Assembly: GCF_018310535.1 (NCBI RefSeq)
Contig: NZ_CP074102.1
Span: 6,758,001 to 6,822,000 of the forward strand
Reading direction: 5' to 3'
Length of the DNA stretch: 64,000 bases
Origin: Streptomyces mirabilis
GTDB lineage: Bacteria; Actinomycetota; Actinomycetes; Streptomycetales; Streptomycetaceae
A program made the position numbers and the translations under genes. The notes beneath the pieces were generated by a model. It was given only the letters and a program-made list of their open reading frames with translations. It searched no databases and had not been told where the DNA came from. Positions 1 through 64,000 of this stretch are shown piece by piece. Within the stretch, counting starts at the first letter, position 1; each line of letters begins with the position of its first letter.

Positions 1-1050
1 GTACATCAGGGTGTTCGCGGTGGCGGAGGTGCGGCCGAGGAGCGGGGCCGGAGTCTCGCGCTGGACGGCGGTGTACGCGGCGATCAGGACGCAGGGGAGG
101 CCGAAGCCGATCACTGCGCCGCAGACCAGGGCCACCGCGTCGGACGGGATCGCGCGGAGCGCGACCGCGACCGCCGTGAGGGCGATGCCGTACGCGGCGA
201 AGCGGCGCTCGCCCAGTCGGCGGAGCAGGGGACCCGAGACCAGGCCGATCAGCACCGAGCCGGCGCCTTGGGCGACGTAGAGGAGGCCGACGTACGCGGG
301 GGAGCGGCCAAGACCCTCGGCGACGGCGTAGACCGTGGCGCCGTTGACGCCCGCGAAGAGCATGGTCGTGGCGGCGGCCAGGATCAGTGGCCGGAGTTCC
401 GGGTGGTGCCGGATGTGGCGGATGCCCGCGGCGGTCCGGGCCCGCCAGGCCAAGGAGTCCGGGACGGGCGGGGCTTCGCGGACCCGCAGCAGCGCGTACA
501 GCCCGGCCGCGAGGGCGAACGTCACGGCGTCCAGGACGGCCACCCTCGCACCGCCGTACGCCGCGTACAGGCCCGCCCCGGTCAGCGGAGCCAGGAGCTT
601 CATGCCCTCGCCGGCCGTCATGCGCAGGCCGTTGAAGTCGCCGAGGAGGTGCCTGTCGACTGCCGTGGCCATGAGCGCCGACTCCCCAGCGTCATGGACG
701 ACGCCCGCCGCCCCGTAGAGCAAAAGCACCGTGAAGAGGATCCACAGGCGGTCCCGGGTGGTCACGGCCGACAGCGTCGGCAGGAGCGCGGCCAGGGTCA
801 GGTTCAGGGCGATCAGGAGCGGCCGGCGGCGGGTGCGGTCCGCGAGCACGCCGAGGACGGGGCCGACGAGCGTGGGGGCCCAGAGGGCGAACACGCACAG
901 GGCCGCCAGACCGTTCGAGCCCGTCAGGTCCTTGACCCAGATGCCCGACACCAGCCACATCGCCGACGAGCCGAAGCCCGAGACCACCACTCCGGCCAGG
1001 TACAACCCCGCGTTGCGGTCACCCAGCACACGCGTCACCGTCCATGTCAT
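1..1050 (-). CDS. MFS transporter, C-terminus beyond the window
   Basis: This minus-strand frame is open from an ATG at 1050 to base 1, so only about 350 residues are visible. They are hydrophobic throughout, with a signature loop reading GVLADRTRRRPLL after the second helix, as in major facilitator exporters of the drug-efflux or enterobactin-exporter (EntS) type. A central arginine-rich segment separates the two six-helix halves. The substrate cannot be read. The start is not supported by a strong ribosome site. It is divergent from the next gene with about 160 bases between. Family membership is solid; the precise role is unknown. Confidence 0.8.
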   Translation of the reverse strand, partial: MTWTVTRVLGDRNAGLYLAGVVVSGFGSSAMWLVSGIWVKDLTGSNGLAALCVFALWAPTLVGPVLGVLADRTRRRPLLIALNLTLAALLPTLSAVTTRDRLWILFTVLLLYGAAGVVHDAGESALMATAVDRHLLGDFNGLRMTAGEGMKLLAPLTGAGLYAAYGGARVAVLDAVTFALAAGLYALLRVREAPPVPDSLAWRARTAAGIRHIRHHPELRPLILAAATTMLFAGVNGATVYAVAEGLGRSPAYVGLLYVAQGAGSVLIGLVSGPLLRRLGERRFAAYGIALTAVAVALRAIPSDAVALVCGAVIGFGLPCVLIAAYTAVQRETPAPLLGRTSATANTLMY

Positions 1051-1211
1051 GACAGGTGATCGTGGTTCTAAGGAGGGCGGTCGGGGATCGGGCATCCAAC
1101 CTATCTCCTCGGCCGGGAGCGATGAGTTCCGGGCGCCGTTTCGGTCTGCCTCCGGAGTGGAGTCGCAGAAGAGCCGACGAGCTGAAGAGCTCAAGAGCTG
1201 GGGAGCAGCCG

Positions 1212-1811
1212 ATGACGGACGACCGCACTTTCGACACCTTCGACCTCGGGCCGCAGGCCCTGATCGTGGCGCGCCTCGCGGCGGGGATGACGCAGGAGCA
1301 GCTCGACCGCGCCACGCCCTGTCCCGGGCTCGCGGTGCACAACATGCTCGGGCATCTGGGCGGACTGGCCGTCGCCTTCCGTGACGCCGGGCGCAAGGAC
1401 CTGGGCGTCACGACCGACACCAACCCCGGTTCCGTGGTGCCGGACATCGGGCCCGACTGGCGCGCGACCCTGCCGAAGGCGCTCGACGAGCTCGCCGAGG
1501 CCTGGCGCGACCCGGCCGCGTGGACCGGCGTGACCCGTGCGGGCGGGGTGACGCTGCCGGGCGCGGTCGCCGGGGCCGTGGCCGCCGACGAGCTGGTGGT
1601 GCACGGCTGGGACCTGGCCCGGGCCACCGGCCAGGAGTACGAGCCCGACGAGGTCGCGTTGCGGGCGGCCTACGGCTTCCTCGCCGCCGCGGCCGAGAGT
1701 TCCGGCCCGGGCGGTGGCGTGTTCGGCCCCGTGGTGCCCGTGCCTGACGATGCGCCCTTCCTCGACCGCGTGATCGGCCTCAGCGGCCGCGACCCCGGCT
1801 GGAAGCCGTAG
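1212..1811 (+). CDS. TIGR03086-family (DinB/mycothiol maleylpyruvate isomerase-like) metal-binding protein
   Basis: The product has 199 residues. The N-terminal four-helix bundle carries the TPCPGLAVHNMLGHLGG motif and the C-terminal half carries DELVVHGWDLARATG. Both are hallmarks of the TIGR03086 family, related to DinB and to mycothiol-dependent maleylpyruvate isomerase; the conserved histidines are expected to bind a divalent metal. The ATG at 1212 was chosen because GGGAG lies about 7 bases upstream and family homology begins there, although the frame is open earlier. Members are cytosolic and mostly uncharacterised, perhaps thiol-dependent transferases. It stands alone. Confidence 0.75.
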   Translation: MTDDRTFDTFDLGPQALIVARLAAGMTQEQLDRATPCPGLAVHNMLGHLGGLAVAFRDAGRKDLGVTTDTNPGSVVPDIGPDWRATLPKALDELAEAWRDPAAWTGVTRAGGVTLPGAVAGAVAADELVVHGWDLARATGQEYEPDEVALRAAYGFLAAAAESSGPGGGVFGPVVPVPDDAPFLDRVIGLSGRDPGWKP

Positions 1812-1857
1812 CCCCGCCTCGCCAAAGACCACGGGAGCCTCGCGGCGCGGAAACGGG

Positions 1858-1975
1858 GTGCCGTGCGGAGCGAGGTGGGGTGCTGTGCGGAAGTGAAGTT
1901 ACGTGCGGTGCGGGAGTGAAGTGCCGTGCGGAAGCGGAATGCCGTGCGGTGCGGAAGCGAGGCGCCGGGGCGGAG
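1858..1975. repeat. cluster of five imperfect 19-22 bp direct repeats
   Basis: Between the TIGR03086 gene and the GntR gene, units close to GTGCCGTGCGGAAGCGAAG recur at about 1858, 1879, 1901, 1920 and 1938, with one or two changes each. The whole 1812-2231 gap holds no convincing gene. Besides this array it contains only the putative operator and promoter near 2168-2190. The array could be a slippage product or a multisite binding region; nothing in the sequence decides between them. Confidence 0.6.
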
Positions 1976-2167
1976 GCGTCTTGTGGCGCCGAAGCGGGCC
2001 CCGGCGCCTTCGCCATGTTGCACATGCACATCCTCTCTTTCGTGCACGGACCGGCGTGCGGTGTGCGCACCCCGTCCGCGCCCCGACGACCTGCCCCCGT
2101 CGGTCACTCCAACTTCTTTTGTCGGAAGCGTTGACGAAACACGGCTGCGCTCCTACCTTCAACGCGT

Positions 2168-2190
2168 CGTACTTCGTACGTCATATATGA
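2168..2190. promoter_or_regulatory. putative GntR operator: adjacent palindromes
   Basis: An inverted repeat CGTAC-TTC-GTACG (2168-2180) is followed at once by the perfect 10-bp palindrome TCATATATGA (2181-2190). Both lie about 40-60 bases before the GntR start. FCD-type GntR proteins often bind short AT-centred palindromes in their own promoters, so autoregulation is inferred; no binding evidence exists here. Confidence 0.4.
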
Positions 2191-2231
2191 GACGCGATAC
2201 ACGAGATCAGATACAGATCCGAGAGGCGCGC

Positions 2232-2888
2232 ATGACCTCTGTGCCCATTCCGATCCCGTCCCGCACGCAGTTCGTGCTGGAGGGGATCAAACACCGCATC
2301 CTCACCGGGCAGTTGACCCCGGGACAGGCCCTGGTCGAGACCGAGCTCGCCGCACAGTTCGGGGTGTCGAAGACGCCCGTGCGTGAGGCGCTGAAGACCC
2401 TGGCCGGTACCGGACTCGTCGTGATGAACCAGTACAAGGGCGTCACGGTGCGCATGGTGGACGCGGACATGGCGCGCGAGGTGTACGACGTGCGGCTGCT
2501 GCTGGAGCCGGAGGCGCTGCGGCGGACCGTACGGCGCGAGGCGTCACTCGACGCCGCGCGCGACGCGCTGACCCGCGCCGACGACGCCTCCGACACCGCC
2601 GAACGCTCGCTCGCCAACCGGGAGTTCCACCGCGCCCTGTACGTCTCCTGCGGCAACCCGCTGCTCGGCCGGATGCTCGACGAAGTGCGTGACCAGGCCG
2701 CTCTCGTGTCGGCGGTCGCCTGGGCCGCCGACCCGTCCTGGGAGCGCGAGGCCAGCGAGCACCGGGAGATCCTGCGCCTCGCCCTCGACGGTGACTGCGA
2801 CGGCGCGGCCCGCGCGCTGCACGCCCACATCGAGTCGTTCGTGCGACGGGCCTTCCCCGCGGCCCAGGAAGAGGTTGGACAGGAATGA
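2232..2888 (+). CDS. GntR-family (FadR/FCD subfamily) transcriptional regulator
   Basis: The product has 218 residues. The N-terminal winged helix-turn-helix (about residues 12-75) reads LVETELAAQFGVSKTPVREA, the classic GntR recognition region. The all-helical FCD effector domain follows (about 80-210), with the usual acid and histidine ligands (FHRAL, EHREILRLA). FCD domains sense organic or sugar acids, often through a metal. It overlaps the next gene by ATGA at 2885, so it is co-translated with a DapA-family lyase and a sugar-acid dehydratase. It most likely represses or activates this sugar-acid operon. The ATG at 2232 fits the length of the family. Confidence 0.9.
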   Translation: MTSVPIPIPSRTQFVLEGIKHRILTGQLTPGQALVETELAAQFGVSKTPVREALKTLAGTGLVVMNQYKGVTVRMVDADMAREVYDVRLLLEPEALRRTVRREASLDAARDALTRADDASDTAERSLANREFHRALYVSCGNPLLGRMLDEVRDQAALVSAVAWAADPSWEREASEHREILRLALDGDCDGAARALHAHIESFVRRAFPAAQEEVGQE

Positions 2889-3793
2889 CAGCGACGTACG
2901 AGACCCAGCGGGCGGCGCTCGCCGAGGTCGTGGCGATCCCCGTGACCCCCTTCACGGAGGACGGGACGATCGACGGCGACACCCACCGGGCCCTGCTGCG
3001 TCGGCTGCTCGACGGCGGCATCCGCACCCTCACCCCGAACGGCAACACCGGTGAGTTCTACGCCCTGACCCCCGAAGAGCGGCAGCTCGTCACCGAGTTG
3101 ACGATCGACGAGGCCGGCGACCGCGCCACCGTCCTGGTCGGCGTCGGACACGACGTGCCGACCGCCGTCGCCTCCGCCCGGCACGCCCGGGAGCTCGGGG
3201 CGCAGATGGTGATGGTCCATCAGCCCGTGCACCCCTACGTCTCGGAAGGCGGCTGGGTCGACTACCACCGGGCCATCGCCGAGGCCGTGCCGGAACTGGG
3301 CGTCGTGCCCTACATCCGCAACCCGGTGCTGCCCGGCGCCCGGCTCGCCGACCTCGCCGACGTCTGCCCGAATGTGATCGGCGTGAAGTACGCCGTCCCG
3401 GACGCGGCCCGCTTCGCCGCCTTCGCCCGGGACGCGGGGCTCGACCGGTTCGTGTGGGTCGCGGGCCTCGCCGAACCGTACGCCCCGTCGTACTTCTCGG
3501 CCGGTGCCACGGGCTTCACCTCGGGCCTCGTGAACGTAGCCCCGGCCGTCTCCCTGAACATGATCGAAGCGCTCCGAGCCGGTGACTACCCGGCCGCCAT
3601 GAAGGTCTGGGAGCAGATCCGCCGCTTCGAGGAGCTGCGCGCGGCGAACACCTCCGCCAACAACGTCACCGTGGTCAAGGAGGCCCTCGCCTCGCTCGGC
3701 CTGTGCCGCCGCGAGGTCCGCCCGCCGAGCAGGGAGCTGCCCGACTCCGAGCGCGCGGAAGTCGCCGCCATCGCCGCGGGGTGGTCCATATGA
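2885..3793 (+). CDS. DapA-family (dihydrodipicolinate synthase-like) lyase/dehydratase, probably 2-keto-3-deoxy sugar acid
   Basis: This 302-residue TIM-barrel class I aldolase has Schiff-base Lys168 in VIGVKYAVPD, the partner Tyr143 in VPYIRNP and the GNTGEFYAL loop at residues 53-61. True DapA has a different substrate loop, and the context is catabolic: it is overlapped on both sides by the GntR regulator and an IlvD/Edd dehydratase. The best reading is 2-keto-3-deoxy-L-arabonate (or -pentonate) dehydratase yielding alpha-ketoglutaric semialdehyde. A 5-keto-4-deoxyglucarate dehydratase or a KDG-type aldolase is the main alternative. Confidence 0.8.
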   Translation: MTATYETQRAALAEVVAIPVTPFTEDGTIDGDTHRALLRRLLDGGIRTLTPNGNTGEFYALTPEERQLVTELTIDEAGDRATVLVGVGHDVPTAVASARHARELGAQMVMVHQPVHPYVSEGGWVDYHRAIAEAVPELGVVPYIRNPVLPGARLADLADVCPNVIGVKYAVPDAARFAAFARDAGLDRFVWVAGLAEPYAPSYFSAGATGFTSGLVNVAPAVSLNMIEALRAGDYPAAMKVWEQIRRFEELRAANTSANNVTVVKEALASLGLCRREVRPPSRELPDSERAEVAAIAAGWSI

Positions 3794-5532
3794 GCCAGGG
3801 AGGAAAGGAGCCGAAGCGCCCCGAGGAGCTCCGGAGCCATCAGTGGTACGGCACCGACGGACTGCGCTCCTTCAGCCATCGGGCCCGCACCCGCCAGCTC
3901 GGGTACCTGCCCGAGGAGCACCTCGGCAAGCCGGTCATCGCGATCCTGAACACCTGGTCCGACATCAACCCCTGTCACGTCCATCTGCGCGACCGCGCGC
4001 AGGCCGTGAAGCGGGGGGTGTGGCAGGCCGGGGGCTTCCCGCTCGAATTCCCGGTCTCCACCCTCAGTGAGACCTTCCAGAAGCCGACCCCGATGCTCTA
4101 CCGCAACCTGCTGGCGATGGAGACCGAGGAACTGCTGCGCTCGTATCCCGTCGACGGCGCCGTACTGATGGGCGGCTGCGACAAGTCCACGCCCGCCCTG
4201 CTCATGGGCGCCACGTCCGTCGACCTGCCGGCGGTCTTCGTGCCCGCCGGGCCGATGCTGCCCGGTCACTGGCGGGGCGAGGTCCTCGGTTCCGGCACCG
4301 ACATGTGGAAGTACTGGGACGACAAGCGCGCCGGACTCATCGGCGACTGCGAGATGACCGAGCTGGAGAGCGGGCTCGCGCGGTCGCCGGGGCACTGCAT
4401 GACCATGGGTACGGCGTCCACGCTGACGGCCGCCGCCGAGGTGCTCGGGGTGACCGTGCCCGGGGCGTCCAGCATCCCCGCCGTCGACTCCGGGCACGAC
4501 CGGATGGCGGCCGCGGCGGGCCTGAGGATCGTCGAACTCGTCCGCCAGGACCGGAAGCTGTCCGACATCCTCACCGCGGACGCGTTCGAGGACGCGGTGA
4601 CGACCGTCCTCGGGCTCGGCGGCTCCACCAACGCCGTGATCCATCTGATCGCCATGGCGGGCCGCGCGGGTGTCACCCTCACGCTCGACGACTTCGACCG
4701 GATCGCGCGGACCGTGCCGGTGCTCGCGAACGTCCGGCCTGGCGGCCAGAAGTACCTCATGGAGGACTTCCACTTCGCCGGCGGTCTGCCCGGGTTCCTC
4801 TCGCGGATCACCGATCTGCTGCACCTGGACCGGCCGACGGTGTCGTACGACAGCATGGGGGAGCAGCTGGCCGGCGCCCAGGTGCACGACGACGACGTCA
4901 TCCGCACCCGGCACAACCCGGTCGCGGCCGAGGGCGGAGTCGCCGTGCTGCGCGGCAACCTCTGCCCCGACGGAGCCGTCATCAAGCACATCGCCGCCGA
5001 GCCGCACCTGCTCAAGCACACCGGTCCCGCGGTCGTCTTCGACGACTACAAGACCATGCAGCGGACCATCAACGACCCGTCGCTCGGCATCACGGCGGAC
5101 AGCGTGCTGGTGCTGCGGGGCTCCGGGCCCAAGGGCGGTCCCGGCATGCCGGAGTACGGGATGCTGCCCATCCCCGACCATCTGCTGAAGCAGGGTGTAC
5201 GGGACATGGTGCGGATCTCCGACGCCCGGATGAGCGGCACGAGTTACGGCGCCTGTGTGCTGCACGTGGCGCCCGAGTCGCACATCGGCGGACCGCTCGC
5301 CCTGGTACGCACCGGGGACACGATCACCCTCGACGTCGAGGCACGGTCGCTCCAGCTCAACGTGGACGACGAGGAGTTGGAGCGGCGCAGGGCGGAGTGG
5401 ACGGCGCCGCCCGAACGGTACGAGCGCGGGTACGGGGCGCTCTACAACGAGCAGATCACCCAGGCGGACACCGGCTGCGACTTCGCGTTCCTGGCCCGGC
5501 CGGGGAAGGTGCCGGACCCGTACGCGGGCTGA
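3790..5532 (+). CDS. IlvD/Edd-family sugar-acid dehydratase, L-arabonate/D-xylonate type
   Basis: The product has 580 residues. Three cysteines fit the [2Fe-2S] ligands of pentonate dehydratases: Cys62 (SDINPC), Cys130 (MGGCDKSTP) and Cys203 (GHCMTMGTAST). The catalytic-serine region RISDARMSGTSYG is near residue 480. The opening RSHQWYG and GLRSFSHRARTRQLGY resemble L-arabonate and xylonate dehydratases more than amino-acid IlvD. It removes water from an aldonate to give 2-keto-3-deoxypentonate, which the upstream DapA-like enzyme would use. It starts by ATGA overlap at 3790. The exact sugar is inferred. Confidence 0.85.
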   Translation: MSQGGKEPKRPEELRSHQWYGTDGLRSFSHRARTRQLGYLPEEHLGKPVIAILNTWSDINPCHVHLRDRAQAVKRGVWQAGGFPLEFPVSTLSETFQKPTPMLYRNLLAMETEELLRSYPVDGAVLMGGCDKSTPALLMGATSVDLPAVFVPAGPMLPGHWRGEVLGSGTDMWKYWDDKRAGLIGDCEMTELESGLARSPGHCMTMGTASTLTAAAEVLGVTVPGASSIPAVDSGHDRMAAAAGLRIVELVRQDRKLSDILTADAFEDAVTTVLGLGGSTNAVIHLIAMAGRAGVTLTLDDFDRIARTVPVLANVRPGGQKYLMEDFHFAGGLPGFLSRITDLLHLDRPTVSYDSMGEQLAGAQVHDDDVIRTRHNPVAAEGGVAVLRGNLCPDGAVIKHIAAEPHLLKHTGPAVVFDDYKTMQRTINDPSLGITADSVLVLRGSGPKGGPGMPEYGMLPIPDHLLKQGVRDMVRISDARMSGTSYGACVLHVAPESHIGGPLALVRTGDTITLDVEARSLQLNVDDEELERRRAEWTAPPERYERGYGALYNEQITQADTGCDFAFLARPGKVPDPYAG

Positions 5533-5586
5533 GCGTGCCCGCGAGGGCCGCCCCTCTTCGAGTCCCTCCTGATCGACATCTCGAAA

Positions 5587-5667
5587 AGCAAGCAGTGATC
5601 AGCAAACAGCAAGCGCTTCACCCATGTGTACGTAGCAAGCGCTTCCTATCGGTACAGCAAGCGCTCC
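5587..5667. promoter_or_regulatory. cluster of LacI-type operator repeats before the sugar ABC operon
   Basis: AGCAAGCGCTTC occurs at 5608-5619 and 5634-5645. AGCAAGCGCTCC is at 5656-5667 and a weaker AGCAAGCAGTGA at 5587-5598. The core AAGCGCTT is an 8-bp palindrome with the central CG typical of LacI-family operators. No LacI-family gene lies in the window, so the regulator would be encoded elsewhere. The last copy ends 28 bases before the permease ATG. Confidence 0.65.
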
Positions 5668-5695
5668 ACGGCACCCGCCAGAACGGAGAACAGTC

Positions 5696-6631
5696 ATGGC
5701 CCAAGCCGCAGTCGTGGCGAAACAGCCCGCGCCACCCCGGCGGCGCCGTGGCTCGGCGACGCCCCGCAAGCTCCCGTATCTGCTGATCGCCCCGGCGGGC
5801 CTGCTGATGCTGGGCTTCATCGCCTACCCGGTCATCAGCGTCTTCTACTACAGCCTGCAGAACTACAACCCCACCAAACCGTGGCGCAACGGCTTCGCGG
5901 GCCTCGACAACTTCACCCACGCCTTCACCAGCGACCCCCAGTTCTGGGACACGCTGACCTTCAGCGCCAAGTGGGTCTTCGTCGAGGTCGGCCTGCAACT
6001 GCTCTTCGGGCTCGCGCTCGCGCTGATCGTCAACCAGACCTTCGTGGGACGGGCCGTCGGCCGCGCGCTGGTCTTCTCGCCCTGGGCCGTCTCCGGTGTG
6101 CTGACCTCCGCGATCTGGGTGCTGCTCTACAACTCCCAGACCGGCATCACCCGTTACCTGGCCGACGCGGGCATCGGCCAGTACGGCACCAGCTGGCTGT
6201 CGGACACCTCCACCGTCTTCCCGGCGGCCGTGGTCGCTGACCTGTGGCGCGGTGTCCCCTTCTTCGCGATTTTGATCCTCGCCGACCTCCAGTCCGTCTC
6301 CAAGGACCTGTACGAGGCCGCCGAGGTCGACGGTGCCAGCCGCTTCAAGCAGTTCCTGCACATCACACTGCCGCACCTGAAGGACGCCATCATCCTGTCC
6401 ACGCTGCTGCGCGCGGTCTGGGAGTTCAACAACGTCGACCTGCTCTACACGCTGACGGGCGGTGGTCCCGCGGGCGAGACGACGACCCTCCCGCTCTACA
6501 TCGCCAACACCAGCGTCGACGCCCACAACTTCGGCTACGCGTCCGCCCTCACCACGGTCGCGTTCGTGATTCTGCTCTTCTGTTCGGTCGTCTATCTGCG
6601 ACTGAGCAAGTTCGGAGGCGGGGACAAGTGA
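5696..6631 (+). CDS. sugar ABC transporter permease (MalF/CUT1 type)
   Basis: This 311-residue inner-membrane protein has about six transmembrane helices and the inner-membrane-component motif near residues 205-225 (EAAEVDGASRFKQFLHITLP), which contacts the ATPase. A basic cytosolic N-terminus precedes the first helix (KLPYLLIAPAGLLMLGF). It is the first gene of a tightly overlapping operon with a second permease, oxidoreductase, DUF6807 protein and GH43. No ATPase gene is present; in Streptomyces such importers commonly share MsiK. RBS GGAG at 5685-5688. The substrate is probably a pectin- or arabinan-derived oligosaccharide, inferred from neighbours. Confidence 0.92.
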   Translation: MAQAAVVAKQPAPPRRRRGSATPRKLPYLLIAPAGLLMLGFIAYPVISVFYYSLQNYNPTKPWRNGFAGLDNFTHAFTSDPQFWDTLTFSAKWVFVEVGLQLLFGLALALIVNQTFVGRAVGRALVFSPWAVSGVLTSAIWVLLYNSQTGITRYLADAGIGQYGTSWLSDTSTVFPAAVVADLWRGVPFFAILILADLQSVSKDLYEAAEVDGASRFKQFLHITLPHLKDAIILSTLLRAVWEFNNVDLLYTLTGGGPAGETTTLPLYIANTSVDAHNFGYASALTTVAFVILLFCSVVYLRLSKFGGGDK

Positions 6632-7530
6632 TCACCAAGGACGCCACGATCAGCGCCCCCGCGGCGCCCGCCCCGCTCGCCGAGGAACCCCGGGAGCGCC
6701 CGGGGAGGAAGCGCCGCGCCTGGGACGAGGTCCCGCGCCGGCACATCTACCTCCCGCTCTCCATCTACCTCCTCTTCACTCTGATCCCCTTCTACTGGAT
6801 CCTGCTCTTCGCGCTCCGCCCGGCCGGCTCGACCTCGCTCGTGCCGTGGCCCATGACCTTCGAGCACTTCGACAAGGTGTGGAACGACCGCAGCTTCGGG
6901 ACCTACTTCCAGAACAGCGTGCTCATCGCCGTCGCCACGCTGGTGATGACGACCCTCGTCGCCCTCGCCGGCGGGTACGCCCTGGCCCGCTTCGACTTCA
7001 GGATCAAGCGCGGCTTCATGCTGGCGCTGCTCTGCTCCCAGTTCGTGCCGGGCGCGCTGCTCCTGGTCCCGCTCTTCCAGATCTTCGCCAAGCTCCAGAT
7101 GATCAACTCGCTGGGCAGCGTCATCATCGCCGAGACGGTCTTCCAGCTGCCGCTGTCGATGATCCTCATCAGCGGGTTCATCAGGAACGTCCCGTACTCG
7201 CTCGAAGAGGCCGCCTGGGTCGACGGCTGCGACCGCTTCACCGCCTTCCGGATCGTCGTCCTGCCCCTGCTGCGGCCCGGGCTGATCGCCGTCGGCTCCT
7301 TCGCCTTCGTGCACGCCTGGAACCACTTCCTGTTCGCTCTGATGTTCCTCAGCGACCAGAGCAAGCAGACCATCCCCGTCGGCCTCAACACGCTGATGAG
7401 CTCCGACAGCGTCGACCTGGGCGCGCTCGCCGCGGGCGGCATCATCGCGGCCGTCCCCGTCGTCATCGTCTTCGCCTTCATCCAGAAGTGGCTGATCACC
7501 GGGTTCAGCGCGGGGGCGGTGAAGGGATGA
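6628..7530 (+). CDS. sugar ABC transporter permease (MalG/CUT1 type)
   Basis: This 300-residue partner permease has six predicted helices and the EAA loop EEAAWVDGCDRFTAFRIVVLP about 100 residues from the C-terminus. GTG at 6628 overlaps the stop of the first permease (GTGA), giving translational coupling. The N-terminal 35 residues are a charged, proline-rich cytosolic tail. It forms the heterodimeric channel with the preceding gene and depends on an ATPase encoded elsewhere. Confidence 0.92.
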   Translation: MITKDATISAPAAPAPLAEEPRERPGRKRRAWDEVPRRHIYLPLSIYLLFTLIPFYWILLFALRPAGSTSLVPWPMTFEHFDKVWNDRSFGTYFQNSVLIAVATLVMTTLVALAGGYALARFDFRIKRGFMLALLCSQFVPGALLLVPLFQIFAKLQMINSLGSVIIAETVFQLPLSMILISGFIRNVPYSLEEAAWVDGCDRFTAFRIVVLPLLRPGLIAVGSFAFVHAWNHFLFALMFLSDQSKQTIPVGLNTLMSSDSVDLGALAAGGIIAAVPVVIVFAFIQKWLITGFSAGAVKG

Positions 7531-8768
7531 GGGCCGCCGAGGAATTCCCGTCGAGCACGTCCACCGGACAACTGCCGCTGCCCGTCGTTCTCGCGGGTGC
7601 GCGCGGTCACGGCCGTTGGCACCTGGAGAACATCCGTCGGCTCCAGGCCAAGGGGCTCGTACGGCTGGCGGGCATCTGCGAGCTGACCCCGCTCGGCGCA
7701 GAGGAACTGAACGGGCAAACGGTCGAGCAGTCGGCCGACTTCGGCGCCCTCCTCGACTCCACCGGCGCCGCGATCGCCGTGATCTGCACGCCCATCCCCA
7801 CCCACACCGACCTGGCGCTGATCGCCGCGGGCAAGGGCGTACACCTGCTGCTGGAGAAGCCGCCCGCGCCGTCGTACGCCGAGTTCCGCCGGATGGCCGA
7901 CGGGGTCGCCGCGGCCGGGGTCGTCTGCCAGATCGGCTTCCAGTCGCTCGGTTCGCACGCCGTGCCCGCGATCCGGAAGCTGATCGCGCAGGGGGTGATC
8001 GGCCAGGTGGCCGGGATCGGCGGGGCGGGCGCCTGGGCGCGCGACGAGGCGTACTACCGGCGGGCGCCGTGGGCGGGCAAGCGCCGTCTGAACGGCGTGG
8101 ACGTGATCGACGGGGCGCTCACCAACCCCCTCGCGCACGCCGTCGCCACCGCCCTGGCGCTCAACGGATCCACCCGCGCCGAGGACGTCACCGCGATCGA
8201 GACCGAGCTGCAGCACGCCAACGACATCGAGTCCGACGACACGTCCTGCGTACGCATCACCACCCCGCGGGGCCGGGTCACCGTCGCCGCCACGCTCTGT
8301 GCCGAGCGGCCCGGCGAACCGTACGTCCTGGTGCACGGCAGCAGCGGCCGGATCACCTTCTGGTACAAGCAGGACCGGGTGCTGGTGCAGCGGTCCGGGC
8401 ACGGCCCGGAGGAGATCGAGTACGGCCGCACGGACCTGCTGGAGAACCTGGTCGCGCATATGACGGAGGGTGCCGGACTGCTGGTCGCGCCGGATACGAC
8501 GGGTGCCTTCATGAAGGTGGTGGAGGCGATCCGGCAGGCGCCGGACCCGCTCGCGCTGCCCGCCGACGCCTGGGAGCCGCTTCCCGAGGAGAACCGCAGG
8601 GTCGTGCCCGGCATCGACGGACTCGTCGCGGCCGCCGCCGACACCCTCGCCCTCTACTCCGAGCTCGGCGCCTCCTGGGCCCGGCCGAACCGGTTCCCGA
8701 ACGACGTGCCGAGCGACGTCCCGAACAAAGCCGCGAACAAGGTGGGAAGCGAGGTGAGCACCCCATGA
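7527..8768 (+). CDS. Gfo/Idh/MocA-family NAD(P)-dependent sugar oxidoreductase
   Basis: The product has 413 residues. The N-terminal Rossmann fold begins PVVLAGARGHGRWHLENIRR, a GxxxHG variant of the family's GxGxxG. It carries the conserved LLEKPPAPSYAEF motif, where the EKP lysine is catalytic in this family. Members oxidise or epimerise sugars and cyclitols. An ATGA overlap at 7527 couples it to the permease, and its own end overlaps the DUF6807 gene. It probably processes the imported sugar; the substrate is unknown. The first ~12 residues before PVVLAG are non-conserved. Confidence 0.88.
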   Translation: MRAAEEFPSSTSTGQLPLPVVLAGARGHGRWHLENIRRLQAKGLVRLAGICELTPLGAEELNGQTVEQSADFGALLDSTGAAIAVICTPIPTHTDLALIAAGKGVHLLLEKPPAPSYAEFRRMADGVAAAGVVCQIGFQSLGSHAVPAIRKLIAQGVIGQVAGIGGAGAWARDEAYYRRAPWAGKRRLNGVDVIDGALTNPLAHAVATALALNGSTRAEDVTAIETELQHANDIESDDTSCVRITTPRGRVTVAATLCAERPGEPYVLVHGSSGRITFWYKQDRVLVQRSGHGPEEIEYGRTDLLENLVAHMTEGAGLLVAPDTTGAFMKVVEAIRQAPDPLALPADAWEPLPEENRRVVPGIDGLVAAAADTLALYSELGASWARPNRFPNDVPSDVPNKAANKVGSEVSTP

Positions 8769-9619
8769 ACCACGCACAGAGCACCGACTCGCTCGTCCTG
8801 CGTGTCGCGGGCCGCCCGGTCGGCCGGTACGTCACCCGGCCCGAACTCGCGCCCCGGTTCTCGCCGCGCCCCTACCTCCACCCGGTCACCACCCTGGCCG
8901 GCACGGCCGTCACCGAGCTCAGCCCCGCCGACCACACCCACCACCTCGGCGTCGGTGTCGCCGTTCCCGACGTCGAGGGGCACAACTTCTGGGGCGGGCG
9001 CACCTACGTCCGCGACCAGGGACCCACCGAGCTGGCCAACCACGGCGCCCAGCGGCACTCCGGTTTCCAGCTGCGCGACCCGGACGGCTTCGTGGAGGAG
9101 CTGCGCTGGGTGGCCGCGGGCGGCGAGCTGCTGCGCGAGCGCCGTACGGTCGCCGTCACCGAACTCGCCGACTCCGCCTGGGCGTTGGACTTCACCTTCT
9201 CCCTCACCAACACGACCACCCGCCCCCTCTCGATCGGCAGCCCGGCCACCAACGGGCGGCCCGGAGCGGCCTACGGCGGCTTCTTCTGGCGGGCCCGCAA
9301 GGAAGCGCGGGCGCCGCGCGTCTTCACCGCCGACACCGAGGGCGAGGAGGCGGTCCACGGGGCCCCCGCCGACTGGCTCGCCCTCGTGGGCGCGGGCTGG
9401 ACCCTCGTCTTCGCCGGGGCCACCGCGGCGACCCGCCGCGACCCGTGGTTCGTGCGCACCGCCGAGTACCCGGGCGTCGGATCCTCCCTCGCGCACACCG
9501 AACGGCTGCCGATACCGGCCGGGGAGACGGTCGTACGCCGGGTCGTCACCGTCGTCGCGGACGGCGCCCTCGGCAGCAGCGAGGCCGCGGCGCTGGTGCG
9601 GAAGGCGGTGAGCCCCTGA
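8765..9619 (+). CDS. PmoA-family (DUF6807) protein
   Basis: The product has 284 residues with the family signature SPRPYLHPV near the N-terminus, ADHTHHLGVGVAV (a cluster of three His) and GRTYVRDQGPTE. The family takes its name from a methane-monooxygenase annotation, but its genes sit beside Gfo/Idh oxidoreductases in sugar operons, so a carbohydrate role is likely. The fold resembles galactose-mutarotase-like beta sandwiches by general appearance only. No signal peptide. Overlaps both neighbours (ATGA at 8765, TGATG at 9617-9621), so it is coupled to them. Confidence 0.75.
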   Translation: MNHAQSTDSLVLRVAGRPVGRYVTRPELAPRFSPRPYLHPVTTLAGTAVTELSPADHTHHLGVGVAVPDVEGHNFWGGRTYVRDQGPTELANHGAQRHSGFQLRDPDGFVEELRWVAAGGELLRERRTVAVTELADSAWALDFTFSLTNTTTRPLSIGSPATNGRPGAAYGGFFWRARKEARAPRVFTADTEGEEAVHGAPADWLALVGAGWTLVFAGATAATRRDPWFVRTAEYPGVGSSLAHTERLPIPAGETVVRRVVTVVADGALGSSEAAALVRKAVSP

Positions 9620-11154
9620 TGGCGCTGGCCTCCGCAGACCTCGGCGACGGCACCTACCGCAACCCCGTCCTCGACGCCGACTGGTCCGACCCCGACCTCC
9701 TGCGCGTGGGCGACGACTTCTACCTCACCGCCTCCAGCTTCGGTCGCGCGCCCGGACTGCCGCTCCTGCACTCCCGCGACCTGGTCAACTGGACGCTCGT
9801 CGGACACGCGCTCGGGCTCCTTGAACCCGCGAGGGAATTCAGGAAGCCCCGGCACGACTGCGGTGTGTGGGCCCCGTCCCTGCGGCACCACGACGACCGC
9901 TTCTGGATCTTCTGGGGCGACCCCGACCACGGCATCTTCCAGGTCAACGCCCCGGAGATCCGCGGTCCCTGGACCCGACCGCACCTGGTCAAGGAGGGCA
10001 AGGGCCTCATCGACGCCTGCCCGCTGTGGGACGAGGAGACCGGCGAGGCGTATCTCGTGCACGCCTGGGCCAAGTCCCGTGCGGGCGTCAAGAACCGGCT
10101 CACCGGCCACCGTATGCGCCCCGACGGCACCGGGCTGCTCGACGAGGGCAAGGTGATCATCGACGCGGACCGGATCCCGGGCTGGTTCACCCTCGAAGGG
10201 CCCAAGGCCTACCGGCACGACGGCTGGTTCTGGATCTTCGCACCCGCCGGGGGAGTGGAGACCGGCTGGCAGGGCGCCTTCCGCTCGCGCGGCTTCTTCG
10301 GCCCGTACGAGGAGCGGGTGGTGCTGGAGCAGGGGGACACCGATGTCAACGGCCCCCACCAGGGCGGCTGGGTACGCACGGGGGCCGGCGAGGACTGGTT
10401 CGCGCACTTCCAGCAGCGCGGGCCCTACGGGCGGGTCGTCCACCTCCAGCCGATGCGCTGGGGCGCCGACGGCTGGCCGGTGCTCGGTGACGAGGGCGCC
10501 CCCGTCGCCGTACACCAGAAGCCGCGACTGCCGCAGCAGCCGCCCTCCGCGCCCGCCACCGACGACGACTTCCCCGGCGGCCGGTTCGGACGGCAGTGGC
10601 AGTGGACCGCCAACCGGCAGGACGGCTGGGCCACCCAGCACTCCGGGGACGGGCTGCGGCTGAGCTGCGTCCGGACGGTGGACGCGCACGACCTGCGCAG
10701 ACTGCCGAACGTCCTCACCCAGCGGTTACCCGGCATTCCCGCCACCGTCGAGGTGGAGCTGCGCCTCGACAGCAAGGAGCCGGGGGCGCGGGCGGGGCTC
10801 GCGGTGCTCGGGGACGCCTTCAGCTGGATCGGGCTCCAGCGGGAGGCGGACGGGTCGGTGCGGCTCGTGCACCGGTTCGCCGAGTCGGTCGCCGAGCGGG
10901 AGCGCGACGCCGCACCTCCGCGAGCGGCGCCCCAGGGGCGGGCCCGGCTGTGGATCGAGAGCGGGGCGGGGGCGCGCTGCCGGTTCTCGTACGACGTCGG
11001 GGGCGGCCGGCAGTCCTCCGGCCAGGTCTTCGCCGCCACCTCCTGGCGCTGGGTCGGCGCCCTGCTCGGACTTTTCGCACTCGCGCCCGTCGGCGGGGGA
11101 CACGCCGGCGCGGCCTCGTTCACGCAGTTCCGCATCACCAGTTCATTCCGCTGA
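9619..11154 (+). CDS. intracellular GH43 glycoside hydrolase with C-terminal beta-sandwich domain
   Basis: The product has 511 residues. The five-bladed GH43 domain comes first, with the catalytic base in DWSDPDLL (Asp24), the pKa modulator Asp132 (LIDACPLWDEE) and the acid Glu193 (FTLEGPKAY). A beta-sandwich DUF1349-like domain spans about residues 340-510. No signal peptide, so it should cleave imported oligosaccharides in the cytoplasm, removing arabinose or xylose; specificity is not readable. Leu370 is encoded by TTA (10726-10728), the rare codon read only by the bldA tRNA in Streptomyces. Start overlaps the previous stop. Confidence 0.88.
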   Translation: MALASADLGDGTYRNPVLDADWSDPDLLRVGDDFYLTASSFGRAPGLPLLHSRDLVNWTLVGHALGLLEPAREFRKPRHDCGVWAPSLRHHDDRFWIFWGDPDHGIFQVNAPEIRGPWTRPHLVKEGKGLIDACPLWDEETGEAYLVHAWAKSRAGVKNRLTGHRMRPDGTGLLDEGKVIIDADRIPGWFTLEGPKAYRHDGWFWIFAPAGGVETGWQGAFRSRGFFGPYEERVVLEQGDTDVNGPHQGGWVRTGAGEDWFAHFQQRGPYGRVVHLQPMRWGADGWPVLGDEGAPVAVHQKPRLPQQPPSAPATDDDFPGGRFGRQWQWTANRQDGWATQHSGDGLRLSCVRTVDAHDLRRLPNVLTQRLPGIPATVEVELRLDSKEPGARAGLAVLGDAFSWIGLQREADGSVRLVHRFAESVAERERDAAPPRAAPQGRARLWIESGAGARCRFSYDVGGGRQSSGQVFAATSWRWVGALLGLFALAPVGGGHAGAASFTQFRITSSFR

Positions 11155-11198
11155 CAAGCCACACAACCCCGTTGGATCCAGAAGAAGAGAGCCGATCA

Positions 11199-12536
11199 AT
11201 GAAGATCAACATCCACAGAACCGGGCGTGCCGCGACGGTCGTCGCCCTGGGCTCCGTGCTTGCGCTCACCGTCACCGCCTGCGGCGACAACGGCAGCGGA
11301 GCGGCGGGCGACAAGGGCACCGAGGGCTCCGGCAAGGGCGAGATCACCTTCTGGGACAACAACGGCGGTGTCCGCACCGACATCTGGAAGCAGATCATCG
11401 CGGACTTCGAGAAGAAGTACCCGGACATCAAGGTCAAGTACGTCGGCATCCCGGCGGCGAGCGCCCAGTCGAAGTACGACACCGCCATCCAGGGCGGCGG
11501 CCTGCCCGACGTCGGCGGCGTGGGTACCGCGATGCTCGCCGAGGTCGCCGTCCAGGGCGCGCTGGAGCCGCTGGACAGCCGGCTCAAGGGGAGCTCGCTG
11601 GGCGGCAGGCTGAGCCAGAACCTGCTCGACGTCAGCCGGGCCGCGGGCGGCGGTGACAGCCTGTACCAGGTGCCGACCTCCGCCAACAACGGCACGCTCT
11701 GGTACCGGACGGACCTGTTCAAGGCGGCGGGACTGGACGCCCCGACCACCTGGTCGAAGTTCTACGACGCCGCCGACAAGCTCACCGACAAGGGCAAGAA
11801 CAAGTTCGGCTTCACCATCCGGGGCGGCGAGGGGGCGATCGCGCCGGCCCTCGACGCGGTGTACGGCCAGACCGGCATCACCTCGTTCTGGAACGGCGAC
11901 AAGACCACCGTCAACGACCCGAAGAACGTCGCCGCCCTCGAGAAGTACATCGCCCTGTACAAGAAGGACACCCCGTCCGCCGACGTCAACAACGACTTCA
12001 CCAAGATGGTCGCCCAGTGGGACAGCGGCACCATCGGCATGCTCAGCCACAACCTCGGTTCCTACCAGGACCACGTGAAGGCGCTGGGCGCGGAGAAGTT
12101 CCGCGGCATCCCGAACCCGACGCAGGACGACGGCACCCGCGTGCAGGTGTCCAACCCGGTCGACGGGATGAGCCTGTTCAAGTCCAGCAAGAACAAGGCG
12201 GCCGCCTGGAAGTTCATCGAGTTCGCCCTCTCGGCGGCGGAGAACTCCAAGTTCAACGAGTCGGCGGGACAGGTCCCGGCGAACACCGACGCCGCGAAGG
12301 ACGCGTGGATCCAGAAGGCCGAGCCCACCAAGCTGGCCGCGGAGGCGCTGAACGGGGCCGGTACCAAGATCGTGCAGCTGCCGTACTACCTGCCGGACTG
12401 GAACACGATCTCCAAGTCCGACAACGAGCCGAACTTCCAGAAGCTGCTGCTCGGGAAGATGAGCGCGAAGCAGTTCCTGGACACGTTGGCCGACCAGTTG
12501 AACAAGGCGCAGGCGGACTGGAAGTCGAACCACTAG
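11199..12536 (+). CDS. sugar ABC transporter extracellular solute-binding lipoprotein
   Basis: The product has 445 residues. A basic N-terminus and hydrophobic stretch lead to the lipobox LTVTAC, so it is lipidated and anchored outside the membrane. The mature part is a CUT1-type periplasmic-binding fold (EITFWDNNGGVRTDIWKQI, then the Asn/Trp-rich ligand cleft). It lies 44 bases after the GH43 and supplies the two permeases at 5.7-7.5 kb, which is an unusual order (binding protein last). The 12537-12692 gap contains a repeat-derived terminator hairpin. Confidence 0.92.
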   Translation: MKINIHRTGRAATVVALGSVLALTVTACGDNGSGAAGDKGTEGSGKGEITFWDNNGGVRTDIWKQIIADFEKKYPDIKVKYVGIPAASAQSKYDTAIQGGGLPDVGGVGTAMLAEVAVQGALEPLDSRLKGSSLGGRLSQNLLDVSRAAGGGDSLYQVPTSANNGTLWYRTDLFKAAGLDAPTTWSKFYDAADKLTDKGKNKFGFTIRGGEGAIAPALDAVYGQTGITSFWNGDKTTVNDPKNVAALEKYIALYKKDTPSADVNNDFTKMVAQWDSGTIGMLSHNLGSYQDHVKALGAEKFRGIPNPTQDDGTRVQVSNPVDGMSLFKSSKNKAAAWKFIEFALSAAENSKFNESAGQVPANTDAAKDAWIQKAEPTKLAAEALNGAGTKIVQLPYYLPDWNTISKSDNEPNFQKLLLGKMSAKQFLDTLADQLNKAQADWKSNH

Positions 12537-12619
12537 CTCCGCGGGTTCGCTCCGCTGGTTGGGCCGGGCGCGGTCGGTTCGTGGTCTTCGAGGTTGTGTG
12601 GCGACCGCGGGCCGGGCGT

Positions 12620-12664
12620 GGCTGGTCGCGCAGTTCCCCGCGCCCCCAAAAGACGGGGCGCGGG
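12620..12664. repeat. dispersed GC-rich repeat forming a terminator-like hairpin (copy 1)
   Basis: The block opens GGCTGGTCGCGCAGTTCCCC and runs into a perfect 10-bp stem, CCCGCGCCCC (12637-12646) and GGGGCGCGGG (12655-12664), with an 8-base loop. The same block recurs at 37506, 44560 (reverse), 50816 and 50909. It probably ends the ABC/GH43 operon transcript. Confidence 0.75.
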
Positions 12665-12692
12665 TCCCCCTCTGCTTGAAAGGCACACGTTC

Positions 12693-13487
12693 GTGTCCCT
12701 TACGCGTAGACAGGTCACCTCGGCGGCTCTTGCCGCCGTTCCCGTTGCCCTTGCGGCAACCGGCACCGCACAAGCCACCCAGCGTCGCCGCACCCTCTAC
12801 ATCGCCGGTGACTCGACCGCCGCCCAGAAGTACGCCGACGCCGCGCCCGAGACCGGGTGGGGCATGGCGCTTCCGTTCTTTCTGCGGGAGCACCTGGAAG
12901 TCTCCAATCACGCCGTGAACGGGCGGAGTTCGAAGAGTTTCGTCGACGAGGGGCGGCTCGACGTCATCCTCGACGTGATCCGGCCGGGAGACTTCCTGCT
13001 CATCCAGTTCGGGCACAACGACGAGAAGAGCGCCGACCCGACGCGCTACACCGAGCCCTGGACGACGTACCAGGACCATCTGCGGCAGTACGTCGACGGG
13101 GCGCGGGCCCGTGGCGCGCGGCCCGTGCTCGCCACCCCCGTCGAGCGCAGAAAGTTCGACGCGGACGGCAACGCCGTGCCGACCCACGGCGACTACCCGG
13201 CGGCGATGCGCGCCCTCGCCGAACAGGAGCGCGTGGCGCTGCTCGACATCCAGGCCCTGTCGATCGCTTTGTGGCAGCGGCTCGGCGTCGAGGAGACCAA
13301 GAAGTACTTCAACTGGACCGCGACCGAGCAGGACAACACCCACTTCAACCCGCCGGGCGCGATCGCCGTGGCCCGTCTCGTCGCGGCCGAGCTGCCGCAC
13401 CGCCGGGTGCTGGCGCACCGGGACGTGCGCCGGCTGGACGAGGAAGTCCCCGAGTCCTGGATCACCTGGCCGGACGCGGCCGCGTAA
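12693..13487 (+). CDS. secreted rhamnogalacturonan acetylesterase (SGNH hydrolase, CE12-like)
   Basis: The product has 264 residues. GTG at 12693 follows GAAAGG by nine bases. The N-terminus (LTRRQVTSAAL...AATGTAQA) looks like a Tat or Sec signal ending near residue 27. Block I is IAGDSTAA with the nucleophile serine; then AVNGRSSKSF supplies the oxyanion Gly/Asn region, FGHNDEK follows, and block V DNTHFNPPG supplies the catalytic Asp/His. This pattern is that of rhamnogalacturonan acetylesterases, which deacetylate pectin hairy regions and open them to lyases. It is followed by PL1 and pectinesterase genes. Confidence 0.88.
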   Translation: MSLTRRQVTSAALAAVPVALAATGTAQATQRRRTLYIAGDSTAAQKYADAAPETGWGMALPFFLREHLEVSNHAVNGRSSKSFVDEGRLDVILDVIRPGDFLLIQFGHNDEKSADPTRYTEPWTTYQDHLRQYVDGARARGARPVLATPVERRKFDADGNAVPTHGDYPAAMRALAEQERVALLDIQALSIALWQRLGVEETKKYFNWTATEQDNTHFNPPGAIAVARLVAAELPHRRVLAHRDVRRLDEEVPESWITWPDAAA

Positions 13488-13524
13488 CCCCCTTCCACAC
13501 CTCCGCCAGAAGGAGAGCCGCACA

Positions 13525-14859
13525 GTGAACACACAGAGATGGCATGGACATGCCACAGCAAGGCCGGCGACGACGGCCCTGCTGGTCGGTTGCACCGCTC
13601 TGGCCCTCGCCGTCACCGGCACCACCGCCCAGGCCCAGGCCCGGTCGGGCGACCTCGGTCGACAGACCCTCGCCGCCGGTGACGGTTGGGGCTCCGACGG
13701 CACGGGGACCTCCGGTGGTGCGGCGGCCGACGCCGCGCACGTGTACACCGTCACCACCTGGGCCGAGTTCAAGGCCGCGCTGAAGAGCGGCGGCACCGCC
13801 CCGAAGATCATCCAGGTGAAGGGCACGATCGACGCCAACGCCGAGGGCTGCGACTCCTTCGCCGCGCCGGGCTACGACTTCGACGCCTATCTGCAGAAGT
13901 ACTCCCCGGAGAACTGGGGATACGGCACCAACCTGGACGCCGAGCCCGATGACAGCCCCGAAGGCCTGCGCCGCGCCTCCGCCGCCAACCAGGACACCGC
14001 CATCAAGGCGGAGATCCCCGCCAACACCACTCTCGTCGGCCTCGGCAAGGGCGCGGGGTTCAAGGGCGCCAGCCTCCAGATCAAGGCCGTGGACAACGTC
14101 ATCGTCCGCAACCTCACCTTCGAGAGCCCGCTCGACTGCTTCCCGCAGTGGGACCCGACCGACACCTCCGTCGGCAACTGGAACTCCGAGTACGACAGCG
14201 CGGTGGTGTACGGCTCGACGCACGTCTGGCTGGACCACAACACCTTCACCGACGGGGACCACCCCGACAGCACGCTGCCCACGTACTTCGGCCGGATCTT
14301 CGAGCAGCACGACGGTGAGCTGGACATCGTCAAGGGCGCGGACTACGTGACCGCCTCCTGGAACGTCTTCGCCGACCACGACAAGACGATCCTCATCGGC
14401 AACAGCGACAGCGCGTCCACCGCCGCGGTCGACCGGGGCCACCTCAAGGTCACCTTCCACCACAACCTGTTCTCGAACCTCGTCGAGCGCGCGCCCCGCG
14501 TCCGCTTCGGCCAGGTCGACTCCTACAACAACCACTTCGTCGCGGGCGACGGCTACTCCTACAGCTACGGCATCGGCATGGAGTCCCAACTCGTCGCCCA
14601 GCACAACGCGTTCACGCTGCCCGCCGGGGTCAGCGCGGCGACCGTCCTGAAGAAGTGGAAGGAGGCGCCGCTCACCGCGGCGGACAACTACGTCAACGGG
14701 GCGGCCACCGACCTGATCGCCGTGCACAACGCGGAGATCCCGGCGGAGACGCTGCAGTCCGGGGCTGGATGGACGCCGACCCTGCGGACCAAGGTCGACT
14801 CGCCCAGGGCGGTGCCGCGGATCGTGGACCGCGGGGCGGGCGCCGGAAAGATCTGCTGA
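13525..14859 (+). CDS. secreted pectate lyase, polysaccharide lyase family 1
   Basis: The product has 444 residues. A signal sequence covers about 1-37. The right-handed beta helix carries VWLDHNTFTDGDH (the PL1 vWiDH motif, calcium-binding Asp) and ERAPRVRFGQVDSYNN, where the Arg abstracts the C5 proton. It cleaves polygalacturonate by calcium-dependent beta-elimination outside the cell. GTG at 13525 follows AAGGAGA by eight bases. It is part of the secreted pectin set. After its stop the 12-bp sequence GACCAGCTGATC appears twice (14858 and 14884). Confidence 0.92.
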   Translation: MNTQRWHGHATARPATTALLVGCTALALAVTGTTAQAQARSGDLGRQTLAAGDGWGSDGTGTSGGAAADAAHVYTVTTWAEFKAALKSGGTAPKIIQVKGTIDANAEGCDSFAAPGYDFDAYLQKYSPENWGYGTNLDAEPDDSPEGLRRASAANQDTAIKAEIPANTTLVGLGKGAGFKGASLQIKAVDNVIVRNLTFESPLDCFPQWDPTDTSVGNWNSEYDSAVVYGSTHVWLDHNTFTDGDHPDSTLPTYFGRIFEQHDGELDIVKGADYVTASWNVFADHDKTILIGNSDSASTAAVDRGHLKVTFHHNLFSNLVERAPRVRFGQVDSYNNHFVAGDGYSYSYGIGMESQLVAQHNAFTLPAGVSAATVLKKWKEAPLTAADNYVNGAATDLIAVHNAEIPAETLQSGAGWTPTLRTKVDSPRAVPRIVDRGAGAGKIC

Positions 14860-15004
14860 CCAGCTGATCCGGCTGATCCGGTCGACCAGCTGATCGGGTC
14901 GAACCGGCTCCGATCGTTGCAGCCCTTCTGGTCAGGCCGGAGCGGCTCCGCACCGCCCCTCACCCAGGGCGTGCCGCTCCGGCCCCTCGTCCCTCCCGCA
15001 GAGC

Positions 15005-15028
15005 CCGCGAGGCCTCTGAGCCTCGCGG
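15005..15028. terminator. 9-bp perfect hairpin ahead of pectinesterase 1
   Basis: CCGCGAGGC (15005-15013) pairs perfectly with GCCTCGCGG (15020-15028) across a six-base loop. It ends eight bases before the AAGGAG ribosome site of the pectinesterase, so it may terminate the PL1 transcript or shape the pectinesterase leader. There is no T-run. Confidence 0.5.
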
Positions 15029-15048
15029 CACAGCGAAGGAGCATCGCC

Positions 15049-16221
15049 ATGCTCTCCCGCACCACCACACCCGGTCCTGCCGTCTCCAGCCGGAGAACCT
15101 TCCTCGTCGCCAGTGCCGGGGCCGCTCTCGCGCTCGGCCTCGCGACTCCCGCGCGGGCCCAGGCGTGGCCCCAGGAGAAATCCCCCTTCGGGCGTTACGG
15201 TTCGCCGTCCGCCCGGCTCACCGAGCGCACCCTGTACGTCCACCCCGGCGGCCTCGGCGATCACACCACCGTCCAGGCCGCCGTCAGCGCCGGTGGGGGC
15301 ACCTCCCAGGCGTTAAGCACTGGGGGAGGGGCCGGATACAGCCTGGTCATCGCGCCGGGAACGTACCGGGAGACCGTCGCCGTCGGCGTCGCCCGTACGG
15401 AGATGACCTGGATCGGCGCCTCCGGGGACCCCCGTGACGTCGTCGTCGTGTACGACAACGCCAACGGCACGCCGAAGCCCGGCGGCGGTACCTACGGGAC
15501 CACCGGCTCGGCCACCACCACCGTGCAGGCCGACGGGTTCACCGCCCGTGGGATCACCTTCGCCAACGACTTCCTGCGCGCCGACCACCCCGAGATCACC
15601 GGCACCCAGGCGGTCGCCGTCAAGGTGCAGGGCGACCGCTCGGCGTTCGTGGGGTGCCGGTTCCTGGGCCACCAGGACACGCTGTACGCCGACTCGATCG
15701 CGCTCGGCACCTTCGCCCGCCAGTACTACCGCGACTGCTACGTCGAGGGTGACGTGGACTTCGTCTTCGGCCGGGCGAGCGCCGTCTTCGAGCGCTGCCA
15801 CTTCCGCACCCTGAACCGCACGGACCTGGCGGCCGCCCCGTACGGCTTCGTCTTCGCCCCCTCCACCGCGCTCGCCAACCCGCGCGGCTACCTGGTCACC
15901 CACGGCCGTGTCAGCAGCGAGGCCCCGGACGCGTACTACAAGCTCGCCCGCCCCTGGGTGCCGGGTTCGGACACCACCGCCCGGCCCATGCTGACCGTCC
16001 GCGACACCCGCCTCGCCGCCGGGATCGACGCGGTCGCGCCCTACACCGACATGGCGGACGCCTACCCCTGGCAGAGCCAGCGCTTCGCCGAGTACCGGAA
16101 CACGGGGCCGGGCGCGGTGATCAGCGTCCCGGAGAACCGTCCCCAACTGAGCGCCGTCGAGGCCGAGTCGGCGACCCGGGAGGCGTATCTCGGCGACTGG
16201 ACGCCGTGGAAGGGGTGCTGA
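15049..16221 (+). CDS. secreted pectinesterase 1 (CE8) with a repeat-derived insertion
   Basis: The product has 390 residues. SRRTFLVASAGA is a twin-arginine signal. The beta-helix body has GHQDTLYAD, the catalytic Asp motif GDVDFVFGRA and the RPW motif (KLARPWVPG) near residue 305. It demethylates homogalacturonan so that pectate lyases can act. Residues 82-94 (Gly/Ser/Thr-rich) have no counterpart in the adjacent paralogue and come from a palindromic DNA repeat at 15293-15334; this places a TTA codon (Leu89) in the frame. The ATG at 15049 follows AAGGAG by seven bases. About 60% similar to the next gene. Confidence 0.92.
   Translation: MLSRTTTPGPAVSSRRTFLVASAGAALALGLATPARAQAWPQEKSPFGRYGSPSARLTERTLYVHPGGLGDHTTVQAAVSAGGGTSQALSTGGGAGYSLVIAPGTYRETVAVGVARTEMTWIGASGDPRDVVVVYDNANGTPKPGGGTYGTTGSATTTVQADGFTARGITFANDFLRADHPEITGTQAVAVKVQGDRSAFVGCRFLGHQDTLYADSIALGTFARQYYRDCYVEGDVDFVFGRASAVFERCHFRTLNRTDLAAAPYGFVFAPSTALANPRGYLVTHGRVSSEAPDAYYKLARPWVPGSDTTARPMLTVRDTRLAAGIDAVAPYTDMADAYPWQSQRFAEYRNTGPGAVISVPENRPQLSAVEAESATREAYLGDWTPWKGC
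15293..15334. repeat. palindromic Streptomyces-type repeat inserted in frame in pectinesterase 1
   Basis: GGGGGCACCTCCC and GGGGGAGGGG flank a short centre containing GTTAAGC. CCTCCC pairs with GGGAGG. The element is absent from the paralogous gene at 16223. Similar GGGGGCACCTCCC...GGGGGAGG palindromes are, from memory, scattered through Streptomyces intergenic regions. Here it adds about 13 codons, including TTA at 15313-15315. Confidence 0.7.
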
Positions 16222-16222
16222 G

Positions 16223-17239
16223 ATGCGCCGACGCGCCTTCCTCACCACGGCCGGTGCGCTCACCGTCCTCGGCGCGACTCCCGCCTTCGCGGGCGGGCGC
16301 CGGGTGCTGCACGTCCGCCCCGGTGACTCCGTCCAGGCCGCCGTCGACGCGGTGACCGGCGCCGGCTGGACGATCGTCGTGCACCCGGGCACCTACCGCG
16401 AGGTCGTGAACATCCCCGCCGACAAGGCCGACCTGACACTGCGCGGTGCCACCCGTGACCCGCGCGACGTCGTCATCGTGTACGACCACGCGGGCGGCAC
16501 GCAGAAGCCCGACGGTTCGGGGACGTACGGCACCGCCGGCTCCGCCACCTTCACCTCGGCGGCGCCGGGGCTCACCGTGCAGGGGCTGACGCTCGCCAAC
16601 GACTGGCTGCGCGCCGACCACCCGGACATCACCGGGACGCAGGCGGTGGCGGCGTACGTCACCGGGGACCGCTCGTCCTTCACCCAGGTCCGCCTGCTGG
16701 CACACCAGGACACCCTGTTCGCGGACACGACGGCCCTGACCGCCTTCGACCGCCAGTACTACCGCGACTGCTACATCGAGGGCGACGTCGACTTCGTCTT
16801 CGGGCGGGCCACCGCCGTCTTCGAGCGCTGCCACTTCCACACCCTCGACCGGGACGTCACCTTCAGACCTGAGGGGATGGTCTTCGCGCCCTCCACGGCC
16901 CGCGCCAACCCGCACGGCTTCCTGGCCCTGCGCGGCCGGGTCACCTCGGGCGCGCAGGACGGGGCGTACAAGATCGCGCGGCCGTGGGTGCCGTCGTACG
17001 AGACGACGGCCTGGCCGTCCCTGGTCGTACGGGAGACGGAACTCGGCCCCGGCATCGACGCGGTGGCGCCCTACGTCAACATGCGCGAGGCCTACCCCTG
17101 GCAGTCCATGCGCTTTCGCGAGTACCGCAACACCGGCCCCGGCGCGGAGATCACCGTGCCGGAGAACCGTCCCCAGCTCACGGACACGGAAGCCATGTCG
17201 CACACGCGTGCGGCGTATCTCGGCGACTGGTGCCCGTGA
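16223..17239 (+). CDS. secreted pectinesterase 2 (CE8)
   Basis: The product has 338 residues. A short Tat-like signal (MRRRAFLTTAGALTVLGATPAFA) is followed directly by the beta helix. It has AHQDTLFAD, GDVDFVFGRA with the catalytic Asp, and IARPWVPSYETTAWP. It is closely related to the preceding gene across the whole fold, including the C-terminal ENRPQL motif and the YLGDW ending, so the two arose by tandem duplication. It starts one base after the previous stop and lacks the repeat insertion. It acts on pectin outside the cell. Confidence 0.92.
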   Translation: MRRRAFLTTAGALTVLGATPAFAGGRRVLHVRPGDSVQAAVDAVTGAGWTIVVHPGTYREVVNIPADKADLTLRGATRDPRDVVIVYDHAGGTQKPDGSGTYGTAGSATFTSAAPGLTVQGLTLANDWLRADHPDITGTQAVAAYVTGDRSSFTQVRLLAHQDTLFADTTALTAFDRQYYRDCYIEGDVDFVFGRATAVFERCHFHTLDRDVTFRPEGMVFAPSTARANPHGFLALRGRVTSGAQDGAYKIARPWVPSYETTAWPSLVVRETELGPGIDAVAPYVNMREAYPWQSMRFREYRNTGPGAEITVPENRPQLTDTEAMSHTRAAYLGDWCP

Positions 17240-17299
17240 TGGCCCCGCACCGATCACCGCAGTAGCTCCCCCACCCGCTCGACGAAAGGACCGCACTCC

Positions 17300-18412
17300 A
17301 TGTCTCGTCGAACCGCTCTCGCCCTAGGCGCCACCCTGGCGCTCGGCGCCGGACTCGCCGTCCTGCCCACCCAGGCCCAGGCGGCGACCGTCGTCGTCAG
17401 CACCACGGCCGACCTCACCAGCGCCATCAAGAACGCCACCGCCGGCACCGTCATCCAGGTGCGCGCCGGTACGTACTACCCGACGGCCACCCTCCAGTCG
17501 ACGGCCAACGGCACCTCGTCGAGCCCCGTCACCCTCCAGGCGTACGGCTCGGAGACGGTGAAGATCGACGGCTCGTCGCTGCCCGCCGGGGACTGGATCT
17601 TCAAGCTGACCGCAGACTACTGGAACGTCTCCAACCTCACCTTCCAGAACTCCCCGGACAGCGCGGTCGTCTGCCAGTCCTGCACCGGCACGAACTGGAA
17701 CAACATCAAGACCATCAACGGCGGCGATTCCGGCTTCACACTCACGGGTGACGGCACCGTCAACAACACGGTCAAGAACATCGACTCGTACGGCAACTAC
17801 GACGCCGCGGGCCATGGCGAGAACGCGGACGGCGTCGCCGTGAAGTTCGGCTCCGGCACCGGCAACCTGATCACCGGCGCCCGCCTGTACAACAACTCGG
17901 ACGACGGCATCGACTTCTGGTCCTTCTCGTCCCCCGTCACCGTCGAGCACACCTGGTCCTTCGGCAACGGGAAGAACCGCTGGGGCGACTCGGCCTTCGC
18001 GGGTGACGGCAACGGCTACAAGCTGGGCGGCGACGGCGAGGTCGTCGCGCACGTCGTCAACAACTCCGCCGCCTGGGACGACGCCGGCAACGGCTTCACC
18101 GAGAACTCCAACACCGGCTCGATCGTCATCAACCGCACCACCGCGTACGCCAACGGCAAGTACGGCTACTACTTCGCCACCAGCTCCACGAAGCTCGGCA
18201 AGAACCTGGCCGTCGGCAACGGCAGCGCGGCCGTCTCCAAGGGGTCCTCCGTCACGTCCTCCGGCAACAACTGGGACTCGGGCATCTCCACCCCGTCCTT
18301 CGTCTCCACGGACGCGTCGACGACGTACAACTCCCGCAAGTCCGACGGCTCGCTGCCCGCGACGACATTCCTGACGACGGGCAGTACGACGATCGGCGCC
18401 ACGATGAACTAG
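17300..18412 (+). CDS. secreted pectate lyase, polysaccharide lyase family 9 (copy 1)
   Basis: The product has 370 residues. A Sec signal ends near AQAA (about residue 30). The right-handed beta helix shows the PL9 calcium cluster, HGENADGVAVKFG and YNNSDDGIDFWSF, followed by GDGNGYKLGGDGE, whose Lys matches the catalytic lysine of PelL-type enzymes. It cuts polygalacturonate endo- or exolytically. Its paralogue at 27605 is very similar from the ATTV repeat start to the shared C-terminal LPATTFLTTGSTTIG. RBS GAAAGGA. Confidence 0.85.
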   Translation: MSRRTALALGATLALGAGLAVLPTQAQAATVVVSTTADLTSAIKNATAGTVIQVRAGTYYPTATLQSTANGTSSSPVTLQAYGSETVKIDGSSLPAGDWIFKLTADYWNVSNLTFQNSPDSAVVCQSCTGTNWNNIKTINGGDSGFTLTGDGTVNNTVKNIDSYGNYDAAGHGENADGVAVKFGSGTGNLITGARLYNNSDDGIDFWSFSSPVTVEHTWSFGNGKNRWGDSAFAGDGNGYKLGGDGEVVAHVVNNSAAWDDAGNGFTENSNTGSIVINRTTAYANGKYGYYFATSSTKLGKNLAVGNGSAAVSKGSSVTSSGNNWDSGISTPSFVSTDASTTYNSRKSDGSLPATTFLTTGSTTIGATMN

Positions 18413-18431
18413 CTCTCAGCGACCGTCCCGT

Positions 18432-18462
18432 GCGGGAAGCGGCAGGGCCGACCGCTTCCCGC
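18432..18462. terminator. 11-bp perfect terminator hairpin between convergent genes
   Basis: GCGGGAAGCGG (18432-18442) pairs with CCGCTTCCCGC (18452-18462) around a nine-base loop, between the PL9 gene and the convergent toxin-module end. It can serve both strands. Confidence 0.8.
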
Positions 18463-18480
18463 GCGTACGCCGACGCACAC

Positions 18481-18792
18481 TCAGCCCAAGTGCCACAGGG
18501 CGTACGCCACCACGCACAGGATCACACCGGCGAACGCCATCAGCGCACCCAGGAACCGGAGATATCCAGGGGTCGCGAAAAGGGTGGGCGACCCGCCCAG
18601 GCGCCCCATCGCCGCCCAGCTCTCCTCATTCTTGCGGCGAATCCGCTCGGAGCGCCGGGTGGTGATCCCCCGCACGTCGAACGCCCAGCCCACCCCGCAC
18701 CAGAGAGCGACCAGGCCGCCCAACAGGAACACGGCGAGGACGACCGGCGAGGGGCCGTGCGACCCCGCGGCCAGGTTGAATCCGTCAGTCAA
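18481..18792 (-). CDS. small two-helix membrane protein, last gene of the toxin module
   Basis: The product has 103 residues and is not recognised as a family. Helix one is about residues 16-35 (VVLAVFLLGGLVALWCGVGW) and helix two about 78-100. Between them is a basic loop RRSERIRRKNEESW. It lies 33 bases downstream of the putative immunity gene in the same direction. It could be a second immunity factor acting at the membrane or an unrelated host gene; two-helix proteins like this are common in Streptomyces. No further function can be read. Confidence 0.6.
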   Translation of the reverse strand: MTDGFNLAAGSHGPSPVVLAVFLLGGLVALWCGVGWAFDVRGITTRRSERIRRKNEESWAAMGRLGGSPTLFATPGYLRFLGALMAFAGVILCVVAYALWHLG

Positions 18793-18825
18793 TTTTCAGA
18801 TCCCTTTCGAAGTGATCATTTCGCA

Positions 18826-19371
18826 TTATTTCTGGCGGACTTCGACCGGCCACGGGCCGCCGGCGCCGGTCGATGCGGAGTAGTCCCCGAGCTGAATCTC
18901 AAGGAGTGCCTCGCGCGAGTAACTCTCGATGTCCTCTACATATGGCGGGAGGCCGGGGTGATGGCTGGAGAATGTCACATTGGCCGTGAGGACATCGTCG
19001 TCGAGTCCACCCATCGAAAGGGAGACATAGGCGCACACGGAGTTCTTTCCGAATTGGTCTGCCGCGCTTTCGAGACATGCGAAGGAGTAGGCGAGACATC
19101 GGCGGAGAAGCTGCTCTTCGCGGCTTTGTCCGGATTCAGGCAGATCGTAGTCGGTCATTCCGCGACCGTTGACCGAGGTCTCTTCCTGGACCACGTCGAA
19201 GAAGGATCCGACCGTGCCCTCGGTCAATTCGGTCAACAGGACGGCGCCATCGGAGCCGACTGTCCAACCTCGTCCGGCGACATCCCGGAAGGGCAACGGA
19301 ATGTCCGGCTCGGACAGTCGGGTGAGGTCGGTCCGCTGCATCATGGCGGCCATCATTCTGTTCATGCGCAT
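18826..19371 (-). CDS. putative immunity protein to the Rhs toxin
   Basis: The product has 181 residues, acidic and soluble, with no signal or membrane segment and no family recognised. It starts two bases after the Rhs stop, with GAGGG inside the Rhs tail as its ribosome site; this position is the standard place for an immunity gene. Base composition is clearly more AT-rich than the flanking pectinases (for example 18820-18910), as expected for exchangeable toxin/immunity cassettes. Met1, Met3, Met6, Met7, Met10 and Met11 are possible starts; 19371 fits the RBS best. The role rests on position alone. Confidence 0.55.
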   Translation of the reverse strand: MRMNRMMAAMMQRTDLTRLSEPDIPLPFRDVAGRGWTVGSDGAVLLTELTEGTVGSFFDVVQEETSVNGRGMTDYDLPESGQSREEQLLRRCLAYSFACLESAADQFGKNSVCAYVSLSMGGLDDDVLTANVTFSSHHPGLPPYVEDIESYSREALLEIQLGDYSASTGAGGPWPVEVRQK

Positions 19372-19373
19372 GT

Positions 19374-22300
19374 CTATCCCTCGCCCAGAGCGGCGAGTCC
19401 CTTTCTGATGGCCGCGATGAATCCCGGATTGTTCCCCACAGCCTTCAATACTGAACGGGGGAGTCCGTCGAACTGTCCGGTCTCAAAATTGTACTGGTAC
19501 TTTGCGCTCTTGTTCGTCTGGTCCTGGAAGTGCAGCTGGCCGGGGCGCTGCCCAGGGTTGGGGTTTTCTACGTCGATTCGGTAGGGCCCCTGATTCCAGA
19601 GGGTTTTACTGGTGATCTGCGGACCGTTGGAGCCGATCATTCCCGCGGACTTGGGGTCGCGTATTCCGTACAGATCCCGCATGTCCTGAACGCGGTCGTC
19701 CACGGCCTTCGGGTGGTACGGGTCGTCCTTGAACGCGGGCTGGGAGCTGTAACCCTCCCTGAGCTGCGGGCAGGGTCCCAGGCCGAGCGGGTCCGACCAG
19801 GAGTACGGGTTGTGAACATACGCGGCCGGATTGGGGGCGGGCGCCAGACCGAGGGGGTCGGGCGAGAGATAGCGTGCGGTTTCGGGGTCGTAATAACGGA
19901 AGTAGTTGTAGTGCAGACCCGTTTCCGGGTCGGCGTACTGGCCGGGGAAACGGAGGGGGCAGTCCGTGTCCGCCCTGCCTCGGTCCTCGGGGCCGGGGAG
20001 ACCGGTGCCCCACAGGCCGGTGCGCCGCTGCCAGGTCACCTCGCCCTCGGCGGTGACCAGTTCGGCGGGAGCGCCTACGGCGTCCGTGACGATCGCGTGG
20101 AACCGGACGGCGCGATCGCCCGTGGTCTCCTCGGCCAGCCGGGCCAGGAAGGATTCCTGCGGGCCGCGCGGCGTTGGTGTGCGTTCGGTCTGCGCGACCG
20201 GCCGGTGTGTGTCGGGGGAGTAGTCCCAAGAGGTGACGCGGCCGTCGGGGGAGACCTGCTCGGCCAGGCGGGTGCCGTCCCACGAGAAGTCCGTGCGCGC
20301 GGTGACCGAGCCGTCCTCGGCGAGGCGCACCTTGGCGACGCGACGTCCGAGAGGGTCGTACAGGTACTGCCAGCACTCGCCGTCCGGGGTGGTCACCTCG
20401 GTCAGCCGGTCCTCGGCACTCCACGCGTACGTCCACGTGCGCCGCTGCCCGTTCAGGAGCATGCGTGCCCTGCGCACGAGTCGGCCCTGGGCGTCGTGAT
20501 CGTACGTCGTGCGATCGGCACTGCGGATGCGGGTGCCGTCGAAGGTGCGCTCGCCGGGCGCCTCGTGAGCCGGGGCGGTGGCGTGTGTGAGGTTGCCCGC
20601 GGTGTCGTAGGCGTAGGTCTCGCTCCAGCCGAGGGCGCGAACCCGGGTGACCCGGCCTGAGGCGTCCAGTTCGAATGACCGGGTGCCGGCGGTGAGTTCA
20701 CGGATCTCGGTGAGATAGCCATCGGGGCGATAGGCATAGGAGCGGTGCTGGAGAAGACGGTCGCCTGCCCCGTTTCCGGTGTCGGTCACCGCCTGGGACA
20801 TGAGGCGTCCAGCGGGGTCCCAGCTCTGGGAGAGCTCCACGTGGTCGCCGACAAGACGCCGTGTCTCCTGGCCGGCCGCGTCGTACTCGAACCTCACCTC
20901 TCCGGCGTCGTTGCAGAGTGCGACCGCGCGGCCCACCGGATCGTAGGTCCAGTGTGAAGCGAGTCCGGACGGTGTGGTGCGACGAGTGGTGCGTCCCAGG
21001 GCGTCGTAGGCGAACGCGGTCGTAAGGCCATTGACGGTCTCGCTGATGGTGCGGCCCGCCGCGTCGTACGCGAAACCGATCTCGGCGTCCGCGTTGCTCG
21101 CGGTGGCCGGACGGCCGCTCGCCGCGTAGGTGTAGACCGTCGTCCCGCCGGTGTCGTCGCGCTGTTCGGTGACGCGGCCGAGCGTGTCCCGTGTGAAGTG
21201 CAGCGTCTCGCCCGCGCCGTTTTTGCGCGAGACGAGTGCGCCCGTCGCGTCGTGCTCGTAGGCGAGGACTCGGCCGTCGAAGTCGGTCTCCGCGACGAGG
21301 CGCCCCGCTCTGTCGTACGAGTACGACCACTTTCGGCCCTGCGGGTTGGTGACGCCCGTGAGGCGCAGCTCCGTGTCATGCGTGAACGTGTAGGTCGTGC
21401 CGTCCGGCGCGGTACGGGTGGCGGGGGCGTCGAAAGGGGCGACGGCGTGGCGCGTGACGTTCCCCGCCAGGTCTGTGTGGGTCAGGAGATTGCCCTCGGC
21501 GTCCCAGGTCCATGACTCACGGGCGCCGTCCGGGAGTTCACGCCACTCAGGTCGACCCTCGACCGACCAGCTCATCCGCGTCGTGCGGCCCAGCGGATCG
21601 GCGACCCCTACGATCCGGCCGAAGGTGTCGCGGCGGATGGTGGTGACCTGCCCGAGTTCGTCGGTGACCGTCACGGGGAGCCCGGCGGAATTGGAAGTGA
21701 CCACTCGTGTGTGGCCGAGGGCATCGGTCAGGGTGGCCAGATGACCGGACTCGTCGTACGTGCAGCGGGTCTCGGCGCCGAGGGGGTCGCGGGTGGTGAG
21801 CAGATTGCCGCGGGAGTCGTAGGTGTGGCGCCACTCGGCACCACCGGGCTCCAGCACGTTGGCGGGCAGACCGAACGCGGTGTACGTCGCGCTCGCCACC
21901 GACCCGTCCGGCAGGGTGAGTTCGGTGAGGTTCCCGGCGCCGTCGTAGGCGAATCGGGTGGCACGCCCCAGCGGATCGGTGACGGTGAGGGGATGGGCCC
22001 CGTACGCGTCCCACTCCGTGCGAGTGACGTGCCCGAGCGGGTCCGTCTCCTCGACGACCAGACCCTCGGAGTTGTAACGATGGCTGGAGACGCGGCCGAG
22101 GGAGTCGGTGTACGTCGTCGTGGACGCCGCGTCGTCGTACGTCAGCGTGCCCGACAGGATGCCGTCGACGCCCTCGGTGCGGACGACCCGGCCACGCTCG
22201 TCGTACACGTACGAGAACCACGTGCCGTTGCGGTCGGTCCACCGGGTGACCCGGCCCTGTTCGTCGTACGTGAAACGCAGGGGCTCGCCGCTGGAGTTGA

Positions 22301-23735
22301 CGACCTCGGTGAGGTTGCCGGACGGGTCGTAGCCGTACCGCATGACGACCGTGCCCTCGCCCACCGGGCCGTCGGGGCCGTAGCGGTACGGGGCCTCGTC
22401 GAGCAGGCGCAGGGCCGTGATGCGGGGGCCCTGGGTGTCGACGGCCAGGTAGTAGCCGCCCGAGTGGCGGATCCCGAACGGCACGCCCTCGTCGTCGCGT
22501 TCGACGTCGATGCGGGCGCCGTTGCGGTCGCTCCAGGAGTCGAGCGGGAGGTGTACGACGCCGAACGAGCCCGACGAGAAGGGGGTGCTGAAGGTGCGGA
22601 CGACTCCGGAGACGGGGTCGGTGATGGTCATGACACCGTCGGGCTTGCCGTCCCAGAGCAGCGGCCAGCGGGCGCCCTTCACGGGGAGGGTCGCTACATC
22701 CGGCTCCGGTACGGGATACACGAGCCGCATGCCGTCCGCCGCCGCGAACACGACGCCCTCGCCGTCGATCTGCACGCACTCGTCGAGGGTGGAGATCCAG
22801 GTCGGGCCGAAGCAGACGCCGCCGCGATAGGAGGAGAGGTGGGTGCGCTGGAAGAGAAGCGGGAGGGAGGCCGGCAGCGTCACGTCGGTCTGGGCCATCA
22901 GCATGGCACCGGTCGCCACATCGATCGGCTCGCCCACGCACGGGACGCGGTCGGCCTGGCGGGCCGACGGCCCCAGCTCGACCAGGTCGGGGCGGAGCGA
23001 CGGCGGGCGCAGCAGGAGGGGAGTGGTGTCGCTGAACGCGCCCTCCACGCCCGCCTTCAGTACGCCGCTGCCCGCGCCCAGCGCGCCGCCGAAGATCATG
23101 CCGTCCTTGGCGGCCTGGTTGACCTCGTCCAGGCTGAAGCCCTGCTGCAGACCGGTGACCATCTTCAGGGGCTGGGCCACGGCCAGATCGACGGTGACCG
23201 ACTCGACCCCGCCGAAGGCCGCCGCGACCAGGGTGCCCGCCGCTATCTCCGCGACGGTGGTGGAGACGGCGATGCCCATGGTGGCGCCGAACTCGATGAT
23301 GGCGTCGGCCGCCGCGACGGCGGCTCCGGAGGCGAGGCCCGCCGTGAAGAAGGCCAGCGCCACCCCGCCCGCGATCACGGCGGCGTCGATGCCGATCTGC
23401 GTCCAGAGTTTGTTGATGGCGTCGTCGATGGCGTCCGCGAACTTGTCCAGGGCCTTCGCCATCGCCCGGGACGACTCCGCCAGGTCGCTCAGCCAGCCGG
23501 CGTCCTTGCCCTTGGCGTAGCGGTCCCAGAACTTCTCGAACGCGTCGATCGATTCGCCGGAGTTGTGGTGGATGAGGGAGGACGCGCTCGTGTGCACCGG
23601 TCCGCGTACGTCGTCGACCGCGTCGGCGAAGGTGCGCCAGGCGGTCGCCGCGGCCCGCAGCGAACCGGAGTTGGCGTCCGGCCACCACAGGCCCAGCTTC
23701 AGCAGGATCTTCTTGGCCTCGTCCTCAACGCTCAC
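19374..23735 (-). CDS. Rhs-repeat polymorphic toxin, putative type VII-secreted
   Basis: The product has 1453 residues. Residues 1-120 are a helical WXG/T7SS-like N-terminal domain; about 125-235 are hydrophobic Ala/Gly-rich. A DUF6531 entry motif follows (CVGEPIDVATGAMLMAQTDV, about 270). Then comes a long array of YD/RHS repeats (forms of YDxxGRLxxxTD) and the core end with FRYYDPETARYLSPDPLGL near 1290. The last 133 residues (1321-1453; nt 19377-19775) are a distinct tip with HPKAVDDR and PGQLHFQD, resembling predicted RNase-type polymorphic toxin domains from memory, but not identified. GTG start overlaps the WXG gene by 11 bases. Confidence 0.88.
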   Translation of the reverse strand: MSVEDEAKKILLKLGLWWPDANSGSLRAAATAWRTFADAVDDVRGPVHTSASSLIHHNSGESIDAFEKFWDRYAKGKDAGWLSDLAESSRAMAKALDKFADAIDDAINKLWTQIGIDAAVIAGGVALAFFTAGLASGAAVAAADAIIEFGATMGIAVSTTVAEIAAGTLVAAAFGGVESVTVDLAVAQPLKMVTGLQQGFSLDEVNQAAKDGMIFGGALGAGSGVLKAGVEGAFSDTTPLLLRPPSLRPDLVELGPSARQADRVPCVGEPIDVATGAMLMAQTDVTLPASLPLLFQRTHLSSYRGGVCFGPTWISTLDECVQIDGEGVVFAAADGMRLVYPVPEPDVATLPVKGARWPLLWDGKPDGVMTITDPVSGVVRTFSTPFSSGSFGVVHLPLDSWSDRNGARIDVERDDEGVPFGIRHSGGYYLAVDTQGPRITALRLLDEAPYRYGPDGPVGEGTVVMRYGYDPSGNLTEVVNSSGEPLRFTYDEQGRVTRWTDRNGTWFSYVYDERGRVVRTEGVDGILSGTLTYDDAASTTTYTDSLGRVSSHRYNSEGLVVEETDPLGHVTRTEWDAYGAHPLTVTDPLGRATRFAYDGAGNLTELTLPDGSVASATYTAFGLPANVLEPGGAEWRHTYDSRGNLLTTRDPLGAETRCTYDESGHLATLTDALGHTRVVTSNSAGLPVTVTDELGQVTTIRRDTFGRIVGVADPLGRTTRMSWSVEGRPEWRELPDGARESWTWDAEGNLLTHTDLAGNVTRHAVAPFDAPATRTAPDGTTYTFTHDTELRLTGVTNPQGRKWSYSYDRAGRLVAETDFDGRVLAYEHDATGALVSRKNGAGETLHFTRDTLGRVTEQRDDTGGTTVYTYAASGRPATASNADAEIGFAYDAAGRTISETVNGLTTAFAYDALGRTTRRTTPSGLASHWTYDPVGRAVALCNDAGEVRFEYDAAGQETRRLVGDHVELSQSWDPAGRLMSQAVTDTGNGAGDRLLQHRSYAYRPDGYLTEIRELTAGTRSFELDASGRVTRVRALGWSETYAYDTAGNLTHATAPAHEAPGERTFDGTRIRSADRTTYDHDAQGRLVRRARMLLNGQRRTWTYAWSAEDRLTEVTTPDGECWQYLYDPLGRRVAKVRLAEDGSVTARTDFSWDGTRLAEQVSPDGRVTSWDYSPDTHRPVAQTERTPTPRGPQESFLARLAEETTGDRAVRFHAIVTDAVGAPAELVTAEGEVTWQRRTGLWGTGLPGPEDRGRADTDCPLRFPGQYADPETGLHYNYFRYYDPETARYLSPDPLGLAPAPNPAAYVHNPYSWSDPLGLGPCPQLREGYSSQPAFKDDPYHPKAVDDRVQDMRDLYGIRDPKSAGMIGSNGPQITSKTLWNQGPYRIDVENPNPGQRPGQLHFQDQTNKSAKYQYNFETGQFDGLPRSVLKAVGNNPGFIAAIRKGLAALGEG

Positions 23736-24102
23736 CGGAACCGTCGCTCCCGGCCTTGTCGGCCCCGCCGGTCTTCACCTCGGTGAACATTCCCGCGATC
23801 AGCTGGTCGTTGTCGACGGTGCCGTCCGCCAGGTCGTTCATGGCCTCGTGGATGCTCACCAGGCCGAGTACGAGGGTGCCCGCCGCGCTCTCTATCTTCT
23901 TCTGCAGCGGCGAGTAGGCGTCCCCGAACTCCTTGCCCTGTTTGTCGTCGCCCCAGGGTTTTCCCAGGCCGTCCAGGGTGGTGACGAGGGTGGTGAGTGC
24001 CTTGCTGAGGTTCTTGGCCCCTTCGTGGAAGTCCGGCGCCGCGCGCTTCAGATCGGCGGTGTGGATGTGCAGGACCATGCCGTCGCCGTTTCCCTCACCC
24101 AT
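23725..24102 (-). CDS. WXG100-like type VII secretion partner protein
   Basis: The product has 125 residues, predicted as a helical hairpin with the turn GKPWGDDKQGKEF at about residues 47-59, matching the W-x-G-type turn of ESAT-6/WXG100 proteins. It is the first gene of the module and overlaps the Rhs gene, so the two are co-translated. WXG100 partners normally pair with the N-terminal helical domain of the toxin to target it to the type VII secretion system; that apparatus is not encoded in this window. RBS GGGGAG seven bases before ATG at 24102. Confidence 0.8.
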   Translation of the reverse strand: MGEGNGDGMVLHIHTADLKRAAPDFHEGAKNLSKALTTLVTTLDGLGKPWGDDKQGKEFGDAYSPLQKKIESAAGTLVLGLVSIHEAMNDLADGTVDNDQLIAGMFTEVKTGGADKAGSDGSGER

Positions 24103-24159
24103 GCGGTTCTCCCCGTCTGACGCATCGTTCGCATGTGCGTTCCGACCCTAGGAGAACCG

Positions 24160-24177
24160 GTTCAAGAGAAGGTCAAG
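24160..24177 (+). promoter_or_regulatory. candidate PHO box upstream of the acid phosphatase
   Basis: GTTCAAG (24160-24166) and GGTCAAG (24171-24177) are direct repeats spaced exactly 11 bases apart. This is the spacing of the PhoP direct-repeat unit in Streptomyces (consensus near GTTCACC). It lies about 160 bases upstream of a secreted phosphatase. Match is partial. The rest of the 24103-24334 gap shows nothing else. Confidence 0.35.
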
Positions 24178-24334
24178 TCGACGCCAGCTGCGGGCAATGC
24201 ATCCAGGGAGATGCCGCCCGCGGGTGAGGTCTCGATCGGATAAAGCCTCTCGCACGGCATGCGTGATGCGCGTAGACATTCCCTGACCTGGTGCGGAATG
24301 ACCTGGTCACCCATCACCCAGATCCGGAGAATCC

Positions 24335-25129
24335 ATGCGGAAGTCCCTTAGAGCGGCAGCCATCGCGGCCGCTTGTGCCGTCGCCGGCGGTGCTCTCTAC
24401 GGCACGGGCGTCGCCACGGCCGGCCAGTCGACGGCCAACTCGACCCACGAGCCCTACAACATCGGGCTCCTGGTCAAGGACATCGACACCTACTACGGCG
24501 CCACGCTCGACAGCAACGGCGTGTACCAGGCGTCCAAGGACAGCCAGTACGCCAAGGACCTGTCGCGGCTGGAGTCGGACGCCAAGCGCTACATCGACAG
24601 GGCGGCGCACAAGGCGAAGCACCGGGGCGAGAAGCCCGCGGTCGTCTTCGACATCGACGACACGCTGCTGCTCTCCCTCGACTACGAGAAGAAGACCAAC
24701 TACACGTACAACTCGGCCACCTGGGCCGCGTACGTGGCCCAGGCCGACCGTCCGGCCGTCTTCGGCACCCCCGAACTCGTCGCGTACGCCAAGTCCAAGG
24801 GCGTCGAGGTCTTCTACAACTCGGGCTTGAAGGAGTCGCAGCGCGTCGACGCGGTCACGAACCTGAAGAAGGTCGGCGCCGACATCAACCTCGACGCCGC
24901 CCACATGTTCCTCAAGGACGCGGCCAACCCGCCGGCCTATCTGAGCGCCTGCGCCACGGCCGCCGCCTGGAACTGCACCACCGTGCAGTACAAGTCCGGC
25001 ACCCGTAAGCACATCGAGTCCCTCGGGTACGACATCGTCGCCAACTTCGGCGACCAGTACTCCGACCTCGACGGGGGCTACGCAGACAAGACGTTCAAGC
25101 TCCCGAACCCGACGTACTTCGTCAGCTGA
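24335..25129 (+). CDS. secreted HAD-superfamily acid phosphatase (class B-like)
   Basis: The product has 264 residues. The signal peptide MRKSLRAAAIAAACAVAGGA is cleaved around residue 30. The HAD motif FDIDDTLLLS gives the nucleophile Asp106 and acid Asp108. Motif II region FYNSGLKES and the late acidic motif NFGDQYSDLDGGY with its Asp pair complete the fold. It hydrolyses phosphomonoesters outside the cell for phosphate scavenging. RBS GGAGAA five bases before ATG. The candidate PHO box upstream would give phosphate control. The same layout is common in Streptomyces. Confidence 0.88.
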   Translation: MRKSLRAAAIAAACAVAGGALYGTGVATAGQSTANSTHEPYNIGLLVKDIDTYYGATLDSNGVYQASKDSQYAKDLSRLESDAKRYIDRAAHKAKHRGEKPAVVFDIDDTLLLSLDYEKKTNYTYNSATWAAYVAQADRPAVFGTPELVAYAKSKGVEVFYNSGLKESQRVDAVTNLKKVGADINLDAAHMFLKDAANPPAYLSACATAAAWNCTTVQYKSGTRKHIESLGYDIVANFGDQYSDLDGGYADKTFKLPNPTYFVS

Positions 25130-25147
25130 GTCATGGGCTGAGTCCTC

Positions 25148-27370
25148 TCAGGAGCGGTCGGTCCGCACGGGGCGGATCGACTCCAGGGTCGGCACCACCG
25201 GTTCGATCGTTCCGTCGGCCGCGAACTCCATGCGGTCGATGGTGGTCTCCCGGTGTGTGCCGTCCCCGCCCGCCTTCCCGGGGCCGTTCAGGGCGAAGCG
25301 GTGGTAGACGATGTACCAGTCGTCGGTGCCGGGGACGTTCACCACGGAGTGATGTCCGGTGCCCTTGATGCCGTACTCCGGGCGCTTGGACAGGATCGTG
25401 CCCCGCTTGGTCCACGGGCCGAGCGGGGACGGTCCGGTCGCGTAGGCCACGTGGTAGTTCTCGCTGCGGGTGTCGTCCTCGGACCACATGAAGTAGTACG
25501 TGCCCTGCCGCTTGACGACGAAGGATCCCTCACGGAAGTCGGGCTGCGTGATGTCCCGCACCTTCGAGGCGTCGAACGACACCATGTCGGCGTTCAGCGG
25601 CACCACGTACCCATGGCCGTTGCCCCAGTACAGGTACGACTGGCCGTCGTCGTCCGTGAACACCGCCGGGTCGATCATCTGACCGGTGAACTGCCCCTTG
25701 CCGACCAGGGGTTTGCCCAGCGCGTCCTTGAAGGGACCGGCCGGGGAGTCGGCCACGGCCACGCCGATCTGCTGCTCGGCGCAGAAGTAGAAGTAGTACT
25801 TGCCGTCGCGTTCGGCGATCGCCGGGGCCCAGGCGTTCTTGTCCGCCCAGGACACATCGGGTCCCAGGTCCAGGATCACACCGTGGTCCTTCCAGTGGAC
25901 CAGGTCCTTCGACGAGTACGCCTTGAAGCTTGTCCCGCTCCAGCCCGCGTAGCCGTCCGTCGTCGGGTAGATCCAGTACTGGCCGTCCAGGTAGCGGACG
26001 TCCGGGTCGGCGTTGAGGCCGGGGAGGACCGGGCTGCGGGTCGCCGCCGCCTCGACCGTCCAGGTCCGGCTCGTCCCGTCCGGGGCCGTCACGGTGTACG
26101 TCTGCGGGGTGCGGAAGTCCCGGTGTGTGCCCGAGGCCGGGCTGACCTTCGCACCCGCGCCGACCGCGAGGGCGGGGGCCAGGTGCCTCAGGTCCGCGTC
26201 CGGCTTCATCGGCAGGACGACCTTCGAGGCCGACTCGGTGACGATCGCGTACCCCTTCTGGCCCTTCGCGGTCGCGTCCACGACCGACGTGCCGGTTGTC
26301 GGATAGGCGGCCAGCAGCCGGTCGTACTCCGCCTGTGTCACCGGCATCACCGTGCCGTGCCGGGGGCTCGCGGGCAGCTGGTAGTTCGTCGACATGGTCC
26401 ACTTGCCCGAGTCGAGGTCGGTCGTCTCGAAGGGGACGTAACCGCGGCTGCCGTACTCGTCGATGAACAGGTACCACTTGTTCTCGGTGTTGGACTTGAA
26501 GACCGTCGGGCCCTCGCCGCGATCGATCGAGCCGCTGCCGATGCAGTCGGAGACGAAGTCGTACTTGGTGTTCGTCAGGGAGGTCGACTTCTCGCCGGTG
26601 ATGAACTTCGAGCAGGGGCTGGAGGAGCTGGGGTCGCGCTCGTCCTTGGTGTAGCGGTAGTAACTGCCCTTGTTCTTGATGACCGTCGAGTCGATGACCG
26701 AGTAGCCCGGGTCGTCCCAGACCTTCGGCTCGCTGAAGGTGCGGAAGTCCTTCGTGGTGGCGTACAACATCTTGTTGTACGTCGATCCGGTGTGGTCCGG
26801 GTCGTCGTCGGCGTACAGCTTGGACGCCCAGAAGACGACGTACTCACCGAGGGAGTCGTCCCAATAGGCCTCCGGGGCCCAGGTGTTGCCCGCGTTGTCG
26901 GGGGCCACCTTCACCAGGCGCTGGTCGGTCCAGTGCACCAGGTCGGTGGACTCCCAGATCATGATGGACCTGCTGCCGTGCCGCTGTACGTAGTCCCAAC
27001 TGCCGCTGGAGTTCTGATACATCTTCAGGTCGGTGGCGATGAGGAAGAACTTGTCGCCCTTGGGGGAGCGGATCACGAACGGGTCGCGCAACCCCTTCTC
27101 TCCGATGGTGGAGGTCAGGACGGGACTGCCCGCGTTCAACTCCCGCCAGTGCAACGGGTCGTTGCCGCGGCTCAGGGCGTAGCGGATCTGCTCGCCGTCG
27201 GCCGTTCCCTCGCCGGTGAAGTAGGCGAAGAGATAACCGGCGTACTTCGGTTCGTTCACGTGCGATGCTCCCGATGGTGACGGTGACGCGGGGCTCGGTG
27301 GGGCGGCCAGCAGGCCCAGGAGGAGCGCGAGGACGGGGATCAGGAGCGCGCGGGCGGTGCGGCGTCGCAT
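25148..27370 (-). CDS. secreted two-domain GH43 arabinan/xylan-degrading enzyme
   Basis: The product has 740 residues. The ATG at 27370 starts a signal peptide (MRRRTARALLIPVLALLLGLLAA truncated by A-x-A near 32). A first GH43-like propeller (about 35-345) has ESTDLVHWTDQ and NTWAPEAYWD. A short Ig-like segment (about 360-440, DGTSRTWTV) follows. A second, complete GH43 (about 445-735) has NADPDVRYLDG, MIDPAVFTDDDG and FREGSFVVKRQG as base, modulator and acid. It probably removes arabinose or xylose from pectin side chains or xylan. It is divergent from PL9 copy 2 and shares a control region with it. Confidence 0.88.
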   Translation of the reverse strand: MRRRTARALLIPVLALLLGLLAAPPSPASPSPSGASHVNEPKYAGYLFAYFTGEGTADGEQIRYALSRGNDPLHWRELNAGSPVLTSTIGEKGLRDPFVIRSPKGDKFFLIATDLKMYQNSSGSWDYVQRHGSRSIMIWESTDLVHWTDQRLVKVAPDNAGNTWAPEAYWDDSLGEYVVFWASKLYADDDPDHTGSTYNKMLYATTKDFRTFSEPKVWDDPGYSVIDSTVIKNKGSYYRYTKDERDPSSSSPCSKFITGEKSTSLTNTKYDFVSDCIGSGSIDRGEGPTVFKSNTENKWYLFIDEYGSRGYVPFETTDLDSGKWTMSTNYQLPASPRHGTVMPVTQAEYDRLLAAYPTTGTSVVDATAKGQKGYAIVTESASKVVLPMKPDADLRHLAPALAVGAGAKVSPASGTHRDFRTPQTYTVTAPDGTSRTWTVEAAATRSPVLPGLNADPDVRYLDGQYWIYPTTDGYAGWSGTSFKAYSSKDLVHWKDHGVILDLGPDVSWADKNAWAPAIAERDGKYYFYFCAEQQIGVAVADSPAGPFKDALGKPLVGKGQFTGQMIDPAVFTDDDGQSYLYWGNGHGYVVPLNADMVSFDASKVRDITQPDFREGSFVVKRQGTYYFMWSEDDTRSENYHVAYATGPSPLGPWTKRGTILSKRPEYGIKGTGHHSVVNVPGTDDWYIVYHRFALNGPGKAGGDGTHRETTIDRMEFAADGTIEPVVPTLESIRPVRTDRS

Positions 27371-27405
27371 GACACATCCTGTCGGAGTCTGGTGGATTCT
27401 GTGGG

Positions 27406-27484
27406 GAAAGCGCTCTCGGAGTGTTGCCAGTGGGGGACAGCGCGTCAATTGATGAAGGCGGCCCGACGGCCAGCGAAAGTTTCG
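27406..27484. promoter_or_regulatory. shared control region: LacI-type operator and CGAAANTTTCG site
   Basis: GAAAGCGCTCTC (27406-27417) is a LacI-style operator near the GH43 start. CGAAAGTTTCG (27474-27484) is an 11-base near-palindrome identical in form to the CGAAANTTTCG element reported in front of actinomycete hemicellulase genes. Both lie in the 234-base gap between the divergent GH43 and PL9 genes. Regulators are not in the window. Confidence 0.55.
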
Positions 27485-27604
27485 ACCTTTTTCGTGAGCC
27501 CCCGGCAACGTTTCCCGCCACCGCGGCGACCAGGGAGCAGAAGCGGGCCGGGGCGGCCCCTTTGGCCCGCTTCGTCTCCCGTCCCCCTAGGAAAGGAACG
27601 CCCC

Positions 27605-28762
27605 GTGCTTCTGAGCACCGGACGCCACCGCAGGACCCGTACGCTCTCGATCGCCGCGGCGGTGGCCGTCGCCGCGGGGGCGGGTGGCGTCTACCTCGGC
27701 CTCGCGAACAACGGCTCGGCGCAGGCCGCCGCCACCACGGTCACCGTCTCCACCACCGCGCAGCTGCAGACGGCCGTCGCCGATGCCGCCGCGGGCACGA
27801 CCATCCAGGTGCGCGGCGGCACGTACTACCCGACGGCCACGCTGAAGTCGACGGCGAACGGCACCGGTTCCACGCGGATCACGCTCACCGCGTACGGCAG
27901 CGAGAAGGTGAAGATCGACGGCTCCAAGCTGGCCGCCGGTTCCTGGCTGGCCGGGATCTACGGCGACTACTGGACCGTCCAGAACATCACCTGGCAGAAC
28001 TCGCCCGCCCAGGGCTTCGTCGCCACCTCCTCCGTCGGCGGCGTCTTCAAGAACCTCGTCACCGCGAACAACGGCGACTCGGGCTTCACGCTGCGCGGCG
28101 ACGGAACGACCGACAACCTCGTGCAGAACCTGGACAGTTACGGCAACTACGACGCCGCGAACCACGGGCAGAACGCCGACGGCATCGCCATCAAGTTCGG
28201 CTCCGGCACCGGCAACAAGGTCACCGGCGCGCGCCTCTACAACAACGCGGACGACGGCCTCGACCTCTGGCAGTTCTCCTCGCCGATCACCATCGAGCAC
28301 TCCTGGTCGTACGGCAACGGCAAGAACCGCTGGAACGACTCCGCCTTCGAGGGCAACGGCAACGGCTTCAAGCTCGGCGGCGGCGGGGCCTCGGTCGCCC
28401 ACGTCGTGAACAACGACGCGGCCTGGGACAACGCGGGCAACGGCTTCACCGAGAACTCCAACACCGGTGCCATCGTCCTCAACCGCAACACCGCCTACGC
28501 CAACACCGACGCGGGCTTCTTCTTCGCGACGGGCAAGGCGCGGCTCGCCAGGAACCTCGCGGTGAGCAACAAGGGCGGTCTGGACAAGCTCGGTTCGTCC
28601 ACGGTCTCCGCGGCCAACAACTGGGACAGCGGCACCTCGACGCCGTCCTTCAAGTCGACGGACGCGACCACGGCGTACGGCGCCCGCTCGTCGAGCGGCT
28701 CGCTGCCGGCGACCACGTTCCTGACGACGGGCTCGACGACCATCGGCTCGACCATGAACTGA
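27605..28762 (+). CDS. secreted pectate lyase, polysaccharide lyase family 9 (copy 2)
   Basis: The product has 385 residues. GTG at 27605 follows AGGAAAGGAA. A basic N-terminus and a membrane-like stretch (residues about 14-32) form the signal. The beta helix contains NHGQNADGIAIKFG, YNNADDGLDLWQF and GNGNGFKLGG with the PL9 calcium aspartates and the catalytic Lys. Very close to copy 1 at 17300 from end to end, so a recent duplication or transfer, though the signal peptides differ. It is transcribed divergently from the two-domain GH43. Confidence 0.85.
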   Translation: MLLSTGRHRRTRTLSIAAAVAVAAGAGGVYLGLANNGSAQAAATTVTVSTTAQLQTAVADAAAGTTIQVRGGTYYPTATLKSTANGTGSTRITLTAYGSEKVKIDGSKLAAGSWLAGIYGDYWTVQNITWQNSPAQGFVATSSVGGVFKNLVTANNGDSGFTLRGDGTTDNLVQNLDSYGNYDAANHGQNADGIAIKFGSGTGNKVTGARLYNNADDGLDLWQFSSPITIEHSWSYGNGKNRWNDSAFEGNGNGFKLGGGGASVAHVVNNDAAWDNAGNGFTENSNTGAIVLNRNTAYANTDAGFFFATGKARLARNLAVSNKGGLDKLGSSTVSAANNWDSGTSTPSFKSTDATTAYGARSSSGSLPATTFLTTGSTTIGSTMN

Positions 28763-28797
28763 CGCACCCGCGTACTGACGTACGAGGGAAAGTGAAT

Positions 28798-28825
28798 GCC
28801 CCCGCCGGTCGTCACCGGCGGGGGC
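28798..28825. terminator. 12-bp perfect hairpin terminator
   Basis: GCCCCCGCCGGT (28798-28809) and ACCGGCGGGGGC (28814-28825) close a four-base loop and are followed by GTTCC. It sits between the convergent PL9 and PL3 genes and can end both transcripts. Confidence 0.85.
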
Positions 28826-28870
28826 GTTCCTCTGACTGGCTCCGAAGGGGGGCTCAGGCCAGCAGATCCC

Positions 28871-29701
28871 TTACTTGTACGTGATGTCAGATGACGAGAA
28901 CCTGCAGAAGGTTCCGTCCGCGCCGGTGCCGAGCTCGGTGGGCTCCTTGCCGCTGCTGTTGCCCTTGAAGCGCACGCAGGTCTTGAGCTTCTTCTTGGTG
29001 TCGCCGGTGACACGGATCTTCGACAGCGTCGCCGTGTCGCCGAAGTTGGAGTTGATGCCGACCAGCGCCTTGCCCGGGGCGGTCGCGTCGATGTCGCTGA
29101 GCACGATCGTGCGCTTGACTTGCGTCTTGCAGTTGCCGCAGGAGCGCGCCAGCTTGCCGAAGTTCTCCACGTGGAAGCCGGTGATGGTGAGCTTGCCGGC
29201 GCCGTTGAACTGGAACACCTTGTCGGAGGCCTTCTGCGCGCCACCGCCGATGACGTCGTACTTCGCGGACGACGCCTTGCCCTTGAAGGTGGCCGCGTCC
29301 TCGCCGACGTCCAGCCACCACACGTTCTGCAGCGTGCAGCTGCCCAGGCAGTGGACGCCGTCGGCGGCGGGGGTGCCGATGATGACGTTCTTGAGGACCG
29401 CGCCGTCCTTCAGCTCGAAGATCGGGCCCTGGTTCTCCGACTGGTCGGAGGTGCCGAGAGAACCGCTGCCGAAGAACTTCGTCAGCTTGCCGTCGTAGGT
29501 GCCCGAGACCGAGATCGTCTTCGAGACGGCCTTGCTGCCCTTGGCCGTCGGCCAGACAGAGCTGGCGCCCGCCGTGCTCAGCATCGACGTCGTGACGAGC
29601 GCGGCCCCGGTGATGCCGAGGGCGGTGACCCCACCGATCACGGACCGCCGCTTGGTGAGGCGGCGACGGTGCCGGACGCGCTGTTCAACTCGTGCAGTCA
29701 T
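28871..29701 (-). CDS. secreted pectate lyase, polysaccharide lyase family 3
   Basis: The product has 276 residues. After a basic N-terminus, a signal helix (about 25-45) precedes the small PL3 beta helix: QGPIFELKDGAVLKNVIIG, AADGVHCLGSCTLQNVWWLDVGEDAATF and KVFQFNGAGKLTITGFHVENFGK (first 20 shown in parts). These are typical, with paired cysteines (CLGSC, CGNC). It lyses polygalacturonate with calcium. ATG at 29701 is preferred because AAGGAA lies nine bases upstream; ATG at 29710 would leave almost no spacing. The sigma/anti-sigma-like pair lies just upstream on the same strand. Confidence 0.87.
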   Translation of the reverse strand: MTARVEQRVRHRRRLTKRRSVIGGVTALGITGAALVTTSMLSTAGASSVWPTAKGSKAVSKTISVSGTYDGKLTKFFGSGSLGTSDQSENQGPIFELKDGAVLKNVIIGTPAADGVHCLGSCTLQNVWWLDVGEDAATFKGKASSAKYDVIGGGAQKASDKVFQFNGAGKLTITGFHVENFGKLARSCGNCKTQVKRTIVLSDIDATAPGKALVGINSNFGDTATLSKIRVTGDTKKKLKTCVRFKGNSSGKEPTELGTGADGTFCRFSSSDITYK

Positions 29702-29800
29702 GAAGCGCATTTCCTTGTGGGGAGGGGACGTGTTCGTCTCCTGGTCGCCGCAGGTGAGGAAAGGGTTGCCGCCGGCCGCAGGTTTTTTCGAGGGGACTTT

Positions 29801-30664
29801 CTACGAGTCGCCGTCGGTGCCGCTCGCGGCGGCGAAGTCGCCCGCCACCGACAGTGTCCTGTCCGTGGTCCTCGCGTTCGCCGAGTAGCGGTCGTCCTTG
29901 GCGTCCCGGCCGCCGCGGGTGTGGTTGTACTGGCCCGCGAAGACCCACTGGCCCGCCGCGAGGGTGTGGCCGTCCTTGAGCACCCAGGTGTAGACGAGGA
30001 AGCCGTCCTTCTCGGCGACCGTCGTCGTGAAGTCGCTCTCGGGTGCCGAGCGCCAGGAGCCCGCGTCGCTGACCCCGCCGGTCAGCTTGATCTTCAACTC
30101 GACGGTGAGCGAGGTGAGTTTGTCGGCGTTCTTCAGGGTCACATTGCTCTGCGCCCAGAAGTCGTTGCTGTGCGGATCGACCGAACCGTCGGACCACAGC
30201 GAGCCGTCCTGGTTGCCCGCGGCGGGCGCCTTGGGCGCGGCGGGCGAGGAGTTCACGGCCGAGGGAGTGTCCGAGGGGGAGGCGCTCGCCTTCCCTGACG
30301 GTTTCGAGGCACCCGAGGTGTGCGACGGGTGCGGCACGACGGGCGCGCGGCTCGTCGCGTCCGGGGAGACGACCGGGGTCGGCGAGACCGCGACCGTCTG
30401 CTGCGGCGGGTTGTTCTCCTGCACCGCCGCGGCCACCCAGTAGCCGCCGACCGCGAGGACGCCCGCGACCGCGGCCGTGGCGCCGACGACCCGTCCCCAG
30501 CCGAGCACCGGCGGACGCGCCGCACGCCGGGGACGACGCTCGGAGGCGCCGGACATCCCGCGCTCGACCCGGGCCAGGATGCGCGCGCGGTCGGGCTCAT
30601 GCGCCTCGGCCGCCTCGTGCAGCCTGGCGCGCAGCTCGTCGTGCACGTCCTGCGCCTTCCTCAT
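29801..30664 (-). CDS. single-pass membrane protein coupled to a SigE-family sigma factor, likely anti-sigma or sensor
   Basis: The product has 287 residues. The cytosolic N-terminus (1-55) is helical, charged and opens MRKAQDVHDELRARLHEAA. One membrane helix follows (57-82), then a Ser/Pro/Thr-rich linker (85-150). An extracellular beta-rich domain (about 151-280) is rich in aromatics (FWAQSNVTLKN, VYTWVLKDGHTL, QYNHTRGG). There is no HxxxCxxC zinc anti-sigma motif. ATGA overlap with the sigma gene shows coupling. The extracellular domain resembles a ligand-binding sandwich, possibly carbohydrate binding; that is inference. Confidence 0.65.
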   Translation of the reverse strand: MRKAQDVHDELRARLHEAAEAHEPDRARILARVERGMSGASERRPRRAARPPVLGWGRVVGATAAVAGVLAVGGYWVAAAVQENNPPQQTVAVSPTPVVSPDATSRAPVVPHPSHTSGASKPSGKASASPSDTPSAVNSSPAAPKAPAAGNQDGSLWSDGSVDPHSNDFWAQSNVTLKNADKLTSLTVELKIKLTGGVSDAGSWRSAPESDFTTTVAEKDGFLVYTWVLKDGHTLAAGQWVFAGQYNHTRGGRDAKDDRYSANARTTDRTLSVAGDFAAASGTDGDS

Positions 30665-31251
30665 CGGTCCCTTCCTCCGGCTCCACCCGTGGGCAGCACA
30701 CCGGCGTGCACCCGCATCGGGGCCTCGTCGGTGCCGAGGAGCCGCTTCAGTTCGGCCATGCCCTTCGACGTCTGGGACTTAACCGTACCCACGGAAACAC
30801 CGAGGGCGAGCGCCGTGTCCTTCTCCGAGAGGTCGAAAGCGTGCCGAAGCACGACACATGCGCGCTTACGGAACGGCAGCCGGCGCAGCGCCTCCTGGAC
30901 ATCGATCTTCCCCGCTATGTCGGGGTTCTCGGTCGTGTCCTCGCGCTGCGACCAGAACAGTGTGATCCGTCTGCGCTCGCGCACGGCGCTGCGGATCCGG
31001 GTGCGGGCCAGGTTCGCGACGACACCACGGGCGTACGCCACCGGGTGGTCGGCCGCGCGCACCCGGTCCCAGCGGTGCCACAGCGCGAGCAGCGCGTCGG
31101 CCGCCAGATCGTCGGCGGCGTCCGCCTCGCCGGTCAACAGATGGGCGAAGCGGGCGAGTTCGGCATGGTGCCGCTCGAAGAAGGCGTGGAACTCCACGGA
31201 GGCTGCGTCGTCGACGACAGTGCCCACGGCTACCTCTCCTTGCTGCGGCAT
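30661..31251 (-). CDS. SigE-family ECF RNA polymerase sigma factor
   Basis: The product has 196 residues. Region 2 is at about 20-90 (FFERHHAELARFAHLL, then DDLAADALLALWHRW for -10 binding). Region 4 is at about 130-180 (ALRRLPFRKRACVVLRHAF, DTALALGVSVGTVKSQTSKG) with its helix-turn-helix. No C-terminal extension. It is the first gene of a pair with the membrane protein and lies upstream of the PL3 pectate lyase in the same direction, so it may control it. Its own promoter would be in the 236-base gap 31252-31487, where no clear motif was seen. Confidence 0.9.
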   Translation of the reverse strand: MPQQGEVAVGTVVDDAASVEFHAFFERHHAELARFAHLLTGEADAADDLAADALLALWHRWDRVRAADHPVAYARGVVANLARTRIRSAVRERRRITLFWSQREDTTENPDIAGKIDVQEALRRLPFRKRACVVLRHAFDLSEKDTALALGVSVGTVKSQTSKGMAELKRLLGTDEAPMRVHAGVLPTGGAGGRDR

Positions 31252-31487
31252 TTGAGCAACCGGTGCGGGTGCGTGCGTATACGGCCCCCGTGCGCCATCC
31301 GTGAAGGAATGGTGCCCCTGTGGGGCGAGATGCGTGAGCGTACCAGCGATGCGTACAGGGCTTCGAACAGCGTATGGCGGGCCGAACTTGATTCCGTAAC
31401 ACGGTGAAAACCTGAAAGCGGTTCAACGCGGGAACAATCCAGCCAGCATCCGCACACCCAGCACGCAGGTCACAAGGAGTATCAGCC

Positions 31488-32939
31488 ATGTCCGAAACCC
31501 AGAAGGCGGCCGACCGGCCAAGTGCCGTGCCACCAGCGGCGAACAGCGTCGACCGGTTCTTCAGGATCTCCGAACGGGGCTCCACCTTCGGCCGGGAGAT
31601 ACGCGGCGGATTCGCCACGTTCTTCACCATGGCCTACATCCTTGTCCTGAACCCGATCATCCTGGGCAGTGCCAAGGACAAGTTCGGCCACCAGCTCGAC
31701 AGCGGCCAACTCGTCACGGCCACCGCCCTGGTGGCCGCGGTGATGACCGTCATCATGGGCGTGGGCGGCAATCTGCCCCTCGCGATCGCCGCGGGCCTCG
31801 GCCTGAACGCCGTCGTCGCCTTCCAGATCGCCCCGCTGATGAGCTGGCCCGACGCGATGGGCCTGGTGGTCATCGAAGGCGTGATCATCTGCGTACTGGT
31901 CCTCACCGGACTGCGCGAAGCCGTCATGAACGCCATCCCGCAACCGCTGAAGCACGCCATCGGTGTGGGTATCGGACTCTTCATCGCCTTCATCGGCTTC
32001 GTGGACGCCGGTTTCGTCAGCCGCATCCCGGACGTCGCGAACACCACCGTGCCGGTGCAGTTGGGCGCGACCGGCTCGCTGACCGGCTGGCCCGTGCTGG
32101 TCTTCTGTCTCGGCGTGCTGCTCACCATCGGACTGATGGCACGCAAGGTCAAGGGCGCCATCCTGATCAGCATCGTGACGCTGACCGTGGTCGCCGTGAT
32201 CATCAACTCGGCCGCGGACATCAAGAGTTGGGGCCTGACCACGCCGAAGATCCCCTCCGACGTGGTGGCCACCCCGGACTTCGGTCTCGTCGGACACTTC
32301 AGTCTGTTCGGCGGCTTCGGCGAGACCGGCGCCCTGACCGTCGTCCTGCTGATCTTCACCCTGATCCTGTCGGACTTCTTCGACGCCATGGGCACGATCG
32401 TCGGCATCAGCGCCGAGGCCGGACTGCTCGACGAGGAGGGCAAGGTGCCCGGCATCGGCCGGGTGCTGTTCATCGACGGCGCCGCGGCCGTCGCGGGCGG
32501 CGCGGCCTCCGCCTCCTCCAACACCGCCTACATCGAGTCCGCGGCCGGCGTCGGCGAGGGCTCGCGCACCGGCTTCTCGAACCTCATCACCGGCGGTATG
32601 TTCGCCCTCGCCCTGTTCCTGACCCCGCTGCTCACCATCGTGCCGCTGCAGGCGGCGGCCCCCGCCCTGGTCGCGGTCGGCTTCCTGATGATGACGCAGG
32701 TCAAGCACATCGAATGGGACAGCTACGAGATCGCGATCCCCGCGTTCCTGACCATCGCGGCGATGCCGTTCACCTACTCGATCACCAACGGCATCGGGGC
32801 CGGTTTCGTCGCCTACGTCGTGATCAAGGCGGTGCTCGGCAAGATACGCGAGGTCCACTGGCTGCTGTGGGCCGTGTCGGCGCTGTTCCTGGTGTACTTC
32901 GCGATCGATCCCGTTCGGCAGCTGTTCGGCGTGAAGTGA
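31488..32939 (+). CDS. NCS2-family purine permease (AzgA-like)
   Basis: The product has 483 residues with about 12-14 helices. It carries the AzgA-type GREIRGGFATFFTMAYILVL opening, the GLGLNAVVAFQ substrate loop and DFFDAMGTIVGISAEAGLLD. These mark the hypoxanthine/guanine/adenine importers driven by protons, rather than uracil or xanthine carriers. It acts in the inner membrane for purine salvage. RBS AAGGAG eight bases before ATG at 31488. It stands alone, divergent from the sigma factor and convergent with a PBP. Confidence 0.9.
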   Translation: MSETQKAADRPSAVPPAANSVDRFFRISERGSTFGREIRGGFATFFTMAYILVLNPIILGSAKDKFGHQLDSGQLVTATALVAAVMTVIMGVGGNLPLAIAAGLGLNAVVAFQIAPLMSWPDAMGLVVIEGVIICVLVLTGLREAVMNAIPQPLKHAIGVGIGLFIAFIGFVDAGFVSRIPDVANTTVPVQLGATGSLTGWPVLVFCLGVLLTIGLMARKVKGAILISIVTLTVVAVIINSAADIKSWGLTTPKIPSDVVATPDFGLVGHFSLFGGFGETGALTVVLLIFTLILSDFFDAMGTIVGISAEAGLLDEEGKVPGIGRVLFIDGAAAVAGGAASASSNTAYIESAAGVGEGSRTGFSNLITGGMFALALFLTPLLTIVPLQAAAPALVAVGFLMMTQVKHIEWDSYEIAIPAFLTIAAMPFTYSITNGIGAGFVAYVVIKAVLGKIREVHWLLWAVSALFLVYFAIDPVRQLFGVK

Positions 32940-32966
32940 CCGTACGGGTGTGAAGTGACCGTACGG
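32931..32966 (+). repeat. 17-bp direct repeat that duplicates the permease stop region
   Basis: GTGAAGTGACCGTACGG occurs at 32931-32947, including the last codons and TGA stop of the permease, and again at 32950-32966, separated by two bases. The copies are identical, implying a recent duplication. Confidence 0.85.
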
Positions 32967-32969
32967 AGG

Positions 32970-33002
32970 AAGGGCCGCCCCCAGGGGTGCGGGGCGGCCC
33001 TT
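32970..33002. terminator. 12-bp perfect bidirectional terminator
   Basis: AAGGGCCGCCCC (32970-32981) pairs with GGGGCGGCCCTT (32991-33002) across a nine-base loop, between the convergent permease and penicillin-binding protein genes. Confidence 0.88.
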
Positions 33003-33018
33003 CGTCGTGCGCGGTGCG

Positions 33019-34470
33019 TCAGTTCTTCAGCGCCGCCCGCATCATGGCCTTGGCCACCGGTGCCGCCAGGCCGTTGCCGCTGACCTCGGACCTCGCCGCG
33101 TCGGACTGCTCGACGATGACCGCCACGGCGACCTCCTTGCCGTTCGAGTCGGACTTCGCGTACGAGGTGAACCAGGCGTACGGAGTCTTGCTGTTCTTCT
33201 CGCCGTGCTGGGCCGTACCCGTCTTGCCGCCTACGGTCGCGCCGGAGATCTTCGCGTTCGTGCCCGTGCCCTCGGTGACGACCGTCTGCATCGCGGACTG
33301 GAGTTGCTCGGCGGTCGTCGAGCTGACGATCTCCTTGGTCTGGGTGCTGTCGTCGTAGTTCTTCACCTCATTGCCGCTCGCGTCACTGGTCTGCGACACC
33401 ATGTGCGGCGAGACCAGCTTGCCGCCGTTGGCGATGGCGGCCGACACCATGGCCATCTGCAGCGGGGTCGCGGTGACGTCGTACTGGCCGATGCCGGTCA
33501 GCGCCGTGGACGACTTGTCCATGTTCGAGGGGTAGACGCTCGGGTACGCCCGTACCGGCACGTCCTGCGAGCTGTCGTTGAAGCCGAACTTCTCCGCCAT
33601 CGCCTTGACCTTGTCCTGCCCGAGGTCGACAGCCATCTTCGCGAAGACGTTGTTGCACGAGTACTGGAGCGCTACCCGGATCGAGGCGTCCTTGCAGGGC
33701 GCGGAGGCGCTCTCGTTCGACAGATCGGTCGTTGTGTTCGGCAGTGTGTACGGGTTCGGGCTGTCCGTGCCGGTGTCCACGTTCTTGTACAGCCCGTCCT
33801 CCAGCGCCGCCGCCGCGACCACCAGCTTGAACGTCGACCCAGGGGGCAGCGGCTGGCGCAGCGCCCGGTTGGTCATCGGCTTGTCCGCGTCCTTCGTCAG
33901 CTTCGTCCAGGCGGCGGAGTCGCCGGCGCTCAGCTGCGAGGGGTCGTACGACGGAGTGGAGACGACCGCGAGGATCTTGCCGTTCGTCGGGTCGATCGCG
34001 ACGGCCCCGCCCTTCTTGCTGCCGAGCGCCGCGTACGCCGCCTTCTGCACGTCCGGGTCGATGGTCGTGACCACGTCACCAGGGCTGGCGCGCTTGTTGG
34101 TGATCGTGTCGAGGGGGTTCTTCAGCTGGGTGTCCGTGCCGTCCAGCAGATTCTTGTAGACGCCCTCCAGCTGGGTCGCCCCGAACACCTGGGAGCTGTA
34201 GCCCGTGACCGCCGCGTACAGACTGCCGTCGGTGTACGTCCGCTTGTACTTGAGGTCGCTGCCCTTCGTCTGCGCGGAGCCGGTGATCGCCCGGCCGGCC
34301 ACGATGATGTTCCCGAGCGGGTTCGCGTACTGCTCGATCGCGTTCCGTCGGTTGCTCTTGTTGTCCGCGAGTGCCTTGCCGTCGTAGAACTGCACCCAGG
34401 TCGCCCTGACCAGCAGGGAGAGCACGAGCAGCAGAGTGAAGACGGCGGCACGCCTGATCGTCTTGTTCAT
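33019..34470 (-). CDS. class B penicillin-binding protein (PbpA-like transpeptidase)
   Basis: The product has 483 residues. A membrane anchor covers residues 8-22 (AVFTLLLVLSLLVRA). The extracellular part is a dimerisation domain and then the transpeptidase with Ser212-x-x-Lys215 (PPGSTFKLV), Ser271-Cys-Asn273 (YSCNN) and Lys416-Thr-Gly (GGKTGTA). It cross-links peptidoglycan stem peptides at the cell surface, as FtsI/PbpA relatives do in actinobacteria. In many Streptomyces a PbpA copy sits next to a RodA/FtsW gene; here none is adjacent, so this is one of the stand-alone copies. Confidence 0.92.
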   Translation of the reverse strand: MNKTIRRAAVFTLLLVLSLLVRATWVQFYDGKALADNKSNRRNAIEQYANPLGNIIVAGRAITGSAQTKGSDLKYKRTYTDGSLYAAVTGYSSQVFGATQLEGVYKNLLDGTDTQLKNPLDTITNKRASPGDVVTTIDPDVQKAAYAALGSKKGGAVAIDPTNGKILAVVSTPSYDPSQLSAGDSAAWTKLTKDADKPMTNRALRQPLPPGSTFKLVVAAAALEDGLYKNVDTGTDSPNPYTLPNTTTDLSNESASAPCKDASIRVALQYSCNNVFAKMAVDLGQDKVKAMAEKFGFNDSSQDVPVRAYPSVYPSNMDKSSTALTGIGQYDVTATPLQMAMVSAAIANGGKLVSPHMVSQTSDASGNEVKNYDDSTQTKEIVSSTTAEQLQSAMQTVVTEGTGTNAKISGATVGGKTGTAQHGEKNSKTPYAWFTSYAKSDSNGKEVAVAVIVEQSDAARSEVSGNGLAAPVAKAMMRAALKN

Positions 34471-34550
34471 CCCGCTCAGAAGGACGAGCGGACGGGAGTG
34501 AATCGTTCCCTTCCGCCCGCGTTTCTCATGCGCTGTTCATGAAATCCGGC

Positions 34551-35024
34551 TCAGCCCGTCAGGGTGAGTACGACCTCGTCCGTGTCCTCGCCGCGCGCGT
34601 GCGCGTACCCCCGGGCGTTCGCGGTGACCCGGAACCCGCACTTCTCCAGAACCCGCCGCGATCCCGCGTTGTCGGCCGCCGCCCGCGCGTACAGCGGGCG
34701 TTCGGGCACCTCGGCCAGCAGGTCCCGCAGCGCGGCCGTCGCGATGCCCCGGCCCCAGTACGCACGGTCGATCCAGTAGGTGACCTCGCGCTCGCCCGGC
34801 TCCCCGTACACCGCGGCGCTGCCCACGACATCGCCGTCCGCGAGGATCGTGCGCGGCACCACGTCGGACGAGGCGCGGACGCGCTTCCAGCGGGCGTCGA
34901 AGGCGTCACGGTCGGCAGGGTCCTGGGGGGTGAACGCGGCCATCCGCAGGGACTCGGGGTCGTTCATCTGCCGGTAGAAGACCGGCAGGTCGCTGTCGTG
35001 GACCGGGCGGAGCGCGATGTCCAT
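34551..35024 (-). CDS. GNAT-family N-acetyltransferase (RimJ/RimL-like)
   Basis: The product has 157 residues: the GNAT fold with the acetyl-CoA loop YWGRGIATAALRDLL (the R/Q-x-x-G-x-G/A region) and the late NAGSRRVLEKCGFR motif. Its substrate is unknown. It starts three bases after the IclR stop with GGAGG inside the IclR tail, so the two form an operon. Cytosolic. Confidence 0.88.
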   Translation of the reverse strand: MDIALRPVHDSDLPVFYRQMNDPESLRMAAFTPQDPADRDAFDARWKRVRASSDVVPRTILADGDVVGSAAVYGEPGEREVTYWIDRAYWGRGIATAALRDLLAEVPERPLYARAAADNAGSRRVLEKCGFRVTANARGYAHARGEDTDEVVLTLTG

Positions 35025-35027
35025 GGT

Positions 35028-35801
35028 TCAGAGCCTCCGGGTGGCGAGTGTCAGCCGGTCACGGGCGTCGAACAGGGCGTCCTTGACCATCTGCTCGTGC
35101 GCGGGAGTGAGCCGGGCCACCGGGACCGAGCAGCTGATCGCGTCCCGGGCGGGGGTGCGGTAGGGGATCGCGACGCCGAAGCAGCGCAGCCCGAGCGTGT
35201 TCTCCTCACGATCCACGGCGAAGCCCTGCTCCCGGACCTGGTGCAGCTCCTCGATGAGCTTCTCCCGGTCGGTGATCGTGTGCTCGGTCAGGGCGGGGAG
35301 CGTCTCGGGCAGCATCTTGCGGACCTGCTCGTCGGTGTGGGTGGCGAGCAGCGCCTTGCCGAGCGAGGTCGAGTGCGCGGGGAGCCGGCGGCCCACCCGG
35401 GTGAAGGGGCGCAGGTAGTGCTGCGACTGGCGGGTGGCCAGGTACACGACGTTCGTGCCGTCCAGGCGCGCCAGGTGGATGGTCTCCGTGGTGTCGTCGG
35501 AGAGCCGGTCCAGGGTGGGGCGGGCCGCGGCGACCACCTCGTCGCCGTCGATGTACGAGGTGCCGACCAGCAGCGCCCGTACGCCGATGCCGTACCGCGT
35601 GCCCGTCGCGTCCGTCTCGACCCAGCCGAGCTCCACGAGGGTGCGCAGCAGCATGTAGAGGCTGGATTTCGGATAACCGACGGCCTCCTGGACCGCGGCC
35701 AGGGAGTGCATACCGGGCCGGCCCGCGAAGTACTCGAGCAATTCCACAGTCCGTACCGCGGACTTGACCTGCGCTCCGCCGCCTGTCTCGCCTGCCGACA
35801 T
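35028..35801 (-). CDS. IclR-family transcriptional regulator
   Basis: The product has 257 residues. The winged helix (about 12-75) reads SLAAVQEAVGYPKSSLYMLLRTL. The effector domain (about 85-250) has GRRLPAHSTSLGKALLA and VAIPYRTPARDAISCSVPV, the standard IclR ligand shell for small acids. It is divergent from the aldehyde dehydrogenase with 131 bases between, the usual layout for a regulator and its target. ATG at 35801 follows AAGGG; the longer open frame to 35945 would overlap the promoter and is not favoured. Confidence 0.9.
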   Translation of the reverse strand: MSAGETGGGAQVKSAVRTVELLEYFAGRPGMHSLAAVQEAVGYPKSSLYMLLRTLVELGWVETDATGTRYGIGVRALLVGTSYIDGDEVVAAARPTLDRLSDDTTETIHLARLDGTNVVYLATRQSQHYLRPFTRVGRRLPAHSTSLGKALLATHTDEQVRKMLPETLPALTEHTITDREKLIEELHQVREQGFAVDREENTLGLRCFGVAIPYRTPARDAISCSVPVARLTPAHEQMVKDALFDARDRLTLATRRL

Positions 35802-35864
35802 CGCCCTTGACCCCCTCGTTCGACGGGAAATAGTCTCCGCATCATATTCACCATCAGAGACAGC

Positions 35865-35880
35865 GTTCAGTATATCGAAC
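35865..35880. promoter_or_regulatory. possible IclR operator between IclR and aldehyde dehydrogenase genes
   Basis: GTTCAGTATATCGAAC is an imperfect 16-base palindrome with GTTC/GAAC arms and an AT-rich centre, in an otherwise AT-enriched stretch (35830-35880) of the divergent promoter region. Proposed from position and symmetry only. Confidence 0.35.
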
Positions 35881-35932
35881 ACCGCTGGTGGGTGAGACAA
35901 GAACTGCGGCATTACATCTGGAGGGACCCGCG

Positions 35933-37462
35933 GTGGCAGCAGCACCAGTCTGGAGTGTCGACCCCCGTACCGGGAAGCAGCGCGAGCAGGTTGCGGTGGA
36001 GGCCACGGCCCAGGAGGTCGACGAGGCCGTCCGCGCCGCGCACACCGCCCGGGGAGCCCTCGCCGACCGCACGGTGCGCGCGGCCTTCCTGAGGACCGCC
36101 GCGGACCTGCTCGAAGCGGCCAAGGAACAGCTCGTCGAGGCCGCCGACGCCGAGACCGCGCTCGGCCCGGTCCGGCTCACCGGCGAACTCGCCCGCACCT
36201 GCTACCAGCTGCGGGCCTTCGGCGGCATCGTCGACGAGGGCGCGTTCCTCGACGTCGTCATCAACCACCCCGACGACACGGCGACCCCGCCGATCCCGGA
36301 CCTGCGCCGCTACAAGGTGCCGCTGGGCGTCGTCGCCGTCTACTCCGCCTCGAACTTCCCCTTCGCCTTCTCCGTCGCGGGCGGCGACACCGCGAGCGCG
36401 CTGGCGGCCGGCTGCCCGGTCGTGGTCAAGGCCCATCCCGACCACCCGGCGCTCTCCGAGCTGGTCGCGGCCGTGCTGCGCCGGGCCGCCGCCCAGCACG
36501 ACATCCCGGGCGGTGTCGTCGGCCTCGTGCACGGCTTCGAGGCGGGCGTCGAACTCGTCAAGCACCCGCTGGTCGCGGCGGCCGGGTTCACCGGTTCCAT
36601 CCGTGGCGGACGTGCCCTCTTCGACGCGGCGGCCGCGCGCCCCGTGCCGATCCCCTTCCACGGCGAGCTGGGCTCTCTCAACCCCGTCGTGATCACCGAG
36701 GCCGCGGCGGCCGAACGCGCCGAGGCGATCGGCGCCGGGCTCGCGGGCTCGATGACGCTGGGCGTCGGCCAGTTCTGCGTGAAGCCGGGCCTGGTCCTGG
36801 CGCCCGCGGGCGCGGCGGGCGACCGCCTGGTGAAGTCCCTGACCGACGCCGTCAGCGACACCGACGCGGGCGTCCTCCTGGACCACCGCATGCGCGACAA
36901 CTTCATCGCGGGTGTCGCCGAGCGCGCCGGGCTTCCCGGCGTCGAGACCCCGGTGACCCCGGGCTCGGGCGGCGAGCACACGGTGAGCCCCGGCTTCCTG
37001 ACCGTGCCCGCGCAGAAGCTCGCCACCGAGGGCGAGCACGACCTGCTCCTGGAGGAGTGCTTCGGCCCGCTCACGGTCGTCGCCCGTTACGAGGACGAGT
37101 CCGAGGCCAGCGCGGTCCTCTCCCGCCTTCCCGGCAACCTCACCGCGACCGTGCAGCTGTCGACGGAGGAGGCGGCGGGCGAAGGCCGCGGCGCGGAGAT
37201 CCTCGCCGAGCTGACCCCGCTCGCCGGGCGCGTGCTGGTCAACGGCTGGCCCACCGGTGTCGCCGTGGCCCCCGCCCAGCACCACGGCGGTCCCTACCCG
37301 GCGACGACCTCGACCTCGACGTCGGTCGGCGGTACGGCGATCGAACGCTGGCTGCGGCCGGTGGCGTACCAGAACGCGCCGGAGGCGCTGCTGCCGGCGG
37401 AGCTGCGGGACGACAACCCGCTGGGGTTGCCGCGACGCTACGACGGTCGTCTGGAGCGGTAG
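35933..37462 (+). CDS. aldehyde dehydrogenase, alpha-ketoglutaric semialdehyde dehydrogenase type
   Basis: The product has 509 residues. The oxyanion Asn141 lies in YSASNFPFAFS; general base Glu245 is in FHGELGSLNP and nucleophile Cys282 in GQFCVKPG. The SASNFPFAFS variant and the FHGELGSLNP motif are those of NADP-dependent 2,5-dioxopentanoate (alpha-ketoglutaric semialdehyde) dehydrogenases. It would turn the product of the pentonate enzymes at 2.9-5.5 kb into 2-oxoglutarate. Start GTG at 35933 was chosen because GGAGGG (35920-35925) is seven bases before; the frame is open further upstream. Control by the divergent IclR is likely. Confidence 0.85.
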   Translation: MAAAPVWSVDPRTGKQREQVAVEATAQEVDEAVRAAHTARGALADRTVRAAFLRTAADLLEAAKEQLVEAADAETALGPVRLTGELARTCYQLRAFGGIVDEGAFLDVVINHPDDTATPPIPDLRRYKVPLGVVAVYSASNFPFAFSVAGGDTASALAAGCPVVVKAHPDHPALSELVAAVLRRAAAQHDIPGGVVGLVHGFEAGVELVKHPLVAAAGFTGSIRGGRALFDAAAARPVPIPFHGELGSLNPVVITEAAAAERAEAIGAGLAGSMTLGVGQFCVKPGLVLAPAGAAGDRLVKSLTDAVSDTDAGVLLDHRMRDNFIAGVAERAGLPGVETPVTPGSGGEHTVSPGFLTVPAQKLATEGEHDLLLEECFGPLTVVARYEDESEASAVLSRLPGNLTATVQLSTEEAAGEGRGAEILAELTPLAGRVLVNGWPTGVAVAPAQHHGGPYPATTSTSTSVGGTAIERWLRPVAYQNAPEALLPAELRDDNPLGLPRRYDGRLER

Positions 37463-37505
37463 CGCCGTCGGGGTTGTGGTTGTTCGGCGGCTGCGGGGCC
37501 GTTGT

Positions 37506-37546
37506 GGCTGGTCGCGCAGTTCCCCGCGCCCTTTTGGGGGCGCGGG
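37506..37546. repeat. dispersed GC-rich repeat/terminator hairpin (copy 2)
   Basis: The block begins GGCTGGTCGCGCAGTTCCCC as at 12620. CCCGCGCCC (37523-37531) pairs with GGGCGCGGG (37538-37546) around a T-rich loop. It follows the aldehyde dehydrogenase and probably ends its transcript. Confidence 0.78.
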
Positions 37547-37569
37547 ACTTGGCCTGAGAGAATTGGTGA

Positions 37570-38178
37570 ATGGACGTCGAACTTCCCGAACTTCCCTTTC
37601 CTCTGCGTACCTACGGGCCTGACGGGCACTGGTCGCACGAGGACGGGATACTCACCGGCTGGGCCGGCCCCCGCCAGGACCGTTTCGTGCCGCCCACCGA
37701 CGAGGCACTGGACCCCGCCTCCGACGCGCCCCGCCTTCTCGGCGCGCCGGAGGGGGACTTCCAGCTGATCGCCCGCGTCACGGTCGGCTTCGGCGCGGCC
37801 TTCGACGCGGGGGTCCTCTACGTCCATGTGGGGGAGCGGGCCTGGGCGAAGCTCTGCCTGGAGAACTCCCCGGACGTGCCCACCGTCTGCACGGTGGTCA
37901 CCCGGGGGCACTCCGACGACGCCAACTCCTTCACCGTGGACGGCAGTTCCGTCTGGCTGCGGATCAGCCGCACGGGGCGGGCCTTCGCCTTCCACGCCTC
38001 CCGCGACGGCAAGCGCTGGACCTTCATCCGGCTCTTCACCCTGGGCGACGAGAAGGAGACGTCCGCCGCGCTCGTCGGTTTCATGACGCAGTCGCCGATG
38101 GGGGAGGGGTGCGTGGTGACGTACGACGGCATCGAGTTCCGCCCGAACTGGCCCCAGGACCTGAGAGACGGCAGCTGA
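37570..38178 (+). CDS. DUF1349 (concanavalin-like lectin fold) protein
   Basis: The product has 202 residues with the DUF1349 pattern of a beta sandwich: GDFQLIARVTVGFGAAFDAGVLYV in parts, then WAKLCLENSP and YDGIEFRPNWPQDL at the end. No signal peptide. Relatives occur alone or joined to glycosidases and are thought to bind sugars; function is unproven. It stands between a repeat terminator and a GNAT gene. Confidence 0.82.
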   Translation: MDVELPELPFPLRTYGPDGHWSHEDGILTGWAGPRQDRFVPPTDEALDPASDAPRLLGAPEGDFQLIARVTVGFGAAFDAGVLYVHVGERAWAKLCLENSPDVPTVCTVVTRGHSDDANSFTVDGSSVWLRISRTGRAFAFHASRDGKRWTFIRLFTLGDEKETSAALVGFMTQSPMGEGCVVTYDGIEFRPNWPQDLRDGS

Positions 38179-38241
38179 TCGCGGGTGGGGGGTCGGCCGC
38201 GCAGCGGGAACCGTGGCCCCCGCCATCACGTCCTCCGCTGC

Positions 38242-38748
38242 ATGATCAGCACACCCCGCGGCACCGGCCCCCTCGTCATCAGAACCGCGCTGCCCAGCGA
38301 GGCCGCCACCATCGCCGACCTCCACGTCCGCGCCCGTGCGACCTACTACCCGGACGGCCTGCCGGAAGACGGCTTCGACTGGCTCGCACGCTGGCGCGGT
38401 GCCATCGAGCGTCCCGACGGCCACGTCCTGTGCGCGGTGCGCGACGGACACCTCGTGGGCATCGCCTCCTTCCGTACCGCGGAGGGCGCCCCCGCCGACA
38501 CCGTGACGCTCTTCCAGTTCCACGTGGCCCCCGACCGCTGGCGCGAAGGCATCGGCACCGCGCTGCACACGGCCTGCCTCGAACAGTGGCGGGCCGACGG
38601 CAAGCACACGGCCACCCTCGACGTCCACGTCGACAACGCCCGCGCCCAGGCCTTCTACGCCCGCCAGGGCTGGGTCCCGGACCCGGAGAACCCGCCCGCC
38701 GAAGGCGATCACCACCTCTTCCTGCGCTACGCCGTCGCCGGGGAATGA
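38242..38748 (+). CDS. GNAT-family N-acetyltransferase
   Basis: The product has 168 residues. The acetyl-CoA motif is FHVAPDRWREGIGTALHTA, with DVHVDNARAQAFYARQGW after it, typical of the family. Substrate unknown. The ATG at 38242 removes a poorly conserved upstream extension of the open frame. Cytosolic; 64 bases after the DUF1349 gene. Confidence 0.82.
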   Translation: MISTPRGTGPLVIRTALPSEAATIADLHVRARATYYPDGLPEDGFDWLARWRGAIERPDGHVLCAVRDGHLVGIASFRTAEGAPADTVTLFQFHVAPDRWREGIGTALHTACLEQWRADGKHTATLDVHVDNARAQAFYARQGWVPDPENPPAEGDHHLFLRYAVAGE

Positions 38749-38824
38749 AATCGGCCGCTTGAACGTTCACATACTCCTGCCCCGGAGGGGCCCGTATTCG
38801 TACGACCTGGAGAGAGCCGAAGAC

Positions 38825-39544
38825 ATGCGCGTCGAGATCTGGTCTGATATCGCTTGTCCCTGGTGTTATGTCGGAAAGGCCCGTTTCGAGAAGGCGCTCG
38901 ACGCCTTCCCGCACCGTGACGAGGTCGAGGTCGTGCACCGCTCCTTCGAGCTGGACCCCGGTCGCGCCAAGGGCGACATCCAGCCCGTGATCAAGATGCT
39001 GACCAAGAAGTACGGCATGAGCGAGGCGCAGGCGCAGGCCGGCGAGGAGAACCTGGGCACGCAGGCCGCCGCCGAGGGCCTGGACTACCGCACCCGGGAC
39101 CGCGACCACGGCAACACCTTCGACATGCACCGTCTCCTCCACTTCGCCAAGGAGCGGGGCCGCCAGGACGAGCTGATCGGCCTGCTGTACAAGGCGAACT
39201 TCGCCGAGGAGCGGACCGTCTTCAACGACGACGAGCGGCTCGTCGAGCTGGCCGTCGCCGCCGGGCTCGACGCCGACGCGTCCCGCGAGGTGCTGGCCGA
39301 CCCGAAGGCGTACGCCGACGAGGTGCGCGCCGACGAGCGCGAGGCCGCCGAGCTCGGCGCGAACGGCGTGCCGTTCTTCGTCCTGGACCGCAAGTACGGC
39401 GTCTCCGGCGCCCAGCCCGCCGAGGTCTTCGCACAGGCCCTGACCCAGGCGTGGGGCGAGCGCCCGCCGCTGAAGCTGATCCAGGACGGTTCCGCCGGCG
39501 CGGAGGCCTGCGGCCCGGACGGATGTGCCGTACCGCAGCCGTAA
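38825..39544 (+). CDS. DsbA-family oxidoreductase, FrnE-like
   Basis: The product has 239 residues: a thioredoxin fold with CPWC active site at residues 11-14 (SDIACPWCYVG) and an inserted helical domain; cis-proline loop NGVPFFVLDRKYGVSGAQP. No signal, so it is a cytosolic 2-hydroxychromene-2-carboxylate isomerase/FrnE-type protein. A Cys-containing tail (EACGPDGCAV) is common in the actinobacterial group. ATG at 38825 begins the domain at its first beta strand. Confidence 0.9.
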   Translation: MRVEIWSDIACPWCYVGKARFEKALDAFPHRDEVEVVHRSFELDPGRAKGDIQPVIKMLTKKYGMSEAQAQAGEENLGTQAAAEGLDYRTRDRDHGNTFDMHRLLHFAKERGRQDELIGLLYKANFAEERTVFNDDERLVELAVAAGLDADASREVLADPKAYADEVRADEREAAELGANGVPFFVLDRKYGVSGAQPAEVFAQALTQAWGERPPLKLIQDGSAGAEACGPDGCAVPQP

Positions 39545-39660
39545 GCCCGTCCGGCACGGCGGTGAAAGCGCAGGTCGGGGCGTACGTATAAGCAGTCCTT
39601 ACCGGAACCACGCAAAACTCCGTAATGGACGAGAGGTGCTCGGGGCCGCACAGTGGTCCC

Positions 39661-40710
39661 ATGGAGACCTTCGAGAGCCTCGTACGAGCCGAGTTCGCCC
39701 CGAAGAACACCTATCTGAACACCGCGAGCTGCGGACTCCTGCCGGCGCGCACGGTCGAGGCCATGCGCGCCGCCGTCGAGTCCGTCGCCGACGGACGGCC
39801 GTCCGACATGTTCGACGACGTGGAGGCCGCCCGCGCCGCCTTCGCCCGGCTGGCCGGGGTCCCCGCGGGCCGGGTGGCGGCAGGGGCCTCGGTCGCCGTC
39901 TACAGCGGACTGATCGCCGCCTCGCTGCCGCCGGGTGCCGAAGTCCTCACCGCGGAGGACGACTTCAGCTCCGTCGTGAACCCCTTCCACGTCCGTGGCG
40001 ACCTCAAGCTGCGCGCCGTACCGCTGGAGCGGATCGCCGAGTCCGTACGTCCGGGCACCGCGCTCGTCGCGGTCAGCGCCGCGCAGTCCGCGGACGGGCG
40101 GATCGCCGATCTGGCGGGCATCGCCCGGGCCGCGCGCGAGCACGGAGCACGTACGTACGTGGACGTGTCCCAGGCCGCCGGCTGGCTGCCGATGGAGGCC
40201 GACGCGTACGACTTCGTCTCCTCGGTCGCCTTCAAGTGGCTCGTCTGCCCTCGGGGCGTGGCCTTCCTGGTCGTTCCGGAGGACTTCGGCGGGCTCACTC
40301 CGGTGTTCGCCGGCTGGGTCGCGGGTGAGGCGCCCTGGGACAGCTGCTACGGCCCGGTGGAGGAACTCGCCCACTCGGCCCGGCGGTTCGACGAGAGCCC
40401 CAGCCTCTTCTCGTACGCGGGCGCCCGGCACTCGCTGGAGCTCGTCGAGGAGCTGGGCGTGGCGAACGTACACGCCCATGACCTCGCCCTCGCCGACCGT
40501 TTCCGCGCCGGGCTCCAGAGGCTCGGCCACGCACCGGTTTCCGCCCCCGCCTCGCCGATCGTGTCCGTGCCCGGACTCGGCCGACGCCAGCCGGAGCTGA
40601 GCGAGGCCGGGGTCGAGGTCTCCGACCGGGCGGGCAACCTTCGCGCGGCCTTCCACCTGTACAACACCCCCGCCGACGTCGACCGACTGCTGGACGTCCT
40701 GTCCGGCTGA
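39661..40710 (+). CDS. class V PLP-dependent aminotransferase family protein
   Basis: The product has 349 residues: the kynureninase/cysteine-desulfurase-like fold, with Lys192 in SVAFKWLVCPRG as the Schiff-base lysine, and Asp168 in YVDVSQAAGW as the PLP pyridine contact. The N-terminal LNTASCGLLPARTVEA fits this class. The reaction is not identifiable. Convergent with ectD; a link to ectoine is possible only by position. ATG at 39661. Confidence 0.85.
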   Translation: METFESLVRAEFAPKNTYLNTASCGLLPARTVEAMRAAVESVADGRPSDMFDDVEAARAAFARLAGVPAGRVAAGASVAVYSGLIAASLPPGAEVLTAEDDFSSVVNPFHVRGDLKLRAVPLERIAESVRPGTALVAVSAAQSADGRIADLAGIARAAREHGARTYVDVSQAAGWLPMEADAYDFVSSVAFKWLVCPRGVAFLVVPEDFGGLTPVFAGWVAGEAPWDSCYGPVEELAHSARRFDESPSLFSYAGARHSLELVEELGVANVHAHDLALADRFRAGLQRLGHAPVSAPASPIVSVPGLGRRQPELSEAGVEVSDRAGNLRAAFHLYNTPADVDRLLDVLSG

Positions 40711-40730
40711 CCCCGGCGGGGGCTCCTTCA

Positions 40731-40781
40731 CGCTCGCGGCTACACCCCGCTCGCGGCTACACCCCGCTCGCGGCTACTTCA
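40731..40781. repeat. three 17-bp tandem repeats at the 3-prime end of ectD
   Basis: CGCTCGCGGCTACACCC is present at 40731-40747 and 40748-40764, and a third, changed at its end, begins at 40765. The CTA in each is the complement of TAG, and the third supplies the ectD stop (40774-40776). Confidence 0.85.
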
Positions 40782-41688
40782 CGGGCGTGAAATCACGGGC
40801 ACCGATGAACTCGGGCCTGCGGACCGGCGCCGCGAACGGCTCCACCGCCGCGTTCTCCACGCTGTTGAACACGATGAAGACGTTGCTGCGCGGGAACGGG
40901 GTGATGTTGTCCCCGGAGCCGTGCATGCAGTTGCAGTCGAACCAGGTCGCCGAACCGGCCCGGCCCGTGAAGAGCTTGATGCCGTGCCGGTCGGCGAGGC
41001 GGGTGAGCGCCTCGTCGGACGGGGTGCCCGCGTCCTGCATCTGGAGCGACTTCTTGTAGTTGTCCCGCGGGGTGGCCCCCGCACAGCCGAGGAACGTCTT
41101 GTGCGACCCCGGCATGATCATGAGGCCGCCGTTGGTGTCGTGGTTCTCGGTCAGCGCGATCGACACGGACACGGTCCGCATGTTCGGCAGCCCGTCCTCG
41201 GCGTGCCAGGTCTCGAAGTCCGAGTGCCAGTAGAACCCGCTGGCCCCGAAGCCCGGCTTGACGTTGATCCGCGACTGGTGGACGTAGACGTCCGAGCCGA
41301 GGATCTGCCGGGCCCGCCCGACGACCCGCTCGTCGCGTACGAGCGCGGCGAAGACCTCGCTGATCCGGTGCACCTCGAAGACGGACCGGATCTCCTGCGT
41401 GGCGGGCTCGACGATCGAGCGCTCGTCGGCGCGGATCGCCGGATCGGTGACCATCCGCTCCAACTCGGCCCGGTAGAGGGCGACGTCGTCCTCGCCGATC
41501 AGTTCCTCGATCGCGAGGAAGCCGTCACGCTCGTAGGCCTGGAGGTCGGGCACGGAGACCGGCCCGGGAGTGCCGGGCGCGCCCCAGACGACCGGGTCCT
41601 GACGGGGCACGGACACCTCGGCGGTGCCGCGGCTGGGGTAGAGATCGGTGAAGGTGGTCGCGGTGGTCGTGGTGGTGGTCGTGGTCAT
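40774..41688 (-). CDS. ectD: ectoine hydroxylase EctD
   Basis: The product has 304 residues: a Fe(II)/2-oxoglutarate dioxygenase with metal ligands His155, Asp157 (FYWHSDFETWH) and His256 (CMHGSGDN). The signature around 142-160 is that of EctD, and DCNCMHGSGDNITPF is diagnostic. It converts ectoine to 5-hydroxyectoine, using 2-oxoglutarate and oxygen. Last gene of ectABCD, six bases after ectC. The N-terminus is a run of threonines (residues 2-9) from ACC/ACG repeats, an unusual flexible start. Cytosolic. Confidence 0.95.
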   Translation of the reverse strand: MTTTTTTTTATTFTDLYPSRGTAEVSVPRQDPVVWGAPGTPGPVSVPDLQAYERDGFLAIEELIGEDDVALYRAELERMVTDPAIRADERSIVEPATQEIRSVFEVHRISEVFAALVRDERVVGRARQILGSDVYVHQSRINVKPGFGASGFYWHSDFETWHAEDGLPNMRTVSVSIALTENHDTNGGLMIMPGSHKTFLGCAGATPRDNYKKSLQMQDAGTPSDEALTRLADRHGIKLFTGRAGSATWFDCNCMHGSGDNITPFPRSNVFIVFNSVENAAVEPFAAPVRRPEFIGARDFTPVK

Positions 41689-41694
41689 GGGGCT

Positions 41695-42099
41695 TCAGAC
41701 CTCCTCGGGTTCGGTGAGCAGCGGGTAGACGCCGTTCTCGTCGTGGTCCTCCCGTCCGGTGACGGGCGGATTGAAGACGCAGACGCACCGGAAGTCGGTC
41801 TTGGGGCGCATGGTGTGGCGCTCGTGGCCGTCGAGCAGGTACATCGTGCCCGGCGTGATCCAGTGCGTCTCACCGGTCTCGTCGTTGGTCAGCTCGGCCT
41901 CGCCCGCCACGCAGAGCACGGCCTCGATGTGGTTCGCGTACCACATCGACGTCTCCGTACCCGCGTACAGGACCGTCTCGTGGAGGGAGAAGCCCACCTT
42001 CTCCTTGGCGAGGACGATGCGCTTGCTCTCCCAGGTACCCGTCGCGGCCTTCACATGCCGGTCGGTGCCTTCGATGTCCTTGAACGAACGGACTATCAC
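41695..42099 (-). CDS. ectC: L-ectoine synthase EctC
   Basis: The product has 134 residues, a single cupin domain with metal-binding and substrate residues in [19 protein letters not shown] (Glu57 region) and [16 protein letters not shown]. It cyclises N-gamma-acetyl-diaminobutyrate to ectoine. GTG start at 42099. It is separated from ectB by a 60-base spacer made mostly of short repeats. The sequence matches actinobacterial EctC from end to end as far as can be judged. Confidence 0.95.
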
Positions 42100-42116
42100 G
42101 GTGGTGCCGTGCCTTT

Positions 42117-42165
42117 CTGTCAGATCTGTCGGATCTGTCGGACGTCTGCCGGATGTCTGTCAGAC
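42117..42165. repeat. short tandem repeats in the ectB-ectC spacer
   Basis: On the plus strand, about five 9-11 base units related to CTGTCGGATCTGTCGGA fill the gap and run into the end of ectB (stop at 42160-42162). It leaves little room for a ribosome site for ectC, and may set the balance between the two genes. Confidence 0.6.
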
Positions 42166-43431
42166 GGTTTCGCGTACGGCTCGGGCGAGGGTGCGCAGGC
42201 CCTCGTCGAGCTCGTCGGGGGTGATGGTGAGCGCGGGGAGGAGTTTCACGACCTCGCTCTCCGGGCCGGAGGTCTCGATGAGGAGCCCGAGTTCGAAGGC
42301 GCGCTGCGCGACGCGCCCCGCACGCTCCTTCTCGTGGAACTCAAGGCCCCAGACGAGGCCGCGGCCCCGGTACTCCTTCACGTCGGCGAGGTTCTCCTCG
42401 GTGAGGGAGATCAGCGCCTGCTCGATCTGCTCGCCGCGGGCACGGGTCTGCTTCTCCATGGCGGACCCGTCGGACCAGTACGTCTCCAGGGCCGCGGCGG
42501 CGGTGACGAACGCGGGGTTGTTGCCGCGGAACGTGCCGTTGTGCTCGCCCGGCTCCCAGATGTCCAGCTCGGGCTTGAACAGGCACAGCGACATGGGCAG
42601 TCCGTACCCGCTGATGGACTTGGACACGGTCACGATGTCGGGCACGATCCCCGCCTCCTCGAAGGAGAAGAACGCTCCCGTCCGTCCGCAGCCCATCTGG
42701 ATGTCGTCGACGATGAGCAGCATGTCGCGCCGCCGGCACAGGTCGGCGAGGGCGCGCAGCCACTCGGGCCGGGCGACGTTGATGCCGCCCTCGCCCTGCA
42801 CGGTCTCGACAATGACCGCGGCGGGCTGGTTGAGCCCCGACCCCTGGTCCTCGAGCAGCCGCTCGAACCAGAGGAAGTCCGGCATCTGGCCGTCGAAGTA
42901 GTTGTCGAACGGCATCGGGGTCCCGTGCACGAGCGGAATCCCGGCACCGGCCCGCTTGAAGGCGTTCCCGGTCACGGCGAGCGAGCCCAGCGACATCCCG
43001 TGGAAGGCGTTGGTGAAGGACACGATCGCCTCGCGCCCCTTCACCTTCCGCGCCAGCTTCAGCGCGGACTCGACGGCGTTGGTGCCCGTCGGCCCCGGGA
43101 ACATGACCTTGTACGGCAGGTCGCGCGGCCGTAGGACGAGGTTCTGGAAGGCCTCCAGGAAGGCGCGCTTGGCGGTCGTCGACATGTCGAGGCCGTGGGT
43201 GACGCCGTCGCGCTCCAGGTAGTCGATGAGGGCCCGTTTGAGTACGGGGTTGTTGTGCCCGTAGTTCAGGGACCCCGCACCGGCGAAGAAGTCGAGGTAC
43301 TCGTGTCCGTCCTCGTCGAACATCCGGCTGCCCCGGGCCCGGTCGAAGACGGTGGGCCAGCTGCGGCAGTAGCTGCGCACCTCCGACTCCAGGGTCTCGA
43401 AGACGCTCAGGTCGGGCTGGATGATGGTCAC
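42160..43431 (-). CDS. ectB: diaminobutyrate-2-oxoglutarate transaminase EctB
   Basis: The product has 423 residues: a class III aminotransferase with the family motif VDDIQMGCGRTGAFFSFE and the PLP lysine in TVSKSISGYG. Start GTG at 43431. It converts aspartate-beta-semialdehyde to L-2,4-diaminobutyrate with glutamate as donor, the first step of ectoine synthesis. Length and motifs fit EctB. Second gene of the cluster. Confidence 0.95.
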   Translation of the reverse strand: MTIIQPDLSVFETLESEVRSYCRSWPTVFDRARGSRMFDEDGHEYLDFFAGAGSLNYGHNNPVLKRALIDYLERDGVTHGLDMSTTAKRAFLEAFQNLVLRPRDLPYKVMFPGPTGTNAVESALKLARKVKGREAIVSFTNAFHGMSLGSLAVTGNAFKRAGAGIPLVHGTPMPFDNYFDGQMPDFLWFERLLEDQGSGLNQPAAVIVETVQGEGGINVARPEWLRALADLCRRRDMLLIVDDIQMGCGRTGAFFSFEEAGIVPDIVTVSKSISGYGLPMSLCLFKPELDIWEPGEHNGTFRGNNPAFVTAAAALETYWSDGSAMEKQTRARGEQIEQALISLTEENLADVKEYRGRGLVWGLEFHEKERAGRVAQRAFELGLLIETSGPESEVVKLLPALTITPDELDEGLRTLARAVRETV

Positions 43432-43566
43432 GGCGAATCGCTCCTCGGTGCGTGGGGGGAGGGAGGGGAAAGTCAGGGGAAGGCAGGGGGGAGCAGGGGG
43501 AAGGCAGGGGGATGTCCGGGTCGGCCGGGAGCCGGCCCGGGGTCAGCCGGGAGCCGACTGTCGGGG
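43432..43566. repeat. low-complexity ectA-ectB spacer
   Basis: The 135-base gap is mostly purine-rich repeats on the plus strand: variants of GGGGGAAGGCAG (43470-43512) and GGTCAGCCGGGAGCCG (43522-43570, three times). No gene seen. It could fold or slip readily; otherwise unremarkable. Confidence 0.6.
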
Positions 43567-44106
43567 TCAGCCGGGGAGCGGACCGATCCGGTAGAGCACT
43601 TCGGGGTCGTGCGGTCCGTCCGGGAACTGCCCTGTCTCGAACAGCACTTCGCGCTCGACGCTCGCGCCGTGGCGGCGCGCGTACGAGGTGAACAGGCGCT
43701 CGGAGGCGGTGTTGCCGGGCGTGATCGTGGTCTCGACGGCGGTGATCGTCCGCTGCTCCGTGACCCGCGCGGTCAGCCCGTCGAGCAGGGCCGCGGCCAG
43801 TCCGCGTCCGCGGTGGGCGGCGTCGACGGCCACCTGCCACACGAGCAGGGTGCCCGGGCGCTCGGGCCGGACGTACCCGGTGACGAAGCCGACGGGCACG
43901 CCGTCCGCGTCGCGCGCCACCGCCGACGTGCCGGCGAAGTCACGGCACCACAGCAGATAGCTGTACGAGGAGTTCAGGTCGAGGGTTCCGGAGTCCTTGG
44001 CGATATGCCAGAGCGCGGCTCCGTCCGCCACCTTCGGACGGTCGATCCGAAGGCCCTCCGGCATTTCCAGGAATTCCGCTTGCAGGTCTGCTTGTGCGGC
44101 GGTCAT
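43567..44106 (-). CDS. ectA: L-2,4-diaminobutyrate acetyltransferase EctA
   Basis: The product has 179 residues, a GNAT with AHRGRGLAAALLDGLTAR as the acetyl-CoA loop and the EctA traits IDRPKVADGAALWHIAKDSG and YLLWCRDFAGTS. It acetylates the gamma-amino group of diaminobutyrate. First gene of ectABCD. The leader (44107-44160) is markedly AT-rich, for example AATTTAAT near the start, which differs from the rest of the window and is likely the osmoresponsive promoter zone. Confidence 0.94.
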   Translation of the reverse strand: MTAAQADLQAEFLEMPEGLRIDRPKVADGAALWHIAKDSGTLDLNSSYSYLLWCRDFAGTSAVARDADGVPVGFVTGYVRPERPGTLLVWQVAVDAAHRGRGLAAALLDGLTARVTEQRTITAVETTITPGNTASERLFTSYARRHGASVEREVLFETGQFPDGPHDPEVLYRIGPLPG

Positions 44107-44628
44107 GCGGATTTAATTTACCCAGGGAAATCTCAAATTGCATCGTCGGCCGGGGTTACGTACGAGGCGCCGTTGTGTTATCACGCGCCCGTGAGGGCCT
44201 GGTGCTACGCGTGGTGTAAAGGGATGGTTTGCCCGGAAAATAGGGGAGGAAGTGGACGCATTGTGGAATGCGTCACAGGCACATAATGACCACGAAACGT
44301 GCCCGAATTACGTCGGTTGGTGTTCGCGAAATCTTTGCGTTTAAGGACCGGGAAAGCGGGCAGGAGAATACGGGAAGCTAATCTTCGAGTTAATGCAAGA
44401 ATAAGCATGGTGAGCGCCTCGTCAATTGATGCACGATTAAGCTCCGACAAGTCCGTCGATTCGCTCGCGCGCGATGTCCGCGTGGCCGCGGTCCGCCAGC
44501 GAACGCCCTGCGCCCCATCGGCCTCGTCCTCACGCGCCGGACGAGCTGGGGGCTTTCAGGGGCGCGCGGGGAACTGCGTGACCAGCCCCCACCCGCCCGC
44601 GGCCGACACACCCGGCTGTGAGGTACGG
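44107..44628. other. 522-base gap upstream of ectA, AT-enriched
   Basis: This gap holds no recognised gene. 44107-44420 is relatively AT-rich for Streptomyces. The rest contains two dispersed repeats in reverse: GCCTCGTCCTCACGCGCCGG (44521-44540) and the TTCAGGGGCGCGCGGGGAAC type (44555-44596), as seen downstream of other genes. Promoter of ectA is expected in the first 150 bases. Confidence 0.55.
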
Positions 44629-45729
44629 CTAGGACCATGCCTCCGTCGTCGCGCGGCGGGCCGCTTCCAGGTCGACCGTGAGGTCGGACTCGGCCATCGC
44701 CGCCCCCAACGCCGCGAGGCAGGAGTGCACGACCCCCGGCGTCGCATCGGGGCCGTAGTGGTTCACCCGGATCATCTCCTTCGCCAGCGCACCCCCACCC
44801 GCGACCAACGGCAACACCGGATCCGCGGCCAACGCCTTCGCGACCAACACCCCCGCATCGACCCCGGACGGCGCCCGCAACGTCGTGGCGACCGGCGCCG
44901 CGTCCACCGCCTCGTACACATACGGCTCCAGCCCGCCACCCAGAGCGACCGCCCCCGCCCGCGTGGCCTGCGCCGCCAGGGCATGGCGGCGCATCACCGC
45001 GTCGAGCCCCTCCGCCTCGATCCGCTCGACACACGCCTCCAGCGCCAGCATCTCCAGCTGCGCCGGTGCGTGCAGCAGCGCCTTGCGCCCGCCGTCGACC
45101 CACCGCTCCTTCCAGTCCAGCAGGGAGAGGTAGGACCGACGCGGCGCCCCGGGATTGGCGGCCATCCGCGCCCACGCCCGCTCGCTCACGGACACCGCCG
45201 ACACCCCGGCAGGACCGCCCATCGCCTTCTGCGCCCCGATCACGCACAGGTCGACTCCCCACGCGTCCGGCAGCACCGGCTCCGCGCCGATCGAGGCGAC
45301 GGCGTCCAGGTAGAACAGCGCGCCGTGCGCACGCACCACCTCGCCGATCTCCGCGACGGGGTTCGTGTTGCCCGTCGCCGCCTCCGCGTGCACCAGCGAG
45401 ACGAAGTCGATCGCCGGATGCTCGGCAAAGGCGTCACGCACCTGCGCGGCCGTCACCGCCGTGTGGAACGGCACAGCGAGATCGATCACCGTCGCCCCGC
45501 AGTCCCGCAGCCAGTCCCCGAAGGTCTGCCCGTAGGGCCCGGTGATCACGTTGAGCGCGGTGGTGCCGGGCCCGGTCGTGGCGCGAATGGCACCCTCCAG
45601 GGGTAGCAGCGCCTCGCCCTGCGTGATCACGACGTCCTGCTCGGTGGAGAGCAGCCGCGCCACGCGGTCCTCGATCGCCGCGAAGTGTGCGGCGCTCAGC
45701 GGGGCGAGGTCCAGGAAGGGATGGGTCAC
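44629..45729 (-). CDS. class V PLP aminotransferase, alanine-glyoxylate/serine-pyruvate type
   Basis: The product has 366 residues. It has the class V Ala-glyoxylate pattern: TGPGTTALNVITGPYGQTFGD near 55, FYLDAVASIGAEP (PLP Asp) and VIGAQKAMGGPAGVS (Schiff-base Lys), with WVDGGRKALLHAPAQ. It may transfer amino groups from alanine or serine to glyoxylate or a related keto acid; substrate not provable. GTG at 45729 is preferred over GTG at 45750, which would add seven residues. Divergent from the amino-acid ABC operon. 45730-45964 carries the promoter and repeats. Confidence 0.85.
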   Translation of the reverse strand: MTHPFLDLAPLSAAHFAAIEDRVARLLSTEQDVVITQGEALLPLEGAIRATTGPGTTALNVITGPYGQTFGDWLRDCGATVIDLAVPFHTAVTAAQVRDAFAEHPAIDFVSLVHAEAATGNTNPVAEIGEVVRAHGALFYLDAVASIGAEPVLPDAWGVDLCVIGAQKAMGGPAGVSAVSVSERAWARMAANPGAPRRSYLSLLDWKERWVDGGRKALLHAPAQLEMLALEACVERIEAEGLDAVMRRHALAAQATRAGAVALGGGLEPYVYEAVDAAPVATTLRAPSGVDAGVLVAKALAADPVLPLVAGGGALAKEMIRVNHYGPDATPGVVHSCLAALGAAMAESDLTVDLEAARRATTEAWS

Positions 45730-45809
45730 GACGGTGCTCTCTTCGCTCACGGGTTCCGATGCGCAGCCCCGAGCGTATCCGGCGGCCTTGTCACGCCGCG
45801 GCGATCCTC

Positions 45810-45848
45810 GGTCGTACGGGCGGACACCCTCAGGTCGTACGGCCGGAC
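45810..45848 (+). repeat. pair of 16-base direct repeats in the divergent promoter region
   Basis: GGTCGTACGGGCGGAC (45810-45825) and GGTCGTACGGCCGGAC (45833-45848) differ at one base and are 23 bases apart. They may be operator sites for the aminotransferase gene or a simple duplication. Confidence 0.5.
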
Positions 45849-45902
45849 GGCGCCGTGAGGCATGACTTCTGAGGCCGATCGGCGCAACAGCCATCGGATT
45901 GA

Positions 45903-45931
45903 TTTGAGTGAGTCAAACCTTTCCTTATAAT
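45903..45931 (+). promoter_or_regulatory. promoter and palindromic operator of the amino-acid ABC operon
   Basis: TTGAGT (45904-45909) and TATAAT (45926-45931, full consensus) are 16 bases apart, a strong vegetative promoter. TTTGAGTGAGTCAAA (45903-45917) is an inverted repeat over the -35, so a repressor bound here would block RNA polymerase. Confidence 0.7.
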
Positions 45932-45964
45932 CAGAATCCTCCATTCCCCCCACAGGAGGTCTCC

Positions 45965-46813
45965 GTGAACTCGGTCCTCGGACGCCGGACGCGCATTCTG
46001 GCCGCCACCACCGCCACGGCCGGGCTGCTGCTCGTGGCCGGCTGTTCCTCGGGCGGCGGAGGCGGCCAGAGCAGTGCCAAGGGCGTTCCCCTGGTCAAGG
46101 CGGGCCAGGTCACGACCTGCACCCACCTCCCGTACCCGCCGTTCCAGTCGGAGATCAACGGCAAGGTGCAGGGCTTCGACGTCGCGCTGATCGACCTGGT
46201 CGCGGGGAACCTCGGCGTGAAGCAGGCCATCGTCGACACGCCCTTCGAGAACTTCAAGACGGGCGCGTTCCTCAACTCCGGCCAGTGCGACCTCGCCGCG
46301 GCCGGCATGACGATCACGCCGGAGCGCAAGAAGAACGTCGACTTCTCCGACCCGTACTTCGAGGCCACCCAGGCCGTCCTGGTCGACAAGAAGAGCGGCG
46401 TCGACTCCCTCGCCGACGTGAAGACCAAGGGCAAGAAGCTCGGTGCCCAGGCGCAGACGACGGGCGAGGACTACGTGCGCAAGCACGGCTACGACCCGGT
46501 CTCCTTCGAGTCCTCCGACGCGGTCCTGAGCGGCCTGCGCACCGGCCAGGTCCAGGCCGTCATCATCGACTACCCGGTCGTCCAGGGCTGGCTGAAGGAC
46601 AAGGCGAACGCCGACGCCTTCAAGGTGGTCGACAACCTCAACACCGGTGAGCAGTACGGATTCACGGTCAAGAAGGGCAACACCAAGTTCCTCGCCGAGA
46701 TCAACAAGGCGATCAAGCAGGCCAAGGCCGACGGCACGTACAAGAAGCTCTACGAGAAGTGGATCGGCCCGTACCCCGCGTCCGCGGCCACCGCCTCCCC
46801 GTCCGCCTCATGA
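45965..46813 (+). CDS. polar amino-acid ABC transporter substrate-binding lipoprotein
   Basis: The product has 282 residues. A lipobox ends VAGCSSGG (Cys near residue 22) then a Gly-rich linker. The SBP_bac_3 fold follows: [20 protein letters not shown] in parts, [19 protein letters not shown], and [17 protein letters not shown]. This family binds polar amino acids (Gln, Glu, His). GTG at 45965 follows AGGAGGT by four bases. Followed by permease and ATPase with overlapping starts. Confidence 0.9.
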
Positions 46814-47643
46814 GCGATGCCGACGCACGACTCCAGCCCCGCAGGTCCGGCCTGACCCGGCGCCAGAAGCGTGCCCTCTCGCGCGGCGCGCAGTACGTCG
46901 TCTTCGTCGCCACCGTGATCGCCTTCGCGCTCACGGCGGACTGGGGACGTCTGAAGAACCAGTTCGCACAGTGGGACCTGGTCAAGCAGATGTTCCCGGA
47001 CGTCATCACGCTGGCGCTGAAGAACACCGTGCTCTACACGATGTCCGGTTTCGTCGTCGGTCTCGTGCTCGGCCTGGTCATCGCCCTGATGCGACTGTCC
47101 TCGGTGGGCCCCTACCGTTGGGTCGCCGGTATCTACATCGAGATCTTCCGGGGCCTGCCCGCCCTGCTGATCTTCGTCTTCGTGGGCGTCGCCGTACCGC
47201 TCGCGTTCCCGGGCACGGAGATCCCCGGCGGCACCTACGGCAAGGTGGCGCTCGCGCTCGGCCTGGTCTCGGCCGCGTACATGGCCGAGACGATCCGCGC
47301 GGGCATCCAGGCGGTGCCCAAGGGGCAGATGGAGGCGGCCCGTTCGCTGGGCTTCTCGCACGCCCGGGCCATGGTCTCGATCATCATCCCGCAGGCGTTC
47401 CGCATCGTGATCCCGCCGCTCACCAACGAGCTTGTCCTCCTCTTCAAGGACTCCTCGCTGGTGCTCTTCCTCGGGGTCACCCTGGAGGAGCGCGAACTCA
47501 CCAAGTTCGGGCGCGACCTGGCGAGCCAGACCGCCAACTCCACACCGATCCTGGTCGCGGGCCTGTGCTACCTGCTCGTCACCGTGCCGCTCGGATTCGT
47601 CGTACGCCGCCTGGAGGCCAAGGCCGGGGAGGCCACCAAGTGA
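46810..47643 (+). CDS. polar amino-acid ABC transporter permease (HisM/GlnP type)
   Basis: The product has 277 residues and about five helices ([32 protein letters not shown] and others). EAA-type loop is [20 protein letters not shown], diagnostic for amino-acid importers. ATGA overlap with the binding protein gene. Only one permease is encoded, so it likely forms a homodimer. Confidence 0.92.
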
Positions 47644-48452
47644 CCAGCACCAGCAGTACCGGCAGTACCGGCACCGGCACTCCAGAGATCGACGTCCGGG
47701 ACCTGCACAAGTCCTTCGGCGACAACGACGTCCTGCGCGGTATCGACCTGGAGATCGGACAGGGCGAGGTCGTCTGCGTCATCGGACCCTCCGGCTCCGG
47801 CAAGTCCACCCTGCTCCGCTGTGTGAATCTCCTGGAGGAACCCACCAAGGGGCAGGTCTTCGTCGGCGGTACCGAGGTCACCCACCCCGATGTCGACATC
47901 GACGCCGTACGCCGCCGGATCGGGATGGTCTTCCAGCAGTTCAACCTCTTCCCGCACCTGTCGGTGACCGAGAACCTCACGCTCCCGCAGCGCCGGGTGC
48001 TGAAGCGGGACAAGGAGGCCGCGGCCCAGGTCGCCGCCGAGAACCTGGCACGGGTGGGTCTGTCCGAGAAGGCCGACGCCTACCCCTCCTCCCTCTCCGG
48101 CGGCCAGCAGCAGCGCGTCGCGATCGCCCGCGCGCTCGCCATGGGCCCCGAGGTGATGCTCTTCGACGAGCCGACCTCGGCGCTCGACCCGGAGCTCGTC
48201 GGCGACGTACTCGCCGTCATGCGCAGGCTCGCCCACGAGGGCATGACGATGATGGTCGTCACCCACGAGATGAGCTTCGCGCGCGAGGTCGCCGACCGGG
48301 TCGTCTTCATGGACGGTGGCGTGATCGTCGAGGACGGCGCCCCCGCGCAGGTCATCGGCAACCCGAGCCACGAGCGCACCCGCCACTTCCTGTCCCGGCT
48401 GCTGGACCCGGCGATGGCGGACGTGGAGGAAGACACCGAAAAGGGCCCGTAG
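47640..48452 (+). CDS. polar amino-acid ABC transporter ATP-binding protein
   Basis: The product has 270 residues. Walker A is GPSGSGKST (49-57), Q-loop [10 protein letters not shown], signature LSGGQQQR (152-159), Walker [13 protein letters not shown] and the switch H of MVVTHEM. GTG at 47640 overlaps the permease stop. An unusual low-complexity Ser/Thr/Gly start (residues 2-14) comes from AGYACC-type repeats. Drives uptake with the preceding two genes. Confidence 0.93.
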
Positions 48453-48487
48453 CGTCTCGCCGTTCGGCACGAATTAGGGTGCGGTGC

Positions 48488-49579
48488 ATGAGCGATCGCG
48501 CGGTGCTGCACGTGAAGGGACGGGTGCTCGTCGGGCCCGACGACGTCCGGGACGAACTGTGGGTCGTCGGCGGGAGGATCTCCTACGAGCGTCCCGCCGG
48601 CGCCCGTGACATCCGTACCGTCGAGGGCTGGGCCCTCCCCGGCCTCGTCGACGCGCACTGCCATGTCGGCCTCGACGCGCACGGGCCCGTCCCCGACGAC
48701 GTCTCCGAGAAACAGGCGCTCACCGACCGCGAGGCCGGCACCCTCCTCATCCGGGACGCGGGCTCGCCCTCCGACACCCGCTGGATCGACGACCGCGCCG
48801 ACCTACCGAAGATCATCCGAGCGGGCCGGCACATCGCCCGCACCCGCCGCTACATCCGCAACTACGCGCACGAGATCGAGCCGGACGACCTGGTCGCGTA
48901 CGTCGCCCAGGAGGCCCGGCGCGGCGACGGCTGGGTGAAACTGGTCGGCGACTGGATCGACCGCGAGACGGGCGACCTCAGCGCCTGCTGGCCGCGCGAG
49001 GCCGTTGCGGCGGCGATCGCCGAGGCACACCGCCTCGGCGCACGGGTGACCGCGCACTGCTTCGCGGAGGACTCGCTCAGGGACCTGGTCGAGGCGGGCA
49101 TCGACTGCGTCGAGCACGCGACCGGTCTGACCGAGGAGACGATCCCCCTCTTCGCCTCCCGTGGGGTCGCGATCGTCCCCACGCTCGTCAACATCGCCAC
49201 CTTCCCGCAGCTCGCCGCCGGGGGAGAGACGAAGTTTCCGCGCTGGTCGGCGCACATGCGGGCACTGCACGAACGCCGCTACGACACCGTGCGCGCCGCC
49301 TACGACGCCGGAGTCCCGGTCTATGTCGGCACCGACGCGGGTGGTTCGCTGGCCCACGGTCTGGTGGCCGGCGAGGTCGCCGAACTCGTCACCGCGGGCA
49401 TCCCGCCGGTCGAGGCGCTGTCCGCGACGGCCTGGGGTGCCCGGCGGTGGCTCGGGCGGCCGGGACTGGACGAGGGCGCGCCCGCCGACCTCGTGGTGTA
49501 CGAGGGGGATCCGCGCGCGGACGTACGGGTGTTGGCGGCTCCGCGCCGGGTGGTCCTGAACGGGCGGGTCGTGGGCTAG
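48488..49579 (+). CDS. amidohydrolase-family metal-dependent hydrolase
   Basis: The product has 363 residues: metal ligands His57 and His59 (LVDAHCHVG), then Lys (GWVKLVGDW), His (VTAHCF), His (CVEHATG) and Asp (VGTDAGGSL), the layout of binuclear or mononuclear amidohydrolases such as imidazolonepropionases, dipeptidases and prolidase-like enzymes. The substrate is unknown. It is 35 bases after the ABC ATPase and may act on an imported compound. No signal peptide. Confidence 0.87.
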   Translation: MSDRAVLHVKGRVLVGPDDVRDELWVVGGRISYERPAGARDIRTVEGWALPGLVDAHCHVGLDAHGPVPDDVSEKQALTDREAGTLLIRDAGSPSDTRWIDDRADLPKIIRAGRHIARTRRYIRNYAHEIEPDDLVAYVAQEARRGDGWVKLVGDWIDRETGDLSACWPREAVAAAIAEAHRLGARVTAHCFAEDSLRDLVEAGIDCVEHATGLTEETIPLFASRGVAIVPTLVNIATFPQLAAGGETKFPRWSAHMRALHERRYDTVRAAYDAGVPVYVGTDAGGSLAHGLVAGEVAELVTAGIPPVEALSATAWGARRWLGRPGLDEGAPADLVVYEGDPRADVRVLAAPRRVVLNGRVVG

Positions 49580-49869
49580 CGGTGGAGAGGTCGTCGGGCG
49601 TCCGGGCGCCCGGTTGACGGAGCGTTACGCGTCCGCCGGTCGCCTCGTTACGCACCACCGTGCGCGCTCCGGAGCGTCGACCGGCGTGTTCGGGCAGGGC
49701 AGTTGAGTGGGTGACGGTGGGGAACATGCGTGCCCAGCTGTGTCGTGAGATTCGAACGAACTCCCGGAAACCCCACGTTGGAGTGAAGTCACGTCAGGTT
49801 GCTGACTGTTCACTCTCGGTGCGTAATTCTTGCCGGGTCCCAAGCTGTTCTCTCCTGGGGGTCCCACCC

Positions 49870-50778
49870 TTGAACGCCAACACCAGCTTCCGCATGCCCG
49901 TACGCCGTTTCACCGCCGGCGCGGCGGCCACCGTCCTCGCCGCCGGTCCGGTGGTGCTGGCCGGTGCGGGTTCCGCGCACGCGAGCGCCGACCACGGTCG
50001 CGCGAGCGCCGTCGTGCTGCGCACCGGGCTCGACGTGTCCCTGCTCAACAAGACCGTGAACGTCCCGCTCGCGGTCTCCCTCAACGAGGTGCGGGCGCCG
50101 CAGAGCGCCGAGCGGACCGCGCTGACGGCGAGGCTGGACGGGGTCGACGGTGGGCAGCCGTTCAGTGTGCTGCGGGCGGATGCCGCCTCCGCGAAGGCGA
50201 CGGTGTCCGCGTCGGGGGCCGAGGCGTCCACGAACCTCACCCATGCGCGGATCCATGTCCCCGGGCTGCCGTTGCTGTCCCTCGTCGAGGTCGGGCAGGT
50301 GACCTCGAAGGCGACCTGTGAGACGGGTCGCAAGCCCGTGGCGTCCGCCACCCTTCTGGGCGGGGTGACCGTTCTCGGCAAGAAGGTGACGCTGACGGTG
50401 GGCGGTCCGACGGAGGTGAAGGTGCCGGGGGTCGGTGAGGTCCGGCTCGACTTCTCCAGGACGCGGACCACGTCCCGCACGGCGGCCGCGTCCGCGCTCG
50501 AACTCAAGGTCTCCGTCAACCCGTTGAAGCTGAACGTGGCGGATGTGGAAGGCACCCTGACCCTGGGGTCCGTCACCTGCGAGACCCCGGCCGCGCCCGC
50601 TGTCTCCGTGTCTGCCCCCGCCTCCGCCCCCGACATCAAGCCCCAGGGGGGACCGGCGGAGTCGGGCCTCGCCGAGACCGGTGGTGCGTCGACGACTCCG
50701 TACGTGGTGGGTGGCGCGGTCGTGCTCCTGGCCGCGGGCGGAGCGGCCGTCGCCCTGGCCCGCCGCCGCCACTCATGA
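49870..50778 (+). CDS. LAETG sortase-anchored surface protein (SCO1860 family)
   Basis: The product has 302 residues. A signal peptide ends near HASA (about 37). Repeated beta-strand-rich segments follow, with LLGGVTVLGKKVTL and LALKVSVNPLKLNV. The C-terminus has LAETGG at about 268 (sortase E motif), a transmembrane helix TTPYVVGGAVVLLAAGGAAV and a basic tail ALARRRHS. It should be covalently linked to the wall. TTG at 49870 after GGGGG is used; ATG at 49894 is the alternative. Function of the family is unknown. Confidence 0.82.
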   Translation: MNANTSFRMPVRRFTAGAAATVLAAGPVVLAGAGSAHASADHGRASAVVLRTGLDVSLLNKTVNVPLAVSLNEVRAPQSAERTALTARLDGVDGGQPFSVLRADAASAKATVSASGAEASTNLTHARIHVPGLPLLSLVEVGQVTSKATCETGRKPVASATLLGGVTVLGKKVTLTVGGPTEVKVPGVGEVRLDFSRTRTTSRTAAASALELKVSVNPLKLNVADVEGTLTLGSVTCETPAAPAVSVSAPASAPDIKPQGGPAESGLAETGGASTTPYVVGGAVVLLAAGGAAVALARRRHS

Positions 50779-51090
50779 CCCCCTGGCGGGTGCGTTCTTC
50801 GACTGCGGGCCGGTGGGGACTGGTCGCGCGGTTCCCCGCGCCCCTGAGGCGGGGGCTTCGCCCCGCATCCTCCGCCCGCCCGGATTCGTTCGGCCGCGGG
50901 CCGGTGGGGGCTGGTCGCGCAGTTCCCCGCGCCCCTGAAAGCCTCGACCCCGGCGCGCATCTTTCAGCCCGTCCGGCGTTTGAGGACGAGGCCGTTCAGG
51001 CCGACGCGGGGGTCTGGGGGCTCAGCCCCCAGGTACGGATGGGACGGGTAGGGGCGGCGGGGGCGAGGAACCCCCGTGCCGCACCCACCT
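50779..51090. repeat. 312-base gap made of dispersed repeats (copies 3 and 4, plus TTCAGCCCGTCCGGC element)
   Basis: Two copies of the GCGGGCCGGTGGGGCTGG/CTGGTCGCGCAGTTCCCC block lie at about 50804-50846 and 50896-50943. The element TTCAGCCCGTCCGGCGTT is at 50963-50980, running on to 50991. A perfect hairpin CTGGGGGC (51014-51021) with GCCCCCAG (51025-51032) follows. No gene was seen. Together it likely acts as a strong bidirectional terminator between convergent genes. Confidence 0.8.
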
Positions 51091-52170
51091 TCATCCCCCA
51101 GCCACAACCATCGCCCGGTCCAACGCCTGGAGGAACCCATTGACGGTGGCCCGGTCACGCACGGCCAGGCGGAGCCAGTCGTCCCCCAGCCCCGGAAACG
51201 TGTCCCCACGCCGCACCGCGAACCCGAGCCCCCGCAACTGACGCCGCACCACCACCGCCCGAGGCAGCCGAATCAGCACGAACGGCCCCTCGGCGGGTTC
51301 GACGACCCGCAACCCGTCGGGCTCGAACTCCCTGAGCCCCGCGACGAGATGGGCCCGGTCGGAGCCGACCCGCCGAGCCGCGTGGGCGGCCTCCGCGAGC
51401 GCCCGGGGCGACACGCACACCTCGGCCGCCGCGAGGGCGGGCGTGGAGACGGGCCAGAGCGGCTGCGCACGGGACAGCTCACGGACCGTGTCGGGCGCGG
51501 CCAGGACGTACCCGATCCGCAACCCCGCCAGCCCCCACGTCTTCGTGAGGCTGCGCAGCACGACAAGCCCGGGAATGTCCGTCCGCCCGGCCAGCGCCTC
51601 CCGCTCACCCGGCACCGCGTCCATGAACGCCTCGTCGACCACCAATGTCCGCCCGGGCCGGGCGAGCGCGGCGATCGCGGCCGCCGGGTGCAGCACGGAC
51701 GTCGGATTGGTCGGGTTGCCGATCACGACGAGGTCCGCGTCCTCGGGTACGGCCGCGGGATCCAGCCGAAAGCCGTCCGACTCACGCAACAGCACCCGGT
51801 CGACCGTGTGGCCGGCATCCCGCAGCGCCGCCTCCGGCTCGGTGAACTGCGGGTGGACCACCACCGGCTGACGGACCTTCAGCGCGCGGGCCAGCAGCAC
51901 GAACGCCTCCGCCGCCCCCGCCGTCAGCAGCACCCGCTCCACCGGCACCCCGTGCCGCGCCGCCACCGCGGCCCGCGCGGCCCGCCCGTCCGGGTAGGCC
52001 GCGAGCCCGTCCAGTGACGCGGCGACGTGCTCGCGCAACCACGCCGGAGGCGTGTCCGCACGGACGTTCACCGCGAGATCGGTGAGTGCCGAGCCGTCGT
52101 CCCGCACCTCGGCGTCCCCGTGGTGCCGCAGATCGTGCGCGTCGCCCCCGTGCACGCCCTCAGTGCGCAT
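51091..52170 (-). CDS. cobC: Rv2231c-family PLP-dependent protein, CobC/threonine-phosphate decarboxylase-like
   Basis: The product has 359 residues, class I/II aminotransferase fold with NPTNPTSV, VVDEAFMDAV and the PLP lysine in SLTKTWGLAGLRIGY. In cobalamin clusters, this group is taken as the enzyme forming aminopropanol phosphate from threonine phosphate, or an assembly step near it. It overlaps the end of cbiX by 11 bases, and is the last gene of the cobalamin operon. ATG at 52170 was chosen; earlier in-frame ATG lies within the His-rich cbiX end. Confidence 0.82.
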   Translation of the reverse strand: MRTEGVHGGDAHDLRHHGDAEVRDDGSALTDLAVNVRADTPPAWLREHVAASLDGLAAYPDGRAARAAVAARHGVPVERVLLTAGAAEAFVLLARALKVRQPVVVHPQFTEPEAALRDAGHTVDRVLLRESDGFRLDPAAVPEDADLVVIGNPTNPTSVLHPAAAIAALARPGRTLVVDEAFMDAVPGEREALAGRTDIPGLVVLRSLTKTWGLAGLRIGYVLAAPDTVRELSRAQPLWPVSTPALAAAEVCVSPRALAEAAHAARRVGSDRAHLVAGLREFEPDGLRVVEPAEGPFVLIRLPRAVVVRRQLRGLGFAVRRGDTFPGLGDDWLRLAVRDRATVNGFLQALDRAMVVAGG

Positions 52171-53095
52171 GCGCGTGCCCGCCGTGGTGGTGCCCGTGGT
52201 GGTGTCCGTCGTGGTGGTGCCCGTCGTCGTCCGGGTGGAAGTGCGGCTGCTGGGGGAGGCCCACCTTGTCCTCGAAGCCGGGCAGCGCGATGCGGTAGAC
52301 ACAGGAGTCGCAGTTCATCCGCAGGTCGCCCTTGACGGCCTCCCGGTACCGCTCCATGACCAGGTCGAGCAGCTCCGGCTCGGGTCCGATGACCTCGGCC
52401 GACCGCACCTCGACGTCCGGGTGCGCGGCCGCCCAGCCCTCGGTCTGCTGCCGCACCCGGTCGGGGAGGATGCCGGTGAACAGGAAGTACGGCAGCACCA
52501 CGACCCTCCGCGCGCCCAGCTTCACACAGCGGTCCAGACCCGACGGGACGTCCGGCGCCGCCAGCGACACGAACGCCGTCTCGACGCCCGCGTACCCACG
52601 CCCCTCCCACAGCAGCCGCGCCGCCTTGTGCACCTCGGCGTTGGCGTCCGGGTCGGTGGAGCCGCGCCCGACGAGCAGCACGGTGACGTCGGACCGGTCC
52701 TCCGGCGTACGGGCCGCGGAGCCGAGCGCCTCGTCCAGTCGCCGTTCGAGCACCGCCAGCAGCGACGGGTGCGGGCCCAGCGGGCGCCCGTACGTGTACG
52801 AGATCCCGGGGTGCCGCTCCTTCTCGCGGGCCAGCGCCGCCGGGATGTCCCCCTTGGCGTGCCCGGCGGACACCAGCATCAGCGGCACTGCGGCGAACCG
52901 GCGTACCCCCTGCTCGACCAGTTCGGTCACGGCGTCACCCAGCGGCGGCGGCGACAGTTCGATGAACCCTCCGGCGACGGGCAGTTCGGGGTGACGGCGG
53001 CCGAGCTCCCGTACGAAGTCGCGGAAGGCCTCGGCTCCGGCCTCGTCCCGGGTGCCGTGTCCGGCGATGAGCAGGGCGGGGGGCGGGGTGGTCAC
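52160..53095 (-). CDS. cbiX: sirohydrochlorin chelatase CbiX with His-rich C-terminal tail
   Basis: The product has 311 residues: two CbiX/CbiK-like half domains with metal-site histidines His13 (AGHGTRDEAG) and His79 (SAGHAKGD). It inserts cobalt into sirohydrochlorin. A C-terminal extension adds CDSC (262-265) and then a run of about 15 His in residues 285-311, probably storing or handing over metal. GTG at 53095 overlaps the cobH stop, with AAGGAG six bases upstream. It is also the type used for iron/siroheme, so cobalt use is inferred from the cluster. Confidence 0.88.
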   Translation of the reverse strand: MTTPPPALLIAGHGTRDEAGAEAFRDFVRELGRRHPELPVAGGFIELSPPPLGDAVTELVEQGVRRFAAVPLMLVSAGHAKGDIPAALAREKERHPGISYTYGRPLGPHPSLLAVLERRLDEALGSAARTPEDRSDVTVLLVGRGSTDPDANAEVHKAARLLWEGRGYAGVETAFVSLAAPDVPSGLDRCVKLGARRVVVLPYFLFTGILPDRVRQQTEGWAAAHPDVEVRSAEVIGPEPELLDLVMERYREAVKGDLRMNCDSCVYRIALPGFEDKVGLPQQPHFHPDDDGHHHDGHHHGHHHGGHAHAH

Positions 53096-53676
53096 GAAAA
53101 CTCCTTGGTCACGGGGTGGTACAGCAGGGCGTTGAGCGCGGCGGCGGCGACCGCCGAGCCGCCCTTCTCGGACACGTTGCTGACGGCGGGCAGTCCGCTC
53201 TCGCGCAGCGCGGCCTTGGACTCGGCAGCGCCGACGAAGCCGACGGGCAGCCCGATGACGAGCGCCGGGTCGGCGTCGAGCGTCAGCAGCTCCTCCAGCG
53301 CGGTCGGCGCACAGCCGATCACCCACAGCGCGCCGGGCCCGACGTCCTCGTGGGCGAGCCGGATCGCGTGGGCCGAACGGGTCAGCCCCGGGCCGGACTT
53401 GGCGTCCCTGAGGCGGCAGACGGTGTCGCGGCGCGTGATGCCCGCCGCGACCATCTCCACGTCCACCACGACCGGCGCCCCGGCGTGCAGCGCCGCGTGC
53501 GCCTTCGCCAGGGCGCCCTCGTCGGTGACGAGGTCGGCCGCGTAGTCGAGGTCGGCCGCGGAGTGGACGACCCGCTCCACGACCGCCCGCGTCAGCGGCG
53601 GGAAGTGAGAGGTGTCCAGGCGGGCACGCAGCCGCCGGAAGGACTCCTGCTCGATCGGGTGAATCACGCGGTTCAC
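53092..53676 (-). CDS. cobH: precorrin-8X methylmutase CobH
   Basis: The product has 194 residues. GTG at 53676 follows GGGAGG. Motifs GAPVVVDVEMVAAGI, NVSEKGGSAVAAAALNALLY and the early catalytic His region HPIEQESFRRLR fit methylmutases that move the C11 methyl to C12, giving hydrogenobyrinate. It begins after a 184-base gap behind cbiG-cobJ. The length is a little short for the family (about 210), with the N-terminus reduced. Confidence 0.88.
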   Translation of the reverse strand: MNRVIHPIEQESFRRLRARLDTSHFPPLTRAVVERVVHSAADLDYAADLVTDEGALAKAHAALHAGAPVVVDVEMVAAGITRRDTVCRLRDAKSGPGLTRSAHAIRLAHEDVGPGALWVIGCAPTALEELLTLDADPALVIGLPVGFVGAAESKAALRESGLPAVSNVSEKGGSAVAAAALNALLYHPVTKEFS

Positions 53677-53860
53677 CGGGCCTCCCGGTGGTAACGTCGC
53701 CGCGTGCTGAGCGAGAACCAAGCCAGCACAGCAGCCTCCAATCCTTGGGGAAACCGGGCTGGTTCCAACCCGGCTGGTGTTGATCGCGGAAGACTCGATC
53801 GTTCGCCGAGCGACCGAGCAGCGTGAGCCAGGAATCCTCCTCGTTCGCGAGGAGGAGGGT
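53677..53860. other. 184-base spacer between cbiG-cobJ and cobH with a stem-loop
   Basis: TCCTCCTCG (53835-53843) and CGAGGAGGA (53848-53856) form a perfect 9-bp stem with a TTCG loop just after the cbiG-cobJ stop. An imperfect inverted repeat CCGGG...CCCGG lies at about 53754-53773. I looked for a cobalamin riboswitch and did not see the B12-box or other conserved elements. It may be an attenuator or processing site. Confidence 0.6.
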
Positions 53861-55594
53861 TCAATTGGGCTCCTCCTGCCAGCGGTAGCCGCGCGGTGTC
53901 ACCATGCGCCCGGCGATCTCCCGCGTCGCCGTGTTGCCCACGGTCACGACGGTCATCATGTCGACGATCGCCGGATCCAGGGACCCCAGCGACGTCACCC
54001 GGCTCGATTCGTCCGGCCGGGAGGCGTTGCGGACGACCCCGACCGGCGTCGTCGGTTCCCGGTGCTCGGCGAGGATCGCGAGCGCCTTCGGGAGCTGCCA
54101 GTCGCGGCCCCGGCTGCGCGGGTTGTAGAACGTCACCACGATGTCCGCCTCGGCCGCCGCCCGCACCCGGCGCTCGATGACCTCCCACGGTGTGTGCAGG
54201 TCGGAGAGGCTGATCGACACGTGGTCGTGGCCCAGCGGCGCGCCCAGGATCGCCCCGGCGGCGAGCGCGGCGGTCACGCCCGGCACCCCGACCACGTCGA
54301 TGTCGTCGGACGCCTCGGCCAGCGCCGGTGACGCCATCGCGTACACGCCCGCGTCTCCGCTGCCGATCAGCGCGACGGCATGCCCGCGCCGCGCCTCGGC
54401 CACCGCCGTGCGCGCCCGCTCCTCCTCGGCTCCGAGCCCGGACTCCAGGATCCGGGTGCCGGGGCGCAGCAGATCGCGGATCTGGTCGACGTACTGGTCG
54501 AGCCCGACGAGCACGGACGCCCGCCGCAGTTCCTCCTTCGCCCGCGGGGTGAGCAGGTCACGGGCGCCGGGACCGAGCCCGACGACCGCGAGCCGCCCGC
54601 GTGCCACGCGGCGCACGACGGCACAGGTGGCCATCGCGGGCTGCCCGTCCGCACGCGTCGACTTCCGCTTGGGTACGAGGAGTTCACCGCCGCGTACGAG
54701 GGCGGCGGCCTCCGCCACGGACGGGGTGCCGACGGCGGTGAGCGGCGCGTCCGAGGGGTTCGGCACGTCCACCGTCGCCAACTCCTCGGCGGTGTACGTC
54801 ACCACGGGCACCCCGAGCCGTCCGGCGGCCTCGACGATGCCGGGCTCCTCGGCCTTGGCGTCTACGGTGGCCAGCTCCGCGACGGACCTCGGGGACAGCC
54901 CGGCGTCACGGAGCACGTCCTCGACGAGACCGAGGACCTCCGCCACCGGGGCGCCCTTGGACGCGCCGACCCCCACCACCAGAGAGGGTGGCCGCAGCAG
55001 CACTTCGCGCTCGCCGGGCGCCACGGCCCGGTCGGTGACACGAATGCCGTACGCGCCCTCCGCCGCGATCGGCAGGGGCGGTAGCGGCCACGCCAACTCG
55101 GCCCGCAGGGCGACGGGTTCGCCGTCCAGCAGCGCCCGGGTGACCGCGGCGACCTCCCCCTCCACGGGGAAGCCGAGCGTGTCGAGTCCCGGCACTCCGA
55201 CCGCGTCCGTCGCCGTCGTCACCACCGGCTCGGCCCCGAGCAACTCGCCCACCTCGCGGGCTAGTTCATTGGCGCCACCGCCATGACCGCCGACGAGCGA
55301 AACGGCGAACCGCCCGCCCTCGTCCACGCACACGACCCCCGGGTCGGACGTCTTGTCGCCCAGCAGCGGCGCGATCAGCCGCACCACCGCGCCCGTGGCG
55401 AGGAAGCACACCAACTGGTCGCACTCCGCGAAGGCCCGCCGCACGGCGTCCCCGACGGACTCGGCGGACGCGGCCCCGGCGGACCCAGCGGATCCGGCGG
55501 ACCAGTCGTACACCCGCGTACGGGTGGGCCAGGCCGCGGCCAGCCGGTCACGGGCCGCCGCGCCCGCCGCCGTGGCGGAAATCAGGCCGATCAC
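53861..55594 (-). CDS. cobJ: bifunctional cobalt-precorrin-5A hydrolase (CbiG)/precorrin-3B C17-methyltransferase (CobJ)
   Basis: The product has 577 residues. The first half (about 1-330) is CbiG: FLATGAVVRLIAPLLGDK, GGHGGGANELA, and SLVVGVGASKGAP. The second (about 335-577) is CobJ/CbiH: VVGLGPGARDLLTPRA, SGDAGVYAMASPALA and VVTFYNPRSRGRDW, the SAM-binding methylase fold. The fusion joins opening of the C20 lactone with ring contraction and C17 methylation. GTG at 55594 follows AAGGAG; it overlaps the cobL end by 4 bases. Confidence 0.93.
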   Translation of the reverse strand: MIGLISATAAGAAARDRLAAAWPTRTRVYDWSAGSAGSAGAASAESVGDAVRRAFAECDQLVCFLATGAVVRLIAPLLGDKTSDPGVVCVDEGGRFAVSLVGGHGGGANELAREVGELLGAEPVVTTATDAVGVPGLDTLGFPVEGEVAAVTRALLDGEPVALRAELAWPLPPLPIAAEGAYGIRVTDRAVAPGEREVLLRPPSLVVGVGASKGAPVAEVLGLVEDVLRDAGLSPRSVAELATVDAKAEEPGIVEAAGRLGVPVVTYTAEELATVDVPNPSDAPLTAVGTPSVAEAAALVRGGELLVPKRKSTRADGQPAMATCAVVRRVARGRLAVVGLGPGARDLLTPRAKEELRRASVLVGLDQYVDQIRDLLRPGTRILESGLGAEEERARTAVAEARRGHAVALIGSGDAGVYAMASPALAEASDDIDVVGVPGVTAALAAGAILGAPLGHDHVSISLSDLHTPWEVIERRVRAAAEADIVVTFYNPRSRGRDWQLPKALAILAEHREPTTPVGVVRNASRPDESSRVTSLGSLDPAIVDMMTVVTVGNTATREIAGRMVTPRGYRWQEEPN

Positions 55595-56841
55595 TGGAGG
55601 ACTCCTTCGGTACGCGCCGGAGGCCGGACGCCCCACAGCAGAAAAACCGGGTTGGTGGCCGCGAGCCGGGTGACGTTCCCGGGCAGCGGCGCGAGCCGGG
55701 AGGACTGCAGCAGTACGCCGTCGCAGTCGAACCCGGCGGCGGTGAGCGCCTCCCGGGCCGCCGGCACCCGGTCGAGCGCGGCCATGGCGACGACAACGGC
55801 CCGCCGGGCCCGCCGTGCGCAGACGGTCACGATGGCGGGCAGCTCGCGCCCCCCGCCGCCGATGAACACGGCGTCCGGATCGTCCAGGTCGGACAGCACG
55901 GTCGGCGCGGCCCCGTGCACCACCCGGACGTCGACGCCGTGCGCCTCGGCGTTGGCGAGGATCCGGTCACAGCCGTCCCGTGTCTTCTCGATCGCGGTGA
56001 CGGCGGCCCCGAACCGCGCGCACTCGACGGCGACGGACCCGGAGCCCGCGCCGACGTCCCAGACCAGCTCGCCGAGGCGCGGCCCGAGCCGGGCCAGTGC
56101 CAGCGCCCGCACCTCGAACTTGCTGATCATCGAGTCGCGGTGGGCGAACTCGCGCTCGTCCAGGGCCCACCGGTCGGGTCCGGCCGGGGGACCGGCGACC
56201 GTCCGCACGGGGGCGAGGACCCGCGACTCGTCGAGGCACAGGACGACACTCACGGCCGTACCCCAGTCGCGGGCCGCGGCCTGAGCCGGGGTGACCCGCT
56301 CCACGCGCTCGTGCCCGGGGTCCCCGAGGGCGCTCGCCACGACGAGGACGCGCCCGGCGGAGCGGTGGGCGAGGGCGGCGCCCAGCTCGGCGGGCCCGGA
56401 GCCGGGCCCGGTCAGCACCGCCACCTTCGGGTGGGAGCGGCAGACCTGGACGGCCGTGCGCAGCGCGCGCCCGTGGGCGCTCACCACCACCGCGTCGTCC
56501 CAGGGCAGCCCGAGCCGCGCGAAGGCGGTCGCGACGGACGAGACACCGGGGCGCACGTCGAGCCGCTCGGCCCCGAACCGCTCGGCCAGCGCCCGCACGA
56601 TGCCGAAGAACCCGGGGTCACCGGAGGCGAGCACGACGACGCGCCGCTCCTTTTCCAGGCATCCCTCGATCGCGTCGAGAGCGGGCGCGAGCGGCCCCAG
56701 GACGATCCGCTCCACCGCGTCGGGCAGCCGCGCCGCCGCAAGGTGCCGTCGGGCGCCCACGACGAGCCCGGCGTCGGCCAGCGCGTCCGAGGCGTCCGTG
56801 GGAAGCGGTGCCCCCGTCCCCGTACCGAAGACGGTGATCAC
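55591..56841 (-). CDS. cobL: precorrin-6Y C5,15-methyltransferase (decarboxylating) CobL (CbiE-CbiT fusion)
   Basis: The product has 416 residues. The CbiE half (about 1-205) has VFGTGTGAPLP, SGDPGFFGIV and TGPGSGPAELGAAL. The CbiT half (about 225-400) is a Rossmann methyltransferase: VWDVGAGSGSVAVE and AIEKTRDGCDRI with GAAPTVL. It methylates C5 and C15 and decarboxylates the acetate at C12. GTG at 56841 overlaps cobM by GTGA. Confidence 0.93.
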   Translation of the reverse strand: MITVFGTGTGAPLPTDASDALADAGLVVGARRHLAAARLPDAVERIVLGPLAPALDAIEGCLEKERRVVVLASGDPGFFGIVRALAERFGAERLDVRPGVSSVATAFARLGLPWDDAVVVSAHGRALRTAVQVCRSHPKVAVLTGPGSGPAELGAALAHRSAGRVLVVASALGDPGHERVERVTPAQAAARDWGTAVSVVLCLDESRVLAPVRTVAGPPAGPDRWALDEREFAHRDSMISKFEVRALALARLGPRLGELVWDVGAGSGSVAVECARFGAAVTAIEKTRDGCDRILANAEAHGVDVRVVHGAAPTVLSDLDDPDAVFIGGGGRELPAIVTVCARRARRAVVVAMAALDRVPAAREALTAAGFDCDGVLLQSSRLAPLPGNVTRLAATNPVFLLWGVRPPARTEGVLQ

Positions 56842-57662
56842 GACGGACTGCCCTTGCGGGCCGCGCGCAGCTCCGCGCGCGCCTGCGGATCGGCCCTGCG
56901 GAAGCCGTGGAAGTGACCGGGATGGTAGAGGTGCGAGCGGGTGCCGGTCGCGTCGAGGGCGGGGCCGACCAGGAAGAGGGTGTGCTTCCAGAGCTTGTGC
57001 TCCTTGACGGTCTCCTCCAGCGTCTCGATCGTGCACTTCACGATCAGTTCCTCCGGCCAGGTCGCCTGGTAGGCGACCACGACCGGCGTGGACGTCGGAT
57101 AGCCGCCCTCCAGCAGCTCCCGTACGAGCTGTCCGCTGCGGGCGGCCGACAGGAACAGCGCCATGGTCGTGCCGTGCCGTGCGAACTCCCGCACCTCCTC
57201 GCCGGGCGGCATGGGCGTCTTGCCGCCGCCGAGCCGGGTGAGGATCACGGACTGCGCGACCTCGGGGATCGTCAGCTCGCGCTGGGCGAGCGCGGCCACG
57301 GCGGAGAAGGAGGAGACGCCGGGAATGATCTCGGTCTCGACGCCGAGGTCCGCACACCGGTCCAGCTGCTCCTGCGTGCCGCCCCACAGGGCCGGGTCGC
57401 CGGAGTGGATGCGGGCCACCTTCAGCCCCGCCGCCGCCGCCCGCTCGTACACGGCCACGACGTCCTCCAGGGACATCGTCGCCGAGTCCAGGATCTCCGT
57501 CCCCTCGCGCGCGTGCTCGAGGACCTCGGCCTGCACCAGGCTGGCCGCCCAGATCACGACGTCGGCCTCGGCGATGGCGCGCGCGGCGCGGAACGTCAGC
57601 AGGTCGGCGGCGCCGGGCCCTGCCCCGACGATGGTCACCTTGCCGGTGGGGGCATCGGCCAT
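56838..57662 (-). CDS. cobM: precorrin-4 C11-methyltransferase CobM
   Basis: The product has 274 residues: a tetrapyrrole methylase with VGAGPGAADLLTFRAARAI, HSGDPALWGGTQEQ and PGVSSFSAVAALAQ for SAM binding. It methylates C11 of precorrin-4 to give precorrin-5. First of the co-translated block cobM-cobL-cbiG/cobJ, divergent from the ZIP gene with 119 bases between. Confidence 0.93.
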   Translation of the reverse strand: MADAPTGKVTIVGAGPGAADLLTFRAARAIAEADVVIWAASLVQAEVLEHAREGTEILDSATMSLEDVVAVYERAAAAGLKVARIHSGDPALWGGTQEQLDRCADLGVETEIIPGVSSFSAVAALAQRELTIPEVAQSVILTRLGGGKTPMPPGEEVREFARHGTTMALFLSAARSGQLVRELLEGGYPTSTPVVVAYQATWPEELIVKCTIETLEETVKEHKLWKHTLFLVGPALDATGTRSHLYHPGHFHGFRRADPQARAELRAARKGSPS

Positions 57663-57781
57663 GGGAATCGGTCCTCTCCTACGGATGTATCGGGTGTTGC
57701 GAGAAGTCAGTGGGCGCGTCGGTGGGCACGAGGTTGTCGCCGGATGTGCGCGAACGGGGTGCGATCGGATACGAAGGGCTC

Positions 57782-58516
57782 ATGGCGGTCTTCGTCGCGC
57801 TCGGCGCGTTCCTGATGACGCTGGCCGGCGGCTGGACGGCACAGCGGGTCACCGACCGCCGCCACCTGGTGCTGGGCCTGGCGGGCGGGCTGATGCTCGG
57901 CGTGGTCGGCCTGGATCTGCTCCCGGAGGCGCTGAACGCGGCGGGCGAGGAGGTGTTCGGCGTACCGGCCGCCCTGCTGCTGTTCGTCGCCGGGTTCCTG
58001 TTGGCCCATTTGGTGGAACGTCTGCTGGCCGCCCGGCAGGCCGCGCACGGCGGCGAGGAGCACGACGGACGCGCGCCCGAGGTGGGCCTGACGGCCGCCG
58101 CGGCGATGGTCGGGCACAGCGCCATGGACGGCGTCGCGATCGGCGCCGCCTTCCAGGTCGGCGGCGGCATGGGCCTGGCGGTCGCGCTCGCGGTGATCGC
58201 CCATGACTTCGCGGACGGCTTCAACACGTACACGATCACGAGCCTGTACGGGAACGCGCGCCGCAAGGCGATCACGATGCTGTTCGCGGACGCGGTGGCC
58301 CCGGTGATCGGCGCCGCCTCGACCCTGTTCTTCACCATCCCGGAGCGAGCGCTCGGCGGCTATCTCGGCCTCTTCGGCGGCGTACTCCTGTACCTGGCCG
58401 CCGCCGAGATCCTCCCCGAGGCGCACCACGAGCACCCGGCCCGCTCGACCCTGCTGTGCACGATCGCGGGAGCGGGGTTCATCTGGCTGGTGGTGGGTCT
58501 CGCCGGAAGCGGGTGA
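57782..58516 (+). CDS. ZIP-family divalent metal transporter
   Basis: The product has 244 residues with eight predicted helices. Helix 4 signature is VGHSAMDGVAIGAAF and helix 5 is AHDFADGFNTYT, where His and Asp form the metal site. A variable His/acid loop (AAHGGEEHDGRAP) lies after helix 3. It imports Zn, Co or similar. It lies on the plus strand inside the otherwise minus-strand cobalamin cluster, so cobalt or zinc supply for it is likely. ATG at 57782 after AAGGG. Confidence 0.88.
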   Translation: MAVFVALGAFLMTLAGGWTAQRVTDRRHLVLGLAGGLMLGVVGLDLLPEALNAAGEEVFGVPAALLLFVAGFLLAHLVERLLAARQAAHGGEEHDGRAPEVGLTAAAAMVGHSAMDGVAIGAAFQVGGGMGLAVALAVIAHDFADGFNTYTITSLYGNARRKAITMLFADAVAPVIGAASTLFFTIPERALGGYLGLFGGVLLYLAAAEILPEAHHEHPARSTLLCTIAGAGFIWLVVGLAGSG

Positions 58517-58527
58517 CTTTCCGGGGA

Positions 58528-59277
58528 TCACAGTTTCCCGCCGCGCTTGCCGTCCCGCCGGGCGGGTGCGATGAGGGTGGAGAGGTACGGCAGCGGGTCG
58601 CCGTCGAGGTCGGCGGCGGGCCGGATGGACTCGCCCTCCAGCCCGAGCGCGGACCCCCACACGGCGTCGTCGAGCCGCCCCGTCACCCGCAGCGCCTCGG
58701 CGACCTCGTGCGCCTGCCGCCCGAACTTGTACGCGACGACGGTCCCGGGCCCGTTGAGGGCGTCCTTGAGCACGGCGGCCCCGGCGGTCACCGGCACGAG
58801 GGTGAGCGGCTCGGTCCCTTCCGTGAGCACGGCCCCGGAGCGTGCCGCCAGATCCTGCATGGCGGTGATACCGGGCACGGTCTCGACGACCGTGCCGGGC
58901 ACCAGTTCCTCGATGGTCTGCGCGAGATAGGTGAAGGTCGAGTACACGTTCGGATCGCCGATGGTCGCGAAGGCGACGGACGCGTGCCGCCGGAGCAGCT
59001 CCGCGACCCGCGCGCCGGCGGCGTCCCAGGCGGCCTCGCGCCGCCCCCGGTCGGTCCGCTCGTTGAGCGCGAACACGACGCGGACGACCTTCTCCTCGGG
59101 CACGTAGTGCAGGACAGTGGCCTCCGCGCGCCCCCGCTCTCCTCCGTCCTTTCCATCAGGCGCGGCCATCACCGGCACGACCACGACCTCGGCGGCACGC
59201 AGCGCGTTGACGCCCTTGACGGTCACCAGCTCCGGGTCACCGGGGCCGACCCCGATTCCGATCAGCTTGCTGCTCAT
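58528..59277 (-). CDS. cobI: precorrin-2 C20-methyltransferase CobI
   Basis: The product has 249 residues: VGPGDPELVTVKGVNALRAA opens the methylase fold, with TIGDPNVYSTFTYLA and PGITAMQDLAARSG as later SAM-site loops. It adds the methyl at C20 of precorrin-2. ATG at 59277 overlaps the cobB stop (ATGA); the GTG at 59289 is an alternative. It is convergent with the ZIP gene, 11 bases apart. Confidence 0.93.
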   Translation of the reverse strand: MSSKLIGIGVGPGDPELVTVKGVNALRAAEVVVVPVMAAPDGKDGGERGRAEATVLHYVPEEKVVRVVFALNERTDRGRREAAWDAAGARVAELLRRHASVAFATIGDPNVYSTFTYLAQTIEELVPGTVVETVPGITAMQDLAARSGAVLTEGTEPLTLVPVTAGAAVLKDALNGPGTVVAYKFGRQAHEVAEALRVTGRLDDAVWGSALGLEGESIRPAADLDGDPLPYLSTLIAPARRDGKRGGKL

Positions 59278-60656
59278 GACGTCCGGCACCTCTCCACGAA
59301 CCGACGGGCGACACCGGGCTGTGACGCCCAGTGCGTGTGCACATAACTCGCGTGCACACCTTGTTGTACGAAACCTTCGACGCGCCGCTGAGGGGCGCGC
59401 ACCCCCCAGGCGGGAGCCGCCCCGGCGCCCGGCTCGACGAGGGTCCGGTGGAACTCGTGCCCCCGCATCCGCGTCCCGGCGACGGCGAGCACGCTGTCAC
59501 TCACGGCCACGGCGTCCCGATAGCCCAGGGTGAGCCGCTCACTCATCCCGGCCGAGACGTCGAGCACCCCGCACATGGGCTGCCCGTCGAGCTCGCGAGA
59601 GAGATACAGCAGCCCGGCACACTCGGCGGCGACCGGCGCCCCGCCGAACGCCAGCTCGGCCACGGCCTTGCGCAACGGCTCGTTGGCGGACAGCTCGGGC
59701 GCGTACACCTCGGGAAACCCTCCACCGATGACCAACCCGCCGGTACCGTCCGGCAGTTGTTCGTCCCGCAGAGGGTCGAAGGTGACGACTTCGGCTCCCG
59801 CGGCGGTCAGCAACTCGGCATGCTCGGCATAGGAGAAGGTGAAGGCGGCCCCTCCGGCAACGGCCACCCTCTTCGCCCCGGCCGGAGCCCGGTCCTTCAG
59901 CCCGTCCGGCGTTCGAGCAGCAACGACGTCAGCCGCATCCCAAGCCGCACCCGCCAACTCACCCGCGCCACGCGCCAACGCGAACAACGCATCCAGATCA
60001 CACCCGCGCCGCACCTGCTCGGCCATCGCCGCCACGGCATCCAAGGCATCCGCGCGCCGCTCGGCAACCGGCACCAACCCCAGATGCCGGGAAGGTGTGT
60101 CCACCTGCGGAGCGCGCCGCAGGGCGCCGAGCACCGGCACCCCGGACGCGTCGAGAGCCTCCCGCAGCATCGACTCGTGCCGCTCGGACCCCACCTTGTT
60201 GAGGATCACCCCCGCGACCCGCACCTCGGGATCCCAGGAAGCGAACCCGTGCACCAGCGCGGCCACGGACCGGGACTGCGACGACGCGTCGACGACCAGC
60301 ACCACCGGCGCCCGCAGCACCTTCGCCACCTGCGCCGTGGACGCGAGCTCACCCTCCCCGGCGGCCCCGTCGTACAGCCCCATCACACCTTCGACGATCG
60401 CGAGATCGCACCCGCGCGCGCCGTGCGCGAACAACGGCGCGATCAGCTCCGTACCGCACAGATACGCGTCGAGATTCCGCCCCACGCGCCCGGTGGCGAG
60501 CGCGTGGTACCCGGGGTCGATGTAGTCGGGCCCCACCTTGTGCGGGGACACGGCGAGCCCCCGTGAGGCGAAGGCCGCCATCAGCCCCGTGGCAACGGTG
60601 GTCTTGCCGCTCCCGGACGAGGGCGCGGCGATGACCAGCCGAGGGACGGAAATCAC
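59274..60656 (-). CDS. cobB: (hydrogeno)cobyrinate a,c-diamide synthase CobB/CbiA
   Basis: The product has 460 residues. The N-terminal ATP-binding domain has APSSGSGKTTVATGLM, KVGPDYIDPGYH and EGVMGLYDGA. The C-terminal glutamine amidotransferase has the nucleophile Cys in ECAGLLYLSREL and the late His in RGHEFHRT. It amidates the a and c carboxylates. Between the domains at about 247-254 it carries a short piece derived from a dispersed repeat (59896-59917). GTG at 60656 overlaps cobO by GTGA. Confidence 0.93.
   Translation of the reverse strand: MISVPRLVIAAPSSGSGKTTVATGLMAAFASRGLAVSPHKVGPDYIDPGYHALATGRVGRNLDAYLCGTELIAPLFAHGARGCDLAIVEGVMGLYDGAAGEGELASTAQVAKVLRAPVVLVVDASSQSRSVAALVHGFASWDPEVRVAGVILNKVGSERHESMLREALDASGVPVLGALRRAPQVDTPSRHLGLVPVAERRADALDAVAAMAEQVRRGCDLDALFALARGAGELAGAAWDAADVVAARTPDGLKDRAPAGAKRVAVAGGAAFTFSYAEHAELLTAAGAEVVTFDPLRDEQLPDGTGGLVIGGGFPEVYAPELSANEPLRKAVAELAFGGAPVAAECAGLLYLSRELDGQPMCGVLDVSAGMSERLTLGYRDAVAVSDSVLAVAGTRMRGHEFHRTLVEPGAGAAPAWGVRAPQRRVEGFVQQGVHASYVHTHWASQPGVARRFVERCRTS
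59896..59917. repeat. dispersed repeat fragment inside cobB
   Basis: TTCAGCCCGTCCGGCGTT then (C)GAG matches 21 of 22 bases of the element at 50963-50984, and a diverged copy is at 44521-44545. It falls in the inter-domain linker of cobB without breaking the frame. Confidence 0.7.
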
Positions 60657-61252
60657 CACTCGATGCCCCTCTGGCCCTTCTGGCCGGCGTCCATCGGATG
60701 CTTGACCTTGGACATGTCCGTCACGAGATCCGCGAACTCGACGAGCTTCTCGGGAGCGTTGCGCCCGGTGATCACGACATGCTGGGTCCCGGGCCGGTCC
60801 CGCAGCACGGCGACGACCTCGTCGACGTCCACCCATCCCCAGTGCATGGGGTAGGCGAACTCGTCCAGCACATACAGCTTGTACGTCTCGGCGGCGAGGT
60901 CCCGCTTGACCTGCTCCCAGCCCTCGCGGGCCTTCTCCTCGTTGTCCATCTGGGAGTCGCGCTGCACCCACGACCACCCTTCGCCCATCTTGTGCCAGTC
61001 GACGGACCCGCCCTCGCCGGAGGCGCCGAGCACGCGCAGCGCGTTCTCCTCCCCGACCTTCCACTTCGCCGACTTGACGAACTGGAACACCCCGATGGGC
61101 CACCCCTGGTTCCAGGCGCGCAGCGCCAGCCCGAAGGCGGCGGTGGACTTGCCCTTCCCGATCCCCGTGTGCACCACGACCAGCGGCCGGTTGCGGCGCT
61201 GACGCGTCGTCAGTCCGTCCTCCGGTACGACACTCGGCTGCCCCTGCGGCAT
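60653..61252 (-). CDS. cobO: cob(I)yrinic acid a,c-diamide adenosyltransferase CobO
   Basis: The product has 199 residues. The P-loop is HTGIGKGKSTAAFGLALRA and EFAYPMHWGWVD holds the acidic pair. CobO joins the 5-prime-deoxyadenosyl group from ATP to Co(I). Start ATG at 61252 overlaps the chelatase stop (TAATG). Cytosolic. Confidence 0.94.
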   Translation of the reverse strand: MPQGQPSVVPEDGLTTRQRRNRPLVVVHTGIGKGKSTAAFGLALRAWNQGWPIGVFQFVKSAKWKVGEENALRVLGASGEGGSVDWHKMGEGWSWVQRDSQMDNEEKAREGWEQVKRDLAAETYKLYVLDEFAYPMHWGWVDVDEVVAVLRDRPGTQHVVITGRNAPEKLVEFADLVTDMSKVKHPMDAGQKGQRGIEW

Positions 61253-63285
61253 TACGCGGCCCTCCTCGAAGTCCCCTGCACATCGCGCACGAGCCCGGCG
61301 ATCGCGTCGGCCCGCAACTCGTCCAACGTCACCGCCGTGCCGCCCAGTTCACCCGCGAGCCGCCCCGCGAGTCCGAGCCGCACGGGCCCCGCCTCGCAGT
61401 CGACGACCACGGAGGCGACCCCGTCGGCCGCGAACAGCCGCGCCGCACGTTCGGCGAGCGCGACGGGCTCAAGGCCGCCGGTGGCCCGCCCGTCGGTCAC
61501 CACGACGACCAGCGGCCGCCGGGCGGCATCCCGCAGCCGCTCGACCCGCAGCACGTCGTGCGCGCGCAGCAACCCCGCCGCGAGCGGCGTCCGCCCGCCC
61601 GTGGGCAGCGACTCGAGGCGGGCGGCGGCCGCGTCCACGGACGAGGTGGGCGGCAGCGCCACGTCGGCCGAGGACCCCCGGAAGGTCACGAGCCCCACCT
61701 TGTCCCGCCGCTGGTACGCGTCGAGCAGCAGCGACAGCACCGCGCCCTTGACGGCACTCATCCGCTGCCGCGCCGCCATCGACCCGGAGGCGTCCACCAC
61801 GAACAGCACGAGGTTGCCCTCACGCCCCTCCCGGGTGGCCTGGCGCAGATCGTCCCGTCGTACGACGAGACCGCGTCCCGACCGCCCCCGCGCCCGCTGA
61901 TGGGGTGCCGCCGCCTGCACGGTCGCCGCCAGGTGCAGTTTGGTGAGCGCCCCTTGCGGCCGCCGCGACCCGGTGGTCCGCCCGTGCTCGGTCCGCGCCC
62001 GCGAACGCCGCCCGGCCGCGCCCTCGCCGAGCCCCGGCACGCTCAGCACCTTCGTGCGAAAGGGTTCGGCGGCCCGTACGGGGGACTGCTCGCCGGCGCC
62101 CTGCGCGGCCGGCGCCTGCCCGTCGTCCGAGGGCTCGCCCCGCGCCGGGACGTCACCGGCGGGGGAGTCGCCGTCGGGCCCGTCCTGAGGCGGCTGCCCA
62201 CCGCCGCCGGGCCCGTCCGGGTCCGGGTCCGGATCGTCGTCGGAAGAACCTTCGCCGGAAGAACCCTCGTCCGATCCCCCGAACTCCTCCAGCGTCTCGT
62301 CGAGCTTGTCCTCGTCGAGCCCCGGCGCGTCGAAGGGGTTGCGCCGCCGCCGGTGCGGCAGCGCCAGCAGCGCGGCCTGACGCACGTCCTCCGCCAGCAC
62401 TTCGGTCCGTCCCGCCCACGCGGCGAGCGCGGTCGCCGTCCGTGCCATGACGATGTCGGCCCGCATGCCGTCCACCTCGAAGGCCGCGCAGGTCGCCGCG
62501 ATCTGCCGCAGCGCCGGGTCCCCGAGCCGCACGGACGGCAACAGCTCCCGCGCCGCCACGATCCGGGCCCGTACGGCGGACTCCTCGTCGGACCAGCGCT
62601 CCGCGAAGCCCGCCGGATCGTCGTCGTAGGCGAGCCTGCGCCGCACGACCTCGACCCGCTGGTCGGGCTCCCGCGAGGCGGCCACCTCGACGGTCAGCCC
62701 GAACCGGTCGAGCAACTGCGGCCGCAGCTCGCCCTCTTCGGGGTTCATGGTCCCCACGAGCAGGAAGCGTGCCGCGTGTCGTACGGAGACGCCCTCGCGC
62801 TCGACGTACGAGGCGCCCATGGCTGCGGCGTCCAGCAGCAGGTCGACCAGGTGGTCGTGGAGGAGGTTGACCTCGTCGACGTACAGGATCCCGCGGTGCG
62901 CGTCGGCCAGCAGCCCCGGCTCGAAGGCCTTCACGCCCTCCGCGAGCGCCCGCTCGATGTCGAGCGCGCCCACGAGCCGGTCCTCGGAGGCGCCGACGGG
63001 CAGCTCGACCATGCGGGCCGGCCGGGTCTCGAACGCGCCCGGCTCGTGCGGACCGTCGGGACACGCCGGGTCGGGCCCGGCCGGGTCGCACGAGAACCGG
63101 CACCCGGCGACGACGTCCACTCCCGGCATGAGCGCCGAGAGGGCGCGTACGGCCGTGGACTTGGCCGTGCCCTTCTCACCGCGGACGAGCACACCGCCCA
63201 CGGCGGGCGACACGGCGTTCAGCAGCAGCGCGAGCCGCAGGTCGTCCTGGCCGACCACGGCCGTGAACGGGAACGGGGTACTCAC
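61252..63285 (-). CDS. ChlI/ChlD-like fused cobaltochelatase AAA+/vWA subunit
   Basis: The product has 677 residues. The AAA+ half (about 1-330) has Walker A GEKGTAKST, Walker B ILYVDEVNLLHDH and the arginine finger segment. The middle (about 340-470) is a long Asp/Glu/Gly/Pro linker. The vWA half (about 480-675) has the MIDAS motif VDASGSM. It works with CobN to insert cobalt, replacing separate CobS and CobT. GTG at 63285 overlaps cobN by 4 bases. Related to the magnesium chelatase subunits. Confidence 0.9.
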   Translation of the reverse strand: MSTPFPFTAVVGQDDLRLALLLNAVSPAVGGVLVRGEKGTAKSTAVRALSALMPGVDVVAGCRFSCDPAGPDPACPDGPHEPGAFETRPARMVELPVGASEDRLVGALDIERALAEGVKAFEPGLLADAHRGILYVDEVNLLHDHLVDLLLDAAAMGASYVEREGVSVRHAARFLLVGTMNPEEGELRPQLLDRFGLTVEVAASREPDQRVEVVRRRLAYDDDPAGFAERWSDEESAVRARIVAARELLPSVRLGDPALRQIAATCAAFEVDGMRADIVMARTATALAAWAGRTEVLAEDVRQAALLALPHRRRRNPFDAPGLDEDKLDETLEEFGGSDEGSSGEGSSDDDPDPDPDGPGGGGQPPQDGPDGDSPAGDVPARGEPSDDGQAPAAQGAGEQSPVRAAEPFRTKVLSVPGLGEGAAGRRSRARTEHGRTTGSRRPQGALTKLHLAATVQAAAPHQRARGRSGRGLVVRRDDLRQATREGREGNLVLFVVDASGSMAARQRMSAVKGAVLSLLLDAYQRRDKVGLVTFRGSSADVALPPTSSVDAAAARLESLPTGGRTPLAAGLLRAHDVLRVERLRDAARRPLVVVVTDGRATGGLEPVALAERAARLFAADGVASVVVDCEAGPVRLGLAGRLAGELGGTAVTLDELRADAIAGLVRDVQGTSRRAA

Positions 63286-64000
63286 TGGTCGTCGCCCTCC
63301 AAGTCGCCTTCGAGCTCCAGATAGGTGGCGCGCAGCCGCTCCAGCGTGTCCGCGTCCGGTTCGGCCCACAGCCCCCGGTCGGCGGCTTCGAGGAGACGTT
63401 CCGTGATGCCGCGCAGCGCCCACGGGTTGGACTTCTTCATGAAGTCCCGGTTCTCCGCGTCGAAGACGTACTCCGCGCTGAGCTTCTCGTACATCCAGTC
63501 GTCCACGACCCCGGCCGTGGCGTCGTACCCGAAGAGGTAGTCGACGGTCGCCGCCATCTCGAAGGCGCCCTTGTAACCGTGCCGTCGCATGGCGGCCATC
63601 CAGCGCGGGTTGACGACCCGGGCGCGGAAGACGCGGTGGGTCTCCTCGCCCAGCGTGCGGGTCTTCACCTGGTCCGGTACGGCCGAGTCGCCGACGTACG
63701 CCTCCGGGCTCGCGCCCGTCAGGTGCCGGACCATCGCGACCATGCCGCCGTGGTACTGGAAGTAGTCGTCGGCGTCGACGAGGTCGTGCTCGCGGGTGTC
63801 GACGTTCTTCGCCGCGACGGCGATCCGCCGGAACGCGATCTCCATGTCCCCGCGCGCCGCGCGCCCGTCGAGCCCGCGCCCGTAGGCGTAGCCGCCCCAC
63901 ACCGCGTACACCTCGGCGAGGTCGGCGTCGGAGCGCCAGTTGCGGGCGTCGATCAGGGGGAGGAGACCGGCGCCGTACGCGCCCGGCTTGGAGCCGAAGA
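63282..64000 (-). CDS. cobN: cobaltochelatase subunit CobN, C-terminal part only
   Basis: The last 238 residues or so of CobN are visible and the frame stays open to 64000, so the gene continues beyond the window. Motifs include FGSKPGAYGAGLLPLIDARNW in two pieces, YAVWGGYAYG, HGGMVAMVRHLTG, NPRWMAAMRRHGYKGAFEM in part, and the WALRGITERLLEAADRG near the end. These are CobN/ChlH-type hydrogenobyrinate diamide chelatase features. Shorter starts inside are not genuine. Confidence 0.92.
   Translation of the reverse strand, partial: FGSKPGAYGAGLLPLIDARNWRSDADLAEVYAVWGGYAYGRGLDGRAARGDMEIAFRRIAVAAKNVDTREHDLVDADDYFQYHGGMVAMVRHLTGASPEAYVGDSAVPDQVKTRTLGEETHRVFRARVVNPRWMAAMRRHGYKGAFEMAATVDYLFGYDATAGVVDDWMYEKLSAEYVFDAENRDFMKKSNPWALRGITERLLEAADRGLWAEPDADTLERLRATYLELEGDLEGDDQ

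Follow-up and report, generated by a model that had tools for sequence, protein, structure and literature searches.

The closest described parallels to the element considered here are the Rickettsia palindromic elements (RPEs) and the GTAG and CGTC classes of REP. RPEs are palindromic repeats that lie in frame within unrelated protein genes, whose products are likely still functional (PMC10969869, PMC3733652), and the portion of the review drawn on here gives their length as about 150 bp. The GTAG and CGTC REPs are palindromes of 20-40 bp, some of which are located within ORFs, and the same portion describes the CGTC class as having no known dedicated transposase (PMC3733652). The text of the latter article contains no occurrence of the word Streptomyces, and no description of the repeat discussed below was found among the literature matches listed, from a scope that leaves out most subscription papers. 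The exact text of its left arm returned one match, in an unrelated axolotl paper.

How does a pectinesterase gene of Streptomyces mirabilis compare with such systems? The window, that is the whole stretch of 64,000 nucleotides that was analysed, contains two tandem pectinesterase genes, of which the first carries a short repeat and the second does not. The features referred to in the text are as follows.

15049..16221, plus strand: PME1 (pectinesterase 1), an ORF of 390 aa matching PF01095 (E 1e-31), which carries the repeat.
15294..15329, plus strand: the repeat copy, composed of T + GGGGGCACCTCCC + core AGGCGTTAAGCACT + GGGGGAGG and read as GGTSQALSTGGG.
15295..15307, plus strand: the left part of the repeat, GGGGGCACCTCCC, conserved in the genome and genus pattern census.
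15308..15321, plus strand: the core, AGGCGTTAAGCACT, variable, as judged from core variants, folds and pairing across copies.
15313..15315, plus strand: the TTA codon (codon 89, Leu89), in the core loop.
15322..15329, plus strand: the right part of the repeat, GGGGGAGG, conserved in the same census.
16223..17239, plus strand: PME2 (pectinesterase 2), the paralogue without the repeat, an ORF matching PF01095 (E 9.4e-29).

PME1 runs from an ATG at 15049 to a TGA at 16219-16221, and within it the element forms a 35-bp imperfect palindrome at 15295-15329, in frame, with the reading GGG GGC ACC TCC CAG GCG TTA AGC ACT GGG GGA GG. The T that precedes it is the commonest base in front of the five G in other copies of the repeat, according to flank composition. 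The sequence bears out the original prediction in so far as a palindromic repeat, in frame, brings with it the TTA at 15313-15315 (Leu89), and the paralogue at 16223 is without the insert; the predicted excess of about 13 codons comes down to a net gain of 10 when orthologues lacking the insert are used as the reference. In the predicted RNA fold of this copy the core segment GTTAA is unpaired, and Rfam gives no matches across 14800-17400 of the window. An AlphaFold2 model of PME1 built on 39 sequences has a mean pLDDT of 62.9, which is moderate overall; residues 85-94 are below 50, and confidence is higher in the helix that precedes them (75-81) and in the strand that follows (98-101). A flexible loop fits the low values at residues 85-94, and the insert probably lengthens a loop that joins the N-terminal helix of the pectinesterase fold to the next strand. 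The dN/dS of PME1 is 0.21 against S. diastatochromogenes (L005) and 0.17 against S. olivochromogenes (L006), ratios that average both lineages and whose clock does not start at the insertion, and on these values PME1 is without obvious decay; against the same two relatives PME2 gives 0.26 and 0.35. Elsewhere in the window, an ORF of 1453 aa on the minus strand (19374-23735) has repeated YD-type motifs by eye and may be RHS-like.

The Streptomyces repeat is like the RPEs, as the sources above describe them in part, in being a dispersed palindrome, in frame within genes of unrelated kinds, whose orthologues may have the site empty. It differs from them in being found only in Streptomyces among the samples, in having one strongly preferred strand and frame, and in its length, which is 31-44 bp over 131 copies rather than about 150 bp; the two are set side by side by description only, and on account of this length the repeat may be said to work like an RPE without being filed as one. 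The reading favoured here, at a probability of about 0.8, is that a Streptomyces palindromic repeat enters genes in frame, that it is tolerated as a Gly/Ser loop and that the TTA codon in PME1 is incidental. The short repeat would be mobile, its copies would survive, probably as neutral additions, wherever a Gly/Ser-rich stretch of some 11 to 14 residues is tolerated, and the TTA of PME1 would be one of several loop-codon variants (TTA, TTT, TTC, TTG, TCA), not placed for control. As a side effect, full translation of PME1 would need the bldA tRNA in its own strain, and PME2, which is probably coupled, may also be affected by bldA.

Fundamental to this reading is the repeat family itself. The whole two-armed pattern, GGGGGCACCTCCC-N(4-34)-GGGGGAGG, was counted against the same pattern read backwards as a control, and in the strain's own 9.62-Mb genome there are four copies and no backward match, which is the outcome of the genome search that had been proposed with the original prediction. 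Across the genus, 120 of the 199 Streptomyces genomes drawn have the whole pattern and the backward control is 0 in every row, so that the palindrome is indeed scattered in Streptomyces genomes as had been supposed. A class-wide draw of 246 genomes, taken as raw counts with no correction for size or GC and with Streptomyces as the sole genus of its family, has the pattern in 15 of 22 Streptomyces and in none of 224 genomes from other Actinomycete genera. The left arm is not significant alone, since GGGGGCACCTCCC with up to one mismatch occurs once in the window where 0.34 is expected, and at least once in 33 of 100 shuffles. A chance resemblance of the PME1 insert to the repeat is rejected by the whole-pattern census with its backward control.

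The outer parts of the repeat are conserved, the conserved part being TGGGGGCACCTCCC...GGGGGAGG, and the core changes in both length and sequence with its pairing kept. A single copy folds modestly better than shuffled versions, weakly so with a z of -1.55 as DNA and -1.45 as RNA. Over the 83 distinct cores, arm positions 1-3 pair in 75, 79 and 51 cases where the shuffles average 65, 42 and 29, and none of the 2000 shuffles reached the observed counts; the fourth arm position has no pairing excess among these cores (34 vs 36 in shuffles). The core subtype of PME1, allowing up to one mismatch, is found at 20 places in 17 of 392 genomes, where the loop contains TTA, TTG, TTC, TTT or TCA. In four genomes a copy of this subtype with a TTG loop (L205, L212, L214 and L220) has coding signal of opposite strands on its two sides, a position that is possibly between convergent genes and terminator-like. 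The highly populated 5.7-Mb genome G089 has 75 copies of the repeat, including composites such as L289, where one right end follows directly on another; of the 75, 10 distinct copies were read, and all of these are outside genes or unclear. One of the copies in the S. mirabilis genome (L002, G000:C1:5874373-5874409) lies antisense and in frame inside an MFS transporter gene, where its CTTAAG is read in the frame of that gene as CTT AAG.

The relationship of the repeat to genes was read at 134 places, comprising 4 from the strain's own genome, 30 that were the first of their genome, 20 of the PME1 subtype and 80 hand-picked from the copy list. With L211 removed as having no element under the pattern and L217 and L300 as duplicates, 131 distinct copies are left, which form a non-random sample that includes some orthologous sites; L225, a tRNA locus, is not counted as an element. 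Without annotation, a codon model whose training set was 371 long, high-GC3 ORFs of the loci read places 56 of the 131 copies within a coding frame and 75 outside genes or in unclear positions. In 46 of the 56 the repeat is read on one strand and in one frame, giving GGTS (Gly-Gly-Thr-Ser) and mostly ending in GGG, with five of the rest in another sense frame and five antisense. Against an expectation of 1/6 this corresponds to a binomial p of 1e-26, a value that overstates independence, since the 56 copies fall into 40 homology groups. Core lengths of 32, 35, 38 or 41 account for 46 of the 56 copies in genes vs 29 of the 75 outside genes or unclear. The host ORFs belong to unrelated families, and 19 of the 20 that were scanned, out of the 56, have a Pfam match; these hosts include a UvrD-type helicase, PNKP ligase, a HutH-like aromatic lyase, FdhD, TatD, RsgA, SpoIIE, class I lysyl-tRNA synthetase, phenylalanyl-tRNA synthetase beta and anthranilate synthase.

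Filled and empty orthologous sites are both seen in three genes, namely PME1, the HutH-like gene and a Peptidase_S9 gene. For instance, in an even draw across the genus, in which 2 of the 30 loci share their flank with another, the HutH-like site is filled in 6 of the 30, or in 8 of 32 rows when two known carriers are added. When empty, as in the 24 other rows, the site reads DGRV (e.g. CCC GAC GGC CGC); when filled, the element replaces GAC, and it does so with several different cores, at least one of which is decayed. The HutH-like tree has 7 changes, at least 3 of them forced, and its carriers are unclustered, 268 of 500 shuffles being as low.

The history at PME1 is more complex to follow. 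Of 1565 homologues in a protein search 120 were listed, and 14 of these have the insert, always at one residue; three of the 120 (P0024, P0041 and P0059) gave no match to the site regex and were scored as non-carriers. The insert is absent from P0002 (the closest row in the tree, at 98% identity across 369 columns), from S. diastatochromogenes (L005) and S. olivochromogenes (L006), and from all of 80 GTDB r220 loci, these being the best 80 of 105 relatives in a collection where records near the strain's own genome may be absent. That the insert is unique to its own genome, which the 0 of 80 suggested, was rejected on the 14 listed carriers. A typed 44-residue probe matched 159 of 392 genomes, and among the matches listed at least four genomes, the strain's own included, have a match length that fits the insert. 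The sharing of one Gly/Ser loop by all distant orthologues, which had been named as an outcome counting against the original prediction, is not what is seen, given the 14 of 120 homologues and 0 of 80 loci; at the place of the insert the locus L051 has a loop that is longer and of another kind. A quick tree of 126 rows, built after the insert had been removed, has 18 carriers and 11 changes, at least 8 of which are forced by starred branches, and the insert has therefore often been gained and lost, or been received by recombination.

In place of repeated insertion, homologous recombination could have carried insert alleles of PME1 from one species to another, or these alleles could descend from one old insertion followed by many losses, and this is a rather unlikely possibility. 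It would account for the fact that most PME1 carriers are variants of one core subtype, GGTSQAxSTGG, with other genes having other cores, and that the PME1 carriers are more clustered than in any of 500 label shuffles, though the tree still needs its eight or more changes. The HutH-like site, where clearly different cores are found in different lineages and the carriers are unclustered, tells against it, as the spread of one allele is no explanation for different cores at a single site.

What, then, is the significance of the TTA codon? TTA is a rare leucine codon in Streptomyces and is read by the bldA tRNA. PME1 is like the genes under bldA/TTA control in having an in-frame TTA in a genome where a typed bldA query finds its match, at 95% identity, in a gene for tRNA-Leu(TAA), and this combination makes PME1 a formal candidate for bldA dependence, which is plausible in its own strain. 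It is unlike bldA/TTA control in that the codon came with the repeat and is not conserved. Among the 14 listed carriers the Leu89 position is occupied by Phe ten times, by Leu three times and by Val once, and in the four carrier genomes with DNA the codons are TTA, TTT, TTC and CTC, so that TTA is found in 1 of the 4. Copies in genes have an in-frame TTA in 2 cases of 56, these being PME1 and the Peptidase_S9 gene of G022, in which a 37-bp copy (L238 / L383, G022:C99:65987-66023) gives TTA through an unusual frame; at the orthologues of this gene the insert is absent from 13 of the 14 loci readable with a site regex, out of 30. One common TTA-bearing subtype is within a gene at 1 of 30 loci read, which is again the G022 Peptidase_S9 gene. 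TTA-bearing copies on either strand account for 5 of 56 in genes vs 16 of 75 outside, a difference that is not significant (Fisher p 0.09).

The original prediction suggested that the repeat may have put PME1 under bldA control. An adaptive form of this idea, in which such control extends to PME1 and conceivably PME2 and times the attack on pectin with development, appears improbable. In its favour, the codon lies in frame at position 89 of 390 in a strain that has the bldA tRNA gene, and TTA is rare, at 0.063 per 1000 codons in training genes whose high-GC3 filter biases the figure low; the window has 2 TTA codons in 40 codon-model genes (14555 codons), of which that in PME1 is one. The other is codon 9 of the called frame in an ORF of the aldehyde dehydrogenase family (PF00171) at 35888-37462 on the plus strand. 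TTA codons are also described, in the parts of the sources drawn on, from Streptomyces cellulose-utilisation genes (PMC5332605, PMC4255298), and this precedent in polymer-degrading genes leaves room for an adaptive role. Against it stand the fact that carriers of the insert have not kept the codon, its rarity in copies within genes, the absence of any sign that it is selected as a control, and the literature, in so far as it is represented here, in which TTA codons are for the most part not well conserved when 213 species are compared (PMC10327506). As the TTA is not kept among carriers and is rare in copies within genes it looks incidental, and the simplest reading of the sequences is that it is an accident of the loop.

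The original prediction also held that the twin of PME1 had stayed free of bldA, which is doubtful, since the gap between the PME1 stop and the PME2 ATG at 16223 is one base, and PME2 may thus not be free of bldA. In two homologues (P0001 and L019) both pectinesterase domains are fused in one frame as a double pectinesterase, and together with the one-base gap this makes coupled translation of the pair likely, with PME2 probably following PME1.

CGTC REPs are marked by an unpaired end tag of CGTC (or TGTC/CCTC), a stem of 8-9 bp and a CCA tail. In six variants of the Streptomyces repeat that were folded the CCTCCC part is mostly paired, with CCTC present, not as an unpaired tag, and, unlike the GTAG REPs, the copies have no GTAG in their flank consensus. 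That the repeat is a REP of the GTAG type mobilised by a RAYT is very improbable: it is a short dispersed palindrome with some copies within ORFs, as are the intragenic GTAG and CGTC REPs in the portion of PMC3733652 drawn on, but the Y1 transposase domain PF01797 is found in none of four many-copy genomes (G089 with its 75 copies, G018, G096 and G120). The domain is present in 3 of the 7 genomes searched (G000, which is the strain's own, G141 and G196). The idea that pectinesterases have long varied in length in the ordinary way at this Gly/Ser loop, and that its DNA came to look like the repeat by chance or codon bias, would suit the finding of this insert in several species at one and the same residue, and the different loop of L051, but is scarcely credible in view of the 35-bp match to a dispersed repeat, the presence of the same core in other genomes, both within unrelated genes and outside genes, the close relatives without the insert and the fact that the repeat is not confined to pectinesterase genes.

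A broader form of the favoured reading can be put forward tentatively, at somewhat less than even odds. It would see in the repeat a family of Streptomyces' own, made up of palindromic elements that are very short and prefer certain sites, repeatedly entering the same codon of the same genes on one strand and in one frame, exchanging cores and adding Gly/Ser loops to essential and metabolic enzymes, where the occasional TTA, as in PME1 and the prolyl oligopeptidase-family gene of another genome, could give bldA dependence in one step. Provided that the family is genuine and mobile, Streptomyces, a genus of industrial importance, would have in it a natural mutagen that inserts peptides and whose targets include enzymes, tRNA synthetases and repair genes. 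The repeat would also provide a concrete route for the turnover of TTA codons between close relatives that is reported in PMC10327506 and PMC4255298, and in PME1 the origin of such a repeat-borne TTA can be followed base by base, even if the codon itself is apparently incidental.
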